Assembly: GCF_001593285.1 (NCBI RefSeq)
Contig: NZ_CP012529.1
Coordinates: forward strand, 2,294,001 to 2,358,000
Length of the DNA stretch: 64,000 nucleotides
Direction: 5' to 3'
Origin: Psychrobacter sp. P2G3
GTDB lineage: Bacteria; Pseudomonadota; Gammaproteobacteria; Pseudomonadales; Moraxellaceae
A program made the position numbers and the translations under genes. Under the pieces are notes generated by a model that saw only the letters and a list, made by a program, of their open reading frames with translations, had not been told where the DNA came from and ran no database searches. This document shows positions 1-64,000 of this stretch, in pieces. The number at the start of each line of letters is the position of its first letter. Position 1 is the first letter of the stretch.

Positions 1-125
1 CTGAAACTGCGATGATCTTCGGTGAATTGTATCGTCACAGCGGCGATTGGAAATTCCGTGCTGTTGGTCAAGGCTTCAGTGGTGGTCTTGGACCATTAGC
101 AGCCTCTTATGGCGTAAATGTTTAG
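1..125 (+). CDS. TerD-family protein, C-terminal fragment cut by window edge
   Basis: The frame is open from position 3 and ends at TAG 123-125. The last 40 residues include [17 protein letters not shown] and end in LAASYGVNV, the typical end of the TerD/TerE/TerZ calcium-binding stress proteins. The same ending style (YRH..W...A.G) is seen in the TerD-family gene at 1225. It is followed by an AIM24-family gene and another TerD gene, so it belongs to the same ter locus. The N-terminus and metal-binding part lie outside the window, so the subgroup (TerD or TerE) cannot be decided. Confidence 0.85.
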
Positions 126-318
126 TTTTTGACTCTAATCGTTTATAAGTACAAGAGTTCAGTCGGATAGCTGATTGCACTCTATATAAGCTATCAAGTG
201 TGTTAAAAGCACTTGATAGCTTTAAAAGTAAATGGACCTTGAAAAATTTTATTTAAAGATTAGTGTTTGAAAATAAATCTTAAGATAAACCAAGAACTAG
301 AATAAGGATTTGCTACCC

Positions 319-1071
319 ATGACTGCCACGTTTAGCCTAATCGGTACCATTGAGCCATTTTTGCATTGCAACCTTAAAAAAGGCGATTCGATTTATTGCG
401 AAGCTAATGCAATGGTGATGATGGAATCCAATCTTGAGCTTAAAGGTAAGTTGCAAGGCGGCTTGGTGCAGTCATTAATGCGCCGTTTCGCTAATGATGA
501 ATCACTTTTTCAGCAGCAGATTGAAGCGGTCAATGGTGAGGGCGATTGTTTGCTTGCGCCTACCCTAGACGGTGATATGCAAATTATTGATGTTGGCAAG
601 CAGCAATACACGTTGAGTGACGGTGCTTTTGTTGCCGCACAAACTGGCGTGGATATCAGAGCGAACATCCAGCGCAACCTTGGCGGAGCTGTATTCGGTG
701 ACACTGGTGGCTTTATGGTTATGCAAACCCAAGGGCAAGGTCAGGTCGTGGTATCGGGTTTCGGCTCGCTATTTGAGATTGACGTAACTCCAGATAAAGA
801 CGTTATCATCGATAACGGTCATGTCGTCTGCTGGGATTCAAACCTAGATTATAAGCTGTCGGTTTCTACCAGTAAGAAAAAAGGTATCATGAGTAACATT
901 ATCAATTCGGTCACCAGTGGTGAAGGTATGGTTTTGAACTTCTCAGGTACAGGTAAGGTTATCATCTGCTCACGCAATCGGGACAGCTATCAAGGTTGGT
1001 TACAAAGCATCTTGGGGACTAGCTCAGGGGGTCGCGGCGGTAGTGGTGGCTTTCTAGACAATATCTTATAA
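319..1071 (+). CDS. AIM24 / TIGR00266 family protein of the ter locus
   Basis: The 250-residue product resembles the AIM24 (former DUF124, TIGR00266) family: an all-beta, double-psi-like repeat protein rich in Gly and Val with no catalytic motif. AIM24 genes are regular companions of TerD genes, and this one sits between two of them. The C-terminus is a glycine-rich tail (GTSSGGRGGSGG) before the end. The frame could start at TTG 310, but ATG 319 is chosen because AAGGA at 304-308 is 10 bases upstream of it and only one base from the TTG. No signal peptide or membrane segment is visible, so it is probably cytoplasmic. Its molecular role is unknown. Confidence 0.8.
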   Translation: MTATFSLIGTIEPFLHCNLKKGDSIYCEANAMVMMESNLELKGKLQGGLVQSLMRRFANDESLFQQQIEAVNGEGDCLLAPTLDGDMQIIDVGKQQYTLSDGAFVAAQTGVDIRANIQRNLGGAVFGDTGGFMVMQTQGQGQVVVSGFGSLFEIDVTPDKDVIIDNGHVVCWDSNLDYKLSVSTSKKKGIMSNIINSVTSGEGMVLNFSGTGKVIICSRNRDSYQGWLQSILGTSSGGRGGSGGFLDNIL

Positions 1072-1107
1072 CTAAATTTTTAAACTATTCCACTCACAAT
1101 TATTATA

Positions 1108-1212
1108 ATACCATTCACAAAAACTAGAGTAGCGAGGAAAACGAGTGCAAGTACTACGTTTTGTAGACTAAGCAAGTTTGACACAGCTAATCATATTTTT
1201 TGGAGTTGGTAT
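1108..1212 (+). repeat. MITE-like palindromic element, copy A
   Basis: This element of about 105 bp begins ATACCA....CAAAAA and ends TTTTTGGAGTTGGTAT, so its ends are imperfect inverted repeats. The interior contains GGAAAACGAGTGCAAG, a small CTAC/GTAG hairpin and AGTTTGACA. A second copy in the same orientation relative to the next gene lies at 35878-35980. The right end is 12 bases before the start codon at 1225, and the ribosome binding site AAGG directly abuts it. It carries no coding capacity. Confidence 0.7.
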
Positions 1213-1224
1213 AAGGATCTTATC

Positions 1225-1833
1225 ATGGCAGTTAGTTTACAAAAGGGTCAAAAAATATCCCTAAGCAAAGAAGCTGGTGGCAACCTTACCCAAGTGAAGC
1301 TAGGTCTTGGTTGGGATGTCGCACAAGGACCTCAAGACAAAAAAGGCGGCTTCTTAGGTAAGTTGTTTGGCGGCGGCACTGGCGGCGACTCTATCGACTT
1401 AGATGCTTCATGCATTATGTTTGATAGCAATAAACAGCCCGTCGATGCTATTTGGTTCAGTCAGCTTAAATCAAAAGATGGCAGTATCGTTCATACAGGT
1501 GATAACCGCACTGGCGATGGTGACGGTGATGATGAAGTAATCAACGTTGATCTGTCAAAAGTACCTGCTGATGTGGTGTCATTGGTCTTTACCGTTAATA
1601 GCTTTACTGGACAGACGTTTGAAACAGTAGAGAATGCATTTTGCCGTATCGTCAATGCTGATAATAACTCAGAAGTAGCACGCTACAACCTATCTGCACA
1701 AGGTAGTCATACGGCAATGGTTATGGCAAAAGTATACCGCCACAACGATGAATGGAAGATGCATGCTATTGGCGAAACCGCTTCTGGTCGCACGTTCCAT
1801 GATTTGATGCCTGCTATTACACCGCATGCATAA
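1225..1833 (+). CDS. TerD-family (TerZ-like) tellurium resistance / stress protein
   Basis: The 202-residue product starts with MAVSLQKGQKISLSKEAGG and has the family signature GLGWD followed by IDLDASC. An acidic calcium-binding loop, HTGDNRTGDGDGDDE, lies at about residues 91-105. Family length is about 190-200 residues, and a Gly/Lys-rich insertion after GLGWD (KKGGFLGKLFGGGTGG) is typical of TerZ. TerD proteins bind Ca2+ and are thought to form peripheral-membrane stress scaffolds; the link to tellurite is genetic. It lies downstream of the AIM24 gene with a MITE-like element between them, and a strong terminator follows. Confidence 0.9.
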   Translation: MAVSLQKGQKISLSKEAGGNLTQVKLGLGWDVAQGPQDKKGGFLGKLFGGGTGGDSIDLDASCIMFDSNKQPVDAIWFSQLKSKDGSIVHTGDNRTGDGDGDDEVINVDLSKVPADVVSLVFTVNSFTGQTFETVENAFCRIVNADNNSEVARYNLSAQGSHTAMVMAKVYRHNDEWKMHAIGETASGRTFHDLMPAITPHA

Positions 1834-1869
1834 ATAGATCGCTATTATAGTAGCGTATAGAATGTCAAA

Positions 1870-1903
1870 AAAGCCCAGTTATTTATAATAGCTGGGCTTT
1901 TTA
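1870..1903 (+). terminator. intrinsic terminator after the TerZ-like gene
   Basis: The stem AGCCCAGTTAT / ATAGCTGGGCT (11 bp with one G-U pair) has a 5-base loop and is followed by a T run. It lies 37 bases after the TerZ-like stop codon. Confidence 0.85.
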
Positions 1904-2174
1904 ATTTGCAAATTATTAATATTAAATTAAAGCTCTTTGATTATTTCTCTCTACCACACTTATCAGCTAAAACTTCAATAGGAGGTTTTATCACTCTCCT
2001 GATAACTTCTAAATAGTATAGAAGTGTGCAACTCGTTACTCATAATGTACAACTGGTCGCCTATATGCTCATCTCGTACGTCTCACGACACTATAAGCCG
2101 TTTCTATATTACAGTTTAGTTTCTATTGAAAGATACATCACATTCTCTAAAACGGATTATTTGGAGTAAACGGC
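1904..2174 (+). promoter_or_regulatory. regulatory region of the YfcC-type transporter with a LytTR-type repeat pair
   Basis: This AT-rich intergenic region holds two 11-bp direct repeats, GTGCAACTCGT at 2026-2036 and GTACAACTGGT at 2047-2057. They match at 9 of 11 bases and are spaced exactly 21 bp. Known LytTR-type regulators such as YpdB and BtsR bind paired direct repeats with about this two-turn spacing. A TATAAG hexamer at 2092-2097 could be a -10 box; the matching -35 position (about 2069-2074) is poor, as expected for an activated promoter. GGAG at 2162-2165 is the ribosome binding site. The response regulator gene is the next gene but one. Binding is inferred, not shown. Confidence 0.5.
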
Positions 2175-3608
2175 ATGTCAAAGAACAAAATTGATAATAC
2201 AGATTTAGTGAGTACGCAAAAGAAAAAATTTGAGATGCCGCATATTTACGTCATATTATTTGTATTTAGTGCTATTGCTGCTATTCTTACGCACTTTGTA
2301 CCCTCTGGCAAATACGACCGAGTTCTTGGGCCAGAAGGTAGAACAACCATTGATGCCACGTCCTACCATCTTATAGAGCAAACTCCAGTTGGTGTCACCG
2401 AATTTCTAACTGCCGTGCCTAGAGGTCTTATCGATGCAGGTGAAGTCGTGTTCTTCACATTTATTATCGGTGGTATGTTTATGGTACTTAGAAGAACAGG
2501 AATTATCGAAGTTGCTGTTGATAAGCTAGCTCGAAAATTTGCAAATAACGGCTTGCTATTAATAGCAGTACTAACAACAACATTTGCTTTTATTGCCACA
2601 TTAATTGGTACACCGGAATTATCATTAGTATATATTCCAGTCATTATGCCCTTAATTATTGCCTTAGGATACGACTCGGTAACGGCTGCTGCAATTGCAC
2701 TATGTGGAACTGGTGCTGGTTTTAGCGCCGGTGTGCTCAATCCAATCAATACGGGGCTTGGACAAAAGTTGTCTGGACTACCAGTGTTCTCAGGAATGGG
2801 ATTACGTTCAATCGTATTCGTTTTAGCAGTCACTACAGTTATTTTCTTTATTATAAGATATGCAAAGAAAGTTAAAAACAATCCATCCAAAAGTTACGTC
2901 TATGAAGAGGACAGTGAAAAGAGAATAGAGTTTAATCAAATTGTCGGCGGTACTGCTCTTACCATGTCATTTCGTCAAAAGCTAGCTGCATACGCAATGC
3001 TTATTCTATCCGTAGTACTAGTATACGGAGTACTTAAGCAGGGTTGGTTCATGGTAGAGATGTCCGGACTATTTGTCATCATGGGCATCGTAGTTGGAAT
3101 GATTGCTGGTCTTAAGCTTACTGAAATATGTGATGGGTTTAACCAAGGCTTTAAAGATGTATTAATGGGAGCATTCATTGTTGGCTTAGCTCGTGCAGTT
3201 GCTGTAGTCTTAGAAGATGGCAATGTTATGGACACAATTGTACATTCTTTAGGCGTATTAGTTGGAGATCTACCTCCTGAGCTTGCAGCTGTTGGCATGT
3301 ACTTTGTTCAAACAGCAATTAATTTTGTGATCTCTTCTGGTAGTGGACAAGCCCTTGTTACTATGCCTATTATGGCGCCACTTGCTGACCTTGTAGGTGT
3401 AACTAGACAGACTGCAGTTCTAGCCTATCAACTTGGTGATGGCTTTACTCATGTTCTTTTCCCAACTAGTGGATATTTTATGGCAGCATTAGTTATCGCT
3501 GGTGTTCCTTATCAAAAGTGGTTACGCTTTTTCTTACCTATTTTTGCAGTTTGGGCCATGATTGCCATTGGCGCGCTAATTATCGCTCAGATTATTGGTT
3601 GGTCATAA
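2175..3608 (+). CDS. YfcC/DcuC-family membrane transporter
   Basis: The 477-residue product has about a dozen hydrophobic segments and resembles the YfcC branch of the DcuC (C4-dicarboxylate carrier, PF03606) superfamily. Landmarks are an early HFVPSGKYDRV, then IGTPELSLVYIPVIMPLI, a glycine-rich GAGFSAGVLNPINTG hairpin, and SSGSGQALVTMPIMAPLAD in the second half. Family members move carboxylates or amino-acid-like substrates across the inner membrane; the substrate here is unknown. It faces a LytS/LytTR two-component pair tail to tail, an arrangement recalling the E. coli BtsSR and YpdAB systems, which control carboxylate transporters. I infer it is the pair's target. Confidence 0.85.
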   Translation: MSKNKIDNTDLVSTQKKKFEMPHIYVILFVFSAIAAILTHFVPSGKYDRVLGPEGRTTIDATSYHLIEQTPVGVTEFLTAVPRGLIDAGEVVFFTFIIGGMFMVLRRTGIIEVAVDKLARKFANNGLLLIAVLTTTFAFIATLIGTPELSLVYIPVIMPLIIALGYDSVTAAAIALCGTGAGFSAGVLNPINTGLGQKLSGLPVFSGMGLRSIVFVLAVTTVIFFIIRYAKKVKNNPSKSYVYEEDSEKRIEFNQIVGGTALTMSFRQKLAAYAMLILSVVLVYGVLKQGWFMVEMSGLFVIMGIVVGMIAGLKLTEICDGFNQGFKDVLMGAFIVGLARAVAVVLEDGNVMDTIVHSLGVLVGDLPPELAAVGMYFVQTAINFVISSGSGQALVTMPIMAPLADLVGVTRQTAVLAYQLGDGFTHVLFPTSGYFMAALVIAGVPYQKWLRFFLPIFAVWAMIAIGALIIAQIIGWS

Positions 3609-3634
3609 CTGATAATGAGATAATCTCATTCACA

Positions 3635-3675
3635 AATAAGAGGGATAGAGGTTTCCTACATCTATCCCTCTTATT
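3635..3675. terminator. bidirectional terminator between transporter and regulator
   Basis: A perfect 15-bp inverted repeat (AATAAGAGGGATAGA and its complement) has an 11-base loop. It lies between the convergent transporter and response-regulator genes and can serve both strands. Confidence 0.8.
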
Positions 3676-3679
3676 CATA

Positions 3680-4423
3680 TTATAATCCAAGCGCTTTTTT
3701 GATTGCTTTAACGTACGAGCGACTTACCGAGATTTTAGAGCCATTTTTTAGTACAATTAAATAAGTTCGATTGAACCAAGGCTCTAAAACTGCTATTTGT
3801 TTGATATTAACGATATAGCCTCTATGCACTTGGATAAAATTATTACCAAGTTTTTCCTTCATTTTATAAAGTAAGGTATCTGTTAGGTATTTTTTTTCTA
3901 GGGTTTGAATATAAGCTTGACGATTTTCAGTACCAATATATAGAATATCTTTAGTATCGATGACAATGATTCGATCATTTTCTTTTACTGTAATGCTATG
4001 TTTTTTCTCTTTATTTATTGAGGGTACGAGTTCAACATTATTCTCTAAATGAGACGTACTATTCAAGTTTGCTAACTTGTCCACCGCTTTTAGTAGCCTG
4101 ACTTTATCAATGGGCTTAACGATATAATCTATAGCATCAAGCTCAAAGGCGTCTAATGCGTACTCACCATAAGCAGTTACGAATACAACCATAGGACGTT
4201 TTTTCATATTGTTAAATTGCTTTGCAAGATCAAGGCCGTTACCATTTTCAAGTTCTATATCCAAAAACACAGCGTCGGGTTGCTTCTCATTAATATCCCA
4301 TAACGCCTGATGCGTGTCTTCTGCCTCACCGATCACTTTTATCTTCCCTGTATCATGTAGAAGATAAATCAGCTCTTGCCTAGCTAATATCTCATCCTCA
4401 ATAACATACACATTCATCCGCAT
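3680..4423 (-). CDS. LytTR-family response regulator
   Basis: The 247-residue product has an N-terminal receiver domain (residues 1-120) with acidic pocket residues near 9-11, phospho-acceptor Asp55 in AVFLDIE, Thr in VTAYG and Lys in VKPID. A LytTR DNA-binding domain (about 145-245) contains ILYIGTENRQAYIQT and a typical FIQVHRGYIVN core. It starts 6 bases after the kinase stop codon, so the two are translationally linked. ATG 4417 is an alternative start with somewhat better spacing to the AGGGA site. It probably activates the neighbouring transporter gene through the paired repeats at 2026-2057. Confidence 0.92.
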   Translation of the reverse strand: MRMNVYVIEDEILARQELIYLLHDTGKIKVIGEAEDTHQALWDINEKQPDAVFLDIELENGNGLDLAKQFNNMKKRPMVVFVTAYGEYALDAFELDAIDYIVKPIDKVRLLKAVDKLANLNSTSHLENNVELVPSINKEKKHSITVKENDRIIVIDTKDILYIGTENRQAYIQTLEKKYLTDTLLYKMKEKLGNNFIQVHRGYIVNIKQIAVLEPWFNRTYLIVLKNGSKISVSRSYVKAIKKALGL

Positions 4424-4429
4424 TCTTCC

Positions 4430-6178
4430 CTAATCTTTAGCTGGCAATATAATTGAAACACAAGTTCCTATACCAATATCACTATCTACACTAAAGCGGA
4501 CCTCTTGATTATACAATGCTGTCAGTCGTTCTTTTATATTAAAAAGTGCAGTACCACTTCCATCTTTAGACGAGGTTACAACACGCTCACCTAAATCCAC
4601 TATTCGGTTTGATTCAATACCAACGCCATTGTCAGATACTTTGATTGAAATTAAGATCTCTGATACTTTTTTAATTTCAATACAAACCGCACCTTTTACT
4701 TGTAACCTTTTAAATCCACCATGCTTTATCGCGTTTTCAACTAAGGGTTGAATGATAAATGGAGGAATAAGATAATCCATTAAATCAGAATCTATCTCTA
4801 TACGCATCGCAAACTTGTCTGGAAAGCGAGCTTGCTCAATAGCTAAATAGGCCTGTACATTATCCATTTCTTTATAGATAGGGACCAAAAAATCGCCAAT
4901 ACCTGTCAAATTATTTCGTAAATAAGTTGATAAATGTACTAATAGATTTCGCGCCAGCATTGGATCAATTCTACATAAAGCGACGATAGTATTAAGAGCA
5001 TTAAATAAAAAATGCGGCTGCAGTTGGGATTGTAGTGATTCGATTTTTGCACTTTGTAGTAGTTGGTTATGACGCTCAATCTCACCAAGCTCTAACTGAT
5101 TTGAGAACAGCTTCCCTAATCCTTCGATCAACTCTTTTTCGACGGAAGTAATGTGTGCTGAGCTTCTATAGTAGAAGCTAAGGGTACCAATTACCTTATT
5201 TTTTACGCAAAATGGGACTACCACAGAAGCTCTACTATTAGGTTTATTCGAAAACAGCCATTTTGACTTTGATTCATTTAATACGGATTTGCCCGTTGCT
5301 AAAACTAACTTACGCGAAATCAAATCTTCTTTATCATTTCTCTTTTGATTGGTTACTTCTCCAGTATAAGCCAGCTCACGTAACCCTCTAGTAATCGCTA
5401 CATGCTCTACAGCAGTTAATTTTTTAATAATTTCTGTACTTTTTTTAGCCGAGTTTTCATTCAAACCCGATCGAAATAAGGAAAAGGTTTGATCAGCAAT
5501 TGAGAATGTTTTGACCGTTTGATTTGCTCTCGTTCGCTCTTCTTCTTGTATGGCATTATAAAAAATCATCGCACAAATCCATATACCAATACTATTTATA
5601 ATGATAATTGGGGGACCTGTAAAACTAATTAATGTAAGAGCAGCAGTATAATCGGCAGTTAAGACTGGAATGACTAAAATTTGAATGGTTAAAATAACAA
5701 TACTAATAAAAAACATATATTTGGGCTTGATTAAACCTACTCCGCGCCACTTATATCCAAACCATCCTGCAAGGCAACCGCCTAAAATAGATACCCAAAA
5801 AGTAGCGCTGCTGATAAAGCCACCCATTAGTAAGCGATGAGCTCCTGCAATTAGAGAGGCTCCTACACCAACTATCGGACCTGCAAAAAATCCACCGATA
5901 ATGATGCCAATATTTCGTGTGTCCACTACTGCATTGTTTGATTGAAGAGTAGGGTTCCATAAATCAGATATAATGGTATGGTTCCCTGGTTCTACAACAA
6001 GGGCCGTATAATTACCAATTACTCCAAACATACCGAATATCATGGTTAAGAAAAATAAGTCAACTATTCCAACTCGGTGGTAAATCATTTTTCTAAAGAT
6101 AGATAGTCTAGTTATCAAAAAAGCAATAGTGATAATAAGGGTCATTCTTGATAGCATTTGTGTCAGTATTTCCCACAT
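4430..6178 (-). CDS. LytS-type sensor histidine kinase
   Basis: The 582-residue protein has an N-terminal membrane domain of about six segments (residues 1-215) with the 5TMR-LYT pattern (DTRNIGIIIGGFFAGP, AGAHRLLMGG). A GAF-like domain follows (about 225-370), then the HisKA_5 segment QSQLQPHFLFNALN with phospho-acceptor His389, and an ATPase domain with PFIIQPLVENAIKHG and DNGVG. This is the domain order of E. coli YpdA and BtsS. It shares an operon with the LytTR regulator. The ligand is unknown; by analogy it would be an extracellular carboxylate or peptide signal. Confidence 0.92.
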   Translation of the reverse strand: MWEILTQMLSRMTLIITIAFLITRLSIFRKMIYHRVGIVDLFFLTMIFGMFGVIGNYTALVVEPGNHTIISDLWNPTLQSNNAVVDTRNIGIIIGGFFAGPIVGVGASLIAGAHRLLMGGFISSATFWVSILGGCLAGWFGYKWRGVGLIKPKYMFFISIVILTIQILVIPVLTADYTAALTLISFTGPPIIIINSIGIWICAMIFYNAIQEEERTRANQTVKTFSIADQTFSLFRSGLNENSAKKSTEIIKKLTAVEHVAITRGLRELAYTGEVTNQKRNDKEDLISRKLVLATGKSVLNESKSKWLFSNKPNSRASVVVPFCVKNKVIGTLSFYYRSSAHITSVEKELIEGLGKLFSNQLELGEIERHNQLLQSAKIESLQSQLQPHFLFNALNTIVALCRIDPMLARNLLVHLSTYLRNNLTGIGDFLVPIYKEMDNVQAYLAIEQARFPDKFAMRIEIDSDLMDYLIPPFIIQPLVENAIKHGGFKRLQVKGAVCIEIKKVSEILISIKVSDNGVGIESNRIVDLGERVVTSSKDGSGTALFNIKERLTALYNQEVRFSVDSDIGIGTCVSIILPAKD

Positions 6179-6301
6179 CGAACTCTCTCATTTCTATAGT
6201 GGATATAAACCTTTTAGCACATAAGAATCAACCTAATAATTACCATCAGATTTTTCACTAGACCGCAATCATAACTGGTATGTCAAGTAAAGCTGAAGCA
6301 C

Positions 6302-7594
6302 CTACTTGCGCCCACGCTTCCAACTAAATCCCCAGTTAAAGGCTTTGTCCATTTCTTGATGGCCTTTAAAATATTGGTTAATACGCTCAACATTGATACT
6401 ACCTTGCTGGTTGACCAAACGTGCAATACCGCACATCGGCAAATTGCCTGTCCCTTCCGTTAATCGTGTTTCGATGGGTGGCTGATCTGGCACATGAATG
6501 GTCACTACCCCATCCGTTTGCGCCCAGTTCGGTGCACCTTCGTAGATAAAAGCAAAGATGAATACTTCCTCAATCTGTGACCACTGTTGACCATTAATAT
6601 CAAGCCACTCACCGCCGCTGACTTGTCCGGTTCTATCATCAGCACGTAACAACACATAAGGCGCTGATTGTAGATTACCGAAGCGATTTCCCAAGGCTTG
6701 AATCAGTGTTTTTTCGCCATTTTTCAGATGAATCATTGCACCAACGTCGAGATCAATACCGCCTTTACCATGCTGCTTAAATAAATCGCCTAGCAAGCCT
6801 TTTTTAGGCGCTTGCTTGTCAATATTTGGGCGTTGGTTCCAGTTTAGGTTGACAGATATTTTGCCAAAATCATCGCGTTTTTTAAGATTAATACTAGATT
6901 GGTTTTTGGTTAAGGTGATTTTGCTTAAATTGATTGAAGGGCTAGTGGAGCTTGTAGGAATCGGTGGTGGTGTACTTGCTTTATTTGCAGAACTGCCTGC
7001 TTTTTGCGTGTTAATAGGTCTTTGGGTATTGATAGGTTGTGACTGGTTCTGACCTTGACTTTGAGCTTGGGACTGAGCCGGCGCTTCATCCGCAATCTCA
7101 ACACCGAAATGCTCAGACAACGGTTTAAGACCACCTTCAAAACCTTGAGCGATAAAGCGAAACTTCCAGCTACCTTGCCGACGATAACATTCAGCTAAGA
7201 TAATGGCTTTTTCATTACGTCCAGTGCTACTAAGTTGGCAAGTCATCAATATTTGGCTGCCTTGTAGCACTTGAATATCTACATCGCCGACTTGAGCAAG
7301 CGTCTGCGCGCTAGAAAACGCAAGGGCAATCTTCTCAATACTCGCGGGCTGCACAGGCAAGTTGATATCAAAAAACCCATCGCTATCATGACCTCGGAAA
7401 CTCACGCTACCATCATCACTACGCGTCTGTCCATAAAATATCATGTCACCATCGCCGCGTACTTTACCTTCACTTGTTAGGCGATAAGCGGCACAATCGA
7501 TAGCATTTTGGCTTAAAATTCTGATACTAATATTATCAGTTGGTAGTGGTGCATTAGCACCTGCAACCAGTTTTTGAGGTTGGGCTTGACTCAT
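6302..7594 (-). CDS. two-domain TerD-family protein (TerA-like)
   Basis: The 430-residue protein has two TerD-like modules, about residues 20-170 and 225-425. They are joined by a Gln/Pro/Ser-rich, probably disordered linker (QSQAQSQGQNQSQP, then TPPPIPTSSTSPS). The second module keeps LNWNQRP and the GGIDLDVGAMIHL strand, and each module has an acidic turn (YGQTRSDDGSV, LRADDRTG). Two fused TerD domains and this length match TerA. It is divergent from the ATP-grasp gene at 7866, with 271 bases between them. TerA is part of the core ter stress complex; its biochemical action is unknown. Confidence 0.87.
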   Translation of the reverse strand: MSQAQPQKLVAGANAPLPTDNISIRILSQNAIDCAAYRLTSEGKVRGDGDMIFYGQTRSDDGSVSFRGHDSDGFFDINLPVQPASIEKIALAFSSAQTLAQVGDVDIQVLQGSQILMTCQLSSTGRNEKAIILAECYRRQGSWKFRFIAQGFEGGLKPLSEHFGVEIADEAPAQSQAQSQGQNQSQPINTQRPINTQKAGSSANKASTPPPIPTSSTSPSINLSKITLTKNQSSINLKKRDDFGKISVNLNWNQRPNIDKQAPKKGLLGDLFKQHGKGGIDLDVGAMIHLKNGEKTLIQALGNRFGNLQSAPYVLLRADDRTGQVSGGEWLDINGQQWSQIEEVFIFAFIYEGAPNWAQTDGVVTIHVPDQPPIETRLTEGTGNLPMCGIARLVNQQGSINVERINQYFKGHQEMDKAFNWGFSWKRGRK

Positions 7595-7751
7595 AATATG
7601 TCCTTTGAATTACTTATTATCTCGTTTTGTTTATTGTATTAACTATCGTCATATAGTAGCACGGATATTACTAGAGTTTTAATAAGCAAACTCGCTAAGT
7701 AAACAGTCAACAAACCGCCTTACAAATCCTTGATACTATTTCATCAGGAGC

Positions 7752-7780
7752 ATTTATAACTGCTGGCAGTTGTATATAAT
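7752..7780 (+). promoter_or_regulatory. candidate promoter of the ATP-grasp gene
   Basis: A perfect TATAAT lies at 7775-7780 in the divergent gap; the -35 region is weak (ATTTAT at 7752-7757, 17-base spacer). A start site near 7787 would leave the upstream in-frame ATG codons at 7770 and 7779 untranscribed. That supports translation from ATG 7866. Confidence 0.45.
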
Positions 7781-7865
7781 GGAGCATACGCTAAGCAACC
7801 ACTCTTTGATAATTATCTCGATTTATCTAACTACCTATAAAATTTATTATAACGCTGAGAGAACT

Positions 7866-8993
7866 ATGGATAACTCTGAAAACACCAATCGTAATACAAC
7901 AGTAGCCGCTTGGTTAGCTGAAGGTCAATCCAGCCAGCGTGATATGTTAGCAAGCTTGCAATCCCTAAAAACCAGATTTGATACGCCATTTAATATCATT
8001 GCGTCCCATCGCCACAATAGACCTGAGATTTTTGAATTTGCTGATAGTTTTTACCTTGAGCCATCTTTAAATCCCTTAGATGATAATGAGCAACCGATAC
8101 CCGAAGCTATTATTCCACGCTGGCAATTTGTACTGGAACAAGCCAAGCAGCATAACGTGAAAGTGCTACTTACGGGTCGCAATGGTATCGACTACGAGGC
8201 GCAGCGCGAAGCATTTAGTGCGGCTGGTATTCGTCTATTGACAGGGGCAACTAGCGTAGTAGCATTAGAATCAATCGATGACAAGTTTGCCTTTATGCAG
8301 CATTGCCACTTGCATAATATTCCAGTTGCAGATGCGTGGCGTTTTGATAATACTGCTGAACTTGACGCTTTACTTGCCGAACATGGTCATCAACCATTAT
8401 GTGTTAAGCCTGTTACCGGTATATTTGCACAAGGATTTTGGCGACTTGATTCAGGTAAAGAAGAGGATGAGACCTACGATAGCTTTGAGCATCTGTACTT
8501 TACCGAAGAGAAGAAGATTAATACCGACCAGTTTTTGAATGCCTATACTAATAGCCAAATGATACACGAACGTCCTATTCCAATGCTGTTGATGCCTTAC
8601 TTATCAGGGCAAGAGTATTCTATCGATGTTGTGTGCGAATATGGTGAAGTCTTAGCAGCAATCACTCGCCATAAAACCGGTAAAATCCAGCACATCGGCT
8701 ATGAGCGGTCAGTTATGGATGTCGTCATTCCATTGATTAAAGTTTTTGGCTGCGATGGTATCGTCAGTGTACAGACTAAGGCAGATGATGCTGGCCAGCA
8801 GCGCGTCCTTGAGATTAACAGTCGCCCATCAGGTGGTATTGGCTATACGACTCACAGCGGTGTAGACTTAACGCAAGTAGGATTTTCCTATTGGTTAGGC
8901 TTAACTGAAAAACCTGATTTAGATGATATCATCCAGAAGATTACACCTTGTCAAGTACGCTCCATTATGACAAGTGTCATGATCGATGATTAG
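7866..8993 (+). CDS. ATP-grasp enzyme of the ter biosynthetic module
   Basis: The 375-residue product has the ATP-grasp layout. A preATP-grasp part occupies about residues 1-120. It is followed by LESIDDKFAFMQHCHLHNIPVAD, the LCVKPVTG lysine strand, MPYLSGQEYSIDVVC, and the metal-binding VLEINSRPSGG near residue 315. It fits the ter-associated ATP-grasp group (ATPgrasp_Ter), thought to ligate carboxylates to amines in an unidentified pathway. ATG 7866 is preferred over in-frame ATG codons at 7770 and 7779 because GAGAG precedes it at good spacing. The first gene of the predicted ter biosynthetic set, it is separated from the others by the MHYT/V4R pair. Confidence 0.85.
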   Translation: MDNSENTNRNTTVAAWLAEGQSSQRDMLASLQSLKTRFDTPFNIIASHRHNRPEIFEFADSFYLEPSLNPLDDNEQPIPEAIIPRWQFVLEQAKQHNVKVLLTGRNGIDYEAQREAFSAAGIRLLTGATSVVALESIDDKFAFMQHCHLHNIPVADAWRFDNTAELDALLAEHGHQPLCVKPVTGIFAQGFWRLDSGKEEDETYDSFEHLYFTEEKKINTDQFLNAYTNSQMIHERPIPMLLMPYLSGQEYSIDVVCEYGEVLAAITRHKTGKIQHIGYERSVMDVVIPLIKVFGCDGIVSVQTKADDAGQQRVLEINSRPSGGIGYTTHSGVDLTQVGFSYWLGLTEKPDLDDIIQKITPCQVRSIMTSVMIDD

Positions 8994-9071
8994 ATGATTA
9001 CTTAAATTATCCTAAAAGTAGTGAGTTACAGCATCTAAAGGACTGAGCAGATTTTTTAAACAGTCAGGCAC

Positions 9072-9110
9072 AAAAAAGGTTTTTAGATATAAATCTAAAA
9101 ACCTTTTTTT
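9072..9110 (+). terminator. intrinsic terminator after the ATP-grasp gene
   Basis: The stem AAGGTTTTTAGAT / ATCTAAAAACCTT has a short loop and is followed by T7. The flanking A run makes it usable from the opposite strand as well, where it follows the MHYT gene. Confidence 0.85.
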
Positions 9111-9170
9111 ATGGCTCTCTTCACTCAGCTGTAGGAGTGATAATTGCTTATAATTATATAGCTATAATAG

Positions 9171-9911
9171 TTACTCGCCAAATACTAGAGTTGCTTTCTT
9201 AGGTGCGTTATAAGAAGCAGCGGCCCATAGCAAGCTCAATACAATTACCGAACCTACAAAGATAGTAAGCGATGAAGTAAACGCGCTTGAATTATTATAA
9301 CCCATAGACATCATTTCACCTGTATGAGTCATCTCCATAGCCGCCATACCAGTATAGTGCATACCGCAAACTGCTATACCCATGATGAACGCGCTACCAA
9401 AACGTTGTAGATTTCCACGTAGGTTAAATGCCAACCACAGTGCTGCAATAGCGGCTACGATAGCAATAACAATTGAGGCAATTAAAAGTGTCGTGTTGTA
9501 CGACATAGTTGCATCCATCTGCATTGAAGCCATACCAGTGTAATGCATCGCTGCAACGCCAAGACCCGTTAGTGTACCGCCGCCTAATAATTTGGCAATG
9601 CTTGGTGTACCACGGCCTACGATAATAATTCCAACTGCAACAAACACAATTGCAAGCAACATAGAGACAATTGTCATACCGATATTATAAGTAACAGGCA
9701 TCTGCATATCGACTGCCATCATACCAATGTAGTGCATTGACCAAATTGCGCCACCAATAGCAATTGAAGATAACGCTACCCAAAAATATAGATCTGATCC
9801 TGGTTTTGCAGCTGGAACCCGAATAGCAAGGTTTAAACCAACATAAGAACCAAATACTGCAATCGCGTATGAAACAAGCACCAAAAGCATGTCATATTGA
9901 ACTTCAATCAT
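9171..9911 (-). CDS. stand-alone MHYT-domain membrane protein
   Basis: The 246-residue protein consists of seven hydrophobic segments with three MHYT signatures (SMHYIGMMAV, AMHYTGMASM, GMHYTGMAAMEMTH). This is the complete MHYT sensor domain, proposed to bind copper and sense O2, CO or NO. No GGDEF, EAL or kinase output domain follows, so any output must come from a partner. ATG 9911 is preferred to the upstream ATG 9953 because AAGGGTAGAAAA precedes it and MHYT proteins usually begin close to a YDxxLV motif. It lies 125 bases downstream of a V4R-domain gene on the same strand. Confidence 0.88.
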   Translation of the reverse strand: MIEVQYDMLLVLVSYAIAVFGSYVGLNLAIRVPAAKPGSDLYFWVALSSIAIGGAIWSMHYIGMMAVDMQMPVTYNIGMTIVSMLLAIVFVAVGIIIVGRGTPSIAKLLGGGTLTGLGVAAMHYTGMASMQMDATMSYNTTLLIASIVIAIVAAIAALWLAFNLRGNLQRFGSAFIMGIAVCGMHYTGMAAMEMTHTGEMMSMGYNNSSAFTSSLTIFVGSVIVLSLLWAAASYNAPKKATLVFGE

Positions 9912-10036
9912 TTTTCTACCCTTCATATTTAATAAAAACTGAGCATAAGACAACGCTGGTTTGGTTGAACCGAGGTGCTTAATACGTTTACTATTTATTG
10001 TTCATAGGAATTGAATTTCCTATGAATGATTACTTT

Positions 10037-10741
10037 CTATCTAATGCTAAATTCACAAATATTGGTACTACCAGATCCGCAACTGGTTTCCTCAACGCTC
10101 GCTCTCCCTACTGCAGGGTTGGCCGTCAAGAATCCTTCTATATAACCTACAACAAAGTGGCAACCTGAATGATTGGTATCTGATGGACCACAAAATGGAC
10201 ATCTAATTAATGTGATTACGTTCTCACCTGCTTTCACTTTAGAAAAGTCTTTTAATGCTGGGACAAGCTCTCGACTAATCGCCGCCGATTTTTTTAACGG
10301 GCTACCAAGAGCATAGTCGCGTTGGTAAATACCGCCGCCGACCTTGCGACCCAATTCATGCAATGCAGCAGCACGCTTATCACTTGCCAAACTTTCTTCA
10401 TATTGTTTGACGACATCAACTATATTTGGATACTGCGCTCCGATAGCCGCTAGAATAGCTTTCTCATCTAACGCTTTTTTATTCGGTGCTACCGTTTCTT
10501 CGTCTTCAGAAATTTCTAGGTTGAACAATGTACAACCGGCAATAGAAGATAAGTCATCGACTAAATCAGCTTGCGTTTTCGATCCCTGACTTCTGGCAAC
10601 CACATAAATAATGTTTCCACCATTTTCTGATGGTTCTTGTTTCTGCGATACTAGTTGATAACCTGCTTTAATAAGAGGTGAAATAACGTTGACTAGGCGA
10701 ATGCGTTCAGACGACGTTTCCAATGCGCAAGAAAATTTCAA
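10037..10741 (-). CDS. V4R (4-vinyl reductase-like) domain protein
   Basis: The 234-residue soluble protein has an N-terminal alpha/beta part of about 85 residues, a helical middle, and a C-terminal V4R-like domain. The domain shows ALHELGRKVGGGIYQ and then CPFCGPSDTNHSGCHFVVGY, and it ends with ETSCGSGSTNICEFSIR. V4R domains bind small hydrophobic ligands, and several conserved Cys residues near the end could hold a metal. No DNA-binding domain is visible. It is probably co-transcribed with the MHYT gene downstream. The function is inferred only from the fold-like motif pattern; a sensory role is the best guess. Confidence 0.65.
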   Translation of the reverse strand: MKFSCALETSSERIRLVNVISPLIKAGYQLVSQKQEPSENGGNIIYVVARSQGSKTQADLVDDLSSIAGCTLFNLEISEDEETVAPNKKALDEKAILAAIGAQYPNIVDVVKQYEESLASDKRAAALHELGRKVGGGIYQRDYALGSPLKKSAAISRELVPALKDFSKVKAGENVITLIRCPFCGPSDTNHSGCHFVVGYIEGFLTANPAVGRASVEETSCGSGSTNICEFSIR

Positions 10742-11786
10742 AGACCACTCCTTTTTCTGAAAATATAGCTAGAATTTTCTAATACCAAGCTATTTAAACA
10801 AAGCTGATAATTAAAATAAACCGCATACGATTTTTTATAGAATCGTCCCGAATTTATTATACTATTTATTTAATATTTACAATATGTAATTAATGATAAT
10901 ATTGTAACTTATATTTTGGATGAATTTTTGTCGCATAATCGTTATTGGACCACAAACCTATACTTCTTACATATCAACTCTATGCTCTTTACCTATTAAT
11001 TAGCAGTCGTTTATTTATTTCCATAAGTCCAAAAAACAAATAACTTATCGGCAACATAAAACCAGTCAGATACACTAAATTATCAATAATATCAGTATCT
11101 TAAATAATTTCTTCTTAACGGTTACTTATATGACAACGAAAAGTAAACTAGAAAACAAAGGTAAAAATCCTAAGTTTAAAAATATAAATTTTGTTTCCTT
11201 CTTTATCATTGAGAAACTATAACAGTACTAAGTTCTCAGAAGGATTTCGTCAGCATTATTACTCAAGGTATACACACTAGCAAGTCTTAACGCGATATCG
11301 TCCGATAGAGGGTGATATCATCCGATAAATGACATTGAGATAGTGACATACATGATTAAAGTCAGAATAGGAGAGAGATTTTCGTTTAAAGGTCATAGCT
11401 TAAATAGCGTTTTTATTTGACTTAATTTTTGTTGGATAAATCTAGTTGAACTATGGCTGAACTGACTTGTTACCCAGTCTAGTGAAAGTCCAACTATCAC
11501 GTTATTCATGATCAACGAATATTGCTTTAGGCTTCCTACTGTCGGGAGTCACTACAAGTCTTTTTGTGACTATTCATAAAATATGCGCTATATGACGAAA
11601 TTTCAGTTATTATCTGCGCTATTAGCGAACGCTTAAATCGTTTCGGACAACTCGTTTGGTTGGTCATTCATGACAGCTACACCTCTGACTACACTATAAT
11701 TAAGCAAGCAAAGCCGCAGCACGTTATGGCTGTTGTAATTGATAGAATTTATAACTATACAAGATCAAAAGTACAAAGGAATATTA
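10742..11786. other. 1-kb AT-rich intergenic region with a paired direct repeat
   Basis: No convincing gene is seen on either strand. The region separates the divergent V4R and PRTase genes and must hold their promoters. Two 14-bp direct repeats, GATATCGTCCGATA at 11294-11307 and GATATCATCCGATA at 11314-11327, are spaced 20 bp (13 of 14 bases match). A 30-codon frame at 11130-11222 has no ribosome binding site and is not called. The gap is unusually long for this window, so it may hold a lost gene or a small RNA. Confidence 0.5.
11294..11327. repeat. 14-bp direct repeat pair, operator-like
   Basis: Two near-identical copies of GATATCRTCCGATA start 20 bp apart, about two helical turns. They lie 460 bases before the PRTase gene. 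This could be a regulator binding site. Confidence 0.4.
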
Positions 11787-13055
11787 ATGTCAAATAAGCA
11801 ACACAGCACCACTATTAACTTACCGCGAGGTAATCTTGATCTCACCTATCAACTTAACGATACTTCAGGTAGTAAAGCGACTTATCAACTAGAAGAACTA
11901 TTGAGCTTTGCGCAACGTATAAACCCCAAACGCGCATTTCTATTCGTCTCAAAAGTCTTAGGTCGTCATATTCCAGTCGCACCTAGTACCATGCGCAGTG
12001 CTTTTACTGATTTGGCAAATTTAGTACCTAATGATTTACCCGAGCCGATTTTGGTCATTGGTATGGCAGAGACTGCCGTTGGGCTATCTGCTGGTGTGCA
12101 TCAAGCGCTACAAACGCGCTATCCGAATGCACTACTATTAAACTCTACGCGTCATGCGCAACATAGTGGCAATAATGACAAAAGCAGCGACTCTTTGTTG
12201 ACCACTTTTAGCGAAGACCACAGTCATGCCAGCCAACATTTAATTTATCAAAGCTCTGATAAAGTCACCCAAGAGCAATTACTTGCTAGCAAGACGCTTA
12301 TTATGGTCGATGATGAAGCCTCAACGGGCAATACTTGCGTCAATGTCGTGACTGCCCTACGTAATGCTGGACTCGCACAATTAGAGCAAGTACATCTCAC
12401 CACTTTGGTTGATTGGTCCCTAAATCAGAATCAGGGTACAGCTGATGCAGACGATACAATATCTACTCGTTTGCCTAATATAGACTTTCATCGTCATCAT
12501 TTATTGTCTGGTGCATGGCAATGGACGGATGCACCCGACCCTGAACCTATTATCATGCCATCGGTCGATACGACAGAGGCTGGCAGTCAGCCATTAGGCA
12601 ACACTGGTAATTGGGGACGCTTCCCAACGCTAGATAGCACAGATGGATTTGATAATTATCTGGAGAAGTTTCAAACTGCATTTACGCGTTTTAGTGAGCA
12701 AGCACAGTTTGATAAAAAGCAATTACCTGAGCGGATTTTGGTATTGGGTAGTAATGAGTTTGTGTGGTTGCCGTTTTTATTGGCGGAATGGCTTGAGCAA
12801 ACTGCTAGCTTAAATAGTGACAATCAGACAGTTAAATTTAGCGCCTTGACACGCTCACCGATTGCACTTGGTGGTGCGATTACCACCATGCTAAGCTTTA
12901 GCGACAATTATGGTCTAGGTATGACCAATTTTGCTTATAACGTTGAGCCAAGCGATTGGGATTTGATTGTGCTTTGTGTAGAAACGGCTTCTGATAGCGT
13001 GGATGACATGTGGCAAGGTTTGGATAATGTGTTGGTGGTGAGTCCTACACTTTGA
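11787..13055 (+). CDS. PRTase_2 / TRSP-domain phosphoribosyltransferase of the ter module
   Basis: The 422-residue product has an N-terminal phosphoribosyltransferase domain with the PRPP loop LIMVDDEASTGNTC near residue 180. The C-terminal TRSP domain shows the name-giving motif (FSALTRSPIALGGAI, about residue 355). This pairing (PRTase_2 plus TRSP) is characteristic of ter-locus biosynthetic operons, predicted to build a nucleotide-like metabolite. ATG 11787 is chosen because AAAGGA lies 6 bases upstream; the frame extends to ATG 11739 without a ribosome binding site. It heads a run of four genes reading the same way. Confidence 0.87.
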   Translation: MSNKQHSTTINLPRGNLDLTYQLNDTSGSKATYQLEELLSFAQRINPKRAFLFVSKVLGRHIPVAPSTMRSAFTDLANLVPNDLPEPILVIGMAETAVGLSAGVHQALQTRYPNALLLNSTRHAQHSGNNDKSSDSLLTTFSEDHSHASQHLIYQSSDKVTQEQLLASKTLIMVDDEASTGNTCVNVVTALRNAGLAQLEQVHLTTLVDWSLNQNQGTADADDTISTRLPNIDFHRHHLLSGAWQWTDAPDPEPIIMPSVDTTEAGSQPLGNTGNWGRFPTLDSTDGFDNYLEKFQTAFTRFSEQAQFDKKQLPERILVLGSNEFVWLPFLLAEWLEQTASLNSDNQTVKFSALTRSPIALGGAITTMLSFSDNYGLGMTNFAYNVEPSDWDLIVLCVETASDSVDDMWQGLDNVLVVSPTL

Positions 13056-13097
13056 ACTATCCTCTAAATCATAATCTGATTTTCAAATCTATTATTT

Positions 13098-13928
13098 ATG
13101 GACGCTTTTATGACTACCCCATTCTTCAAGACCAGTCCCGACATCATCAAACCCTACGCGCTAATGGATTTGGACGATACGCTTTTTCAAACCCAACGCA
13201 AAATTGATGCATGGGATTTGCCAATGGCTGAGTCTGAAAACTTAGTCTGCGCCACGGTTAATAAAAAAGGCGAGCCGTTAAGTTTTATGAGCCAGCGCCA
13301 AGCGTCATTCTTTAATTGGTTGCTTGCTAGCACTGAATTAATAGTAGTAACCGCGCGCGACCGTAGCGAAATCAAACGTGTAAAGCTACCTTTTGACAGT
13401 TGGCAAGTTTTGACTCATGGCGCGATTATTTTAACAGCTGATGGCGAACTATTAAGCGCATGGCAACAGCATATGTATGAGCAGCTTAGCCTCTTGCAAG
13501 ACAAACTTCACCAGCTAAGCCAATTATTCGCGGATCACAGTAGAAAAGATGACAGTCAATTGGTATTTACACCGCATATTGATAGCTTTAATAATGGTTC
13601 TGCTAATGAGGAGCTCACCATTTATCTGGCTATTAAACATGCGCAAAAAAACCATCAAGCGCTAGTAGAATTAGCTGCACAGTTACCTAATCTAATACGT
13701 GATTTTGATCAGGATTTTTATGTGCACGTCAACGCAAATAATCTCGCAATACTGCCACATGCGGTTCATAAGCATCATGCGGTACAGTTTTTATTAGACC
13801 ATCATTTAGACAGTCAACGTCCGAGTTTTGGCTTTGGTGACAGTCTGGCAGATTTACCTTTTCTGCAACTGCTTGACTGGTATGGTATGCCTAATCATGG
13901 TCAACTGCACGACAATCTTAACTCTTAA
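13098..13928 (+). CDS. HAD-superfamily hydrolase of the ter module
   Basis: The 276-residue product has HAD motif I ALMDLDDTLFQT (Asp24, Asp26), a motif II-like VVTARDRSEI, and motif IV FGFGDSLADLPFL near residue 256. A cap insertion occupies the middle. These enzymes usually dephosphorylate sugars or nucleotides. It lies 42 bases after the PRTase_2 gene and 78 before the StiP-type gene, fitting the predicted order of the ter biosynthetic operon, where it would remove a phosphate from the PRTase product. ATG 13110 is an equally possible start. Confidence 0.85.
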   Translation: MDAFMTTPFFKTSPDIIKPYALMDLDDTLFQTQRKIDAWDLPMAESENLVCATVNKKGEPLSFMSQRQASFFNWLLASTELIVVTARDRSEIKRVKLPFDSWQVLTHGAIILTADGELLSAWQQHMYEQLSLLQDKLHQLSQLFADHSRKDDSQLVFTPHIDSFNNGSANEELTIYLAIKHAQKNHQALVELAAQLPNLIRDFDQDFYVHVNANNLAILPHAVHKHHAVQFLLDHHLDSQRPSFGFGDSLADLPFLQLLDWYGMPNHGQLHDNLNS

Positions 13929-14006
13929 TAATTTTCGGCGATTAACAACTCTCAAATATCAATAATTATAATAACGATAGCAGCTTATACGAGTAAAAAA
14001 CCTCCT

Positions 14007-15197
14007 ATGACCACTCCCAATATTCAAAAACTCGATAAATACGGCTCAGGCAGTTACCTTGCCAGCGATGTAACAGTGCTACTCGATATCGTTGATAAAG
14101 ACGCGGTTGCAGACGTGCCGGTTAGCAAAAAAGAAGCGCTTATTCAAAGTGGCCAGCGCCATTATTCAGACATGCTGACCTTAGAGAAAGCACCGTCAGC
14201 CATGCATGAGCAATTATACGCGCAGGCATTAGAGCAAGGCACAAATAGAACCGCGACTGATATCGCTAATTTAGCGCATACGTTACACAATACTTTCGAG
14301 CAAACGGTTAGTGCTGAGCGCCCATTAATATTGGTCAGCTTAGTACGAGCAGGTTTGCCAGTTGGAGTATTATTACAACGTGCCCTATCAGATAATGAAA
14401 GGTCAGATGCCGATAGCGACTACTCTCTGCCCAGTGTGCATTACGGTATTAGCATCATCCGTGATCGTGGCCTTGATCCAGTCGCTTTACAGATGATATT
14501 ACACGCTTACCCAGACAGCCCCATCGTATTCGTTGATGGCTGGACAGGGAAAGGCGCTATTTATCAAGAGCTTGCTCATAGCTTAGAAGTCTTTAGTGAC
14601 CCTAGCCATCCCAATTTTGCCAATATTTTTCATCAAGGAAAAGACGCCATCCCGCTACTTACACTCGCTGATCCAGCGGGCGTAGCATGGCTAGCTGCTA
14701 GTGAAGAAGACTGGTTGATCCCATCAGGTTTATTAAATAGCACGGTGTCGGGATTGATTTCACGTAGTCTTTATACTGAGCCGCAATCAGGTCTACATCG
14801 CAGTGTTTTTTATGATAATTTAGTAGAAGCAGATCATAGCTTAGCGTTTATCGATCATATTGATACAGCACGACGTGCATTAACGATACCTTTGCAACGT
14901 TTGCCAACATTTAAGCAGCCGCGCTATCAGACTGCTGATTTAATAGATAAGCTAGCTGCAGACTACAATATCACCAATCGTAACCGTATCAAGCCGACGA
15001 TTGCAGAGGCGACACGCGCCATATTACGCCGCGATCCCGAGCGCATTCTACTGGCTACTGCCGAGCATCCCGATACCGTGTTATTGCGACATTTATGTGC
15101 GCAGCGAGATATTAATATTACTGTGTTAGGTGCTAAAATACTCCCCTATCAAGCCATCACTCTTATCAAGCAACGCACAACAGACAGCCAATCATAA
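14007..15197 (+). CDS. PRTase_3 (StiP-type) / PELOTA-domain protein of the ter module
   Basis: The 396-residue product matches the family often labelled cysteine protease StiP, which is better explained as a phosphoribosyltransferase-like domain. It has LVSLVRAGLPVGVLLQRAL, HYGISIIRDRGLD, and a PRPP-loop-like VFVDGWTGKGA near residue 175. The C-terminal 70 residues (PTIAEATRAILRR to ILPYQAITLIK) resemble the PELOTA-like RNA-binding domain fused to these proteins. No good ribosome binding site precedes the start; the sequence CCTCCT is there instead. Tight spacing to its neighbours suggests translation in the operon context. Confidence 0.83.
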   Translation: MTTPNIQKLDKYGSGSYLASDVTVLLDIVDKDAVADVPVSKKEALIQSGQRHYSDMLTLEKAPSAMHEQLYAQALEQGTNRTATDIANLAHTLHNTFEQTVSAERPLILVSLVRAGLPVGVLLQRALSDNERSDADSDYSLPSVHYGISIIRDRGLDPVALQMILHAYPDSPIVFVDGWTGKGAIYQELAHSLEVFSDPSHPNFANIFHQGKDAIPLLTLADPAGVAWLAASEEDWLIPSGLLNSTVSGLISRSLYTEPQSGLHRSVFYDNLVEADHSLAFIDHIDTARRALTIPLQRLPTFKQPRYQTADLIDKLAADYNITNRNRIKPTIAEATRAILRRDPERILLATAEHPDTVLLRHLCAQRDINITVLGAKILPYQAITLIKQRTTDSQS

Positions 15198-15264
15198 GTA
15201 GGATAAGCGTCCGACGCTTTTGTCCCTGCACTATCATTCACTACTATTTACGATAACATCTACT

Positions 15265-16344
15265 ATGTCAGAAAAAACGTCCAGCCTTTATAATTATACT
15301 CAGTCTTATGAACACCTGATCACTGAGCGTCATGCTATGATCAAGCCGCATACCCATCACCCTTATCAACTTGGCGCTAGCCTTTATATGCCAGCTACTC
15401 GCCAAGACATTTGGCAAGTCATTAAGCGTGACAAATTACCGACGATTAATAGCATTATCATTTGTTTAGAAGACGCGGTTAGCCATAGTGATGTTGAGTT
15501 GGCACTCGAGCGCTTGCAGGTACTGCTCCATACGTGGTCGGCACATGTTAATAGTATTAATGAGCCAACCAGACAAGCTAATCTTCAATCAGAGCAGCAA
15601 TCAAAGCAGCAAAACCAGCAGCCGACGCGACCATTGGTCTTTGTACGTCCACGTAATCCGGCCATGCTACAGCAGCTAGCAGATTTTGCTCACATTGATC
15701 TGATTGATGGCTTCGTCATGCCTAAAGTCGATATGTATAGCTTATCCAATTGGCGTATGGCCTGTCAGAATGTAAGTACTGACCAGTTATTGATGCCGAC
15801 CTTAGAGACTGCAGCCCTATTCAACCCGCATCATAATCAAGAGTTAGCGATTGGCTTTAAAGAAGCCTTTAGTCAGCCAGTCTTTGCCCTACGTATCGGT
15901 GGCAATGATCTGTTTGCCGCGCTGCGTTTGCGCCGTCCGAAAGACAGCATTGTCTACGATACTCCGATTGGTACTCTTGCCTATCAGTTACTTGGCTGTT
16001 TTGTACCGCATGGTTTTTATCTAAGCGCGCCAGTCTTTGAATATTTAGACCAGCCAACGCTATTTATGCAAGAGCTGACTCGCGATGTGAGCTTAGGTTT
16101 GGTCGGAAAAACCGTCATTCATCCAAGTCAGATTGCTTTGGTACAACAAGCTTACTGCGTGCCCCTTAGTATGCTAGATGAGGCGCAAGCGATACTCCAT
16201 AGTGAAGCGAAAGCTGTATTTAAATATAATAATACGATGTTAGAGCCTGCCACACACCGTGCTTGGGCGCATGAAGTGGTCAATCGTGCAGAAGTGTTTG
16301 GTACGATTAACGATGGTAATAGTGACTATAAAGCGCGCTTATAA
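15265..16344 (+). CDS. HpcH/HpaI-like TIM-barrel C-C bond lyase of the ter module
   Basis: The 359-residue product resembles the citrate lyase beta / HpcH aldolase family. Motifs are IIICLEDAVSHSD (acidic metal ligand), LVFVRPRNP, DGFVMPKVD, MPTLETAALF (second Glu) and LRIGGNDLFAALRLRR. The ter-associated subgroup is predicted to make or break a C-C bond in the same pathway as the PRTases. ATG 15265 is chosen by family fit; an in-frame TTG at 15220 is possible and neither has a strong ribosome binding site. It is the last gene of the four-gene run. Confidence 0.8.
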   Translation: MSEKTSSLYNYTQSYEHLITERHAMIKPHTHHPYQLGASLYMPATRQDIWQVIKRDKLPTINSIIICLEDAVSHSDVELALERLQVLLHTWSAHVNSINEPTRQANLQSEQQSKQQNQQPTRPLVFVRPRNPAMLQQLADFAHIDLIDGFVMPKVDMYSLSNWRMACQNVSTDQLLMPTLETAALFNPHHNQELAIGFKEAFSQPVFALRIGGNDLFAALRLRRPKDSIVYDTPIGTLAYQLLGCFVPHGFYLSAPVFEYLDQPTLFMQELTRDVSLGLVGKTVIHPSQIALVQQAYCVPLSMLDEAQAILHSEAKAVFKYNNTMLEPATHRAWAHEVVNRAEVFGTINDGNSDYKARL

Positions 16345-16381
16345 TCAATCCTAAATAAAACTGGCACGCTCTATGCCACAG

Positions 16382-16453
16382 GCTGCTGGTATTAATTTCC
16401 CTTGCGTGCTGTGCCTACGCCGACAGAGGCTGCGCGAAACTAACACCAGCAGC
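16382..16453. repeat. long palindromic (REP-like) element
   Basis: The 18-bp arms GCTGCTGGTATTAATTTC and GAAACTAACACCAGCAGC pair with two G-U-type mismatches. They enclose 36 bases that contain their own GCCT/AGGC hairpin. The element sits in the gap after the ter module. Its higher GC content than the flanks and its structure suggest a dispersed intergenic repeat. Confidence 0.6.
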
Positions 16454-16514
16454 ACTGTACCTATTTTAACTATATAAAAAATGCAGTCGTAAAAGTCGTC
16501 TATTAATTTTAATA

Positions 16515-16549
16515 AAAAAGCCGCTATTCAATCAATGATAGCGGCTTTT
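16515..16549. terminator. bidirectional terminator
   Basis: The stem AAAAGCCGCTAT / ATAGCGGCTTTT lies between the convergent C-C lyase and alpha/beta-hydrolase genes. A run on one side and T run on the other serve both strands. Confidence 0.85.
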
Positions 16550-16571
16550 CTATTATTCAAACTTTGAAATC

Positions 16572-17384
16572 TTACACACAGCATTCTAGGAAATTACTCA
16601 TCACTGTATTTACTTGCTCAGGCTCTTCCACGGTCGCAGTATGACCAGCTCGCTCAATGACAGCAAGCTTGGAGCCTTTAATCGCAAAATGCATCCGCTC
16701 AGACTTGGCATATGGCGTCGCTGCATCTTCATCACCGACCACTATCAATGTCGGCGTCGTGATACTTCCCAGCTGATCATAAGTCCCCTTGCGCTCAATG
16801 ACGCCCATCGTGGCCTTGGACACACCAACCTTATTATTGCCTTGTATCTGTGCCAGCCAATCTTTGCATTCAGATTTGCGCGACTTGTCTGCTAAGAAGC
16901 TACTGCCAAACATAATCGGCATAACCTTTTTACTGACTCGCTTCATACCTAGCCAACGAATCGCTGTAATCAATTTGCGATATTGCGGTGCAGACTTAGG
17001 ATCTTCAGGATCAGATGACGTTTCTAACAATATCAATGAAGACAACAGCTCCGGGCGACTTATAGCGATACGTTGCCCGATAAATCCACCCATCGATAAA
17101 CCTACAAAATGGCAACTATCAATGTTAAGGGCATCAAGTAGCGCGATAGTATCATCGGCTAAAGTGTCCATATCATAGCCGGACTTAGTAATCTGCGACT
17201 GTCCCTGCCCGCGAAAATCAAAAGCGATGCAGCGATACTCATCTTGAAAGTGTGCTACCTGCTTATCATACATTCGTGTACTCCACAGTAGGCCATGAGC
17301 GAACACCATTACGGGTTTACTCTGATCATTAGGTGCACTGTCTTCGTAATAAATATTCGCATTGTTGATTTGAATATGAGGCAT
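16572..17384 (-). CDS. alpha/beta-hydrolase
   Basis: The 270-residue product has the complete triad: Ser97 in GLSMGG, Asp218 or Asp220 in VVGDEDAATP, and His248 in RAGHTATVE. The oxyanion HG motif is in FAHGLLW. The layout resembles 3-oxoadipate enol-lactonase and epoxide-hydrolase-like esterases, but no pathway genes are adjacent, so the substrate is open. No signal peptide is visible, so it is cytoplasmic. AAGGAAG precedes the start at good spacing. It is probably a single-gene unit, closed by the shared terminator at 16515-16549. Confidence 0.85.
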   Translation of the reverse strand: MPHIQINNANIYYEDSAPNDQSKPVMVFAHGLLWSTRMYDKQVAHFQDEYRCIAFDFRGQGQSQITKSGYDMDTLADDTIALLDALNIDSCHFVGLSMGGFIGQRIAISRPELLSSLILLETSSDPEDPKSAPQYRKLITAIRWLGMKRVSKKVMPIMFGSSFLADKSRKSECKDWLAQIQGNNKVGVSKATMGVIERKGTYDQLGSITTPTLIVVGDEDAATPYAKSERMHFAIKGSKLAVIERAGHTATVEEPEQVNTVMSNFLECCV

Positions 17385-17755
17385 AGAAACTTCCTTGTCT
17401 GATAATTATTTATAAGTAAAAAGCGATTAGCTCGTTTGTGAATGACTTTTTGGTACAAGCGTGAATGCTTTAGCATAAGACATAAGATATTTATTTCAAG
17501 TAATGTTTCTAATAATGAATGTAAGCAGCTTTAAACCCGTAAAGACCTCTCATTACCTATTAATTCCTGTCTATAGCTATGCGGAAATACTATCAAGATT
17601 AGTATGGCTTAAGCGCCCACAAAACCTGCTTTTATAATCATGACAAGCTGCTATAGTAAGCAGAATTAGCAACAAATACTGAATCATTTATTCGGATCAC
17701 TTTTCATTCATTATCGATCAATGTTAATCAGCCATTTAAAATAAGGAAATCAAAG
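17385..17755. other. divergent intergenic region, no gene seen
   Basis: This 371-base AT-rich gap lies between the divergent alpha/beta-hydrolase and crotonase genes. It must contain promoters for both. AAGGA lies 8 bases before the crotonase start. No clear -35/-10 pair, repeat or RNA structure could be supported by eye. Confidence 0.5.
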
Positions 17756-18553
17756 ATGTCACAATCTCTAGTCGAGTATCACAGCGAAAACCATATTGCC
17801 ACCATCACTCTAAATGACCCAAAAAGTCTGAATGCCTTTAGCACACCATTAAAGACCAGTGTACTAGAAGCGCTTGAGCAGGCTGAAGCTGATGATAAAG
17901 TTAGAGTAATTGTCTTACAAGGTGCAGGCGGCAATTTCTCAAGCGGTGGTGACATTAAAGAGATGCTATCTGAAGGCATAGACAAAGAAGTCATTTCAAA
18001 TAAACTAAAAGGCATGGTGGAAGGCGCTGGAGAAGTCAGCTTAAAGTTGCGTAAAATCCATAAACCAATTATTGCTAAATTAGAAGGCGCGGTTGCAGGC
18101 GCAGGCATGAACTTAGCCTTAACTTGTGATTTTCGTATCACCGCAGATAACGCGAAATTCGTGCAAGCGTTTGTACATATCGGCCTCGTACCTGATGCTG
18201 GCGGTGTGTATTTATTAAATCAGTTAATTGGCCCTGCTAAAACCACTGAGCTTGTAATGCTTGGCAATAAAATCAGTGCACAAGACATGGCTGACTTAAA
18301 CTTGGTCAACCAAGTCGTGTCATCTGAAGATCTTGATGCCGCAGTGTTAAAGATTGCCTCTCGTCTGAGCGCTCTGCCAGCTAAAGCCTTGTCTAGCATG
18401 AAACATATGCTCAATACTCATGCTTACTCAGGCTTGAATGAGGCACTCGATATGGAAGTGCAACAACAAGCAATGCTGGCGAAAACTGATGATTTCATTG
18501 AAGGGGTTACAGCGTTCATTGAAAAGCGCAAACCAGTTTATCAAGGTAAGTAA
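17756..18553 (+). CDS. enoyl-CoA hydratase/isomerase (PaaG-like crotonase)
   Basis: The 265-residue crotonase fold has the oxyanion-hole segments GGNFSSGGDIKEM (about residue 63) and GAVAGAGMNLAL (about 110). At the second acid position it has Asp in GLVPDAGGVYLL, as in PaaG-type isomerases, rather than the Glu pair of classic hydratases. So it more likely isomerises or shifts a double bond in a CoA thioester. No phenylacetate genes lie nearby; a role in fatty-acid or aromatic-acid degradation is possible. It ends at a shared terminator. Confidence 0.88.
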   Translation: MSQSLVEYHSENHIATITLNDPKSLNAFSTPLKTSVLEALEQAEADDKVRVIVLQGAGGNFSSGGDIKEMLSEGIDKEVISNKLKGMVEGAGEVSLKLRKIHKPIIAKLEGAVAGAGMNLALTCDFRITADNAKFVQAFVHIGLVPDAGGVYLLNQLIGPAKTTELVMLGNKISAQDMADLNLVNQVVSSEDLDAAVLKIASRLSALPAKALSSMKHMLNTHAYSGLNEALDMEVQQQAMLAKTDDFIEGVTAFIEKRKPVYQGK

Positions 18554-18586
18554 TAAACTAGTCAGGCTCGCTTTTGCAATATCATC

Positions 18587-18613
18587 AAAAAGGCTGCCAA
18601 ATGGCAGCCTTTT
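18587..18613. terminator. bidirectional terminator
   Basis: The stem AAAAGGCTGCC / GGCAGCCTTTT has a 4-base loop. It lies between the convergent crotonase and PACE genes. Confidence 0.88.
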
Positions 18614-18660
18614 GTCTTGAGTAAAACCCTATATATTATGGTTAACCATATCGTTACTTG

Positions 18661-19104
18661 TTAAGAGGCGGAGGCTGACTCCTGTTGATATGGTAAAGTA
18701 AATATCTTGTCAAAACCTAACGTGAAAACAAAGGTATAAACTAAGAAGAATAGCAATAACGCTGCCTCCATTATAAAGGCTTTTGTCACACCAACATCAT
18801 ACCAAATCATATACAGTGGTAAGCAAATTAAAACCAATCCGCCTTCAAATCCCAAGGCATGGGCACTACGTATCCATAACGTGCGCTTGGTCACCTGCTT
18901 ACGACTTTCCCACGCCTCAAAGGCCGTATTGTAAATAAAGTTCCAGATCACAGCGGCCAATGACACCATCACAGCAACTGGTAAGGACTCTGCCACATCG
19001 CCACCACTGAGCTTCATCAGTACAAAGGTAGAAGAAATGATTGCGATAATCTCAAAGATAATCACATAGACGATACGACGTTTGAGTGGGGATAAAGTAA
19101 TCAA
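18661..19104 (-). CDS. PACE-family multidrug/biocide efflux transporter
   Basis: The 147-residue protein has four hydrophobic segments arranged as two bacterial transmembrane pair domains. Family marks include RRIVYVIIFEIIAI at the start, WNFIYNTAFEAWE, and HALGFEGGLVL in the second half. PACE proteins such as Acinetobacter AceI export chlorhexidine, acriflavine and short diamines by proton exchange. Length matches the family. It stands alone between two terminators; natural substrates are probably polyamine-like. Confidence 0.9.
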   Translation of the reverse strand: MITLSPLKRRIVYVIIFEIIAIISSTFVLMKLSGGDVAESLPVAVMVSLAAVIWNFIYNTAFEAWESRKQVTKRTLWIRSAHALGFEGGLVLICLPLYMIWYDVGVTKAFIMEAALLLFFLVYTFVFTLGFDKIFTLPYQQESASAS

Positions 19105-19261
19105 CCAAAACTCCAGAGCACTTGATTGTAAACAAAAAAGTGCCTATCAAAGTATCGGTCCGTCCCGAGATAGAAAAAATAGATTAAGTGCAGAGCCACG
19201 GTTTCCGCCTGCGCCTATATTATACCTAAAATAGTAAGAGAAGCCAGTTAGTGCTGATAAC

Positions 19262-19290
19262 AAAAAAAACCCGCATCATTACGATACGGG
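19262..19290 (-). terminator. intrinsic terminator of acnB
   Basis: Read on the minus strand, CCCGTATC / GATGCGGG pairs (one G-U) around a 5-base loop and is followed by eight T. It lies 52 bases after the acnB stop codon. Confidence 0.85.
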
Positions 19291-19341
19291 GTTACTATTT
19301 AAATAAGAGCTGTAAAACTTAAAAACATTTCATTTTAAAGC

Positions 19342-21945
19342 TTAGGTCAACTGAGCAACGTTAATTTTATCCGCTTCTTCAGTGTACTCTTCCATACGGT
19401 CGAAGTTCATGTACTGATACACTTCTTCGCCCATGCTGTTGAGCATGCCAGCATACTGCTGATATTCTTCATTGGTAGGCAATTTACCAAGTACCGCTGC
19501 TACTGCTGCAAGCTCTGCAGACGCCAGATATACATCAGCGCCTTGACCTAGACGGTTCGGGAAGTTGCGGGTTGAGGTCGATACCGCAGTAGAGTTCGGT
19601 GCGATACGTGCTTGGTTACCCATACATAGTGAACAACCTGGCATCTCAGTACGAGCGCCGGCTTGAGCATAAATGTTGTAATAACCTTCTTCCATCAACT
19701 GACGCGCATCCATCTTAGTAGGTGGCGCAATCCATAGACGAGTTTTGAGGCTACCTGCTGGTACGTCTTGTAGCAGTTTACCCGCAGCACGGAAATGACC
19801 AATGTTGGTCATACATGAACCAATGAATACTTCATCAATGGTATCACCAGCCACGTCAGCCAATGTTTTTGCATCGTCTGGATCGTTCGGGCAGCAAAGA
19901 ATCGGCTCTTTAATCGTGCTCATGTCGATAGTCATATCGATTGCATATTCTGCATCTTCGTCAGCACGCATGAGGCTTGGATTAGCCAACCACTCTTGCA
20001 TTTGCTCGATACGACGGCTGATAGTACGCGCATCGCCATAGCCTTCTGAAATCATCCACTTAAGCAGCGTGATGTTTGAGTTTAGGTACTCAGTCACTGA
20101 CTCTTCAGATAGCGTGATAGTACAACCTGCAGCACTACGCTCAGCTGACGCATCAGATAACTCAAACGCTTGCTCAGCGGTTAGATCTTCTAAGCCTTCA
20201 ATTTCAAGAATACGACCATTGAATTCGTTGATTTTGCCTTTCTTATCAACGGTTAATAGACCTTCTTTGATCGCTTGATAAGGAATCGCATGGACTAAGT
20301 CACGTAGCGTGATACCAGGCTGACGTTCGCCAACGAAGCGGACACGGACAGACTCAGGCATATCAAGTGGCATAACACCAGTCGCTGCTGCGAATGCTAC
20401 TAGACCAGAACCAGCTGGGAACGAGATACCCATTGGGAAACGAGTATGCGAGTCACCACCAGTACCAACGGTATCTGGAAGTAGCATACGGTTCAACCAC
20501 GAGTGAATGATGCCATCGCCCGGACGTAAGCTGACGCCGCCACGGTTCATGATGAAGTCAGGTAGTGTATGCTGAGTCTCAACGTCAACTGGCTTTGGAT
20601 AAGCAGCAGTGTGACAGAATGACTGCATGACTAAGTCTGCTTGGAAGCCCAAACATGCCAAATCTTTTAGCTCATCACGGGTCATCGGACCAGTGGTATC
20701 CTGAGAGCCAACAGTCGTCATTTTAGGCTCACAGTACATACCCGGACGTACGCCTTGCAGGCCACAAGCTTTACCAACCATTTTTTGCGCAAGGGTAAAG
20801 CCTTTACCCGTATCAACTGGCTCTTCTGGCTTGGCAAAGATATCTGAATGACCAAGACCCATGTATTCACGAGCACGGTTAGTCAAACCACGACCAACGA
20901 TTAGTGGAATACGGCCACCAGCACGAACTTCATCAAGCAATGTTGGTGAGTTTAGCTTGAACGTTGACAGTACTTCGTCAGAGTCATGCTTAGTGATTTT
21001 GCCTTCATACGGATAGATGTCAAATACATCACCCATGTTTAGGTTATCAACCGCTACTTTTTCGATTGGTAATGCGCCAGAATCTTCCATAGTGTTAAAG
21101 AAGATAGGTGCAATATTGTTACCTAATACTAAACCGCCGCCACGTTTGTTTGGCACGTTAGGGATATCATCGCCCATGAGCCACAATACTGAGTTCGTCG
21201 CAGACTTACGGCTAGAACCCGTACCAACCACGTCACCAACATAAGCCAGTGGATGGCCTTTTTCTTTTAACGCTTCGATCTGCTTCATTGGACCGACAAC
21301 GCCCTCTTCGTCAGCAGTGATGCCGTCGCGAGAGTTTTTGTGCATGGCTAATGAATGTAATGGGATATCAGGACGGCTCCACGCATCTTGCGCAGGTGAC
21401 AAGTCATCAGTGTTGGTTTCGCCAGTCACTTTAAACGTCGTGTAAGTGGTCTTTTCTGGTACGGCAGCACGGTTCAAGAACCATTCAGCGTCAGCCCAAG
21501 ATTGAACGACTTCTTTAGCGATGTCGTTGCCAGCTTCAGCTTTTTCAGTGACGTCATTGAACGCGTCAAATACGAGCAAGGTCTTTTTCAATGCTTCTGC
21601 TGCATCTTGTGCAACATCGGCGTCATCTAGTGCAGCAACCAATGGCTGCACGTTGTAGCCACCTTGCATAGTGCCTAGGATTTCAACGGCTTTTTGCTTG
21701 CTGATAAGTGGTGATGATGCTTTACCCTTAAGAATAGCAGCTAAAAATGCAGCTTTAACGTAAGCAGCTTGGTCAACGCCAGCAGGAATACGGTTTTCTA
21801 GCAGGTTCATTAAGAACGCATCTTCGCCTGCTGGTGGGGTTTTTAATATTTCAACCAACTCTGCTACTTGTTTTTCATTCAGTGGTAGCGGAACCGTTCC
21901 TAGCTCAGCACGTTCTTCGACATGTTTACGATAAGCTTCTAACAC
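19342..21945 (-). CDS. acnB: aconitate hydratase B (bifunctional 2-methylisocitrate dehydratase)
   Basis: The 867-residue product is full length for AcnB. It has the N-terminal HEAT-like domain (residues 1-160, [16 protein letters not shown]), a swivel domain, then the cluster-binding region with [17 protein letters not shown]. Cys-containing [16 protein letters not shown] and [13 protein letters not shown] supply the [4Fe-4S] ligands. It interconverts citrate and isocitrate in the TCA cycle and can also act on 2-methyl-cis-aconitate. It is transcribed alone, ending at the terminator 19262-19290. Assignment is very secure. Confidence 0.98.
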
Positions 21946-22375
21946 AATAGTCGTCCTCGTCAGTTGGGGGGTATTAGCACATTACGTGGGTAGTCAGCAT
22001 GACAGCCTGCGTCTATGTACTAGGTGGAATAATTATCCGTGCAATCATAGCTTAAAACGCTCTAAATGTTAATGGCTCAGCCTTTAAAAGGCTCATAAAG
22101 CAGCCATAAAGGGGTCATATTGAACATTTATTATATAAATAGTACCATCAACAATATGATTGACTGCCTTTATAGAACCCGTACTCAGCTTGTAACTCTT
22201 GTCAAGCACAGCTCGATTTACGGTTAAACAAATACTGTGCGACGTCGATACTCTTTTGTAAGATATTATTTTATAAAATATCATTTTAATACGATAGCTT
22301 AGAAAAATAGCGCTTGAAAAAATATTTTTTATTAGCAAATACTAAATTGATAAAATAAATATGAAGGATGACGAC
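21946..22375. other. divergent intergenic region, no gene seen
   Basis: This 430-base AT-rich gap lies between acnB and the CMD-family gene. A minus-strand frame of 81 codons (22093-22338) has no recognisable domain or ribosome binding site and is not called. The acnB and CMD promoters must lie here. Confidence 0.45.
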
Positions 22376-22816
22376 ATGGACGGTAGTGATATGGAAAACC
22401 ACGACATAGAAAACAAGGATATAGAGCACAACGCTAATTATCAAAACGGTCTCAAGGTTCGTACTGAAGTAATGGGCGAGGCACATGTCAAACGCTCGCT
22501 TGATAGCGCAACTGGATTTACCCAGCCATTGCAAGACTGGATCATTGAAAACGCTTGGGGCAGCACTTGGCAAGATGACTCGGTATTACCGCGCAAATAT
22601 CGCTCATTAATCACCATCGCCTTTTTAATTGCGCAAAAGAGCCCAACTGAGCTAAAAGGACACATTCGAGGTGCCATTAATAACGGTGCCAGTGTCGCTG
22701 AGATTCGAGAAGTATTGATGCACAGTTTGCCTTACTGCGGTGCACCTGCCACCCAAGAAGCGTTTCGTGCTGCTATAGAAATACTGAATGAATTGGACAT
22801 TGACATAGATATTTAA
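22376..22816 (+). CDS. carboxymuconolactone decarboxylase (CMD)-family protein
   Basis: The 146-residue product matches the CMD/AhpD-like all-helical fold: VRTEVMGEAHVKRSL near the start, WGSTWQDDSVLPRKYRSLITIAFLIA, then GHIRGAINNGASVAEIREVLMHSLPYCGAPA. This is close to gamma-carboxymuconolactone decarboxylase. The paired CXXC of AhpD peroxidases is absent, so a decarboxylase-type role is likelier. The acidic N-terminal leader is low complexity. ATG 22376 has AAGGA at 22364-22368; ATG 22361 has none. No protocatechuate genes are adjacent. Confidence 0.8.
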   Translation: MDGSDMENHDIENKDIEHNANYQNGLKVRTEVMGEAHVKRSLDSATGFTQPLQDWIIENAWGSTWQDDSVLPRKYRSLITIAFLIAQKSPTELKGHIRGAINNGASVAEIREVLMHSLPYCGAPATQEAFRAAIEILNELDIDIDI

Positions 22817-22875
22817 AACTATGGTAATCAGACCAATCGTAGTAGTCTTGATTAGGTCAGTGAGACAATATTCTT

Positions 22876-22906
22876 TGGAAATTAACTCCTAAATCTCTGC
22901 TATAAT
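22876..22906 (+). promoter_or_regulatory. candidate lipA promoter (extended -10)
   Basis: TGCTATAAT, an extended -10 element with a perfect TATAAT at 22901-22906, lies 73 bases before the lipA start. A TTGGAA at 22875-22880 is 20 bases upstream, too far for a standard -35, so the extended -10 would do most of the work. Confidence 0.5.
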
Positions 22907-22978
22907 ATCTCAACTCATAAAACATTTTAATAATTCCATAAACCCTTATACTACAAAGGGTTAAGAGATAATTTAATT

Positions 22979-24022
22979 ATGACAACTGCCGTACAAACAC
23001 ATGTGCCTGCTGCTAAGGTCAAACCCAAAAAAGCCATCCAAGGCGAAAAGCTACGTGGCTACGATAAAGTTGCACGTATCCCAATTAAAGTAATCCCGAC
23101 CGTCGAGGCGAAGAAAAAGCCAGATTGGATTCGGGTTAAGATGTCGTCGCCTGCTGAAGTGGCCCGTATCAAAGCCACCTTGCGTGAGCAAAAGCTCTAT
23201 ACCGTCTGTGAAGAAGCTGCCTGCCCTAACCTGCCGCAGTGCTTCGCTGATGGTACGGCGACCTTTATGATTATGGGTGATATTTGTACCCGTCGCTGCC
23301 CGTTCTGCGACGTGGGACATGGTCGTCCAAATGAGCTGGACGCTGATGAACCCCGCCATACGGCTGAGACCATTTTAGGCTTGCAGTTGAAATATGCCGT
23401 TATCACCTCTGTTGATCGTGATGATCTAAAAGATGGCGGTGCTGCGCATTTCGTTGAAGTACTCAATGAATCAAGAGCGCTTAGCCCGAACTGCTTAATT
23501 GAAATCCTAGTACCTGATTTCCGTGGGCGCATGGAAGTGGCTTTAGATTTGCTGACGGAAACACCGCCAGATGTGTTTAACCACAATATCGAAACTGTGC
23601 CTCGTCTGTACAAAGCCTTCCGCCCAGGCTCTGACTATCAACATTCATTAGATTTGCTCAAGCTGTATAAAGAGCGTCGTCCTGATATCGCTACCAAGTG
23701 CGGTTTTATGGTTGGCCTTGGTGAAACTGAAGAAGAAATATATGCATTGCTTGATGATTTAAAAGCGCATAACGTGGATATGATTACGGTTGGTCAGTAT
23801 CTACAACCTAGTAAAAACCACGCGCCAGTTGATCGTTATGTCCATCCAGACGAGTTCCAGCGTTATATGGATTATGGCAAAAAGATTGGCTTCTTTAACA
23901 TTTGGGCAGGGCCGATGGTACGCTCAAGCTACTTTGCCGATCGTCAATACTACGGCGAAGATTGCCCAGCACCTATTCGTAGTAAAAAGGCATTGGCAGC
24001 AGAAGGTAAGCTTGGCTGCTAG
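22979..24022 (+). CDS. lipA: lipoyl synthase
   Basis: The 347-residue radical-SAM enzyme has both iron-sulfur cluster sets: auxiliary cluster cysteines 77, 82 and 88 ([12 protein letters not shown]) and radical-SAM cysteines 103, 107 and 110 (CTRRCPFC). The C-terminal [10 protein letters not shown] segment supplies the conserved Ser ligand. It inserts two sulfurs into octanoyl groups on lipoyl domains. An N-terminal Lys-rich extension of about 45 residues precedes the core. It is a single-gene unit with its own promoter-like element and terminator; lipB is not adjacent. Confidence 0.98.
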
Positions 24023-24052
24023 TATCTGATTGATTAAGCCAGTTATTTATAG

Positions 24053-24083
24053 AAAAAGGAGACTCGAAAAGGTCTCCTTTTTT
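24053..24083 (+). terminator. intrinsic terminator after lipA
   Basis: The stem AAAAGGAGAC / GTCTCCTTTT is followed by a T run. Confidence 0.85.
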
Positions 24084-24191
24084 ATTGTGCTCTACTCAAA
24101 GCGACTACATTAGTACGCTAAGATAGTGCTATATTTTGCATTAATAAATTATGACAACTCTCTTACCCTCTTATTAATGAAGGACTAACTA

Positions 24192-24665
24192 ATGAGCAGC
24201 GAATTTACCCCACAAGAAGGCTCTTGCTCCTGTTATAGCAATACTTATACGGTCAACAATAAGCCCATTGGTCGTTTTATCTGCCACTGTACTATTTGCC
24301 AAGAATTTACTAGCCAAGCTTATAATGATGTGACGGTTTCAATGAAGTCCGATGTCAGCAATTTAAACCTCATTAGAACCAAATTTCGCCGTTGGAAACT
24401 CCCGCCAAATATTAGTCGCGGGCTTTGTACTCGCTGCAACAAACCCAGTATAGAAATGGCGTTGGGTGGCAATCTCATATTAGTACCGACAACAAATTAC
24501 CCTGATATAGCTGCATTGCCTGAACCGACTATGCATCTATATTATAACCGCCGCGTTGAAGATATGGACGATGATTTGCCCAAATACAATGGCTTTGTAC
24601 AAAGTCAGGCAATGATCGTTAAAGCGCTTGCTCAGGGTATGTTTAAAAGAGTGAGTAAACGCTAG
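24192..24665 (+). CDS. GFA/CENP-V-domain zinc protein
   Basis: The 157-residue product has the GFA (glutathione-dependent formaldehyde-activating-like) Cys pattern: GSCSCY near residue 11, CHCTIC near residue 34 and CTRCNKPS near residue 77, which would bind zinc. The central region is more divergent than the second GFA gene at 53694. Members may bind glutathione adducts, but most have no proven reaction. AGGA precedes the start at good spacing. It is not clearly in an operon. Confidence 0.75.
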   Translation: MSSEFTPQEGSCSCYSNTYTVNNKPIGRFICHCTICQEFTSQAYNDVTVSMKSDVSNLNLIRTKFRRWKLPPNISRGLCTRCNKPSIEMALGGNLILVPTTNYPDIAALPEPTMHLYYNRRVEDMDDDLPKYNGFVQSQAMIVKALAQGMFKRVSKR

Positions 24666-24716
24666 TGGCTATATATTTAGAATCTGAGTTTACAATCTAT
24701 GTTTAGAGCTTAAGAT

Positions 24717-24772
24717 CTGTTAAACATTCAAATGTGGTACTGGCAATTCTAATATTTGAATGTTTAACAGAC
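24717..24772. repeat. perfect 18-bp inverted repeat
   Basis: Arms TCTGTTAAACATTCAAAT (24717-24734) and ATTTGAATGTTTAACAGA (24755-24772) are perfectly complementary around a 20-base loop. No T run follows, and a separate terminator lies 38 bases on, so it is not a standard terminator. Confidence 0.75.
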
Positions 24773-24810
24773 CCTAAAAATCATAACTAAAAACAGTTAG
24801 CTGAGAATCT

Positions 24811-24851
24811 AAAAAGGGTGAATAACAAATAATCGTTATTCACCCTTTTTT
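24811..24851. terminator. bidirectional terminator
   Basis: The stem AAAAGGGTGAATAAC / GTTATTCACCCTTTT (15 bp, perfect) has an 8-base loop. It lies between the convergent GFA and TRAP permease genes. Confidence 0.88.
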
Positions 24852-24891
24852 GTGACTTTAATACATCTCTAAAACCTTCAAACCTAACGCT

Positions 24892-26958
24892 TTAAACGGT
24901 TAGAGTTGGCGTTGGCTTATCAGCTGTTTTTATATTAAATACAGCCACGATTAATACTATTACTCCGCCGATTAATCCTGTCGTAAGCTCAGGATAGATC
25001 AATAGTAACGCGCCAATGGTCAGTATTCCACGAGTTAGTGGATTCATAGCACCTTTAAAATAACCCTCCAGCGCCGCACTTAGCGCGATAACACCTGTGA
25101 CCGAAGTCAACACGACAGTTACTATGTCAAGAATAGGCGGTAGCGGAAAATCTTTCGCCGTGACCGCTAGACCAGTTGGGTCTATCATCAGCATCGTGGG
25201 GCTATAAATAAACATAAATGGCACGATGAATCCGGCCAATGCTAACTTTAACGATAAGAAGCCTGTCTTCATCGGATCGCCACCGGATATACCAGCGCCG
25301 GCAAAGGCTGCCAGACACACAGGCGGTGTAATATTAGCGAAAATACCAAAATAGAATACGAACATATGCGCTGATAAAATCGGAATATCAAACCCTGCTA
25401 AAGCTGGTGCTGCCATCGTTGCCGTAATAATATAAGCTGGAATAGACGGTAGCCCCATGCCCAATACCATCGATGCTAGCATCGTTAAAATAAGGGTTAG
25501 GAATAATGACCCTGCTCCTAGCGTCACGATTGATGAGGTCATCACCGTACCAAAGCTGGTCAAACTCACAACCCCGATGATCACACCTACCACCGCACAA
25601 GCTGCCATCACGGCTAGCGACTGACGAGCACCATCTTCTAAAGCACCCAAAATGTCAGAAAACCCCATTCTGGTCTCTTTGCGTAGCATACTAATCACGA
25701 CCGTAAAACCAATGGTATAAGCCGCGGCATAGCCTACGGGTACGTTTCTGATTAATAGAAATATCAAAAATACAATCGGTAATAGCATGTGACCGCGCGC
25801 TTTTAACACCTCTTTTACCTGCGGTAGGCTTTCTTTGGCGATACCTTTTAGGTCGCGACGTCCGGCGCGAAAATGCACTTGAGCAATGACGCCCAAATAA
25901 TAAAGTACCGCCGGTAGTAATGCTGCTAAAGCAATCGTACTATATGGCAACCCTGTGGTCTCCGCCATGATAAAAGCACTGGCACCCATAATAGGAGGCA
26001 ATATCTGCCCGCCCACAGAAGCGCTCGCCTCTACTGCACCTGCAAAGTCCTTATGATAACCGACCTTTTTCATTAAAGGGATGGTAAACGCTCCGGTGCT
26101 GACAACGTTCGATAACGCTGAGCCGTTGATACTGCCCATAAAGCCACTTGAGATGACTGCAACCTTGGCAGGCCCGCCTTTTTTATCACCGGCTAGCGCG
26201 AGTGCCAAGTCATTAAACAGCTGTCCCATGCCAGAGCGAGCTAAAAATGCACCAAATAAAATAAACAAAAAGATGAAAGTAACCGACGCCCCAATCGCAA
26301 CGGAGTACAGACCTTCAGTCTTTAAAAACAATTGACCAAAAATATCACCCATATCATAAGGGCGCGTAAGCAGCCGATCAGGCATAAAGTCTAGATGACT
26401 GACAAACGGATAAGCCAAAAATATCGACGCTAATATAGGCAAAATCCAACCAGTGATACGCCGACTGCCTTCAAGGACACAAATTACCGTGATAATAGAA
26501 AATATCACATCAACCTGATTGGCCATGCCGCCACGCGAGGTCACAATGTCTTGATACTCGTAGATGAGATAGGCCATTCCAGATAAGGACAGGGCAAACC
26601 AAATCCAGTCATACCAAGCCACCTGCTGTCGGCTGCTTTTTTTACTGGCTGGAAAAATCAGAAATATCAAGGCAAATCCAACACCGACATGCACAGAGCG
26701 TTGTAGCAGTGCAGGCATGGGATTAAAAGTGATATACAGATGAAACAGAGAATATAAAATGCAAATTCCAGCGATAAAATACTTTACTGGGCCTTGGGTG
26801 ATGTTACGGGTGATTGACTCTCGGTCATACTTTTCTAATATTGCTCGATTATGAGCTTCCGTCTCAGCTTCAGTGCCAGTATCTGGCTGCTCAGGCAAAT
26901 GAGCGTCATCGCTGAGCCCAGTCATCACGCTATCGTGATCCGTCACTTGAGAGTTCAT
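24892..26958 (-). CDS. TAXI-TRAP transporter fused permease (DctQ-DctM type)
   Basis: The 688-residue membrane protein joins the small (4-segment, about residues 55-190) and large (12-segment) TRAP permease parts. Landmarks are FLFILFGAFLARSGMGQLFNDLALALAG, GSINGSALSNVVSTGAFTIPLMK, GGQILPPIMGASAFIMAE and LGMGLPSIPAYIITATMAAPAL. The first 50 residues are a charged cytoplasmic leader. It moves organic anions with Na+ or H+ together with the TAXI binding protein of this operon. Its start overlaps the DUF1850 gene by 29 bases, so translation is coupled. Confidence 0.93.
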   Translation of the reverse strand: MNSQVTDHDSVMTGLSDDAHLPEQPDTGTEAETEAHNRAILEKYDRESITRNITQGPVKYFIAGICILYSLFHLYITFNPMPALLQRSVHVGVGFALIFLIFPASKKSSRQQVAWYDWIWFALSLSGMAYLIYEYQDIVTSRGGMANQVDVIFSIITVICVLEGSRRITGWILPILASIFLAYPFVSHLDFMPDRLLTRPYDMGDIFGQLFLKTEGLYSVAIGASVTFIFLFILFGAFLARSGMGQLFNDLALALAGDKKGGPAKVAVISSGFMGSINGSALSNVVSTGAFTIPLMKKVGYHKDFAGAVEASASVGGQILPPIMGASAFIMAETTGLPYSTIALAALLPAVLYYLGVIAQVHFRAGRRDLKGIAKESLPQVKEVLKARGHMLLPIVFLIFLLIRNVPVGYAAAYTIGFTVVISMLRKETRMGFSDILGALEDGARQSLAVMAACAVVGVIIGVVSLTSFGTVMTSSIVTLGAGSLFLTLILTMLASMVLGMGLPSIPAYIITATMAAPALAGFDIPILSAHMFVFYFGIFANITPPVCLAAFAGAGISGGDPMKTGFLSLKLALAGFIVPFMFIYSPTMLMIDPTGLAVTAKDFPLPPILDIVTVVLTSVTGVIALSAALEGYFKGAMNPLTRGILTIGALLLIYPELTTGLIGGVIVLIVAVFNIKTADKPTPTLTV

Positions 26959-27457
26959 GACAAAAGTCCTTTTTCAATCTATCAATTAAATTATACGCCT
27001 TAGGCGTAATAGTTACTTCAGAATAATCTGGCGCCCACTCATGAATCAAAAGCCGATAGTCAGCATAATCAAGCTCACCCTTGGTAAGCCTAGATACTAC
27101 CCAATTAAGGCTGGGCAGTTTTTCATTGATTTGATAACCCAAATAGCCAGGTTTTTGTATGGGTGCAAGCGCTTCAGTAGAAGGGGTGCCAGCGCCAAAT
27201 GCTTCAAAATAAGTAGTGGTCAGGAGTAGTCCATCGTTTTCACGTTGATATTGCTCCTCCCACCATTGCTTTTCTACAGAATGAATCCAGCGCAACTGAA
27301 AGTTAGGCTCAGTGAAATAACAGGTTTTTCCATCGACTTGCACTTCGATAACGGACTGACGTGATAAGCTGGCCCATAGCGCAAAAAAAACTAGCGCAAC
27401 AACCAGTGCCGCGCTAGTTAATAGCCATAAACGTTTATTTGGCTGCTTGCTCATCAT
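26930..27457 (-). CDS. DUF1850 protein of the TAXI-TRAP operon
   Basis: The 175-residue product has one N-terminal hydrophobic segment (LLTSAALVVALVFFALWASL). The exported part carries the DUF1850 hallmarks LRWIHSVEKQWWEEQYQ, YFEAFGAGTPS and a later LIHEW. DUF1850 genes are regularly found between TAXI binding-protein and fused-permease genes; the function is unknown, perhaps an accessory subunit. It overlaps both neighbours (23 bases with the binding protein, 29 with the permease), which supports a single operon. Confidence 0.87.
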   Translation of the reverse strand: MMSKQPNKRLWLLTSAALVVALVFFALWASLSRQSVIEVQVDGKTCYFTEPNFQLRWIHSVEKQWWEEQYQRENDGLLLTTTYFEAFGAGTPSTEALAPIQKPGYLGYQINEKLPSLNWVVSRLTKGELDYADYRLLIHEWAPDYSEVTITPKAYNLIDRLKKDFCHELSSDGSR

Positions 27458-28466
27458 AGTACTTTTTAGCTCCAGGATGAATCGGCGCTACCATGCCAGT
27501 ATTGGCAGTCTCTAGACTGATATCAGTGGCCGCTTGGTGTGCTGTTCTTAAACCATCTAAGTTTTCAAATAAAGCCTTGGTCAACTTATAACCGTCAGCT
27601 TCAGATAAATCCGAGCGTACTAATAAGGCATTCATAATCGCTGCAGTTGGAATGGCTGTATCATTACCATAAGTGCCTGCAGGAATCTCGAAAGTTTTAA
27701 AGTAAGGTTTGGTTGCAATGATTTCATTAAGCTTGTCTTGATTGATGGTTATCAGCTGCAAAACTAAGCCCTGCTCTAACTCCATCAATGACGAGTTTGG
27801 TAGACCACTACTAAAGAATGCCGCTTCGATTTTACCCGCTTTCATGCCATCTGCTGCTTCAGCAAAGCCTAGATAATCTACTTCAACATCATCATAAGTA
27901 ATGCCAAACCCTTCTAATAACGTTCTAGCATTAACTTCAGTTCCAGAGCCTTGATCGCCTACTGCAATACGCTTACCGCGCAAATCTTCAATATTTTTGA
28001 TACCAGATTTTTTGGTAGTGACAACTTGCACCACGTTAGGATATAACACAGCAATCTGTTGAATGTTGGCTATTGGCTGATCAAAGTTGTTTTTACCTTC
28101 AACGGCATCAGTGACGACATCACTAAGCGCCAGTACCATATCGACCTTGCCTTGGGTCAGTAGATTGACGTTTTCTACCGAAGCGCCTGTCGTTTGTGTC
28201 TTTGAGTTAACCCCAAATGTCTTGGCATAAATCTCTGATAGCGATGTACCAATGATATTATAAGGGCCTGACGCGCCCCCTGTCGCTATGGTGACAAACT
28301 TAGTCTCAAGCTTATCATCAGCAGCTGGGGCAGCCGTTTCTGACTCGCCAGTGACCGCTGAATCATCAACGCTCGCCGTTTCATTTTCTGTTTTTGAGCA
28401 CGCAGTGAATGCTAAACTAGACGCAATCATTGCTATGATTAGAGACGTTTTACTGGTCAATTTCAT
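27435..28466 (-). CDS. TAXI-family TRAP solute-binding lipoprotein
   Basis: The 343-residue product has a signal peptide with a lipobox-like AFTAC (Cys at about residue 23), then an Asp/Glu-rich linker. The TAXI fold shows FVTIATGGASGPYNIIG, GASVENVNLLTQGKVDMVLA, RGKRIAVGDQGSGTE and IHPGAKKYYDE. It would capture an organic anion in the periplasm for the permease. Members are often linked to glutamate or dicarboxylate uptake; the ligand cannot be told from sequence. It is the first gene of the three-gene operon. Confidence 0.93.
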   Translation of the reverse strand: MKLTSKTSLIIAMIASSLAFTACSKTENETASVDDSAVTGESETAAPAADDKLETKFVTIATGGASGPYNIIGTSLSEIYAKTFGVNSKTQTTGASVENVNLLTQGKVDMVLALSDVVTDAVEGKNNFDQPIANIQQIAVLYPNVVQVVTTKKSGIKNIEDLRGKRIAVGDQGSGTEVNARTLLEGFGITYDDVEVDYLGFAEAADGMKAGKIEAAFFSSGLPNSSLMELEQGLVLQLITINQDKLNEIIATKPYFKTFEIPAGTYGNDTAIPTAAIMNALLVRSDLSEADGYKLTKALFENLDGLRTAHQAATDISLETANTGMVAPIHPGAKKYYDEQAAK

Positions 28467-28679
28467 TGGTTTCTTCCTTGATGGTTAAGACTATCTTCGG
28501 TTATAAGTTAATTTAATTTATCAATAGCCTAGTAAGCATACCGCAACTCACTTCAAATACAAATTATATCTAACGACTTTTTCGTGTTATACCTATAAGC
28601 CTCTCATTAATAGTGATTTATTTTTGAAAAAATATAACCTATGCTGACGACAATCATAACGACATGGAAGCCAATTAAG

Positions 28680-29612
28680 ATGAGCACAGTAAAAGATAGT
28701 CAAATCGCAAATGAAAAGCCTTTAAACGATAGCACCTCCACAACTATTCGCAAATCAGCTGATATCGCTATTATCGGTGGTAGCGGTCTGTATCAAATGC
28801 AGGCTTTAACCAATAAGCGCAGCGTTAAAGTTGAGACACCCTATGGAGATCCATCCGATGATATTGTACTCGGTGAACTTGATGGCGTAACGGTTGCATT
28901 CTTAACGCGACATGGTCAAGGGCACAGATTGACCCCATCTGAAGTGCCTTATCGTGCCAATATCTATGCATTAAAAACCTTAGGCGTCAGCTATATCGTC
29001 TCAGTCTCAGCAGTTGGCTCATTGCAAGAGTCGCTGAAGCCATTAGATATGGTCATTCCTGATCAAATGATTGATATGACTAAGCAGAGAGTAAACTCGT
29101 TCTTTGGAGATGGTGCGGTCGCCCATGTGTCAATGGCTGACCCTTTATGCCCTGAAGTAGCAGACATCTTAATGCGAGCTTATGATAAAGCCAATATTAC
29201 GGATGGACAGTGCCACCCTAAAGCAACCTACGTGTGTATCGAAGGGCCGCAGTTTTCGACTCGCGCAGAATCACACTGGTATCGACAGATGCAAGCGGAC
29301 ATCATCGGCATGACCAATATGCCAGAAGCGAAGCTGGCACGTGAAGCAAGTATCGCCTATGCCACCTTGGCGCTAGTGACCGACTTTGATAGCTGGCATC
29401 CTACTGAGGAAGCCGTCAGTGCCGATTATGCTATGAAAAATCTAATGAAAAATGCGGATAACGCGCAACAAGTGATTAAGCAAGCGGTCACTTTACTTGC
29501 CGCCGAAAAGCCTAAATCAATCGCTCATACTGCGCTAGCTCAAGCGTTAGTCACCCCTATTGAAGCGATGGATGAACAAACCAAAACTAGACTTGCAGCG
29601 TTACTTCCTTAG
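28680..29612 (+). CDS. mtnP: S-methyl-5'-thioadenosine phosphorylase-family enzyme
   Basis: The 310-residue product has IAIIGGSGLY, RHGQGHRLTPSEVPYRANIYAL and YVCIEGPQFSTRAES. It also has GMTNMPEAKLAREA and TDFDSWH, where the two Asp favour a 6-aminopurine base. It cleaves 5'-modified 5'-deoxyadenosines with phosphate. ATG 28680 is chosen (GGAAG upstream); the frame runs to ATG 28641. The first 35 residues are a low-complexity leader not needed for the fold. It converges on an arsenosugar gene cluster, so besides methionine salvage it may deadenylate an arsenosugar precursor. Confidence 0.88.
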   Translation: MSTVKDSQIANEKPLNDSTSTTIRKSADIAIIGGSGLYQMQALTNKRSVKVETPYGDPSDDIVLGELDGVTVAFLTRHGQGHRLTPSEVPYRANIYALKTLGVSYIVSVSAVGSLQESLKPLDMVIPDQMIDMTKQRVNSFFGDGAVAHVSMADPLCPEVADILMRAYDKANITDGQCHPKATYVCIEGPQFSTRAESHWYRQMQADIIGMTNMPEAKLAREASIAYATLALVTDFDSWHPTEEAVSADYAMKNLMKNADNAQQVIKQAVTLLAAEKPKSIAHTALAQALVTPIEAMDEQTKTRLAALLP

Positions 29613-29633
29613 ATGTTGAAATATGCATTCAAT

Positions 29634-29668
29634 AAAAGAGGCCATCAAATCATTTGATGGCCTCTTTC
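29634..29668. terminator. bidirectional terminator
   Basis: The stem AAAGAGGCCATCAAAT with ATTTGATGGCCTCTTT forms a long hairpin between the convergent phosphorylase and arsM genes. Confidence 0.88.
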
Positions 29669-29725
29669 ATGTTTAATAGACTATTTTTTAACAAATAGTT
29701 TTTTTAAATCATACGAATCTTATTT

Positions 29726-30793
29726 TTAACAACAGCTGCCTGAATCAACAGACGTCCCAGCATTTGAGCTAGACATTATGTTCGCTTGATTACCAAATGG
29801 CAGGATGTCACCACAGCCTGCAAAAATACCGTAGTGGCGACTATCATCTCCAATAAAGTCAAAATGCTTAGCAAATCGTGATTCTTTTAGCATGCGAAAA
29901 GTATTACCGCAGACGGGGAAAACGCGACCTGTCTCAATCGCATGATGCTTATCTAAATCAAAACAATGCGTTAGCTGGTCAATGGTTCCGTGATAAACGA
30001 CTGCTTGACCGTGGTCTTCACAAGCATCTTCAAGCGTGGCGATTTTAAACAATCGATAAGTAGCGGAAAAAAACTGAATATCACCAATCTTAGCAGCAAG
30101 TAGCGGATCAGTGATTTCAAGCGGACGATCTTCAACCAAACGTGGGTCTAAAAAATCAGCATTTCGCGCTAGACGCTCAAAATCCTTCCAGTATAATGCA
30201 CCGCTCAAACACTCTCCATAGAGGATAGGATCATTAATTAAGTGCTGCGGGATACGGCGGTCTGCATAGACATCAGAGAAGTAAAACTCACCGCCCGGCT
30301 TAAGCAAACGCTGCACACTGGCCATCACCGCGGCTTTATCAGGTGATAGGTTAATGACACAATTTGAGACAATGATATCGAAACTATTAGGGTCTAAATT
30401 TAGCTCATCTAGCTTTTCGATATAACCTTTTAAAAAAGTCACATTGTCGTAGCCGAATTTATCGATATGATAGTCTTGATACTGGTTAGCAATAGCCAAT
30501 TGCTCATCCGTCATATCAACACCGACCACATGACCTGTCTTGCCAACTAATTGTGCGAGCGCATAAACATCACGGCCTGATCCACATCCCAAATCTAGGA
30601 TACGGCAACCTTTAAGTAGCGCTGGGCATACCAATCCACACCCGTAGTAGCGACTTAAAACTTCATCATGAATATTGGCTAACAAAGGCTTTAACCAACT
30701 TGGCATATTGCTAACATCACAGCATGCTGACGTTTTTAAGTCCTCGGTGCTTTGTAGCTGCTTGCCATAATAATCTTGAACGACCTCATGCAT
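29726..30793 (-). CDS. arsM: arsenite S-adenosylmethyltransferase
   Basis: The 355-residue product has a SAM-binding core (RILDLGCGSGRDVYALAQLVG, near residue 66). Typical ArsM cysteines lie at SACCDVSN (about residue 24), SNCVINLSPDK and the C-terminal half (VCGNTFRM, FAGCGDI). It ends SGSCC, a Cys pair common in ArsM. It methylates trivalent arsenic to dimethylarsenite. Here it is last in a run with arsS and two TIGR0428x genes, so it probably supplies dimethylarsenite for arsenosugar synthesis. AAGGAAG precedes the start. Confidence 0.93.
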   Translation of the reverse strand: MHEVVQDYYGKQLQSTEDLKTSACCDVSNMPSWLKPLLANIHDEVLSRYYGCGLVCPALLKGCRILDLGCGSGRDVYALAQLVGKTGHVVGVDMTDEQLAIANQYQDYHIDKFGYDNVTFLKGYIEKLDELNLDPNSFDIIVSNCVINLSPDKAAVMASVQRLLKPGGEFYFSDVYADRRIPQHLINDPILYGECLSGALYWKDFERLARNADFLDPRLVEDRPLEITDPLLAAKIGDIQFFSATYRLFKIATLEDACEDHGQAVVYHGTIDQLTHCFDLDKHHAIETGRVFPVCGNTFRMLKESRFAKHFDFIGDDSRHYGIFAGCGDILPFGNQANIMSSSNAGTSVDSGSCC

Positions 30794-30894
30794 AATAACT
30801 TCCTTGTTAATAATAAAACAGCTTAAGCAATCTTATAAATGTCATTCTAAAAGTAATAAAAATTAGTCACATTTAGAGGACAAGCCAATCAACA

Positions 30895-31527
30895 TCATAT
30901 TTTTTCAAGCCAGCCTACGGGCAGGTATTTTAAATCTGCAGGCTCATCAATATCATGTAATGGATTTAGTAATATCAGCGACCAATCCAATGCTTTAATA
31001 CGCTGTCGAGTCACCGCTGCTACGCTGGCAGTACTCCACTCGATATCCGAGAATAAATCAGCATGAATTTGCTTAAATCCTAAGAGCACATAACCGCCAT
31101 CCGAGGCTGGAATCATTACGGCATCAGACTGCTCTAGTTGCTGCGCTGCACCTTGGATACGTGTTTCGGTCAGACTGGGACAATCAGTACCAATTAATAA
31201 AACCTGTTCAAATTTACTCAAAGCTTGCTGGCTGGCAGTTAACATACGCAACCCTAAGTCACCATCTGCTTGCGCTGACCACTGTAATGACTCGGGTAAA
31301 TTAAGCATCTGCCAACATGGGTCATTTGGTGCTGGACTAACGCACAGCTCAACGCTAAACCCAGTTGCTACTGCCTGCTCAACACTATGCGATAACAGCT
31401 GGCGTGCCATACTGGTAGAGCCTTCGATACCGAGTGCGGGTTGCAGACGAGTTTTTGCCATGTCACGTGCGGGAAACTTGGCAAAGATAATGATGAGCGT
31501 GTCTGTTGGCATAGGATACTTTGGCAT
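30895..31527 (-). CDS. TIGR04282-family arsenosugar-cluster glycosyltransferase
   Basis: The 210-residue product is a DUF2064 nucleotide-sugar-transferase-like protein: LIIIFAKFPARDMAKTRL at the start, LIGTDCPSLTETRIQGA (DxD-like metal site), DAVMIPASDGGYVLLGF, and WSTASV near the end. TIGR04282 genes co-occur with arsS. The frame extends upstream to ATG 31566, inside a palindromic repeat, so ATG 31527 (or ATG 31512) is preferred; neither has a clear ribosome binding site. It follows the TIGR04283 gene with the repeat in between. Confidence 0.85.
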   Translation of the reverse strand: MPKYPMPTDTLIIIFAKFPARDMAKTRLQPALGIEGSTSMARQLLSHSVEQAVATGFSVELCVSPAPNDPCWQMLNLPESLQWSAQADGDLGLRMLTASQQALSKFEQVLLIGTDCPSLTETRIQGAAQQLEQSDAVMIPASDGGYVLLGFKQIHADLFSDIEWSTASVAAVTRQRIKALDWSLILLNPLHDIDEPADLKYLPVGWLEKI

Positions 31528-31546
31528 ATAATATTTAAATTTATTT

Positions 31547-31612
31547 GTAGGGTGCGCCGCGTGCACCGATAGAAAGTTGTTGTTCTAAATTGGTGCGCAT
31601 GGCACACCCTAC
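31547..31612. repeat. REP-like palindrome (GTAGGGTG...CACCCTAC)
   Basis: Arms GTAGGGTGCGCCGCGTGCACC and its near complement (17 of 21 positions pair) enclose 24 bases. It is GC-richer than its surroundings. It lies between the two glycosyltransferase-family genes and may trim or stabilise the operon message. Confidence 0.7.
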
Positions 31613-31643
31613 GCTTGCTGCTTAATGGTCTTTAAGTTAATAA

Positions 31644-32402
31644 CTAATTTTTATAGTAACGCTGTTTGATATTATCAGCAGATACACCGCACCAATAATC
31701 AAAGCGCAACCGCCACATCAGTAATATCGTGCGCCAAGTGCCATACTGTTGCCAGCGCCGTGGTGAAGTTATCACCTTACTATTTAGACAAGCTGGCTTA
31801 CCGATAGCTTTAAGACGTTTGCAAAGCTCAATATCTTCCATCAACGGCTGGTCAGGGTAACCGCCTAGCTGCTCAAAAAGTTCTCGCTCAACAAATATTG
31901 CTTGGTCACCTGTAGCAATCCCACTCAATCTCGAACGCCAATTCATCATTTGACTGACTACCTTGAGCATCCACTCAGAACTGTCCAAATGTACATCGAA
32001 ACGCCCCCACTCTGCTCGCATGACTGCCGATTTAATATCGGTGATAGCGTGGTTCGGCAACTGCGTATCAGCATGCAAAAATAGTAATATGTTACCTGTT
32101 GCTAGGTCAGCACCTGCATTCATCTGGGTAGCACGACCAGCGGCGGACTCTACTACTTGCCAGTCAGCAACTTGCCCGTTACTAGCTGATTGGCTAGCGA
32201 TAACTGAGTGACTGGTATCGATCAACCCTTCAATCAGTTTCTTGGCGACAGCCACTGAGCTATCCGTTGAACCGCCATCGACTAATATGACTTGATGCGG
32301 TAGTGGATTCAGATGGACAATATGACTAATCAATCGCGGCAAATTGTCCGCTTCATTTAATACCGGTATTACGATAGAGATATTAATTGCCACAGCAGTC
32401 AT
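31644..32402 (-). CDS. TIGR04283-family arsenosugar-cluster glycosyltransferase
   Basis: The 252-residue family-2 glycosyltransferase has SIVIPVLNEADNLPRLI, ILVDGGSTDSS, GRATQMNAGA, the metal-binding LFLHADTQLP, and GYPDQPLMEDIELCKRLK with the ED acidic motif. TIGR04283 genes are steady partners of arsS and are expected to transfer a glycosyl group during arsenosugar synthesis. Its start lies 17 bases after the DUF547 stop codon, showing tight operon packing. The sugar donor is unknown. Confidence 0.9.
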   Translation of the reverse strand: MTAVAINISIVIPVLNEADNLPRLISHIVHLNPLPHQVILVDGGSTDSSVAVAKKLIEGLIDTSHSVIASQSASNGQVADWQVVESAAGRATQMNAGADLATGNILLFLHADTQLPNHAITDIKSAVMRAEWGRFDVHLDSSEWMLKVVSQMMNWRSRLSGIATGDQAIFVERELFEQLGGYPDQPLMEDIELCKRLKAIGKPACLNSKVITSPRRWQQYGTWRTILLMWRLRFDYWCGVSADNIKQRYYKN

Positions 32403-32419
32403 GTTTCTTAACGCCCAGT

Positions 32420-33229
32420 TTATTTTTTATTCAAGCGCCAATCATAATCAGTGTAGCTGATTTTAGTCTTGCCACTTTTTAGATCGGCGGCTTGAGATTT
32501 ATTAAGACCCAAAGATGAACTATAACGACCTAAAAAACCCTCTAAGTTATTAGTACCACGCCAATTTGTCGCGAAGTCTTCTTTGTACCATTTAAAAATT
32601 GGTGAGACCTCAAGCGTGCTGCCTTTAAGACGATTACGACTACTATCGGCTAAGAATTTACTGGTCACTTGCTCTAGCTGCTTGTCTAATTTGTTGCCTG
32701 TGAAAGCATCATCCAACAGGGCTGGGCAGCCAATGCTCGCACAATTAACCGCAAAGTGAATACGCGGATCGTTATAACGCTTGGAGCCGCGAATCAGATT
32801 ATGTTCAATATCATCCAGCGAGCGTGTTTTACCCAATAATGGAATAAAATCCTGCTTCCAAGGCGAGCTTAATAATGATCCAATATCTTTAATCGACTTG
32901 ATATTTGGATATTTAGTGAGCACCAACTCTACCGTAGCCGCGTTGTAGACATTAATTAAAAATGCTAATTGCTCATCTTTATTCCAACGATTGAATTCAG
33001 ACTGAGTCACTTTACTAGTGGCACTCAGATAGCTTGACAGCTTACTCTTATCCGCCTGCATACCAGCATAATCCACCACTGACGCCTTACCAGCACTAGT
33101 CATGGTCACATGTTTGTCTAGCAACGCATCCCAACTGCTGTGATTAAAGTCAGCATAGGCCACTGCGCTTGATAACAAGATAGTGGTAGCAATAGCCATC
33201 TTGACTATTAAGTTATTGAATAACGACAT
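32420..33229 (-). CDS. secreted DUF547 protein of the arsenosugar operon
   Basis: The 269-residue product has a signal peptide (about residues 1-26, cleaved near AVAYA-DFNHS). The DUF547 core shows AFLINVYNAATVELVL, SLDDIEHNLIRGSKRYNDPRIHFAVNCASIGCP and FKWYKEDF. DUF547 has been likened to transglutaminase/papain-like folds, and the conserved His and Cys (IHFAVNCASIGC) fit such a site, but no reaction is proven. DUF547 genes often accompany arsS. GGAG precedes the start. It is 78 bases downstream of arsS. Confidence 0.87.
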   Translation of the reverse strand: MSLFNNLIVKMAIATTILLSSAVAYADFNHSSWDALLDKHVTMTSAGKASVVDYAGMQADKSKLSSYLSATSKVTQSEFNRWNKDEQLAFLINVYNAATVELVLTKYPNIKSIKDIGSLLSSPWKQDFIPLLGKTRSLDDIEHNLIRGSKRYNDPRIHFAVNCASIGCPALLDDAFTGNKLDKQLEQVTSKFLADSSRNRLKGSTLEVSPIFKWYKEDFATNWRGTNNLEGFLGRYSSSLGLNKSQAADLKSGKTKISYTDYDWRLNKK

Positions 33230-33307
33230 CGTATTAACTCCGTTGAAATTGATAAGTGTTTACCTATGCTAATTTTATGTACTTTAATTTTGTGGACTAT
33301 AACAAAG

Positions 33308-34288
33308 CTAAATAGCTGACTCTTCTAAAATTCCACCGCAGCTGCTGCCTTGTCCTGCCGTACAACCATAACAGTGATCTGCAATGGCAATATCATCACC
33401 AGCAGGATTCTGCATTAATAAATCTCGTAGATGCCGACGGGATTTGTTTGGTACCGGAATCTTTAGCTGCTGATTAAAATCGCAATCAAACAACTCTCCT
33501 AACCAATTGACACTAATGGTCGAGCGGCACATAACTTCGGTTAAGTTAGCAGCCACATAATTGGCTTTGAGCAGATCCATATAGGGATGGAATTCGTTTT
33601 TAGCTAATAGCACCGCACCAAAGCGCTGAATAGGCATATTGGTTAAGGCAAACAGCTGATTAAACTCAATATCGAAGTGCGCTTTCAACTCGTGCTTATA
33701 GTCAGCTTCCAGCTGTTGCTGATTGGGTGGTAGCGTTGCACCTTGCGGGTTATAAACAAGATTCAACGTTAAATTAGAGCCAGCTTTATTATCGCTCTTT
33801 CCATAACCCAGGGCGTTAAGCTTATGCAATCCTAAAATACTGTCATCAAAAGCCCCTTTACCGCGCTGCTTGTCTACATTTTCTAACGAGTAACAAGGCA
33901 GCGAGGCGACGACTTCAACCTCATTATCCGCTAAAAACTGCGCCATATCTTCATAACCTTCTTCCATCAGAATCGTCAAATTACAGCGATCAATCACTTT
34001 TACACCCAAAGCTCGTGCTGCTTTGACCAAGTGCTTAAAGTCTTCGTGCATCTCAGGCGCGCCACCGGTCAAATCTAGCGTATCGATATTTTGTGCTTGG
34101 AGGACTTGTGGAATCAGATCAACTAGCTCACGTGACATCATCTCCGTACGGTACGGACTGGCTGCGACATGACAATGCACACAGGACATGTTGCATAAGT
34201 AGCCCATATTAACTTGCAGGACTTTGAGCTTCTGTCTTTTAATATTAGGAAAATCAGTATCTTCGAATAGTTCAATGGTAGATTTCAT
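33308..34288 (-). CDS. arsS: arsenosugar biosynthesis radical SAM protein
   Basis: The 326-residue radical-SAM protein has the cluster motif CNMSCVHC (Cys32, 36, 39) and DLTGGAPEMHEDF. The C-terminal half shows VMCRSTISVNWLGELFDCDFNQQL and the hallmark HCYGCTAGQGSSCGG end of TIGR04167. ArsS is reported to join the 5'-deoxyadenosyl group of SAM to dimethylarsenite, giving a dimethylarsinoyl-deoxyadenosine precursor of arsenosugars. It heads the minus-strand run ending in arsM. The upstream 520 bases must hold the operon promoter. Confidence 0.93.
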   Translation of the reverse strand: MKSTIELFEDTDFPNIKRQKLKVLQVNMGYLCNMSCVHCHVAASPYRTEMMSRELVDLIPQVLQAQNIDTLDLTGGAPEMHEDFKHLVKAARALGVKVIDRCNLTILMEEGYEDMAQFLADNEVEVVASLPCYSLENVDKQRGKGAFDDSILGLHKLNALGYGKSDNKAGSNLTLNLVYNPQGATLPPNQQQLEADYKHELKAHFDIEFNQLFALTNMPIQRFGAVLLAKNEFHPYMDLLKANYVAANLTEVMCRSTISVNWLGELFDCDFNQQLKIPVPNKSRRHLRDLLMQNPAGDDIAIADHCYGCTAGQGSSCGGILEESAI

Positions 34289-34811
34289 AATGGTATAGAA
34301 TCCAGTTGTTGGCCCTCTTTAGCGTAAGGAAATATAACTAAAACTTTGACTTAAGCAATATTTATCTTATAAGTGTGCTATCAAAATAAAGTTAATCTAA
34401 TTAATAATACCTTATTTTTCTCTCATATTTTTATTAATATTAACTATTTAACTGGTTATTCCATATCAGCACTAACTTTTATTGGGTGCTACGAGACGTT
34501 CATCGGATATATAAAGACGATATAAATAGCCAAATAATATTGACCGCATCTGGCTTTATAGTTAGATTGGTTGCAGCCATAATTTGTTGAATGATGAATT
34601 TATCCTAAATAAATGTGATAAAACATTGATTTTGTAGCTTATCGATATAATAAAGTGCTATTAAAGACAGGTTATCTAGAATGATATGATTATAATATGC
34701 ACCCTAGAGCGCGTTAAATAATCAAAAAGGATAAGACGGTTATAAGCGTAGACTCCAACACAATACAACAGGCCATACGTTTTAAACCCATAACTATTTA
34801 AGGATTCGCTT
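34289..34811. other. divergent intergenic region, no gene seen
   Basis: This 523-base very AT-rich gap lies between arsS and a lipase-like gene. It must contain the arsenosugar operon promoter. A TTATAAT near 34690 could be a -10 box for the lipase gene but lacks a -35 match, and AAGGA lies 6 bases before that gene. No clear ArsR-type dyad was recognised by eye. Confidence 0.45.
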
Positions 34812-35741
34812 ATGAGTACTTTTGAACAAATTACTTCTTCTGATAATACCCATTATTTGCATCATACATTTTTTGAGCCAACAGACGGCGAGGTTAAGGC
34901 GACCTTGCTAATCGTACACGGCATGGCAGAGCACAGTGGTCGCTATGCAGAATTTGCGCAATTCTTAGCTAACAATGGTATTGCAGTCGCTACTTATGAT
35001 CAGCTCGGTCATGGACGTACCATTAAAGCACCAGATGAGTTGGGGTTTTTCGGTAATGAGCACCCTGCACAATCATTATTAAAAGATGTCATCGTTATGG
35101 CGAATACTTTAAAAAATCGTCATCCTGATGTGCCGCACTTCGTTATGGGTCACTCGATGGGTTCATTTATCGTGCGCACCGTACTTAAGCATCATGCTCA
35201 AGATTTTACTGGAGCCATTCTGATGGGCACCGCAAATGCGAATCCACTAGTAAAAATCCTGCTTCCGTTAAACACGATTCTTGCAAAAACAGCCCCAAAA
35301 AAGCCAAATACCGTATTCGCCGAAATCATGAATAAGGTACTCAATGCTAAGCTTAATGAGCGTATTTCCCCCTCTCCATTTGCATGGTTAAGTGAAGACA
35401 CTGCTAATATTGAAGCATATGAAGCTGACCCACTGACTGGTTTTGACTTTACTAACAATGGTTTTATGACATTGTTTACGTTGATGCAGGCTGGATTGCA
35501 TAAAGGCTGGGCATCTACTATCAACAAGGGCTTTCCGATGCTATTTGTCAGCGGCGAGAACGATCCTATCGGTAATATGGGTCGCGGCATTCGCGATATA
35601 ATCAAAAACTTGCATAAGCAAGGCTTTAGCAATACTGATGCACGCTTATACCCTAACATGCGCCACGAGCCGCTACATGAGCAACACCACACCGTGGTTT
35701 ATCATGATATTTTGCATTGGATACGTCATTTAAGTGCATAA
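34812..35741 (+). CDS. monoacylglycerol lipase-like alpha/beta-hydrolase
   Basis: The 309-residue serine hydrolase of the Hydrolase_4 / lysophospholipase group has LIVHGMAEHSGRY with the oxyanion HGMAEH, YDQLGHGRT, and the nucleophile elbow GHSMGSF (about residue 115). Asp is in SGENDPIGNMG and His in MRHEPLHE near residue 280. This HGMAEHSxRY signature is typical of monoglyceride lipases. No signal peptide is seen. It is transcribed alone between an AT-rich gap and a MITE-like element. Confidence 0.9.
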   Translation: MSTFEQITSSDNTHYLHHTFFEPTDGEVKATLLIVHGMAEHSGRYAEFAQFLANNGIAVATYDQLGHGRTIKAPDELGFFGNEHPAQSLLKDVIVMANTLKNRHPDVPHFVMGHSMGSFIVRTVLKHHAQDFTGAILMGTANANPLVKILLPLNTILAKTAPKKPNTVFAEIMNKVLNAKLNERISPSPFAWLSEDTANIEAYEADPLTGFDFTNNGFMTLFTLMQAGLHKGWASTINKGFPMLFVSGENDPIGNMGRGIRDIIKNLHKQGFSNTDARLYPNMRHEPLHEQHHTVVYHDILHWIRHLSA

Positions 35742-35877
35742 CAGTGGCTGACTCGGTTTGCTAAAACTCGCCAAATTAGCGACAATACGCTAAGCTACTT
35801 TTTTAGTATTAGTTGCCAGTCATATTTAGTTGCAGCTCATATTCAAATATAAAATCTATTTTCAATTACCTTCACCT

Positions 35878-35980
35878 ATACCATCTCAAAAATTAGAGTA
35901 ACGCGGAAAACGAGTGCAAGCCCTACAGCTAGTAGGCTAAACGAGTTTGACAAAGTTAAGCAGGTTTTTAGGTTTGGTAT
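35878..35980 (+). repeat. MITE-like palindromic element, copy B
   Basis: This 103-bp second copy of the element at 1108-1212 has ATACCA....AAAAA at the left, TTTTTAGGTTTGGTAT at the right, and the shared interior GGAAAACGAGTGCAAG and AGTTTGACA. Its right end is 21 bases before the dapD start, in the same orientation to the downstream gene as copy A. Confidence 0.7.
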
Positions 35981-36001
35981 GATCACTTTTTAGGAACTTT
36001 T

Positions 36002-36823
36002 ATGTCATTACAACAGACCATCGAACAAGCATTTGAAAAACGTAACGAATACAGCCCAAGCACTATGCCACAAGACGTACGCGACGCCATTAATGAAGTG
36101 CTTGAAAAGTTAGACAATGGTAGCTTGCGCGTTGCTGAAAAGAAAGATGGCGAATGGGTTGTCAATCAGTGGGCCAAAAAAGCGGTCTTACTATCGTTCC
36201 GCCTCAATGACAACTATGTTATGCCAGCTGGCGAGCATGTGCAGTTCTATGACAAAGTGCCAACTAAGTTTGCTGATTGGACCGAAGCACAGTTTAAAGA
36301 AGCTGGCGTACGTGTCGTACCACCAGCAGTTGCTCGTAAAGGCTCATATATCGCAGCAGGCGCAGTGTTAATGCCATCATATGTCAATATCGGTGCTTAT
36401 GTCGATCAAGGCGCCATGGTAGATACATGGGCGACGGTTGGCTCATGTGCTCAAATTGGTAAAAACGTGCATCTATCAGGTGGCGTGGGTATCGGCGGCG
36501 TACTTGAGCCATTACAAGCCAACCCTACTATTATTGAAGACAATTGCTTCATCGGTGCACGTTCTGAAATCGTTGAAGGCGTAATCGTAGAAGAAGGCGC
36601 AGTTATCTCTATGGGCGTCTATATCGGTCAGTCTACGCGCATTTATGACCGTGAAACGGGTGAGATTCATCGTGGTCGCGTACCAGCAGGCTCAGTTGTC
36701 GTACCAGGCAGCTTGCCTTCTGAAGACGGCACGCATAGCTTATATGCTGCTATCATTGTGAAAAAAGTGGATGCGCAGACACGTGCTAAAACTTCAGTGA
36801 ATGAGCTATTACGCTTAGCATAA
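36002..36823 (+). CDS. dapD: tetrahydrodipicolinate N-succinyltransferase
   Basis: The 273-residue product has the hexapeptide-repeat left-handed beta-helix in the middle: [40 protein letters not shown], then a segment with [16 protein letters not shown]. The N-terminal helical domain ([17 protein letters not shown]) and length match DapD. It succinylates tetrahydrodipicolinate using succinyl-CoA in lysine and diaminopimelate synthesis. AGGA precedes the start. No other dap gene is adjacent; a strong terminator follows. Confidence 0.97.
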
Positions 36824-36896
36824 ACGAATCACCTTTAAATAACTTTTATATCATTTCAGCTGTTATTTAATTGTGAGCGTTGTACTCAGTTTAATG

Positions 36897-36927
36897 AAAA
36901 GCCGACTTGTCCTAAGTCGGCTTTTTT
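36897..36927 (+). terminator. intrinsic terminator after dapD
   Basis: The stem AAAGCCGACTT / AAGTCGGCTTT has a short loop and a T tail, 74 bases after the dapD stop codon. Confidence 0.88.
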
Positions 36928-36994
36928 CTGAGTGCTTGGCAATTGGAACAGTTCTATACTGTTCATTTTCAGACTGCTTATCAAAGGAACTGAT

Positions 36995-38215
36995 ATGATT
37001 AACCGTCACTACGCCATTATTGGTGGAGGCATTAACGGACTCTCTGTGGCACGGCAATTACTTTTGGATTTTCCAGAATCTGGAGTCACGGTGTTTGAAA
37101 AAGAAGGCGATGTCGCCCAGCACCAGTCAAGTCATAACTCCGGTGTAGTACATGCTGGTCTTTATTATGAGCCGGGTGGTCTTAAAGCACGCTTATGTCG
37201 CCGAGGTGCTGAACTGGTCAAACAATACTGTTTAGAAAATAATATTGCTTATGATGAGTGCGGAAAAGTAGTAGTGGCATTAAATGTCGTTGAAGAAGCT
37301 AGGTTAGAGAGTATCTATCAAAAATCTATCGCCAATAAAGTGCCAAACGTTCGCATGCTAAATGGCGAAGAAATCAGAGAGGTTGAGCCCAATTGTATTG
37401 GTACTAAAGCTCTCTACTCTCCGCGTACCGCTATCGTAAGCTATGGAGATATTGCCATAGAAATGGCAAAAGAAATCAAGAAAAAAGGCGGCAATATTAT
37501 CCTTGGGAAAAAGGTGATTCGTTTAACTGAAAAAAATAATAAAGTTATTGTCCATTTCTCAGGCCATCTTTCAGACAGTGACCAACACGATATTCATTTC
37601 GATCAGGTTATTGCTTGTGCTGGCCTGCAGTCTGATCGACTAGCCGCTCATTCAGGCGATATAGAAACTCCTAAAATAGTGCCATTTTTTGGTCAGTATT
37701 ACGTGATTGATGAAGCTTACAAAGCACACGTTAAAGGTTTAATTTATCCTGTTCCCGACCCTAGCTATCCCTTTTTAGGCGTGCATTTTACCAAACGCAT
37801 TGATGGTCAAATGACCATTGGGCCAAACGCATTTATCTCTTTTGGTCGTGAAAATTACAGCGGTAAAGATTATAATATCTCAGATATTTATGACTTTCTC
37901 ACCTATAAAGGTTTTTGGAAGTTTTCCTCGAGAAACATGTCTGCGGCCGTGCGTGAGTTACGTACGGTACTAAGCCAAACGAACTTTGTCGAACAAGCCG
38001 CTAAATATGTTCCCTCTTTAGCAAATGTCTCAGTAACCCCCGCTACCAGAGGGATTCGTGCGCAAGCAATGGAGACTGACGGCTCTTTAGTCGATGATTT
38101 CGTTATTAGAAAACAGGGAAACATTACCCATATTCGTAATGCACCATCGCCAGGTGCAACGTCATCCTTAGCGATTGCCGAATATATCGTCAGAGAAGTC
38201 ATGACGCATTCATAA
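36995..38215 (+). CDS. lhgO: L-2-hydroxyglutarate oxidase
   Basis: The 406-residue FAD enzyme of the DAO family has the dinucleotide motif YAIIGGGINGLSVARQL at its N-terminus, HQSSHNSGVVHAGLYYEPGGLKA, ACAGLQSDRLA and VHFTKRIDGQMTIGPNAF. The C-terminus has NAPSPGATSSLAIAEYIV. These are LhgO (YgaF) hallmarks. It oxidises L-2-hydroxyglutarate to 2-oxoglutarate, passing electrons to the respiratory chain. ATG 36995 is chosen because AAAGGA is 6 bases upstream; the frame extends to ATG 36932, close to the dapD terminator. No csiD or gab genes are nearby. Confidence 0.92.
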   Translation: MINRHYAIIGGGINGLSVARQLLLDFPESGVTVFEKEGDVAQHQSSHNSGVVHAGLYYEPGGLKARLCRRGAELVKQYCLENNIAYDECGKVVVALNVVEEARLESIYQKSIANKVPNVRMLNGEEIREVEPNCIGTKALYSPRTAIVSYGDIAIEMAKEIKKKGGNIILGKKVIRLTEKNNKVIVHFSGHLSDSDQHDIHFDQVIACAGLQSDRLAAHSGDIETPKIVPFFGQYYVIDEAYKAHVKGLIYPVPDPSYPFLGVHFTKRIDGQMTIGPNAFISFGRENYSGKDYNISDIYDFLTYKGFWKFSSRNMSAAVRELRTVLSQTNFVEQAAKYVPSLANVSVTPATRGIRAQAMETDGSLVDDFVIRKQGNITHIRNAPSPGATSSLAIAEYIVREVMTHS

Positions 38216-38534
38216 ATATAGTCAGTACAACATAAAATCGTTACGTTGGTGACCATGTTACGTTAATAGCCATGTACTGCATCTATTTTAAAGTAAATGA
38301 GCTATAGCATGATTAACAGTCTAATGAATTAGTCGTGAGCTTTTTTGCTACACTCCAGTATCTTTTTTTGCGGCTTAATAGGATAGCTTACGTTATAATC
38401 CTTTTATTATTAATAATATGACTGAGTTATAAGTTTATCTACCTTGTAAATCATCTTTTTATAAGCCCTCTTTTTTCGTCTTGATTGATACCTGTCTAAA
38501 CATGTATCGACACTTAACTGTATTTGAAAATGTT
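38216..38534. other. intergenic region upstream of queE
   Basis: This 319-base AT-rich gap has a TATAAT at 38394-38399 that could serve queE, but no matching -35. The compact preQ1-riboswitch pattern (short stem plus A-rich tail pairing) was looked for and not seen. No gene is called. Confidence 0.4.
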
Positions 38535-39266
38535 ATGAATGAGTCATCACTACGCAACCTTACTATTCCTGTCACCGATCCTGAAGCAGGACTTCGTATC
38601 ACTGAAATTTTTTATTCTTTGCAAGGTGAAGCCTTAACTTCAGGCTTGCCGACGATATTTGTACGCCTGACTGGCTGTCCGCTACGCTGCGTCTATTGTG
38701 ATACTGAATACGCTTTTAGTGGTGGCGAGCGTCAGGCGCTTGAAACCATTATGACTACGATTAAAGGTTATCCTTGCAAACGCATTTGTCTTACCGGTGG
38801 CGAGCCCTTAGCACAGCCTAATGCTATTGAACTTATGAAGCGCTTATTAGCCGATGATTATGAAATCTCCCTTGAAACAGCAGGTGCACTCACGGTAGAA
38901 AACGTCCCGCCAGTTGTCAGCAAAGTTATGGATCTTAAAACACCAAGCTCAGGTGAAGTTGATAAAAACCTATGGTCAAATCTTGATTATTTAACCCAAC
39001 ATGACCAGATTAAGTTTGTCATTATGAATCGTGAGGATTACGATTGGGCAAAGGTGAAACTGTTTGAGCATAAGCTTGATAAACTGGTCGGTACCGTTTG
39101 GTTTTCACCAATGTTCAATGTAGCAGATGATTTTGATGAAGAGGCCAGCCCTGAAGTGCCTGTACTGGCGCGAGAACTTGCAGAATGGATGTTAGCTGAT
39201 GCGCTGCCTGTACGCTTTCAATTGCAATTACACAAAATCATCTGGGCGGATGCCAAAGGTAAATAG
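38535..39266 (+). CDS. queE: 7-carboxy-7-deazaguanine synthase
   Basis: The 243-residue product has the radical-SAM motif CPLRCVYC (Cys48, 52, 55). YSLQGEALTSGLPTIFVRLTGC comes just before it, then ICLTGGEPLAQPN, LETAG and VMDLKTPSSGE. The end has RFQLQLHKIIW. This is QueE, which makes 7-carboxy-7-deazaguanine for queuosine. ATG 38535 fits the family N-terminus; in-frame ATG 38502 and 38481 lie further up, and none has a strong ribosome binding site. queC is not adjacent, unlike in many genomes. Confidence 0.93.
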   Translation: MNESSLRNLTIPVTDPEAGLRITEIFYSLQGEALTSGLPTIFVRLTGCPLRCVYCDTEYAFSGGERQALETIMTTIKGYPCKRICLTGGEPLAQPNAIELMKRLLADDYEISLETAGALTVENVPPVVSKVMDLKTPSSGEVDKNLWSNLDYLTQHDQIKFVIMNREDYDWAKVKLFEHKLDKLVGTVWFSPMFNVADDFDEEASPEVPVLARELAEWMLADALPVRFQLQLHKIIWADAKGK

Positions 39267-39365
39267 CCAATAATCAAAGCCTAATAGCTGCCCTGTCTTA
39301 GTAAAATTATAATAGTCAACCCACACACTTAAAAGCATATACCAGCCAGCTGTAAGGACACAGGA

Positions 39366-40439
39366 ATGGTCAGATTAATTTTGTTAGGCCTACTGGCTGG
39401 TGCGTTTTTTAGCTCGACGTTTATTTTAAACGAGCTGATGAGTGCAGCCGGTGGTCATTGGTTTTGGTCGGCAAGTCTACGTTATGTTTTTATGTGGCTT
39501 ATCATTACCGTTATCATTACGATGCAATATGGTTTTGGTCGCATTAAAGAGCTGACCACTATTTTTTGTCAGCATTGGGGTTTTTGGTGTGTGACCGGAA
39601 GTATTGGCTTCGGGTTATTTTATACGGGCATCTGCTATGCCGCTGACCATGTCGCAGGTTGGGTCGTTGCGGCGACATTTATGTTCACTGTCGTCACCAG
39701 TTTGCTCGTACTATTGGCCTTTGGACAGCGCTTTGATAAAAAGTTTATTGGTTACGCGCTATTATTATTTATCGGTGTGGTGCTAGTCAACGTCAGTGAA
39801 GGCCTACGTGCCGCTGCTGTAACGGATATCAATGCTGCGCCAATGGCAGAAATGCTGCTTTACGGTGCATTACCTGCGCTGATTGCCGCTTTTAGCTATC
39901 CCATCGGTAATCAATTAGTCTGGCAAGTCTCTTACAACGCGAAAAAAGCTAACGCTGATAAGCGTGATGCTGCGAAATATAAAACCTTAGCAGACGACGC
40001 TATTAAACAAAGTAGCGCCACTACCGTCCAATCTCAAACTACTCTCCAAACCCTGATTGCACGCATTCCTGCTATCGAAACCTCACTCTTGCAAAATGCT
40101 TTTAATAAAGTATGGCTAATGACTTTGGGTAGTTTGCCGTTTTGGTTACTTTCAGGCATTATAGTGCGGCCTGAATTGCCTGATACTTCACAACTATTTA
40201 ATACTTTATTAGTAGCACTATTGGCAGGAGTAGCAGCGACCACTATCTTTCTGTATGCGCGTGGTCAAGCGCAAACGTCAAGTGAGGTTGCTGGGGTAGA
40301 TTCGACCCAAGCCAGCGAGGTGATATTTGCTTTAATTGGCGGTATATTATTATTGAATAATGCGATACCCTCAGCGATGGGGCTCATTGGCATTGCACTG
40401 ATTATGCTAGGATTGGTATTGTTTGCAAAAGATGGTTAA
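39366..40439 (+). CDS. EmrE-like multidrug resistance efflux family protein (DMT superfamily)
   Basis: The 357-residue membrane protein has about ten hydrophobic segments in two halves: GLLAGAFFSSTFILNELM at the start and SEVIFALIGGILLLNNAIPSAMGLIGIALIMLG at the end. A charged, probably cytoplasmic loop (about residues 195-235, rich in Lys, Ala and Gln) splits the halves, longer than usual for DMT proteins. It probably exports small molecules at the inner membrane; the substrate is unknown. It lies 99 bases after queE on the same strand, perhaps by chance. Confidence 0.82.
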   Translation: MVRLILLGLLAGAFFSSTFILNELMSAAGGHWFWSASLRYVFMWLIITVIITMQYGFGRIKELTTIFCQHWGFWCVTGSIGFGLFYTGICYAADHVAGWVVAATFMFTVVTSLLVLLAFGQRFDKKFIGYALLLFIGVVLVNVSEGLRAAAVTDINAAPMAEMLLYGALPALIAAFSYPIGNQLVWQVSYNAKKANADKRDAAKYKTLADDAIKQSSATTVQSQTTLQTLIARIPAIETSLLQNAFNKVWLMTLGSLPFWLLSGIIVRPELPDTSQLFNTLLVALLAGVAATTIFLYARGQAQTSSEVAGVDSTQASEVIFALIGGILLLNNAIPSAMGLIGIALIMLGLVLFAKDG

Positions 40440-40570
40440 AAAACGGTTAAATCTTATCCGACCACTTAGCAAAAGTTATACCCGTTATCTAAGATAAGTT
40501 ATTAGTATTAAATAATGCTCAAGTTAGAGCGTTCCATCAACTTTGATAGTGAGTGCTTGGTGATACAATC

Positions 40571-41206
40571 ATGACTAATGATTTGATTTTTCCTGATATC
40601 TTACTCTATTTACTCGATATGGTTGGCGTGATTGCTTGTGCTATCGCCGGAACTTTGCTGGCTCAGCATAAAGGCTTTGATATCGCTGGCTGTATTCTCG
40701 TATCTATGGTCAATGCAATTGGCGGCGGTACGCTACGTGATATGGCATTGGATCGCCATCCTCTATTTTGGATGACCGATCTCAATTATGTGATTGTAAT
40801 CACTGTGACTTCCTTAATTCTGCAAATCTTTTTTCATTTGTATCACAAGATTGATAACGCACTGAAGCTTTTTGACGCGATTGGCTTAGCAGCATTTAGC
40901 GTTATTGGCTTTAAAGTTGCATTAAACCAAGACATGTCACCGCTAATTGCAATTATGATGGGGGTCTGGACCGCTATCATTGGTGGTATGCTGCGCGATA
41001 TTATTTGTAATGAGATACCGATGGTACTGCAGCGTGAGATTTATATCTCTGCAAGTATTGCCGGATCAGTGACTTATTTGCTGCTTGAAAATTTGGGCGT
41101 AAATGCAGGATTGAATGAATTTATCATGCTTGGCGTTATCTTTGCCGTGCGTATGCTAGCGTTGCGCTTTGATTGGCATCTGCCCTCTATTCGCTTGGTT
41201 GATTAG
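40571..41206 (+). CDS. TRIC cation channel family protein, copy 1
   Basis: The 211-residue protein of the UPF0126/TRIC family has two repeats. Each has three hydrophobic segments and a GGGxxRD-type turn: NAIGGGTLRDMALDRHPLFWM and IIGGMLRDIICNEIPMVLQREIY. Bacterial TRIC proteins form trimeric K+-permeable channels in the inner membrane. ATG 40571 is chosen because GGTGAT lies just upstream. It is followed by a paralogue, copy 2, on the same strand after 117 bases. Confidence 0.9.
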   Translation: MTNDLIFPDILLYLLDMVGVIACAIAGTLLAQHKGFDIAGCILVSMVNAIGGGTLRDMALDRHPLFWMTDLNYVIVITVTSLILQIFFHLYHKIDNALKLFDAIGLAAFSVIGFKVALNQDMSPLIAIMMGVWTAIIGGMLRDIICNEIPMVLQREIYISASIAGSVTYLLLENLGVNAGLNEFIMLGVIFAVRMLALRFDWHLPSIRLVD

Positions 41207-41323
41207 TTAATTAGAATAAATCTTGCATAATCTTAGAATCAAACTGCTCTGTTTTTCCTGTTGAACATACTGACTATTAGCAATCATACCTTTTAATAAT
41301 TAAGAACTTAGTGAGAATCACCC

Positions 41324-41989
41324 ATGTTGGCTATCGCCCTGGATCCCGCGGAATTGATTACCACTTTTGACCCACGCTCTTTGATATATCTGTTTGATAT
41401 GATCGGCATTGTTGCTTGTAGTATTTCGGGTACGATATTAGCCAAACATAAAAACTTCGATGTATTTGGCTGCTTACTGGTATCGATAGTGACGGCAATC
41501 GGTGGTGGTACGGTACGTGATGTGATTTTGGATCGTCATCCGCTATTTTGGATGGTGGACATGAGTTACCTTACGGTCATCACTATCTCTTCATTAGCGA
41601 TGCAGATATTCTTTCATCCCAATTCAAGACGGGTCGATAAGTTTTTAAAACTCTCTGATACGATTGGTCTATCAGCCTTTACTTTAATCGGGATCAAAGT
41701 TGCCGATAGTATGGGAACGAATGTCCCCGTGGCATTATTACTGGGCGTCATTACAATTATTGTCGGCGGTATCATCCGCGATATGATCTGCAACGAGATT
41801 CCGTTAGTGCTTCAGCAGGAGATTTATATTACCGCAGCACTAACTGGTGGCATTCTCTACTTTGCACTGCACAACCTAGGCGTAGCTGAATGGGTTGCTG
41901 ATATCTCTGCTATGACTACTATCTTTACCTTAAGGATGCTTGCCATTCGTTATGACTGGCAGTTTCCGACACTCGAATGGAAGTATTAA
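41324..41989 (+). CDS. TRIC cation channel family protein, copy 2
   Basis: The 221-residue paralogue of the preceding gene has the same two-repeat build: TAIGGGTVRDVILDRHPLFWM and VGGIIRDMICNEIPLVLQQEIY. By eye about half the residues are identical to copy 1, so the duplication is not recent. The glycine kinks and RD pairs that shape the TRIC pore are kept in both, suggesting both are working channels, perhaps with different gating. It converges on recJ with no strong terminator between. Confidence 0.9.
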   Translation: MLAIALDPAELITTFDPRSLIYLFDMIGIVACSISGTILAKHKNFDVFGCLLVSIVTAIGGGTVRDVILDRHPLFWMVDMSYLTVITISSLAMQIFFHPNSRRVDKFLKLSDTIGLSAFTLIGIKVADSMGTNVPVALLLGVITIIVGGIIRDMICNEIPLVLQQEIYITAALTGGILYFALHNLGVAEWVADISAMTTIFTLRMLAIRYDWQFPTLEWKY

Positions 41990-42034
41990 AGCTTAGCAAC
42001 TATTAATACAGCAACTGCCAATACAGCTAACGCC

Positions 42035-43918
42035 CTAGCCCACTTCTACAGTCTCTTTGACGAGCGCTAAATCTTTTACCATAAGCTGCAAACTTTGTTT
42101 ACCATTCCATTCGTTGATGTCCAACTGAAATAACAAATGTACTTTTTCAGCGCGGTAATCCCAAGCACTGCTATCAAAGTTAAAATAGATCGCCTCAATC
42201 GGATACTGCACCTCAGGATAACGCAGTGATAGCTTCAAATGCTTGTCTTTTAAGACTTTAAAGCTCAGCACCTCAAATATGCCGTCAAATATCGGCGGTG
42301 CAAAGCCATGACCCCAAATACTGGCATTGGCTAAATGCTCAGCGAACCATAAGCTAAAGTCACCTGCTTGTAGTGGCCCATCGGTGAATTTCTGCTCGGC
42401 GAACACCTCATCATCCATCTCTGCCATGACTTCATTAAACGCCATCACAAACGCTTCAAAGTTGCTACGTTTAATAGTCAAACCTGCTGCCATCGCATGA
42501 CCACCAAAGTGAGTAATCAATTCAGGATAACGCTCGGCGACTTGTTCAATGGCATCACGAATATGCACGCCAGCGATAGATCGTGCTGAACCTTTAATCG
42601 CATCATCATCTCCAGTACGCTCTGTATCCGCTGGTGCAAAGACGATGCTAGGCAAATAATGACTCTCTTTTAAGCGCCCAGCGACGATACCGATAACACC
42701 TTGGTGCCAATCATCCCGATATAAAATAATACTACGATTGCCATTGCTGCTAGGTTTGTTTTTAACAAGGCTATTATGAGGAATAATTCCATCATTGTTT
42801 GCGTCAGGATTGCTGTTATTAGAACTGCTATTCTCCAGATCGTTGTTTTCAAGATCGTTGTTTTCAAGATCATCATCAGCCGCCAATGTTTGCACGATGC
42901 TATCAGCTTGCGCGCGCATCTCGCCTTCTACATGACGACGGGTACGATTAAGTTGTTCAAGCTCCTGTGCTAAACGCTGCGCGGTGCTCCAATCTTCAGT
43001 CAATAAACATTCAATACCGATACGCATATTATCCATACGCCCAGCGGCATTGATACGTGGACCTAAAACAAAGCCGAAGTCCTGCGCGTGTAACTGCTTG
43101 GGGTCACGGCCAGCTTGCTCAAGCAGTGCCAATATGCCCATACAGCAGCGCCCTTGACGGATAGCGGTCAAACCATGATGAACTAAGATACGATTGTTTT
43201 TATCGAGTACGCCAACGTCTGCAATTGTCCCAAGCGCCACTAAGTCTAAATATTGACTGACTTGTACGGTAGACTTGCCAGCTTCGCGGCGCAGTTTTGC
43301 CAAACGCCCAAGTACATAAAACGCCACGCCGACCCCTACCAATGCCTTACTAGTAAAATCACAATCGAGCTGATTGGGATTGACCACCGCTTGAGCAGGC
43401 GGGGTCTCTTTGGTCGTAAGGTGATGATCAGTGATAATGACAATAATACCGTCAGCCTGTGCACGCGCTACGCCTTCATGGCTTGAGATACCATTATCAA
43501 CAGTAACTATCATGTCTGGCTTGTAGGTCTCAATACCTAACTCGACAATCTCTGGCGTCAGACCATAGCCATATTTGAAACGATCTGGTACTAAAAAATC
43601 AACGACCGCGCCCATCTTCGTGAGCGCACGCATCATCAGCGCGGTACTGGTCGCGCCATCACAGTCAAAGTCGCCAACGACAAGGATACGCTGACCTTCA
43701 TCAATGGCCACGTCTAATAGACGCACTGCTTCGGTGACGCCATGTAGCATCTCAGCTGGCAGTAGACCAGACAATCCAGTTTCAAGCTCATCAGGCACAG
43801 TAATACCGCGACCTGCATACAGGCGAGCCAGAGTAAATGATTGAGCGGCAATTGGTTGCAACGCAGTGGGCAACTCGTCGATGCGAGTGCTGGTATAACG
43901 GGGGGTTAAATTTAGCAT
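42035..43918 (-). CDS. recJ: single-stranded-DNA-specific exonuclease RecJ
   Basis: The 627-residue product has all DHH motifs: VGDFDCDGATST (Asp83, 85, 87), VTVDNGISSHEG, IITDHHLTT (164-166), and the DHHA1 motif FGGHAMAAGL. The C-terminal OB-fold region has LQLMVKDLAL. It digests single strands 5' to 3' in recombination and mismatch repair. It is about 50 residues longer than E. coli RecJ because of an Asn/Asp/Glu-rich insertion at about 347-395 between core domains, containing tandem DLENN units. Confidence 0.97.
   Translation of the reverse strand: MLNLTPRYTSTRIDELPTALQPIAAQSFTLARLYAGRGITVPDELETGLSGLLPAEMLHGVTEAVRLLDVAIDEGQRILVVGDFDCDGATSTALMMRALTKMGAVVDFLVPDRFKYGYGLTPEIVELGIETYKPDMIVTVDNGISSHEGVARAQADGIIVIITDHHLTTKETPPAQAVVNPNQLDCDFTSKALVGVGVAFYVLGRLAKLRREAGKSTVQVSQYLDLVALGTIADVGVLDKNNRILVHHGLTAIRQGRCCMGILALLEQAGRDPKQLHAQDFGFVLGPRINAAGRMDNMRIGIECLLTEDWSTAQRLAQELEQLNRTRRHVEGEMRAQADSIVQTLAADDDLENNDLENNDLENSSSNNSNPDANNDGIIPHNSLVKNKPSSNGNRSIILYRDDWHQGVIGIVAGRLKESHYLPSIVFAPADTERTGDDDAIKGSARSIAGVHIRDAIEQVAERYPELITHFGGHAMAAGLTIKRSNFEAFVMAFNEVMAEMDDEVFAEQKFTDGPLQAGDFSLWFAEHLANASIWGHGFAPPIFDGIFEVLSFKVLKDKHLKLSLRYPEVQYPIEAIYFNFDSSAWDYRAEKVHLLFQLDINEWNGKQSLQLMVKDLALVKETVEVG
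42823..42867. repeat. 15-bp in-frame tandem repeat within recJ
   Basis: Two perfect 15-bp units (GATCGTTGTTTTCAA on the plus strand, 42838-42867) and one diverged unit encode the DLENN repeats of the RecJ insertion. Units of 15 bp keep the frame, so length can vary without breaking the gene. Confidence 0.75.
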
Positions 43919-44235
43919 GAGCGTATTCTACTGGCTTTGTTAGATGGTCACAACGGGAATTTATAGCGCTTCAGTCTATGGTACATGATGCATGGTTGCC
44001 CAAAATTGATTACGTTCGGCGCTTCGCGAACTTTCTACAGGTTAAATTTCTACTCAATACGGTGCGTTATTTACAAAAACTGTGCATAGTGACCTTATTT
44101 TTCTGCATTTTGATACAAAGCAATGATTGTAAGCAGTCTATAAATCCATAAAATGGTAACCATCTTAGATACTTGCTATCTGTTGAATTTTTGCTCTTTT
44201 GTTTTTTATCATTTATTCATTTATAAGGAAGCCTT
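43919..44235. other. divergent intergenic region, no gene seen
   Basis: This 317-base gap lies between recJ and the DUF697-like gene. AAGGA is 6 bases before the latter. No repeat or clear promoter pair was recognised. Confidence 0.4.
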
Positions 44236-44751
44236 ATGAAAACCACTCCAGCAGCTGAAAAACTACCAAATACTATTGATCCAAATTTAGACTTAGAACA
44301 AGTAAAAAAAGACTGCCAAAAATTGGTCAAAAAACGCGCCAAATATTCAGCTGGTGTCGCCGTCGTCCCTGTACCATTCTTTGATGTCGCGGTTGATGCA
44401 GGTATGCTTACCCAGCTACTACCTCAAATTAGCGAACGCTTTGGCCTGATTGAAGGTCGTGAATCAGCAGTCGATTTAGAGTCACGTGCTGTACATTGGG
44501 GTGCTTTAAAAGATCGTACTGTTGATTTCGCTGGTCTCATGGCGACACGCGGTATCGTCAAAAAGACTGTACAAGGCTTTGGTGGTCGTATCGCTGCCAA
44601 GCAAGTAACTAAGTTTATTCCTCTTGGTGGTCAAATGGTTGCAGCTACCATGGGCTATATGATTTTCAAAAAAATCGCGAATGACCATATTAATGAATGT
44701 TACAAACTAGCGAAAGACATTCAGAAAAAACAACATGGTAAAAATGTCTAA
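44236..44751 (+). CDS. DUF697-like small protein
   Basis: The 171-residue product begins with an acidic/charged helix (residues 1-40), then KYSAGVAVVPVPFFDVAVDAGMLTQLLPQISERFGL. This recalls the DUF697 region found in GTPase-linked membrane proteins (small hydrophobic helix, P-P-D turn, amphipathic helix). A second Gly-rich helical hairpin (GGRIAAKQVTKFIPLGGQMVAATMGYMIF) may insert in or lie on a membrane. No GTPase domain is present. AAGGA precedes the start. Stand-alone unit between recJ and a shared terminator; function unknown. Confidence 0.7.
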   Translation: MKTTPAAEKLPNTIDPNLDLEQVKKDCQKLVKKRAKYSAGVAVVPVPFFDVAVDAGMLTQLLPQISERFGLIEGRESAVDLESRAVHWGALKDRTVDFAGLMATRGIVKKTVQGFGGRIAAKQVTKFIPLGGQMVAATMGYMIFKKIANDHINECYKLAKDIQKKQHGKNV

Positions 44752-44775
44752 AATTATTAGATAAGCGCATAAAAA

Positions 44776-44813
44776 TAAAACCAGCTAAGATAATTTGTCT
44801 TAGCTGGTTTTTT
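44776..44813. terminator. bidirectional terminator
   Basis: The stem AAAACCAGCTAAGA / TCTTAGCTGGTTTT is nearly perfect, with A and T runs on the two sides. It lies between the DUF697-like gene and the convergent autotransporter gene. Confidence 0.88.
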
Positions 44814-44904
44814 GATGGCAATTAAAGTATTTGTAAGCTCAATAGCAATTATGACAGTACAGCATGCATTCAGAAAATCTGTAAAGAACAGACCTTATCC
44901 AAGA

Positions 44905-46956
44905 TTAAAACTCGTACTGCAAACCCAGTTGTACTGAACTGTCTCTATTATCCCGTGCAAAGGTGGTGTCCCCGTTTAGATAAGCATAAACGTTCTTGTG
45001 AACTTTGCTACTGACACCCAGGTCAAAACGTCCGTAATTATCATCGTTATCTTGAGTAATTCTAACCTCTCTCTTTTTACCATCAGCTAAAGCAGTCGCT
45101 GATAAATTAGCTATCAAGCCATCTTCAATGACATGCACGTAGGCAAGCTTGCTTTGTAACTTAACGGGCGTATCCGCCACATTGAAACGATACTGTAATT
45201 GGTAACCAAGCTCTGAATCCCACGCATCATTAGAGATATCGTCAATATCAAGAGCAGTACGAGAGTTAGCGTTGCCACTGGTATAACCATCGATGTCGAT
45301 CTGGCTATAGTTGAGACCTAAATAAGCGCCATGAGCGACATTTTTATTAATAATAAAATTATAACCCAATTCATTGTGTGCGCTAAACACATCAGCATCA
45401 ACGCTACCACGCTCATTATTATTGATGATATTGATACCATCATTCCCATCCAATCTTACCGTTCTATTGGTATCTAAATCATGTTGAGACAGGCTCAAAG
45501 ACGTGGTATTCCACCAAGGTGTGTTTTTGCCACCCAGTAAAGAGTAAGCTTGAACACCATAGCTCGTGTCTTTTTTGATGCTATTTTCCATACTCTTATT
45601 GTTTTGATTGGCAGCCAGCAAACCTGCACCCATTCGCCAATTGGGCTGTAGAGTGTATTCGCCATATAGACCAATCTGTGCCCGTCTACTCTCTTCCATA
45701 TCCTCAGTATCTATATAACTTTGAGAGCCATCAACCCAGACATGAGTACGCGAATCAGAATCGAGAGATGCAGGTTGATCAATAGCATTTAAAGCGAGAA
45801 AATTGGCACGCTCAAACACTGGTGAATGTGAATCAGTAGCGTTGTTTTTTAAATGCTCGCTCATCGTATTTTGCAGATTAATAGCACTCTTCATCGATTG
45901 CACGATGTCTGCATTGGTTTTCTCAACGATTAATCGAGTAATAATACGAGAATAATCACGCATTCTTTGAGCAATACGCGCCTCACCAAAGGCATCTACC
46001 AACACCTCTTCATTGTCTAATGCAGGATTGTGCCACGTATAACCATCTGGAATTTTTGGATTGTCAGTCTGCGTATAACCATCATAATAAGGACCTAAGC
46101 TCCAATTTGTCGCTTCAAATGCAACTACCGGCATAACACTATCAAAAGACTCTTGATCGCTACAACACCCTACACCATAAGGCTCGTATGGCTCAGTTTC
46201 ACCTGGTGGAATAATGGCTGGGTTAACTTGGAAGTCAATGCCCAGCTCTTTTGCAATACGAAGCGCATTTTCACGCAAGCTCACGTTAGCTGCCACTTCT
46301 TGACCGTTATCGTCATACGCGTTTCGACCTGCATTGGCATACATAATGTCACCAGTGATTAAGCTATCTAAATTAACCATACCTAGCGCATTTGATTTTT
46401 TTGCTGCGCTCAGTGCTTCAACGAAAGCTTTTGAGCCATTGAGTCCGCCTTCTTCAGCACCGAAGGCGACGAACTGAACGTCCTGCTCGGCTTCGATACC
46501 ATTCAAGTTTCTGACCAGTTCTGACAAGACTCCTGCGCCAGAGGCATTGTCATCCAAGGCTTGCAAGTTTTGGTAGTTTGGATAGGCTACAGCAGAATCG
46601 TAATGCGCCCCTACGAATAAGGTTCTATCGGTATCAGCCGTTCCTGATTGAGTCACCACTACATTATTACTAGTGAGCTGCTGGTCTTTAAATAATCCGT
46701 ACGGGGCGGTAAAATCAAAAGTCCGAAGATCGACTTGATTATTGCTGCCATCGATAGTCATACGTTGTTGCATATAATCGGCAGCTTGTGATTCTGTATC
46801 AGAGCCTGTATATCTTCCAGAGTAGTTACGAGCAAGTGTTAACGCTGTCTCTGTGCCATAAGCCCCATATTCAGCGCCTGCCCATATCTGTGTCCCTGTC
46901 AATGCGGTCAGCACTGCAACCACTGACAAAGTAAGTTGTGATAATTTAATAGCCAT
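44905..46956 (-). CDS. M28-family aminopeptidase autotransporter
   Basis: The 683-residue protein has a signal peptide (about 1-27). The M28 peptidase domain (about 35-330) has zinc ligands His118 in GAHYDS, bridging Asp136 in QALDDNASG, Glu168/Glu169 in GAEEGGLNG, Asp197 in MVNLDS, and His309 in YTWHNP. A linker follows, then an outer-membrane beta-barrel (about 410-683) with alternating aromatic strands ending LGLQYEF. The barrel-final aromatic residue supports outer-membrane insertion. It would present a zinc aminopeptidase at the cell surface to feed on peptides. It stands alone. Confidence 0.9.
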   Translation of the reverse strand: MAIKLSQLTLSVVAVLTALTGTQIWAGAEYGAYGTETALTLARNYSGRYTGSDTESQAADYMQQRMTIDGSNNQVDLRTFDFTAPYGLFKDQQLTSNNVVVTQSGTADTDRTLFVGAHYDSAVAYPNYQNLQALDDNASGAGVLSELVRNLNGIEAEQDVQFVAFGAEEGGLNGSKAFVEALSAAKKSNALGMVNLDSLITGDIMYANAGRNAYDDNGQEVAANVSLRENALRIAKELGIDFQVNPAIIPPGETEPYEPYGVGCCSDQESFDSVMPVVAFEATNWSLGPYYDGYTQTDNPKIPDGYTWHNPALDNEEVLVDAFGEARIAQRMRDYSRIITRLIVEKTNADIVQSMKSAINLQNTMSEHLKNNATDSHSPVFERANFLALNAIDQPASLDSDSRTHVWVDGSQSYIDTEDMEESRRAQIGLYGEYTLQPNWRMGAGLLAANQNNKSMENSIKKDTSYGVQAYSLLGGKNTPWWNTTSLSLSQHDLDTNRTVRLDGNDGINIINNNERGSVDADVFSAHNELGYNFIINKNVAHGAYLGLNYSQIDIDGYTSGNANSRTALDIDDISNDAWDSELGYQLQYRFNVADTPVKLQSKLAYVHVIEDGLIANLSATALADGKKREVRITQDNDDNYGRFDLGVSSKVHKNVYAYLNGDTTFARDNRDSSVQLGLQYEF

Positions 46957-47180
46957 TGCACCGCTCCTTGGTTGGGACGTATTTCACATTCGACCATAGC
47001 ACTGACATTAATGGCAGAACTTATCTATGAATGTTCAACACGCCCTAAATAAATGTGACTAATAATAAAAATTAATTAAAAACAACATCATTTACAAGCT
47101 ATAAAAATCTCAGGTTTGGAGGTTTATTTGCTATAGTCCGTTAAGCTACAAACACAACTGGAAACATTGAAGGGAAAACC

Positions 47181-47570
47181 ATGAAAAAAATCTTAGTTTC
47201 AACCGTTATGCTTGCTACCTTCGCCCTAGCTGGATGTACAACCACAGGTGGCGTAAATACTAATGCGGGCACTGCGATGGGTACAGCGAACGAAATCGGT
47301 ATGAACGTATTCAAGGCAGCTATTGATAACCAATGCCGCAGTCAGATTGAAAATCAAAGTGCTTGGCGTATTGCTAGCGCTGCCATGACTGAGACACAAG
47401 AAGAAGCGGTAAAAAGTAAAGTTTGTGGTTGCGTGAGTGAGCAAGCACCTCAACAAGTTACTATTGTTGAGTTGGGAAACGCTGCTATAGATTCAGCATA
47501 CCGTACACAGTTAGTGGCAAAAGTCGTCGCCAAATCGTTGCAGAGCTGCTACGGCAGTATTGTTAAATAA
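47181..47570 (+). CDS. small lipoprotein of unknown function
   Basis: The 129-residue product has a lipoprotein signal (MKKILVSTVMLATFALAGC; lipobox LAGC, Cys at residue 19). A Gly/Thr linker follows, then a mature domain with four cysteines (QCRSQIENQ, KVCGCVSE, LQSCYGS), which may form disulfides. No family was recognised. GGAAAACC just before the start is a plausible ribosome binding site. Its stop codon is part of a 17-bp tandem repeat that follows it, so the C-terminus may have been shaped by repeat slippage. Confidence 0.8.
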   Translation: MKKILVSTVMLATFALAGCTTTGGVNTNAGTAMGTANEIGMNVFKAAIDNQCRSQIENQSAWRIASAAMTETQEEAVKSKVCGCVSEQAPQQVTIVELGNAAIDSAYRTQLVAKVVAKSLQSCYGSIVK

Positions 47571-47629
47571 GAAGTATTGTTAAATAAGAAGCATCGTTAA
47601 ATAAGAAGCATCGTTAAATAAGAAGCATC
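47562..47629 (+). repeat. four 17-bp tandem repeats overlapping a stop codon
   Basis: The unit GTTAAATAAGAAGYATY occurs four times without gaps (starts 47562, 47579, 47596, 47613). The first unit includes the lipoprotein stop codon TAA 47568-47570. The unit is not a multiple of three. Confidence 0.85.
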
Positions 47630-47667
47630 ACTAAACAACGATTCTGCTCAGAAAAAGCCGCTAACAA

Positions 47668-47697
47668 AGGGTGCGTTGGTCAGTCTTGACGCACCCT
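47668..47697. repeat. short GGGTGCG palindrome
   Basis: AGGGTGCGT and ACGCACCCT are perfect 9-bp arms around 12 bases. It resembles the core of the longer repeat at 31547-31612. It lacks a T run, so a terminator function is doubtful. Confidence 0.5.
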
Positions 47698-47828
47698 ACT
47701 CCCTATTATGTACAATACACTGCGTAAAACAGTACAACACACTGCCTAACACCCTAAATATAGCCATTATCAAAAGAAAACACCTGAGCTCAAAAGACTT
47801 AATTTTTATTTGTTATAGATTAACTTGG

Positions 47829-48173
47829 CTACAAAGGGGCTGCTAGAGGCAGAATTTTATTACGAAAATATTTGGATTTACCATCAAGAACTTTATCAAC
47901 TTCTTTGATTAAATCTTGGATGATGTCGTCGTAAATGCCATGATTTAACTCTTTTTCAAAAGGCGTATATGGATGTTTACGAGCTGCTGATCTCACCTCA
48001 GTTACACCTTGCTTGGTATAAAAAATATCGACTCGACCATCACTATTTAATACACAATTTAATTCTCCATTCTCGATCACCAGCTCTACACGTTCAGGCA
48101 TGAAAATATAATCATCCACATCAATTAGCTTTTTTTCTACTTCTCGTTTTAAAAACGACTTAATATCAAACAT
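47829..48173 (-). CDS. small hypothetical protein
   Basis: The 114-residue acidic/basic soluble protein has no recognised domain. It shows an amphipathic N-terminal helix (FDIKSFLKREVEKKL), several short beta strands (VELVIENGELNCVLN) and a C-terminal helix (DDIIQDLIKEVDKVLDGKSK). ATG 48173 is preferred over ATG 48194 because AGGGATA lies 7 bases upstream. Codon use and the ribosome binding site support a real gene. No partner is evident; it is flanked by repeat-rich intergenic DNA on both sides. Confidence 0.6.
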   Translation of the reverse strand: MFDIKSFLKREVEKKLIDVDDYIFMPERVELVIENGELNCVLNSDGRVDIFYTKQGVTEVRSAARKHPYTPFEKELNHGIYDDIIQDLIKEVDKVLDGKSKYFRNKILPLAAPL

Positions 48174-48672
48174 AGATATATCCCTAACATTCAAATTTTT
48201 ATAAAATCAATCTAAAATAACTTTCACGCAAGTTTGCCTATAATACAGACTCGCTGTTACTTACCTTCAGTTGAATACAGCAGACGTACAATCTTTAAAA
48301 TTAATCACTTTACCTATCATAAGTTTTATATGAACTCTCAAACTTAAATTCATAAAGTATCTGCATTATTAGCTTTTAAAGTCTACCAACTATAGGGCTA
48401 ATCATCGATTAACCCAGCATTTGTTCAAATATTTGATAAATAAAGCTTTATCTAACTATTTTATAAGAGACAACGCTTTTTTTTAAGATAGGAAATGTAA
48501 AACTGCGTGTGCTGTTAGTAAGATCAGGGATAATTGTTAATAGTGGTATCAGAGTCACTAAAAAATGGCATTACTATGTAGGAAAAGCAGGAAAAGCAGG
48601 AAAAGCAGGAAAAGCAAATATAGAACAACATAATAGCGGATGGTAGGATTAGCGCCATTATTACACTCCAAT
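48174..48672. other. AT-rich intergenic region with 9-bp tandem repeats
   Basis: This region of about 500 bases, apart from the repeat at 48580-48615, shows no gene on either strand. It separates the small hypothetical gene from the aminotransferase terminator. AT content is high and no clear promoter was recognised. Confidence 0.5.
48580..48615 (+). repeat. four 9-bp tandem repeats
   Basis: AGGAAAAGC repeats perfectly four times. On the plus strand it is purine-rich. It has no coding context. Confidence 0.85.
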
Positions 48673-48711
48673 AAAAAAGGTGAGCTGCAAATTATGCGAC
48701 TCACCTTTTTT
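48673..48711. terminator. terminator hairpin T1 of the aminotransferase/uvrB block
   Basis: The stem AAAAAAGGTGAG / CTCACCTTTTTT has an inner TGCA/TGCG pairing in the loop region. It lies 42 bases after the first aminotransferase gene. Near-identical hairpins occur at 49972-50010 and 51275-51309. Confidence 0.88.
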
Positions 48712-48753
48712 AGTGTTAATTTTAGTGCTAATTAATCTCTTGCACATCATCAA

Positions 48754-49806
48754 TCACACCCAGCCTTTCTCACGAAATGACTTTAACACTTTAATGAACA
48801 CTGCCATCTCATCGGGTGTACCGAGTGTTAAGCGACTAAAACCTTCAATTGGTGGAAACTCGCGTCCGACCACAATGCCATGTTCTCGCATTCTTTCCAT
48901 GTAGGTTTTTACATCGCCTTTGACTTCATGAAAAATAAAGTTGGCTTGTGAGGGCAAATGATGCAGACCCAGTTCGTCTAACGTCGCTTCAACCATTTCA
49001 CGTGATTGATTAGTCATACGTAAGCTGCGCGCCAAAAAATCTTCGTCATCTAGCGTCGCGAGGACGGCCACTGCACCTGACAAATTGGTATTGTCTATGG
49101 ACATAAAAGCTTCGATGGCAGTGGTCGTTTGCGGATTAGCAATGGCATAGCCCATGCGCATACCTGCCAGTGCACATAGTTTTGAGAAGGTACGCACGAC
49201 AATCAGGTTAGCTGATAATTCTTGCTTTACCCACTCAACCCCACTCTCAAAACTTGGGTCTATAATGTACTCTGAATAAGCTTGATCTAATAAAAAGTAG
49301 TGATTCTCTGGAGCATCTTTTATCCAAGCTTTTAGCTTATTCGTTGCGGTGATGGTTGCCGTTGGATTGTTAGGATTGCAAAGATAAAACAAGCTAATGC
49401 CATCGAATTCGTTGGCTGCTTTTTGCAAGCTGTCAAAATCCAAATCGTAACTGTCAGGCGTGAGTGGTACTTTTACGACAGACTCACCGATAGAGAGTGC
49501 ATACAATTCTGCATAAGCAAAAGTAGGATCAGGCACGATGACTTGGAATTGCTTACCTGCTTTTAAAGCTTTGGTTTGTAGCATTTGCACGACGGCTCGG
49601 ATGTTTTCGCTGGAGCCATTACCTAGCGAGACGTGGCTTTCTGTCACGCCGTTTATTTCTGCAATTTTGCTAATGAGAGCGGCACGTTGATCGTCTGGAT
49701 AACGAAATCCAGTATCAAAAGATTGTAGGATAGCTTGTTTGGCGGATTCTGCCATGCCAAGTGAGTTTTCGTTAGAGTTTAACTCTAGTAAGTTATGAGT
49801 ATGCAC
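48754..49806 (-). CDS. HisC-like class I/II aminotransferase, copy 1
   Basis: The 350-residue PLP enzyme has LELNSNENSLG (substrate arm), DPTFAYAELYALS, YLCNPNNPT, LLDQAYSEY, the PLP-lysine motif VRTFSKLCALAGMRMGYA and a closing REFPPIEGFSRLTLGT. The layout matches histidinol-phosphate aminotransferase, but the usual N-terminal arm before LNANEN is missing. The frame runs upstream to ATG 49902, but aligning with copy 2 puts the start at GTG 49806, giving exactly the same length (350). The upstream DNA is also homologous to that of copy 2, so the 96-bp extension is not coding. Confidence 0.88.
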   Translation of the reverse strand: MHTHNLLELNSNENSLGMAESAKQAILQSFDTGFRYPDDQRAALISKIAEINGVTESHVSLGNGSSENIRAVVQMLQTKALKAGKQFQVIVPDPTFAYAELYALSIGESVVKVPLTPDSYDLDFDSLQKAANEFDGISLFYLCNPNNPTATITATNKLKAWIKDAPENHYFLLDQAYSEYIIDPSFESGVEWVKQELSANLIVVRTFSKLCALAGMRMGYAIANPQTTTAIEAFMSIDNTNLSGAVAVLATLDDEDFLARSLRMTNQSREMVEATLDELGLHHLPSQANFIFHEVKGDVKTYMERMREHGIVVGREFPPIEGFSRLTLGTPDEMAVFIKVLKSFREKGWV

Positions 49807-49971
49807 AATGGATAATAGACCTAATTTGGAAGTGAATGATGGGGTGAATGGGTGCCATATTAAGTGGCATTGAATTTGATTACAAGGGGGTCTCATAAAC
49901 AAACATGAGATACTTTTTTGGTATTAATTTTTACAGGCAAAAAGACCGTTTTTTAATTTTGAACATGTCAT

Positions 49972-50010
49972 AAAAAAGGTGAGATGCAACTTATGCAACT
50001 CACCTTTTCT
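49972..50010. terminator. terminator hairpin T2
   Basis: AAAAAAGGTGAG and CTCACCTTTTCT form the same kind of stem as T1, with inner TGCA/TGCA pairing. It follows copy 2 of the aminotransferase. Confidence 0.88.
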
Positions 50011-50056
50011 AATATTAATTAGTCCTGTTTCGTTCACTAATCTTTTAAAGTACCAA

Positions 50057-51109
50057 TCATACCCAACCTTTTTCACGAAATGACTTTAGTACTTTGATAA
50101 ATATTTCCATTTCATCAGGCGTGCCAAGCGTTAGGCGGTTGAACCCTATAACAGGAGGAAACTCTCGCCCAACCTTAATACCACTGTCTCGCATTCTAGC
50201 GATGTAGGTTTTTAAATCGCCTTTGATTTCATGAAAAATAAAATTGGTCTGGGATGGTAAGTAACGAAGTCCAAGCTCGTCTAATACGGTTTCAATCATC
50301 TGGCGCGACTGATTGGTCGTGCGCAAACTTAACTCTAAAAATTCTGCATCATTTAACGTCGCAATGGCGGCGACCGCACCTGATAAGTTGGTGTTATCCA
50401 TAGACATAAACGCTTCGACAGCTTCAATAGCTTGCGGGTTAGAAATCGCATAGCCCACTCGCATACCAGCCAAGGCACATAACTTTGAGAAAGTATGAAT
50501 CACAATAAGATTGTCTGATAATTCTTGTTTTACCCACTCAACCCCACTCTCAAAGCTTGGGTCATTCACGTATTCTAAGTAAGCTTGATCTAATAAAAAG
50601 TAGTGGTTGTCTGGTGCGTCACCTATCCATTTTTTAAGCTGTTTCGTTGATGTAATGGTTCCGGTTGGATTATTAGGATTGCAAAGATAAAGCAAACTAA
50701 TCCCGTCAAACTCGTCGGCAGCTTTTTGCAGACTTTGAAGATCTAAATCATAGTTTTGGGCAGTTAATGGTATCTTGACTACGGACGCCCCAATTGAGTT
50801 TGCATACATTTCTGCACAATCAAACGTTGGCACAGGGATTACCATCTGAAACTCTCTGCCCTCTTTGAATGCTTTATGTTGCAGCATTTGAATGGTAGCT
50901 CGCATATTTTCAGTCGAGCCATTACCTAATGAGATTTGGTCTTCTGCCACGCCATGAATGGTGGCAATTTTGCTAATGAGTGCAGCGCGTGGATTATCTG
51001 GATAACGAAAACCTTCACTTAAAGATTCTGTAACGGCTTTTTTGGCAGAATCTGACATGCCTAGCGAGTTTTCGTTTGCATTTAACTCTATCATTTTATT
51101 ATTTTGCAT
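50057..51109 (-). CDS. HisC-like class I/II aminotransferase, copy 2
   Basis: The 350-residue paralogue of copy 1 is roughly three-quarters identical by eye. It has LNANENSLG, VPTFDCAEMYANS, YLCNPNNPTGT, LLDQAYLEY and HTFSKLCALAGMRVGYA with the PLP lysine. It may transaminate histidinol-phosphate or an aromatic amino acid; a housekeeping hisC is expected elsewhere. Tandem copies of this length next to uvrB suggest a local duplication. The start ATG 51109 is supported by the matching position of copy 1; TTAGG is some 13 bases upstream in both, a weak site. Confidence 0.88.
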   Translation of the reverse strand: MQNNKMIELNANENSLGMSDSAKKAVTESLSEGFRYPDNPRAALISKIATIHGVAEDQISLGNGSTENMRATIQMLQHKAFKEGREFQMVIPVPTFDCAEMYANSIGASVVKIPLTAQNYDLDLQSLQKAADEFDGISLLYLCNPNNPTGTITSTKQLKKWIGDAPDNHYFLLDQAYLEYVNDPSFESGVEWVKQELSDNLIVIHTFSKLCALAGMRVGYAISNPQAIEAVEAFMSMDNTNLSGAVAAIATLNDAEFLELSLRTTNQSRQMIETVLDELGLRYLPSQTNFIFHEIKGDLKTYIARMRDSGIKVGREFPPVIGFNRLTLGTPDEMEIFIKVLKSFREKGWV

Positions 51110-51274
51110 GATGGACGATACGCCTAAATGTCAGTGGATAATAAGATCAAATTTAATCATTGATATCATATTAAGTGGCATTTGGTATGATTACAAGTTT
51201 TCTAAACCCCAAACATTAGTTATTAATCCTATCCAACAAAAAGCTATCTTATTTCAAGCATTTAGCAGACCATA

Positions 51275-51309
51275 AAAAGGTGAGCTACAAATATGCAACT
51301 CACCTTTTT
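51275..51309. terminator. terminator hairpin T3 after uvrB
   Basis: AAAAAGGTGAG / CTCACCTTTTT with inner TACA/TGCA, very like T1 and T2, lies 41 bases after the uvrB stop codon. Confidence 0.88.
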
Positions 51310-51350
51310 GTTAAATACAAATTGATATTAACTATTATCCAAGTAATTTG

Positions 51351-53462
51351 TTAAATTAAGTGTGCTTTTAGCTCAAGCACTTTATCTCTTGTCTTCGCTG
51401 CATCCTCAAACTTCAAATCACGCGAGAACTGTTTCATAAGCTTCTCAAGACGATTGATTTCTTTGGCAAGCAAATCAGGACTGCGCAAGATACTGATATC
51501 GACATCAGGCAGATGACTCTTAATTGGAATCACCTCATTATCATTGGCATTGAGATCATCACCAGTATCAATTTTATCGGTGATGTTCCGTCGCGCGCCT
51601 TTTGGCGTGATGTTATGTTCAAGGTTAAAGGCCACTTGTTTTTCGCGGCGACGATCCGTTTCTTCAATCGCTTTTTGCATACTGTTGGTGACACGGTCAG
51701 CATAGAGAATAGCCTTACCATTGATATGACGCGCGGCACGACCAATAGTCTGAATCAAAGCACGCTCAGAACGCAAGAAGCCCTCTTTATCCGCATCAAA
51801 TATCGCCACCAATGATACCTCGGGCATATCCAAACCCTCACGTAGCAAGTTGATGCCGACCAGCACATCATGCACGCCAGTACGTAGTTCATGAATAATC
51901 TGCATACGTTCAACGGTATCGATATCCGAATGCAAATACGCGACTTTGACATCGTATTCTTTGAGATAGCTGGTCAAATCCTCTGACATGCGCTTGGTCA
52001 ACGTGGTGATTAGCACACGCTCGTCTTTTTCACGGCGTTTGGTAATCTCCGATAGCACATCATCGACCTGTGTGAGCACGGGACGAATTTCAATCTCTGG
52101 ATCAATCAGACCCGTTGGACGCACCACTTGCTCAACCACTTGCTCACTGTGTTCTAACTCATATAAGGCGGGCGTGGCGCTCACATAAATAGTTTTGGGC
52201 TTGATGCGTTCCCACTCTTCAAACTTCATCGGGCGGTTATTCATCGCACTTGGTAGACGGAAACCGTAATTGACCAAGTTTTCTTTGCGCGATCTATCGC
52301 CTTTATACATCGCGCCAATTTGCGAAACGGTCACGTGCGACTCATCGAGGAACAATAACGCATCCTCTGGAATATAATCAAACAGGGTCGGCGGCGCCTC
52401 CCCTGATGGACGACCAGAGAGATGCTGTGAGTAGTTTTCGATGCCGTTACAGTAGCCAAGCTGTTGAATCATCTCAAGGTCATACTGTGTGCGCTCTTTA
52501 AGACGCTGCGCTTCAATCAGCTTATTATTATCGCGGAAATACTCTAAACGTGGCTCAAGCTCCGCGCGAATAGTATGACTGGCCGCTTCTAGTTTATTAC
52601 GCGGGGTCACATAATGCGATTTTGGATAAATAGTAATACGTGGAACCTTGCGTACCGTCTTACCAGTCAGTGGATCAAACCATGTAATTTTCTCGACTTC
52701 ATTATCAAATAGATGCACACGCACAGCCAGCTGCTCAGATTCAGCTGGATAGATGTCTAATAACTCCCCGCGCAATCGATAAGTACCACGCCCGAAGTCC
52801 AGCTCGTTACGGGTATATTGCATCTCAACCAAACGCTTAATGGTCGCAGTACGATCTATTTTGTCGCCGACGACGATATGCAGTAGCATTTTCAAGTAAC
52901 TTTCTGGATCACCTAAACCATAGATACACGATACCGAGGCGACAATAATCGCATCACGGCGCTCTAATAATGCCCGCGTTGCTGACAAGCGCATTTGGTC
53001 AATATGATCGTTAATAGCACTGTCTTTTTCGATAAAGGTATCACTGGCGGCGACATAAGCTTCGGGCTGATAATAGTCATAATAGCTGACAAAGTACTCA
53101 ACCGCATTATTCGGAAAGAACGCTTTAAACTCACCATATAGCTGTGCAGCTAGGGTCTTGTTATGCGCCATGATAATGGTTGGACGCTGAGTTTCAGAGA
53201 TTACCTTGGCCATGGTATAAGTCTTACCAGAACCAGTGACCCCAAGCAACAACTGCTCATCCATGCCAGAATTAATACCTTTGACTAACTTTTCAATCGC
53301 CTGCGGCTGATCCCCTGCTGGCTCAAAGTCCGTGACCATCTCAAAAGCACGACTCGATATTTGCGTCCCTGACGCATTGACACCACTAATTTCAGCTTCG
53401 CCTTGCAGCTGAGTGGCCAATTGGTTTAACTGACGCGACGAGCGCGGTTCAGGCATTCGCAT
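51351..53462 (-). CDS. uvrB: excinuclease ABC subunit B
   Basis: The 703-residue product has Walker [14 protein letters not shown], the beta-hairpin [24 protein letters not shown]-box FLDESHVT, helicase motifs [12 protein letters not shown] and QTIGRAARH, and a C-terminal UVR domain ([10 protein letters not shown]...[10 protein letters not shown]). UvrB verifies lesions after UvrA and hosts UvrC. An N-terminal extension of about 25 residues precedes [23 protein letters not shown] precedes ATG 53462, with ATG 53456 as an alternative start. It is a single-gene unit. Confidence 0.98.
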
Positions 53463-53693
53463 AATGGCTTTCTTCCTGGTATTTATAAAAGGTTATAAGA
53501 GGTAAGGTTTAAAACAATATGGGGGTCAAACTACTCTTTTTAAAGGATAATTGCAGGTTTTATCGCTAGGATTGACTGACGGCTAATCTAGTGATTAAGA
53601 CGCAAAAATATACAATAAAGAGGTTAGAAACTCAGGTATATTTTATCGATAGAGCATCTTAATTATCAAACATAACGAACCAAGGAATATACT

Positions 53694-54116
53694 ATGAAAG
53701 GCAACTGTTTGTGCGGCAACGTAACGATTGAAGTAGAAGACATCAATACTTTTGAGGCATGCCATTGCGGAATGTGTCGGCGCTGGGGCAGTGGACCTTT
53801 GATGGCGGTACATAGTCAATCAAAACCTAATATTAAAGGTCAGGAATCGATAACTGTATATCAATCATCTGAGTGGGCTGAGCGTGCATTTTGTAATAAA
53901 TGTGGCACTAATCTGTATTACCATCAACTTGGTTCTGAGGTTTATGTATTGTCACTAGGACTATTCCAAGAGCATGCCAACCTTAACTTTGCTAGCCAAA
54001 TATTTATTGATAAAAAACCTGACTATTACGAATTTGCTAACGATACTGAAAATCTTACTCAGCAACAACTGTTCGATAAATTTGCTGAGAAAGGCATCAC
54101 CACGGCCAAAAAGTAA
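53694..54116 (+). CDS. GFA/CENP-V-domain zinc protein, second copy
   Basis: The 140-residue GFA-domain protein has GNCLCGNVTIEV at the start, ACHCGMCRRWGSGPLMAVHS, and CNKCGTNLYYH; these Cys residues are expected to bind zinc. It has the canonical GFA length and pattern, unlike the more diverged gene at 24192. It may process glutathione adducts of formaldehyde, but this is unproven for most members. It sits alone between uvrB and dps. AAGGA is well spaced before the start. Confidence 0.9.
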   Translation: MKGNCLCGNVTIEVEDINTFEACHCGMCRRWGSGPLMAVHSQSKPNIKGQESITVYQSSEWAERAFCNKCGTNLYYHQLGSEVYVLSLGLFQEHANLNFASQIFIDKKPDYYEFANDTENLTQQQLFDKFAEKGITTAKK

Positions 54117-54425
54117 TCATCATACGCATTAAATCCATGTTGAATAGCCTTATATTTTCTTCTAGCGTTACAAAGCTTTTCACGATTAACAAAGTCATTA
54201 CACGACCACTTAATAAAGCCTAACGCTTAAGGGTTCAATCATCGATTTAAGCTGTTATTATCATTAATGAATTAACGAGCAACACCCAAGCAGAATGTTA
54301 GTCAGGATTTCATACTGATTGTAAAAGCTAATGCATCATTTCTGCTTAAGAAATATATTAATAAAGAACTATTAATCATAGAATTTCTAGACTCAATAAA
54401 ATAAATCTAACTAATGGAGCAAGAT
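54117..54425. other. intergenic region upstream of dps, no gene seen
   Basis: This AT-rich gap of about 300 bases must hold the dps promoter. No clear OxyR, IHF or -35/-10 sites were recognised by eye. Confidence 0.4.
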
Positions 54426-54908
54426 ATGAGAGAACGTTACGCAAGTGGTATAAACGACGACACTGCTAAAAAAATGGTCGATCTACTAAACGCTAATCTA
54501 GCCAACTTAATCGATTTAAGTATGGACAGTAAACAGTGTCATTGGAATCTACAAGGTACTGGCTTTATCGGTGTACATCAGTTATTAGATGACACTTATG
54601 GTCGTTTGACTGAGGCTTTTGACACTGTCGCTGAACGTATTGTTATCCTTGGCGGCAAAGCCAATGGTATCTCTAAGCGTGTGGTTGAGGACTCTATCTT
54701 AGAAACTTATCCAACTGACATTACTGAAGTTGATCAACATGTTCGTGAGCTGACCAATCGCTATAAGACAATTGCAGCATCATTGCGTGAAGCGATCGAT
54801 ACCGCTGGAGATGCTGGTGATGAAGATACCGCTGATCTATTAACTGAAATTAGCCGTATCGTTGACAAAGATGCTTGGTTCATCGGTGCAAACGCGCCAA
54901 AATCATAA
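54426..54908 (+). CDS. dps: Dps DNA-binding ferritin-like protein
   Basis: The 160-residue product has the Dps core: NLANLIDLSMDSKQCHWNLQGTGF (ferroxidase His), HQLLDDTYGRLTEAFDTVAERI (Asp and Glu ligands), and DAWFIGAN near the end. Dps shells store iron and protect DNA in stationary phase and oxidative stress. ATG 54426 is chosen because GGAG lies 6 bases upstream; ATG 54414 overlaps the site itself. A strong terminator follows. Identification is secure. Confidence 0.95.
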   Translation: MRERYASGINDDTAKKMVDLLNANLANLIDLSMDSKQCHWNLQGTGFIGVHQLLDDTYGRLTEAFDTVAERIVILGGKANGISKRVVEDSILETYPTDITEVDQHVRELTNRYKTIAASLREAIDTAGDAGDEDTADLLTEISRIVDKDAWFIGANAPKS

Positions 54909-54992
54909 ATTTTTTATAAACTTAGCTAACTAATAGCTTTGATATATAAAAATTTGATACATAAAAGCTAGTATAAAACTGAATATGAATGC

Positions 54993-55024
54993 AAAAAGGT
55001 CACCGTAATTGGTGACCTTTTTTT
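54993..55024. terminator. bidirectional terminator
   Basis: The stem AAAAAGGTCACC / GGTGACCTTTTT has a 6-base loop. It lies between dps and the convergent CDF gene. Confidence 0.9.
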
Positions 55025-55132
55025 GCCTGTCGTTTAAAACTTAAATACTCACTCAGTAATACTTATTCAGCGTTATAAAAGTTACTAGAATGTCAGCTTT
55101 GATAATTGCTATCTACCAGTTTGACAGAAATA

Positions 55133-56236
55133 TCAGACAGCCTCACTACTTTCTAGACTCAAAATTTCGGCATTGGGCACGGAGAGTGTCAGAATAGCCT
55201 CTTGAAATAACGGATCTGCACGGAATTGGTTTTCAATATCTTCGAATTTTTGTGCGATTTTTTCTTCTTTTTGATTGCCAGCAATATCTACTGCCGCTAC
55301 CATAAATATCTTTTTGGGTCCGACCCACTCTAAATGCAGATACGAGACACTATCGATATCAGGATGATTGAGCAGCTCGACTAACGCATAATTGTGTATG
55401 CTATCTGTTACTTTATATCCGACTAAAAAATCACGATTACGGCTGATTAGAAAGATGGCTACTACTCCTAATAGTAGGCCAACAATGATGGAGCCAAGTG
55501 CATCCCAAAACGGCTGCCCAGTATAAGCATGCATACCCATTGCCGCAGCAGCGATAACCAAGCCAATAACAGCTGCCAAATCTTCAAAGAATACACCACG
55601 TAAAGTTGGGTTTGAAGTATTAACAACATAACCAATGGCGCTAACATTAATCGCTTTGCCATGTTTTTTGCTTTGTAAGTAAGCTTGTATTAACGAAAAA
55701 CCTTCAAGTACAAAAGCTACCGCTAATACGATAAAGCCGATAGTGTAGTTAGTTTCACTCTCAGCAGCATTCCATTCGGTGATGCCTGTATAAATAGAAA
55801 CGATGGAACCTGCCATAAAGACGCCAAAAGCCGCAATCATTGACCACACATAGGACTCTTTACCGTAGCCTAGCGGATGGCTTTCATCAGCAGGTTTAAT
55901 AGCCTTTTTTTCTGCGACAATTAATAAGGTGCCGTTACCCGCATCTGCCCAAGAGTGCGCTGACTCCGCTATCATAGAGGCAGAGCCAGTCATAAATGCA
56001 GCCACTGTTTTTGCAATAGCAATGATAAGGTTTGCCCCGACTGCAATAAGTACCGTAACTAATGACCCAGAATGTTGATCGTCGTTATTAGATGCAAAGT
56101 TAGAGGCCTTATCAGGAGCAGAACTAGAATTGGACTCTTCAGTGGGATTACCAGCACCGCGAGCACGATGACTGCGCGGCGCTGACTGGCTATTAATATG
56201 GCCATGTAGATTGGTTTTCGAGGGCTTCAAACTCAT
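55133..56236 (-). CDS. CDF-family divalent cation transporter
   Basis: The 367-residue inner-membrane protein has a Ser/Asn/His-rich disordered leader of about 58 residues, then six hydrophobic segments. Metal-site motifs are SMIAESAHSWADAGN (segment II, HxxxD) and FFEDLAAVIGL (segment V). A soluble C-terminal domain has SYLHLEWVGPKK. It exports Zn2+ or related ions by proton exchange. The insertion between HPLGYGKE and the fourth segment resembles SLC30A9-like CDFs. The start has only a weak ribosome binding site. Confidence 0.9.
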   Translation of the reverse strand: MSLKPSKTNLHGHINSQSAPRSHRARGAGNPTEESNSSSAPDKASNFASNNDDQHSGSLVTVLIAVGANLIIAIAKTVAAFMTGSASMIAESAHSWADAGNGTLLIVAEKKAIKPADESHPLGYGKESYVWSMIAAFGVFMAGSIVSIYTGITEWNAAESETNYTIGFIVLAVAFVLEGFSLIQAYLQSKKHGKAINVSAIGYVVNTSNPTLRGVFFEDLAAVIGLVIAAAAMGMHAYTGQPFWDALGSIIVGLLLGVVAIFLISRNRDFLVGYKVTDSIHNYALVELLNHPDIDSVSYLHLEWVGPKKIFMVAAVDIAGNQKEEKIAQKFEDIENQFRADPLFQEAILTLSVPNAEILSLESSEAV

Positions 56237-56385
56237 AATAGTCTCAATAAAATAATGAATGTTTAATCACTATATTTACTATATGGTTTACGGCAGTTAC
56301 CTTGCTGTTTAGAACAACAGATACTTTGCTATTTAAAATAAAAGCCAGCCCAGTCTGAGATATGGCCTAGTCTAAGATAAAGTAA

Positions 56386-56949
56386 TCAGTCGCTTTTTTT
56401 AGCATTATCATTAGTGGCACTAGCTGAATTTCCAATCATTTCATCGATATCACAGCTAGGACGTTGTGAGCTATTCATGCGCAGATTTTTACGCTCCAAA
56501 CCTGCATCAAAGCGACATTGCTGCATGGCATTTTTAATATCAAGCGGCGGAATAGGTGTCGGCTTACCATTATCATCGATAGCTACCATGGTGAAATAGC
56601 AGCTATTGGTATGGCGAATGGTACGCGCGCGCACATCTTCTGCTTCAACGCGAATACCAATTTCCATAGAAGTTGTGCCCACGTAATTGACACTCGCGGC
56701 AAAGGTGACCAGCTCACCAACATAAATGGGCTCACGGAACATCACTTGATCGACGGACAGCGTCACCACATAACTACCGCTATAACGACTGGCACAAGCA
56801 TAAGCGACCTGATCAAGCATTTTAAGCAAATCACCACCATGTACATTACCAATGAAGTTTGCCATATCAGGCGTCATTAGCACCGACATATAGAGCTCAT
56901 GGTTTAATGGGGCTTTTTTGGCCGTTGAAGTGGTGTTTAATTGTGGCAT
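56386..56949 (-). CDS. acyl-CoA thioesterase (hotdog fold, YciA-like)
   Basis: The 187-residue hotdog protein of the acyl-CoA hydrolase group has MTPDMANFIGNVHGGDLLKMLDQVAYACASRYSG with the active-site Asp/His region, VDQVMFREPIYVGELVTF, SMEIGIRVEAEDVRARTIRHT and CYFTMVAID. It cleaves fatty acyl-CoA. A Ser/Asn/Lys-rich C-terminal tail of about 45 residues is longer than in YciA. It lies next to the lipid-modification operon, downstream of DUF2177 after a gap of 157 bases, and is perhaps separately expressed. Confidence 0.88.
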   Translation of the reverse strand: MPQLNTTSTAKKAPLNHELYMSVLMTPDMANFIGNVHGGDLLKMLDQVAYACASRYSGSYVVTLSVDQVMFREPIYVGELVTFAASVNYVGTTSMEIGIRVEAEDVRARTIRHTNSCYFTMVAIDDNGKPTPIPPLDIKNAMQQCRFDAGLERKNLRMNSSQRPSCDIDEMIGNSASATNDNAKKSD

Positions 56950-57106
56950 AGTTTTCCCAGTTCGCTATTATCAGTTAAAGGTGGCGTGCATAATTGGCAA
57001 TAGTGTAACGCAAACCAGCTGTTTTATGACAGCTTTATGATAGTGTCCGGTCGGTCAGCATCAGCGGTTAATCAATATTTCGAGCTACTCATCACTGTCA
57101 ATTTAA

Positions 57107-57517
57107 CTAGCTCAGCCAGTGAAAACGATAAGCCAGCCATGCCACAATAGCACTGACAGAACCTGTTAATAACCCGCCCCATACGAAATCCACTAAGGCA
57201 GTATCTAACGTAAAGCCTTTATATAACGCAAGATTGGTAAAGTCATAAGTACCGTAAGCCATTAGTCCTATTAACCCGCCCAGTAAAAAAATATGACCGA
57301 TCGAAGCACCTGCTTTAATTTGCGGGTAAAGAATCAATATGCAGAGAGCTAATAGATAAAACATGTAAAACACGCCAGCCGCGACCATATTTGGCTCATC
57401 AGCGAGTAAGTGTCCGATACGCTTTTCATAGAATAAGCCTGTCATAGTCTTAAGCCAGACCGCGTCGATACCTAAAAATATAACAACCGCAGCAAGGTAG
57501 ATAAATACATAACCCAT
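57107..57517 (-). CDS. DUF2177 membrane protein
   Basis: The 136-residue protein has four hydrophobic segments: GYVFIYLAAVVIFLGIDAVWLK, MVAAGVFYMFYLLALCILIL, HIFLLGGLIGLMAYGTYDFTNLAL and DFVWGGLLTGSVSAIVAWLAY. The TYDFTNLAL motif is the DUF2177 signature. No reaction is known. The gene is the last of five minus-strand genes with DUF1365, a cyclopropane synthase and oxidoreductases, a grouping seen in many Proteobacteria, so it is probably a membrane partner in lipid modification. Confidence 0.87.
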   Translation of the reverse strand: MGYVFIYLAAVVIFLGIDAVWLKTMTGLFYEKRIGHLLADEPNMVAAGVFYMFYLLALCILILYPQIKAGASIGHIFLLGGLIGLMAYGTYDFTNLALYKGFTLDTALVDFVWGGLLTGSVSAIVAWLAYRFHWLS

Positions 57518-57591
57518 GATAATATCCTTTTATGATGGTAACTAAGCATGAGACACGCTTGCAGCATTGCTTATTATTACGCTAATTATAC

Positions 57592-58983
57592 CTAAGCTGA
57601 CACCAGGGCTGCTGGCGAATCAGAAAAATGCAGCGAATCGATATTGTCCTTCTTAACTGCTGTTACCTGTACTACTCCAATCGTACGCTCCAAAAAGCCG
57701 CCTTCACAGTAGCAGAAATAAAATTCCCACAAACGAATAAATGCCTCGTCGTAACCGAGCGCTTTAATCTCTTCACGTTGCGCCATAAAAGCAGTACGCC
57801 AATCGCGCAATGTATAAGCATAATCAAAGCCGTAATCATGCAATTGCTTAATGACCATGTCTGTCTGTTCGGTAAATTGAGTATTTAGCTCTTGGTTGGA
57901 TAGCAAACAACCACCAGGGAAAATATGTGTCTGGATAAAGTCGACCGATTCTAGATAATCTTCATAATCTTGATCATTAAAGGTGATGGCTTGTAGCACC
58001 ATCAGTCCTGTAGGCTTGAGTAAGCTATTACATTTAGCAAAGAACGTTGGCAGATATTCATGACCAACTGCCTCTATCATCTCAATACTTACTAGCTTGT
58101 CGTAATTCCCTGTCAGCTCACGATAATCTTGTTTAAGCAGAGTAATCTTATCAGACAGTCCTGCCGCCTCGACTCGGCGATGCGCCTCCTGATACTGAGC
58201 GTCAGAGATGGTCGTCGTCGTTACCTGACAGCCATAATGCTTGGCCGCGTAAATCGCAAAACCGCCCCAGCCTGTGCCGATTTCAATGACATGATCATCA
58301 GCCGTCAATTGTAAGCGCTGACAAATCAGTGCCAGCTTATGCTGCTGTGCCTCTGCAAGCGTTGTATCAGGTGTCATGTATACCGCTGATGAGTACATCA
58401 TAGTCGGGTCTAAAAAGCGCTCGTACATGGCATTACCCAAATCATAATGCGCTAGAATATTAGATTTGGAGCCAGCCTGATCGTTACCGCGCAGTTGATG
58501 CTTGGCTTTCTCTAAGGTTTTACTTAGACCTGCAAAGCGATTTTCCAAACTGTTCAGCACTGCTAAATTGCGTGCAGCCAGCCGTATTAAACCAGTCAAA
58601 TCATCAGTATCCCACTCACCCTCAATATAGCTATCGGCAAGTGCAATAGAGCCGCCAAATAATAATCGACGATAGACATTACTGTCATGAATTGTCAGAG
58701 TAACGTCTAACGAGTGCCGACCCACTGCTGAGCTGCTTATTACGCTTGATTGCTTGCTACCGAAGCTGTTTGTCTTCGGTGCTCGCTCGTCAAAATCTTC
58801 AATCAAAGTGATGCTACCGAATTGAAGATAGCTAAGCGCACGGCATATTGCCTTTCTAGCCAAGTAATTTACACTCTTATTAACTGGCTTTAAGATAGCG
58901 TTGTTACTGACCGTTTTGCTTAAACGCGCAGTAATTTTATCTAGTTTTGATGTAGGTGTACGGTCGGTTGGGCTTGCTGGCAT
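57592..58983 (-). CDS. cfa: cyclopropane-fatty-acyl-phospholipid synthase family methyltransferase
   Basis: The 463-residue product has an N-terminal lipid-binding domain (residues 1-165). The SAM-binding core includes VIEIGTGWGGFAIYAAK near residue 233, then KLVSIEMIEAVGHEYL and FIFPGG-like QTHIFPGGCLLS. The Cfa active-site end is FYFCYCEGGFLERTIGV. It transfers a methyl or methylene from SAM to unsaturated acyl chains. In operons with FAD oxidoreductase and DUF1365 genes such enzymes may instead make methylated or furan fatty acids. Gaps of 63 and 74 bases join it to its neighbours. Confidence 0.92.
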   Translation of the reverse strand: MPASPTDRTPTSKLDKITARLSKTVSNNAILKPVNKSVNYLARKAICRALSYLQFGSITLIEDFDERAPKTNSFGSKQSSVISSSAVGRHSLDVTLTIHDSNVYRRLLFGGSIALADSYIEGEWDTDDLTGLIRLAARNLAVLNSLENRFAGLSKTLEKAKHQLRGNDQAGSKSNILAHYDLGNAMYERFLDPTMMYSSAVYMTPDTTLAEAQQHKLALICQRLQLTADDHVIEIGTGWGGFAIYAAKHYGCQVTTTTISDAQYQEAHRRVEAAGLSDKITLLKQDYRELTGNYDKLVSIEMIEAVGHEYLPTFFAKCNSLLKPTGLMVLQAITFNDQDYEDYLESVDFIQTHIFPGGCLLSNQELNTQFTEQTDMVIKQLHDYGFDYAYTLRDWRTAFMAQREEIKALGYDEAFIRLWEFYFCYCEGGFLERTIGVVQVTAVKKDNIDSLHFSDSPAALVSA

Positions 58984-59046
58984 CGTGCTATTATCCTTTT
59001 ATATTTTAAAGCGGAAATTTTCTATTAGGATTGACGGTCACTCTTA

Positions 59047-60018
59047 CTAAGAGATATCTTTAGAATCTTTGACGTCCTGCTGACTATCAGCCAGCTTTTC
59101 ATCATAATTGATATAAGGAACTTTTTTGATAGCATAGAGCTTGAAAGCATGCCAATAAATACGTGTCAGCGACGTAAAATTCATTAACGGATTTTTCCGC
59201 AGACTGTCACGAATTGTCGTCTGTGTCATCGGTATACCGGACATCTTGACCCCTGTTTTTAATACTTCACCACGCGCGTCACTTATGTTGATAGCGATGC
59301 GAACTTGCAAGCAATTATCTGACTGTTTTTTTACCTTTACCTGCCAGCGATACAGCTGATCTATCGGGTTAAATGGTGAAACATGAAAGTCTTTATCGTG
59401 GCAAAACTTGGTGTCAGTACCGTCTAATAAAAACCCATAATAGTGACGTTTGTCCCATGGTGTGTTGGAAACCTCTGCGAGCAGATGCGTAGGTATTTGC
59501 TCCTTATCAAAACCCAAGTAAAAATTGACTGGGCTAAAATATAGTCCAACATTGCGGCAGACTACCATGCCCATCATTTCACCTGCCGGAGCACTACCTG
59601 CATGCTCAATGAACGCTTTTTTTAAGCGCTGTTCGAGAGTTTCAGCACTATTTAAACCATTCTTCTTGTCGTTATCAGCATCATCGTCATCTACACTTGG
59701 ATGTAAATAATCATCTGCACAGAACTGCTGCAATGCTTTTTTTTTCGCTGAAAATAGCAGTAAGCCTTTTATACCGATACGCTTATTTAACATTGATTTG
59801 GCTAAGGCTAATGTGCTCACTTCCGGTAATAACTCTCCCGCTGCTAGCGCACTGATATTGACACCCCAATAACGATACGGATAAGCAAATTTGTGCACGC
59901 TTGGTAGCAACCGACTATGCCACGTTGTCCCATGAAACAATTGATGCGGCAACATATTAGAGACTTGTGGTAACTCATGAATTGGCATGGTGTCAGACGG
60001 ATGGGCTGAAGTAGTCAT
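59047..60018 (-). CDS. DUF1365 protein
   Basis: The 323-residue product has the DUF1365 landmarks: LFHGTTWHSRLLPSVHKFAYPYRYWGVNI near residue 28, FSPVNFYLGFDKE and EVSNTPWDKRHYYG in the middle, HVSPFNPIDQLYRW, and a C-terminal RIYWHAFKLYAIKKVPY. An insertion rich in Asp and Lys occupies about residues 95-130. Family function is unknown, with a constant link to Cfa-type and FAD enzymes. It is 33 bases downstream of the FAD oxidoreductase gene, third in the operon. Confidence 0.9.
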   Translation of the reverse strand: MTTSAHPSDTMPIHELPQVSNMLPHQLFHGTTWHSRLLPSVHKFAYPYRYWGVNISALAAGELLPEVSTLALAKSMLNKRIGIKGLLLFSAKKKALQQFCADDYLHPSVDDDDADNDKKNGLNSAETLEQRLKKAFIEHAGSAPAGEMMGMVVCRNVGLYFSPVNFYLGFDKEQIPTHLLAEVSNTPWDKRHYYGFLLDGTDTKFCHDKDFHVSPFNPIDQLYRWQVKVKKQSDNCLQVRIAINISDARGEVLKTGVKMSGIPMTQTTIRDSLRKNPLMNFTSLTRIYWHAFKLYAIKKVPYINYDEKLADSQQDVKDSKDIS

Positions 60019-60051
60019 AATGTGCTCTTATATAATGATATTATTGCACTG

Positions 60052-61779
60052 CTATGCATTTTTAGCTTTGCGACGGCCGAATAAGCCTCGTTTTTTCTTA
60101 TTATTAAATGCTTTTACAGCTGGTTGTAAAGTTGCGATATAGTCCACCAGCTCTTGATTGGTAGTAGCCGTCATTACGTGACGTTTTTTGAGTTTGCGTG
60201 CTTTCTTATCTGCCTTTACTGGCAAGTCTCTATAACGAAATGGCGTGTGTGTGCTATCACTATGGGGTAGGTGATTTGGATCGACTTCATCTTTAATATC
60301 AATCGTACTACCCAATGCCTGACAGACACGCAGGCCACTACGTACGCCATCTTCATGAAAGCCATTGAACCAATATGCTCCGCAAAAATGCGTATGTAGA
60401 CCACTACCCGATATGCGCGACCACTGAGCTTGTGCAGCAATCATCTCGTTGTCGAATACGGGATGGTTATAGTCAATACTTTTAATGACCTGCGCTGGAT
60501 CAATATCTTTATTTAGCGTGACTAGATAATTATGCTGCTTGGTCAAACGCTGCAAGATATTCATATGATAAGTCAATACTGGCTTCGCAGATGCTTGTTG
60601 TTCGCGTTCACCAGTCTTATCCTGAGCTTTATCTTTACTGTCAATCAAGTAATTCCAACTGGCCCATGCTAGTGATTTCTTTGGCAATACTTCGGTATCG
60701 GTATGCAGCACCGCCGTATTATTAGTAAACTGAAATTGTCCCAGTACTTCACTCTCATCAGGACTGGCATCTTTCAGTAATTTTAGCGCCGTATCTGCAT
60801 GACAAGCAAAGATAACGTCATCAAAGGTTAGCTGTTGCGCATTGTTATTGGCATCTTTATCAATGACGTTTAACGTCACTTTATTGTCATGCCGAGTGAC
60901 CGATTGCACCGGACTATTGACTCGCACAGTACCGCCGGTTTTAACGAAACGCGTCACTAACTTATTAACATACTGCTTAGAGCCACCTTTGATAGTGAAC
61001 CATTGCGGACGATTAACCACATCGAGCAAGCCATGGTTATCAAAAAACTGGGCAAAGAATACCAATGGCGTATCTTGTACTTTTTCTAGACTGGTTGACC
61101 AGATTGCTGAGACCATCGGCAATAGATAGTTATCGGTAAACAAAGCGCCATAACGCTTACTCGTCAGATAGCTACCTAGGGTTTGCTCAGTAAAACCCCT
61201 AACATCCTGCCCTTGTGCGCGCGCTGTCTCATAGTCTTGACGCAATTGACGGATATGTTTATTGAACTGCAAAATATCAGTCATAAACGCCCAAAACTTA
61301 GGATTAAGGACATTTTTGCGCTGCGATAATAAGGTGTTAAGCGTATGACCGTTATATTCAAAGTTGCGAGCGGTATTCTTCACTGAAAAGCTCATATCCG
61401 TTGCTTGAAACGGTACTTGCAAGTCATGCAATAAACGAAAAAAATTAGGGTAAGTACGCTCGTTAAAGACAATAAAACCCGTATCTATTGCACTATTCTC
61501 CACTTTATTTTCTTTTGACTTTTTGCCATATTGCAATGTCACATCAATCGTATTTACATGCCCGCCAATATAATCGCTGGCCTCAAACACTGTTACTTCA
61601 TGGAGCTTTGCCAAATAATGGGCACAAGTTAACCCTGCTACCCCAGAACCGATAATAGCGACACTTTTTGTTGCTTGATCATTGACTGCTTGATCATTGA
61701 CTGTCTGGTTAGCTTGTACTGGTTGTTGCTTTACAGTTTTTGGTTGATCAGATACATGCTGACGGCGAAAAAATGGCAT
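60052..61779 (-). CDS. FAD-dependent amine-oxidase-like oxidoreductase
   Basis: The 575-residue FAD protein has the dinucleotide motif VAIIGSGVAGLTCAHYLAK near residue 40 and IDTGFIVFNERTYPNFFRLL, typical of the NAD(P)/FAD protein of DUF1365/cfa clusters. Further features are GGSKQYVNKLVTRF and a late YWFNGFHEDGVRSGLRVCQAL. It probably desaturates or oxidises membrane acyl chains in concert with the Cfa enzyme. The first 38 residues hold a short NDQA-type repeat. A Lys/Arg-rich C-terminus (KKRGLFGRRKAK) may touch the membrane. AAGGA precedes the start. Confidence 0.9.
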   Translation of the reverse strand: MPFFRRQHVSDQPKTVKQQPVQANQTVNDQAVNDQATKSVAIIGSGVAGLTCAHYLAKLHEVTVFEASDYIGGHVNTIDVTLQYGKKSKENKVENSAIDTGFIVFNERTYPNFFRLLHDLQVPFQATDMSFSVKNTARNFEYNGHTLNTLLSQRKNVLNPKFWAFMTDILQFNKHIRQLRQDYETARAQGQDVRGFTEQTLGSYLTSKRYGALFTDNYLLPMVSAIWSTSLEKVQDTPLVFFAQFFDNHGLLDVVNRPQWFTIKGGSKQYVNKLVTRFVKTGGTVRVNSPVQSVTRHDNKVTLNVIDKDANNNAQQLTFDDVIFACHADTALKLLKDASPDESEVLGQFQFTNNTAVLHTDTEVLPKKSLAWASWNYLIDSKDKAQDKTGEREQQASAKPVLTYHMNILQRLTKQHNYLVTLNKDIDPAQVIKSIDYNHPVFDNEMIAAQAQWSRISGSGLHTHFCGAYWFNGFHEDGVRSGLRVCQALGSTIDIKDEVDPNHLPHSDSTHTPFRYRDLPVKADKKARKLKKRHVMTATTNQELVDYIATLQPAVKAFNNKKKRGLFGRRKAKNA

Positions 61780-61844
61780 AAAACTTTCCTTGGTGTTCTA
61801 TTTAATAAGACATTACTTAGCTTGATAATGGGTCGTTTAGCTAA

Positions 61845-62582
61845 CTATTTTTTATTCATTTTTTCACTGACTTGTTGCCAGACCGTATCCGGCAATGCGC
61901 CTAACGTCTTTAATGATAGCGTTAGTCTTCTGGGAAATTCAATGACCTCATCGCCATCTTTGATACCTTGACGAATAGCAAAACTTGCTTGCTCAGGCGT
62001 CTGTATAAACGGCATTGGAAAGTCATTTTGCTGCGTCATTGGCGTTTTTACAAAACCTGGTACCACTAAACTAACATCGACATGGTGCGGTGCTAGGCTA
62101 ATTTGCAAGGTTTTCATTAAGTAATGAATCGCAGCTTTCGAGCTACCGTAAGCTTCCGCACGGGCAAATGGCACATAAGCCGAAGCAGAACCAAGGCCGA
62201 CTAAACGTCCTTTTGAGGCAATGAGTTTGGGCAACACGCCTTCGATAGCATGTGATAGCGTACCCATATTGACCGACATGACTTTCATAAAGACGCTACT
62301 ATCAAAATTGGGCATATCTAAATACTCACACATGCCTGCGCCACAAATCGCTAAATCAATTTGATTTACTTTGTCAAAGGCCTCGATGACCTTGTCGCGA
62401 TCCATCAGATCTAAATCAATCGGTGTTGCGCCTAGGTCTTTTAGCTCTGCTAATGCCTTGTCATCACGCCCAACCGCGTACACTTCATGACCATCTTGTA
62501 AGTAGTCCTTTGCCAATTGATAGCCAATACCAGAGGTTGCACCAGTGATTAAAATATGTAGTTTTCTAGGAGAGTCCGTCAT
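61845..62582 (-). CDS. short-chain dehydrogenase/reductase (first gene of lipid operon)
   Basis: The 245-residue SDR has the cofactor motif LITGATSGIGYQLAKDYL (residues 10-27), AICGAGMCEY, Ser in GLGSASAY, and the catalytic YGSSKA. The C-terminal half has VVPGFVKTPMTQQNDFPMPF. Such SDRs head many DUF1365/cfa operons; the substrate may be a lipid intermediate. AAGGA is spaced well before the start. The upstream 487-base gap should hold the operon promoter. The gene ends 65 bases before the FAD oxidoreductase start. Confidence 0.9.
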   Translation of the reverse strand: MTDSPRKLHILITGATSGIGYQLAKDYLQDGHEVYAVGRDDKALAELKDLGATPIDLDLMDRDKVIEAFDKVNQIDLAICGAGMCEYLDMPNFDSSVFMKVMSVNMGTLSHAIEGVLPKLIASKGRLVGLGSASAYVPFARAEAYGSSKAAIHYLMKTLQISLAPHHVDVSLVVPGFVKTPMTQQNDFPMPFIQTPEQASFAIRQGIKDGDEVIEFPRRLTLSLKTLGALPDTVWQQVSEKMNKK

Positions 62583-63069
62583 CGTAAGATCCTTTTTTGA
62601 GTGGTCTTTTTTCAGTAGTTCTTTGAAGTAGCTTGTTAAATACCGAAATTTTTATAAATTCAAAAATATGAATATGTTAAGAGATAATACTAGGTATCTC
62701 TGTTAGCAATAATCTTATCGAAACTTCTAATTCATTTAATAAAACTAAATAATAGGCAGTTAAATAATTATAGTATAAGGACTGATAATTACTGTTGTAA
62801 CTTCGCAAGATGTTTCTTATAAATGTTGTTGTTTAGAACCAACTTTCTTTCTTACACTAGCCACAGCAATGCCCTATTGCCAATTAAGACAGCGCAATAT
62901 CAGCATGCTACAATGCCAAGAATGAACTTATTAAAGTTAATATAAAGGCCTTCATGGATTTATATTCAACCCAGCCTTCCAGTTTTTACCCCGTACTAAC
63001 GATAACTAATAACGCTATATAATTAGCCTTGATTACCCAACTTTTACTCCCCGCTAAAAAGGAGCTCTC
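62583..63069. other. divergent intergenic region with a small leader-like frame
   Basis: This AT-rich gap lies between the lipid operon and the aminotransferase gene. A 22-codon frame at 62954-63022 has AAGG five bases before its ATG and ends 47 bases before the next start codon; it has Ser/Thr/Pro/Tyr-rich content and no regulatory codon run. No sigma-factor sites were recognised by eye. Confidence 0.45.
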
Positions 63070-64000
63070 ATGAGCGAATTGCAACTGTCTGACCGCGTCA
63101 ACAACATTAAACCATCACCTACCCTAGCTATTACTAATAAAGCCAAAGAGCTAAAAGCGTCTGGTAAAGACATCATTGGTTTGGGCGCAGGCGAGCCTGA
63201 CTTTGATACCCCAGAACACGTAAAACAAGCAGCAATTCAAGCGATTAACGAAGGTTTTACTAAGTACACCGCTGTCGATGGCACCCCAGAGCTTAAAAAA
63301 GCCATTATTGAGAAGTTCAAGCGTGATAATGACCTCAGCTATGAGCCTAATGAGATTTTGGTATCGGTCGGTGGCAAGCAGTCATTCTTTAACCTTGCGC
63401 AAGCTTTTATCAATCCAGGTGATGAAGTCATCATTCCAGCACCGTATTGGGTCAGCTATCCTGACATGGTTATCATCGCTGAAGGTGTGCCAGTCATTGT
63501 GAAGTGTCCAGCTGAGCAAGACTTTAAAATCACTGCCGAACAGTTAGAAGCGGCCATCACTGACAAAACCAAATTGTTGGTGCTGAATAGCCCCTCTAAC
63601 CCAACGGGCATGATTTATACCTTAGATGAGCTAAAAGCCATCGCTGAGGTGCTCAAAAAGCATCTACAAGTTTATGTAGTCTCAGATGATATGTATGAGC
63701 ACATTCGCTGGACAGGTGATAAGTTCTACAACATCTTAAATGCCGCACCTGAGCTAAAAGAGCGTGCGATTATTTTAAATGGCGTATCAAAAGCGTATGC
63801 GATGACTGGTTGGCGTATTGGTTATGCAGGTGGCCCTGCTAAATTAATCGGCGCAATGAAAAAAGTACAATCACAATCAACCTCATGCCCAGCATCGATC
63901 AGTCAAGTCGCTGCCGAAGCGGCTATCAGCGGTGACCAAAGCGTATTGACGCCTATGGTCGAAGCTTTCGAGAAGCGTTGTGACCTCGTCGTCGATGGCT
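63070..64000 (+). CDS. class I aminotransferase (aspartate aminotransferase-like), cut by window end
   Basis: The first 310 residues show DIIGLGAGEPDFDTPEHVK, YTAVDGTPELKKAI, a PLP-stacking stretch with SVGGKQSFFNLAQ, LLVLNSPSNPTGMIY, YVVSDDMYEHIRW (Asp and Tyr for PLP), and LNGVSKAYAMTGWRIGYAG with the PLP lysine. It resembles the Ib aspartate/prephenate aminotransferase group, which transfers amino groups between aspartate and 2-oxo acids. GGAG lies 6 bases before ATG 63070. The C-terminal roughly 85 residues are outside the window. Confidence 0.93.
   Translation, partial: MSELQLSDRVNNIKPSPTLAITNKAKELKASGKDIIGLGAGEPDFDTPEHVKQAAIQAINEGFTKYTAVDGTPELKKAIIEKFKRDNDLSYEPNEILVSVGGKQSFFNLAQAFINPGDEVIIPAPYWVSYPDMVIIAEGVPVIVKCPAEQDFKITAEQLEAAITDKTKLLVLNSPSNPTGMIYTLDELKAIAEVLKKHLQVYVVSDDMYEHIRWTGDKFYNILNAAPELKERAIILNGVSKAYAMTGWRIGYAGGPAKLIGAMKKVQSQSTSCPASISQVAAEAAISGDQSVLTPMVEAFEKRCDLVVDG

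Follow-up and report, generated by a model that had tools for sequence, protein, structure and literature searches.

A Ter-linked gene module with a nucleoside-like product was reportedly predicted by Anantharaman, Iyer and Aravind in 2012, and we take its set to be the PRTase_2, StiP-type phosphoribosyltransferase (PRTase), HAD, lyase, and ATP-grasp families. The initial annotation of this DNA held that no product had been established. Indeed, searches of the open-licence literature listed no paper in which the predicted metabolite is identified, though StiP relatives lie on 2,568 of 72,556 plasmid records, mostly from enterobacteria, with 1,052 from Klebsiella. Published studies of ter loci link them to resistance against tellurite, phages, and colicins (PMC12054061), describe terZ-F as enough for tellurite resistance in E. 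coli (PMC8115787), report TerB as absent from a related Psychrobacter (PMC5822837), and contain the idea that TerD proteins act as readers of a signal (PMC7824862); StiP is not mentioned in PMC10318531.

We analyzed a 64,000-nucleotide stretch of Psychrobacter DNA (the window; G000:C1:2294001-2358000, within a 3.37-Mb assembly) in which all five families of the 2012 set occur together by Pfam. It holds a genuine, conserved module of the kind already predicted in 2012. Five open reading frames extend from an ATG at 7866 to a stop at 16344, exactly where they had been placed initially, and the proposed Ter linkage is borne out by adjoining TerD-family genes at 1225-1833 (plus strand; Pfam TerD, E 2.2e-56) and 6302-7594 (minus strand; E 4.3e-28), the latter presumably of the TerA type. 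The ter cluster also includes an AIM24/TIGR00266 protein gene (310-1071, plus strand; Pfam AIM24, E 2.3e-54), and a TerC/DUF475 gene with two further TerD genes lies at or just left of the window start. Searches for known defence systems in PADLOC returned only weak generic PRTase matches.

Four plus-strand genes, encoding PRTase_2 with a TRSP C-terminal domain (11787-13055), a HAD hydrolase (13098-13928), StiP (14007-15197), and a CitE-like TIM-barrel C-C bond lyase (15265-16344), are separated by gaps of 42, 78, and 67 bp; the lyase may start at a TTG at 15220, in which case the last gap is 22 bp. Their common strand, these short gaps, and a terminator-like hairpin after the lyase agree with the four-gene operon put forward earlier as likely. 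The hairpin (16516-16549, plus strand) has a 13-pair stem followed by a T-rich tail and is a consensus match only; it is weak evidence because shuffled sequences give such sites about equally often (mean of 6.9 versus 8 found). The ATP-grasp gene (7866-8993, plus strand; ATPgrasp_Ter, E 3.2e-32) stands apart from this run, as had been stated, because three elements intervene: a gene for an MHYT-domain membrane protein outside the module (9171-9953; Pfam MHYT, E 5.6e-50), a V4R-like gene (10037-10741; Pfam V4R, E 6.5e-5, under the family cut-off), both on the minus strand within 9171-10741, and a peptidase gene remnant. The separation does not extend to every relative: among named loci, ATP-grasp overlaps PRTase_2 or lies less than 150 bp from it in 4 of the 21 from Psychrobacter and in 24 of 45 other loci. 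Relatives of the MHYT gene occupy the corresponding position in 8 of the 24 named loci of the genus (all counts from the best 80 of 588 loci). Judged by median dN/dS values of 0.042 to 0.093 against 20 to 23 Psychrobacter loci, ratios that are rough because synonymous sites are near saturation, all five genes are under strong purifying selection.

The initial domain assignments of ATP-grasp, PRTase_2 with TRSP, HAD, C-C lyase, and a PELOTA-like end were all matched in Pfam, and the label "PRTase_3/StiP" held for its StiP part (PF11202) and not for PRTase_3, which gave no Pfam match at E ≤ 0.01. Residue conservation was read from alignments of relatives with 74 to 119 rows per gene, which are redundant and draw many rows from one genus. 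The PRPP loop of type I PRTases consists of two acidic residues followed by TG. PRTase_2 (Pfam PRTase_2, E 2.3e-52; TRSP, E 2.7e-17) keeps this canonical form as VDDEASTGNT, with D175, D176, E177, T180, G181, and T183 invariant in 91 of 91 rows, and its predicted structure has an APRT-type fold. HAD hydrolases are recognized by DxD, T, K, and GDxxxD motifs; the window protein carries DLDDT and GDSLAD, and D24, D26, T85, K180, G247, D248, and D252 are kept in 99 to 100% of 116 rows. Its assignment comes from the general PF08282 model only (Hydrolase_3, E 2.7e-6), the HAD-IIB subfamily score of 29.8 bits falling short of the curated cut-off of 41.8. In ATP-grasp enzymes, E, N, K, and R residues have metal and ATP roles, and here the metal/ATP residues K140, K181, E316, N318, and R320 are invariant, together with E250, in 100% of 74 rows, the window protein showing the motif LEINSRP. 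The lyase (Pfam C-C_Bond_Lyase, E 1.5e-97) is related to citrate/acyl-CoA lyases, has 3qll as its best solved match by profile (E 9.6e-12), and keeps E181, D215, H286-P287, and Q289 invariant in 19 rows; these are the E, D, and HPxQ residues expected of a CitE-type lyase.

Directly upstream of PRTase_2 lies the remnant (11527-11735, plus strand; blastn and tblastn) of a gene in which a TerD-like part is fused to a trypsin-type serine peptidase and which is intact in relatives. By blastn, window positions 11548-11732 match L065:7521-7700 (70% over 186 nt, E 8.6e-18), a stretch that falls inside the intact gene L065:6489-7718, and the tblastn pieces lie in two frames (best E 0.001). Only the tail of the peptidase gene is kept in the window, with stops. 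An intact copy sits upstream of PRTase_2 in 38 of the best 80 of 588 loci, of which 17 are among the 24 named from Psychrobacter and 21 among the 56 remaining, as well as on the viral contig L131. In relatives the gene is 334 to 429 codons long (its end in L071 being set by a contig edge) and consists of a weak TerD-like part plus PF13365 (five copies scanned, with E from 6e-20 to 1e-28). By the standard of relatives that carry this gene the module is therefore incomplete, and the earlier description of it as complete and all intact applies to the five genes, on the basis of motif residues and dN/dS, and not to the sixth. We rejected a regulatory RNA as the explanation for the conserved stretch upstream of PRTase_2, since that stretch is the decayed peptidase tail and Rfam gave no match at gathering score within the window.

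The module is ordinary for its genus. StiP was found in 93 of 100 Psychrobacter genomes, PRTase_2 and strong lyase matches in the same 93, and strong ATP-grasp matches in 92 of them, the exception (G049) being 83% complete; ATP-grasp was counted here only at E < 1e-30 because 12 of 14 control genomes give matches to the ATPgrasp_Ter Pfam model above its threshold. Module genes are broken or split in G012, G058, G059, G076, and G088. Where a species name is given among 120 listed StiP relatives, it is Psychrobacter. Six of the seven StiP-negative genomes of the genus have a single distant TerD, and the seventh, G075, has five TerD matches. One deletion in G075 begins within ATP-grasp and ends within the hydrolase gene downstream, with an ATP-grasp match (window 8109-8209) followed within 6 nt by a match to window 16996-17400. 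Genus-wide co-loss was considered as proof of one pathway and set aside; it is weak evidence because G075 is explained by that one deletion and the six other negatives have lost, or never had, everything except one distant TerD. Across 299 genomes of the phylum, StiP exceeded its cut-off in 9 (2 more fell below), PRTase_2 exceeded its own in exactly these 9 (a further 16 fell below), and the association is therefore not due to chance. TerD was present in 39 of the 299, including 8 of the 9 StiP-positive genomes. G351 has the core and no TerD match anywhere in its genome, and TerD is therefore not obligatory; among 150 genomes of its order, StiP was found only in G351 and TerD in one other.

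Gene content among relatives suggests that PRTase_2, HAD, and StiP form the core and that the lyase and ATP-grasp are accessory. Beside StiP in the nine phylum genomes, in stretches of 5.4 to 20 kb or the window, PRTase_2 was counted 9 times, HAD 8, lyase 5, and ATP-grasp 2. Among the best-scoring 80 of 588 loci, which are biased to close relatives, the core genes are present in every one, whereas 79 have the lyase and 66 have ATP-grasp, although L055, L057, and L071, scored without ATP-grasp, lie on contigs that are short or cut, some genes of L071 and L072 are split, and L115 was scored as having ATP-grasp on a 75-residue piece. A genome-wide search, in which two positive controls scored at E about 1e-41, covered 12 genomes in which the locus lacks the gene or has the 75-residue piece (L115), and it found no strong ATP-grasp match in any of them. 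In a 79-row StiP tree, one row having been excluded by a length filter, the absence of ATP-grasp needs six changes, at least five of them forced by well-supported branches, with gain and loss not distinguishable. The trio occurs locally with neither lyase nor ATP-grasp in L127 (a long branch of unsure placement in the tree), L132, L133, L134, and L138 and also in phage ME3; the HAD of L135 and the StiP of L136 are present. In G077, ATP-grasp lies with ter genes on the same contig as the other four genes and more than 1 Mb from them, and both parts persist. The single five-enzyme pathway first envisaged is thus not supported as an obligatory set, given the 12 genomes lacking ATP-grasp and the several in which the lyase is missing beside StiP. 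Three loci are exceptions to the trio and are counted against the core model: L137 (G212, a 10-kb contig) and L143 (a record of 15 kb labelled as viral) show no HAD match beside their PRTase_2, StiP, and lyase, and L141 (17 kb of a Rhizobium plasmid that carries insertion sequences) shows no PRTase_2 match beside its StiP. In L039-L042, extra genes separate PRTase_2 from HAD; they were considered as a pathway extension and rejected, their translations being read by eye as a peptide-transporter operon.

The predicted structure of StiP (Pfam StiP, E 1.4e-79) has a purine-PRTase-type fold by VIA-align, and its C terminus matches an L7Ae/PELOTA domain (Pfam PELOTA_1, E 1.2e-22); Foldseek alone gave no significant StiP match. 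When checked for the canonical two-acid PRPP loop, StiP instead showed an unusual one, VDGWTGKG, whose only acidic residue, D177, is present in all 119 rows; PRTase_2 has two, and the transferase activity of StiP is therefore uncertain. Loss of PRPP-loop residues, which the initial annotation had named as refuting the pathway, is thus half relevant, the loop being canonical in PRTase_2 and altered in StiP. S111, R114, A115, G116, P118, G120, D177, W179, K182, and G183 are invariant in the 119 rows. In the L7Ae-like segment 326-344, 14 of 19 columns are at 95%, compared with 6 of 66 in the rest of the domain. Comparison suggests that StiP is closer to a sugar-phosphate transferase that carries an end of RNA-binding type than to a cysteine protease.

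We propose a Ter-linked small-molecule pathway with a core of PRTase_2, HAD phosphatase, and StiP, a model to which we give about an even chance of being correct. It is built on predicted folds, motifs, selection, co-occurrence, and core or accessory status; its reactions are hypothetical, with PRPP transfer, dephosphorylation, C-C chemistry, and ligation suggested by the family names. PRTase_2, with its canonical loop and APRT-like fold, is the best candidate for the PRPP-using enzyme and would join PRPP-derived ribose-5-phosphate to a base or base-like acceptor. HAD, the best candidate for dephosphorylation, would then take off a phosphate to yield a nucleoside-like compound. StiP, HGPRT-like with an altered, near-invariant loop and an L7Ae-type domain, may carry out a second ribosyl transfer or bind RNA and a nucleotide of the pathway. 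Optional tailoring, in which an acyl or amide group is built or attached, would fall to the CitE-like lyase and the ATP-grasp ligase, and the neighbouring TerD-family proteins would be likely readers of the product.

Alternatively, StiP could be a PRTase-fold regulator like PurR or PyrR that controls the ter response by responding to PRPP or a nucleotide and using its L7Ae-type domain to bind RNA, with catalysis by PRTase_2 and HAD. Its non-canonical loop, near-invariant across the family, and the conservation of segment 326-344 far above the rest of its domain would fit such a role, and PyrR and PurR are among the fold matches of PRTase_2, which also has a weak PyrR profile match (E 0.044). 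However, these matches belong to PRTase_2 rather than StiP, the invariant residues from S111 to G120 and from D177 to G183 suit a catalytic site, StiP is not known to have an RNA target, and Rfam gave no match in the window at gathering score; we regard this explanation as unlikely. Somewhat less probable still is that the module makes no new compound and serves for clean-up or salvage, ridding the cell of nucleotides that are damaged or toxic in oxidative or metal stress. It would be in keeping with the purine-salvage-type folds of both PRTases, with the status of ter loci as stress loci, and with the HAD phosphatases of the broad class, for which sugar or nucleotide phosphates are frequent substrates, but a CitE-type lyase and an ATP-grasp ligase suit building better than clean-up, and the TerD linkage in most loci (best 80 of 588) would be left unexplained. 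A longer shot is that the core trio acts on RNA, with StiP holding a kink-turn-like RNA through its L7Ae-type domain and, together with PRTase_2, passing ribose-5-phosphate from PRPP onto the RNA or a bound base, and with HAD trimming the phosphate; if so, a ribosylated RNA or RNA-gated nucleotide would be a Ter stress or anti-phage signal. That StiP is a cysteine protease and the locus a proteolytic stress unit, as the protease name on PF11202 and on database proteins implies and as the initial annotation had raised against the pathway, is scarcely credible in view of the PRTase-type fold, the lack of a conserved catalytic cysteine (top cysteine column, 49.6% of 119 rows), and the remnant analysis, by which the peptidase linked to the locus is a separate trypsin-type gene, decayed here, rather than StiP.

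Points that may be new are the separation of core from accessory genes, the evidence against calling StiP a protease, the TRSP repeat, the decay of the peptidase gene, and a core that occurs free of TerD. The metabolite question becomes easier to test in harmless organisms with a three-gene core that is also found in a phage, a StiP that is probably no protease, and the strain G075, in which a natural deletion has left the TerD genes in place. Like the module of 2012, for which a nucleoside-like product was predicted, the locus has the same families next to TerD-family genes; it differs in that two unrelated genes split off ATP-grasp and the peptidase gene is a remnant. APRT and HGPRT, type I purine PRTases, share the predicted folds of PRTase_2 and StiP, which differ from them in their extra TRSP and L7Ae-type domains and, in StiP, in the loop. 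The Acinetobacter jumbo phage vB_AbaM_ME3 has a ter region (PMC7824862); there the same PRTase_2-HAD-StiP order, with overlapping genes, lies near a TerD gene, but the phage has no lyase or ATP-grasp relative at E 1e-5. The ter locus of the Klebsiella plasmid pK2044 likewise includes a putative biosynthetic cluster, located opposite terZABCDEF, but differs in being counted as 14 genes with terXYW in the biosynthetic set (PMC8115787).

The module is naturally deleted in one relative, genome G075 (locus L140, 4900-6300), with breakpoints inside the ATP-grasp gene and inside the next hydrolase gene. Despite this deletion, G075 retains TerD, TerA-type and AIM24 genes. The core trio occurs in the order PRTase_2, StiP, HAD at two other loci, L132 (8143-11399; genome G351) and L127 (7062-10478); no match to TerD was found in genome G351, which carries this trio, or within the stretch of L127 examined.

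Exceptions to this trio also occur. A Rhizobium plasmid (L141) carries StiP and a lyase fragment, flanked by insertion sequences, with no match to PRTase_2 in 17 kb of this locus, while a gut record labelled as a virus (L143) encodes PRTase_2, StiP, the lyase and three TerD proteins, with no match to HAD.

Within the ter neighbourhood of the window, a LytS/LytTR-type two-component pair (3680-6178) is adjoined by a DcuC-type transporter gene (2175-3608). An MHYT gene and a V4R-like gene (9171-10741, minus strand) lie between ATP-grasp and the operon, and relatives of this pair occupy that position in 8 of the 24 Psychrobacter loci among the best-scoring 80 of 588. In some Psychrobacter (L039 to L042), a putative peptide-transporter-like operon of ∼7 kb, named by eye, separates PRTase_2 from HAD. 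The window retains only a remnant (11527-11735, plus strand) of a TerD/trypsin-type peptidase gene, whereas intact counterparts occur in 38 of these best 80 relatives.
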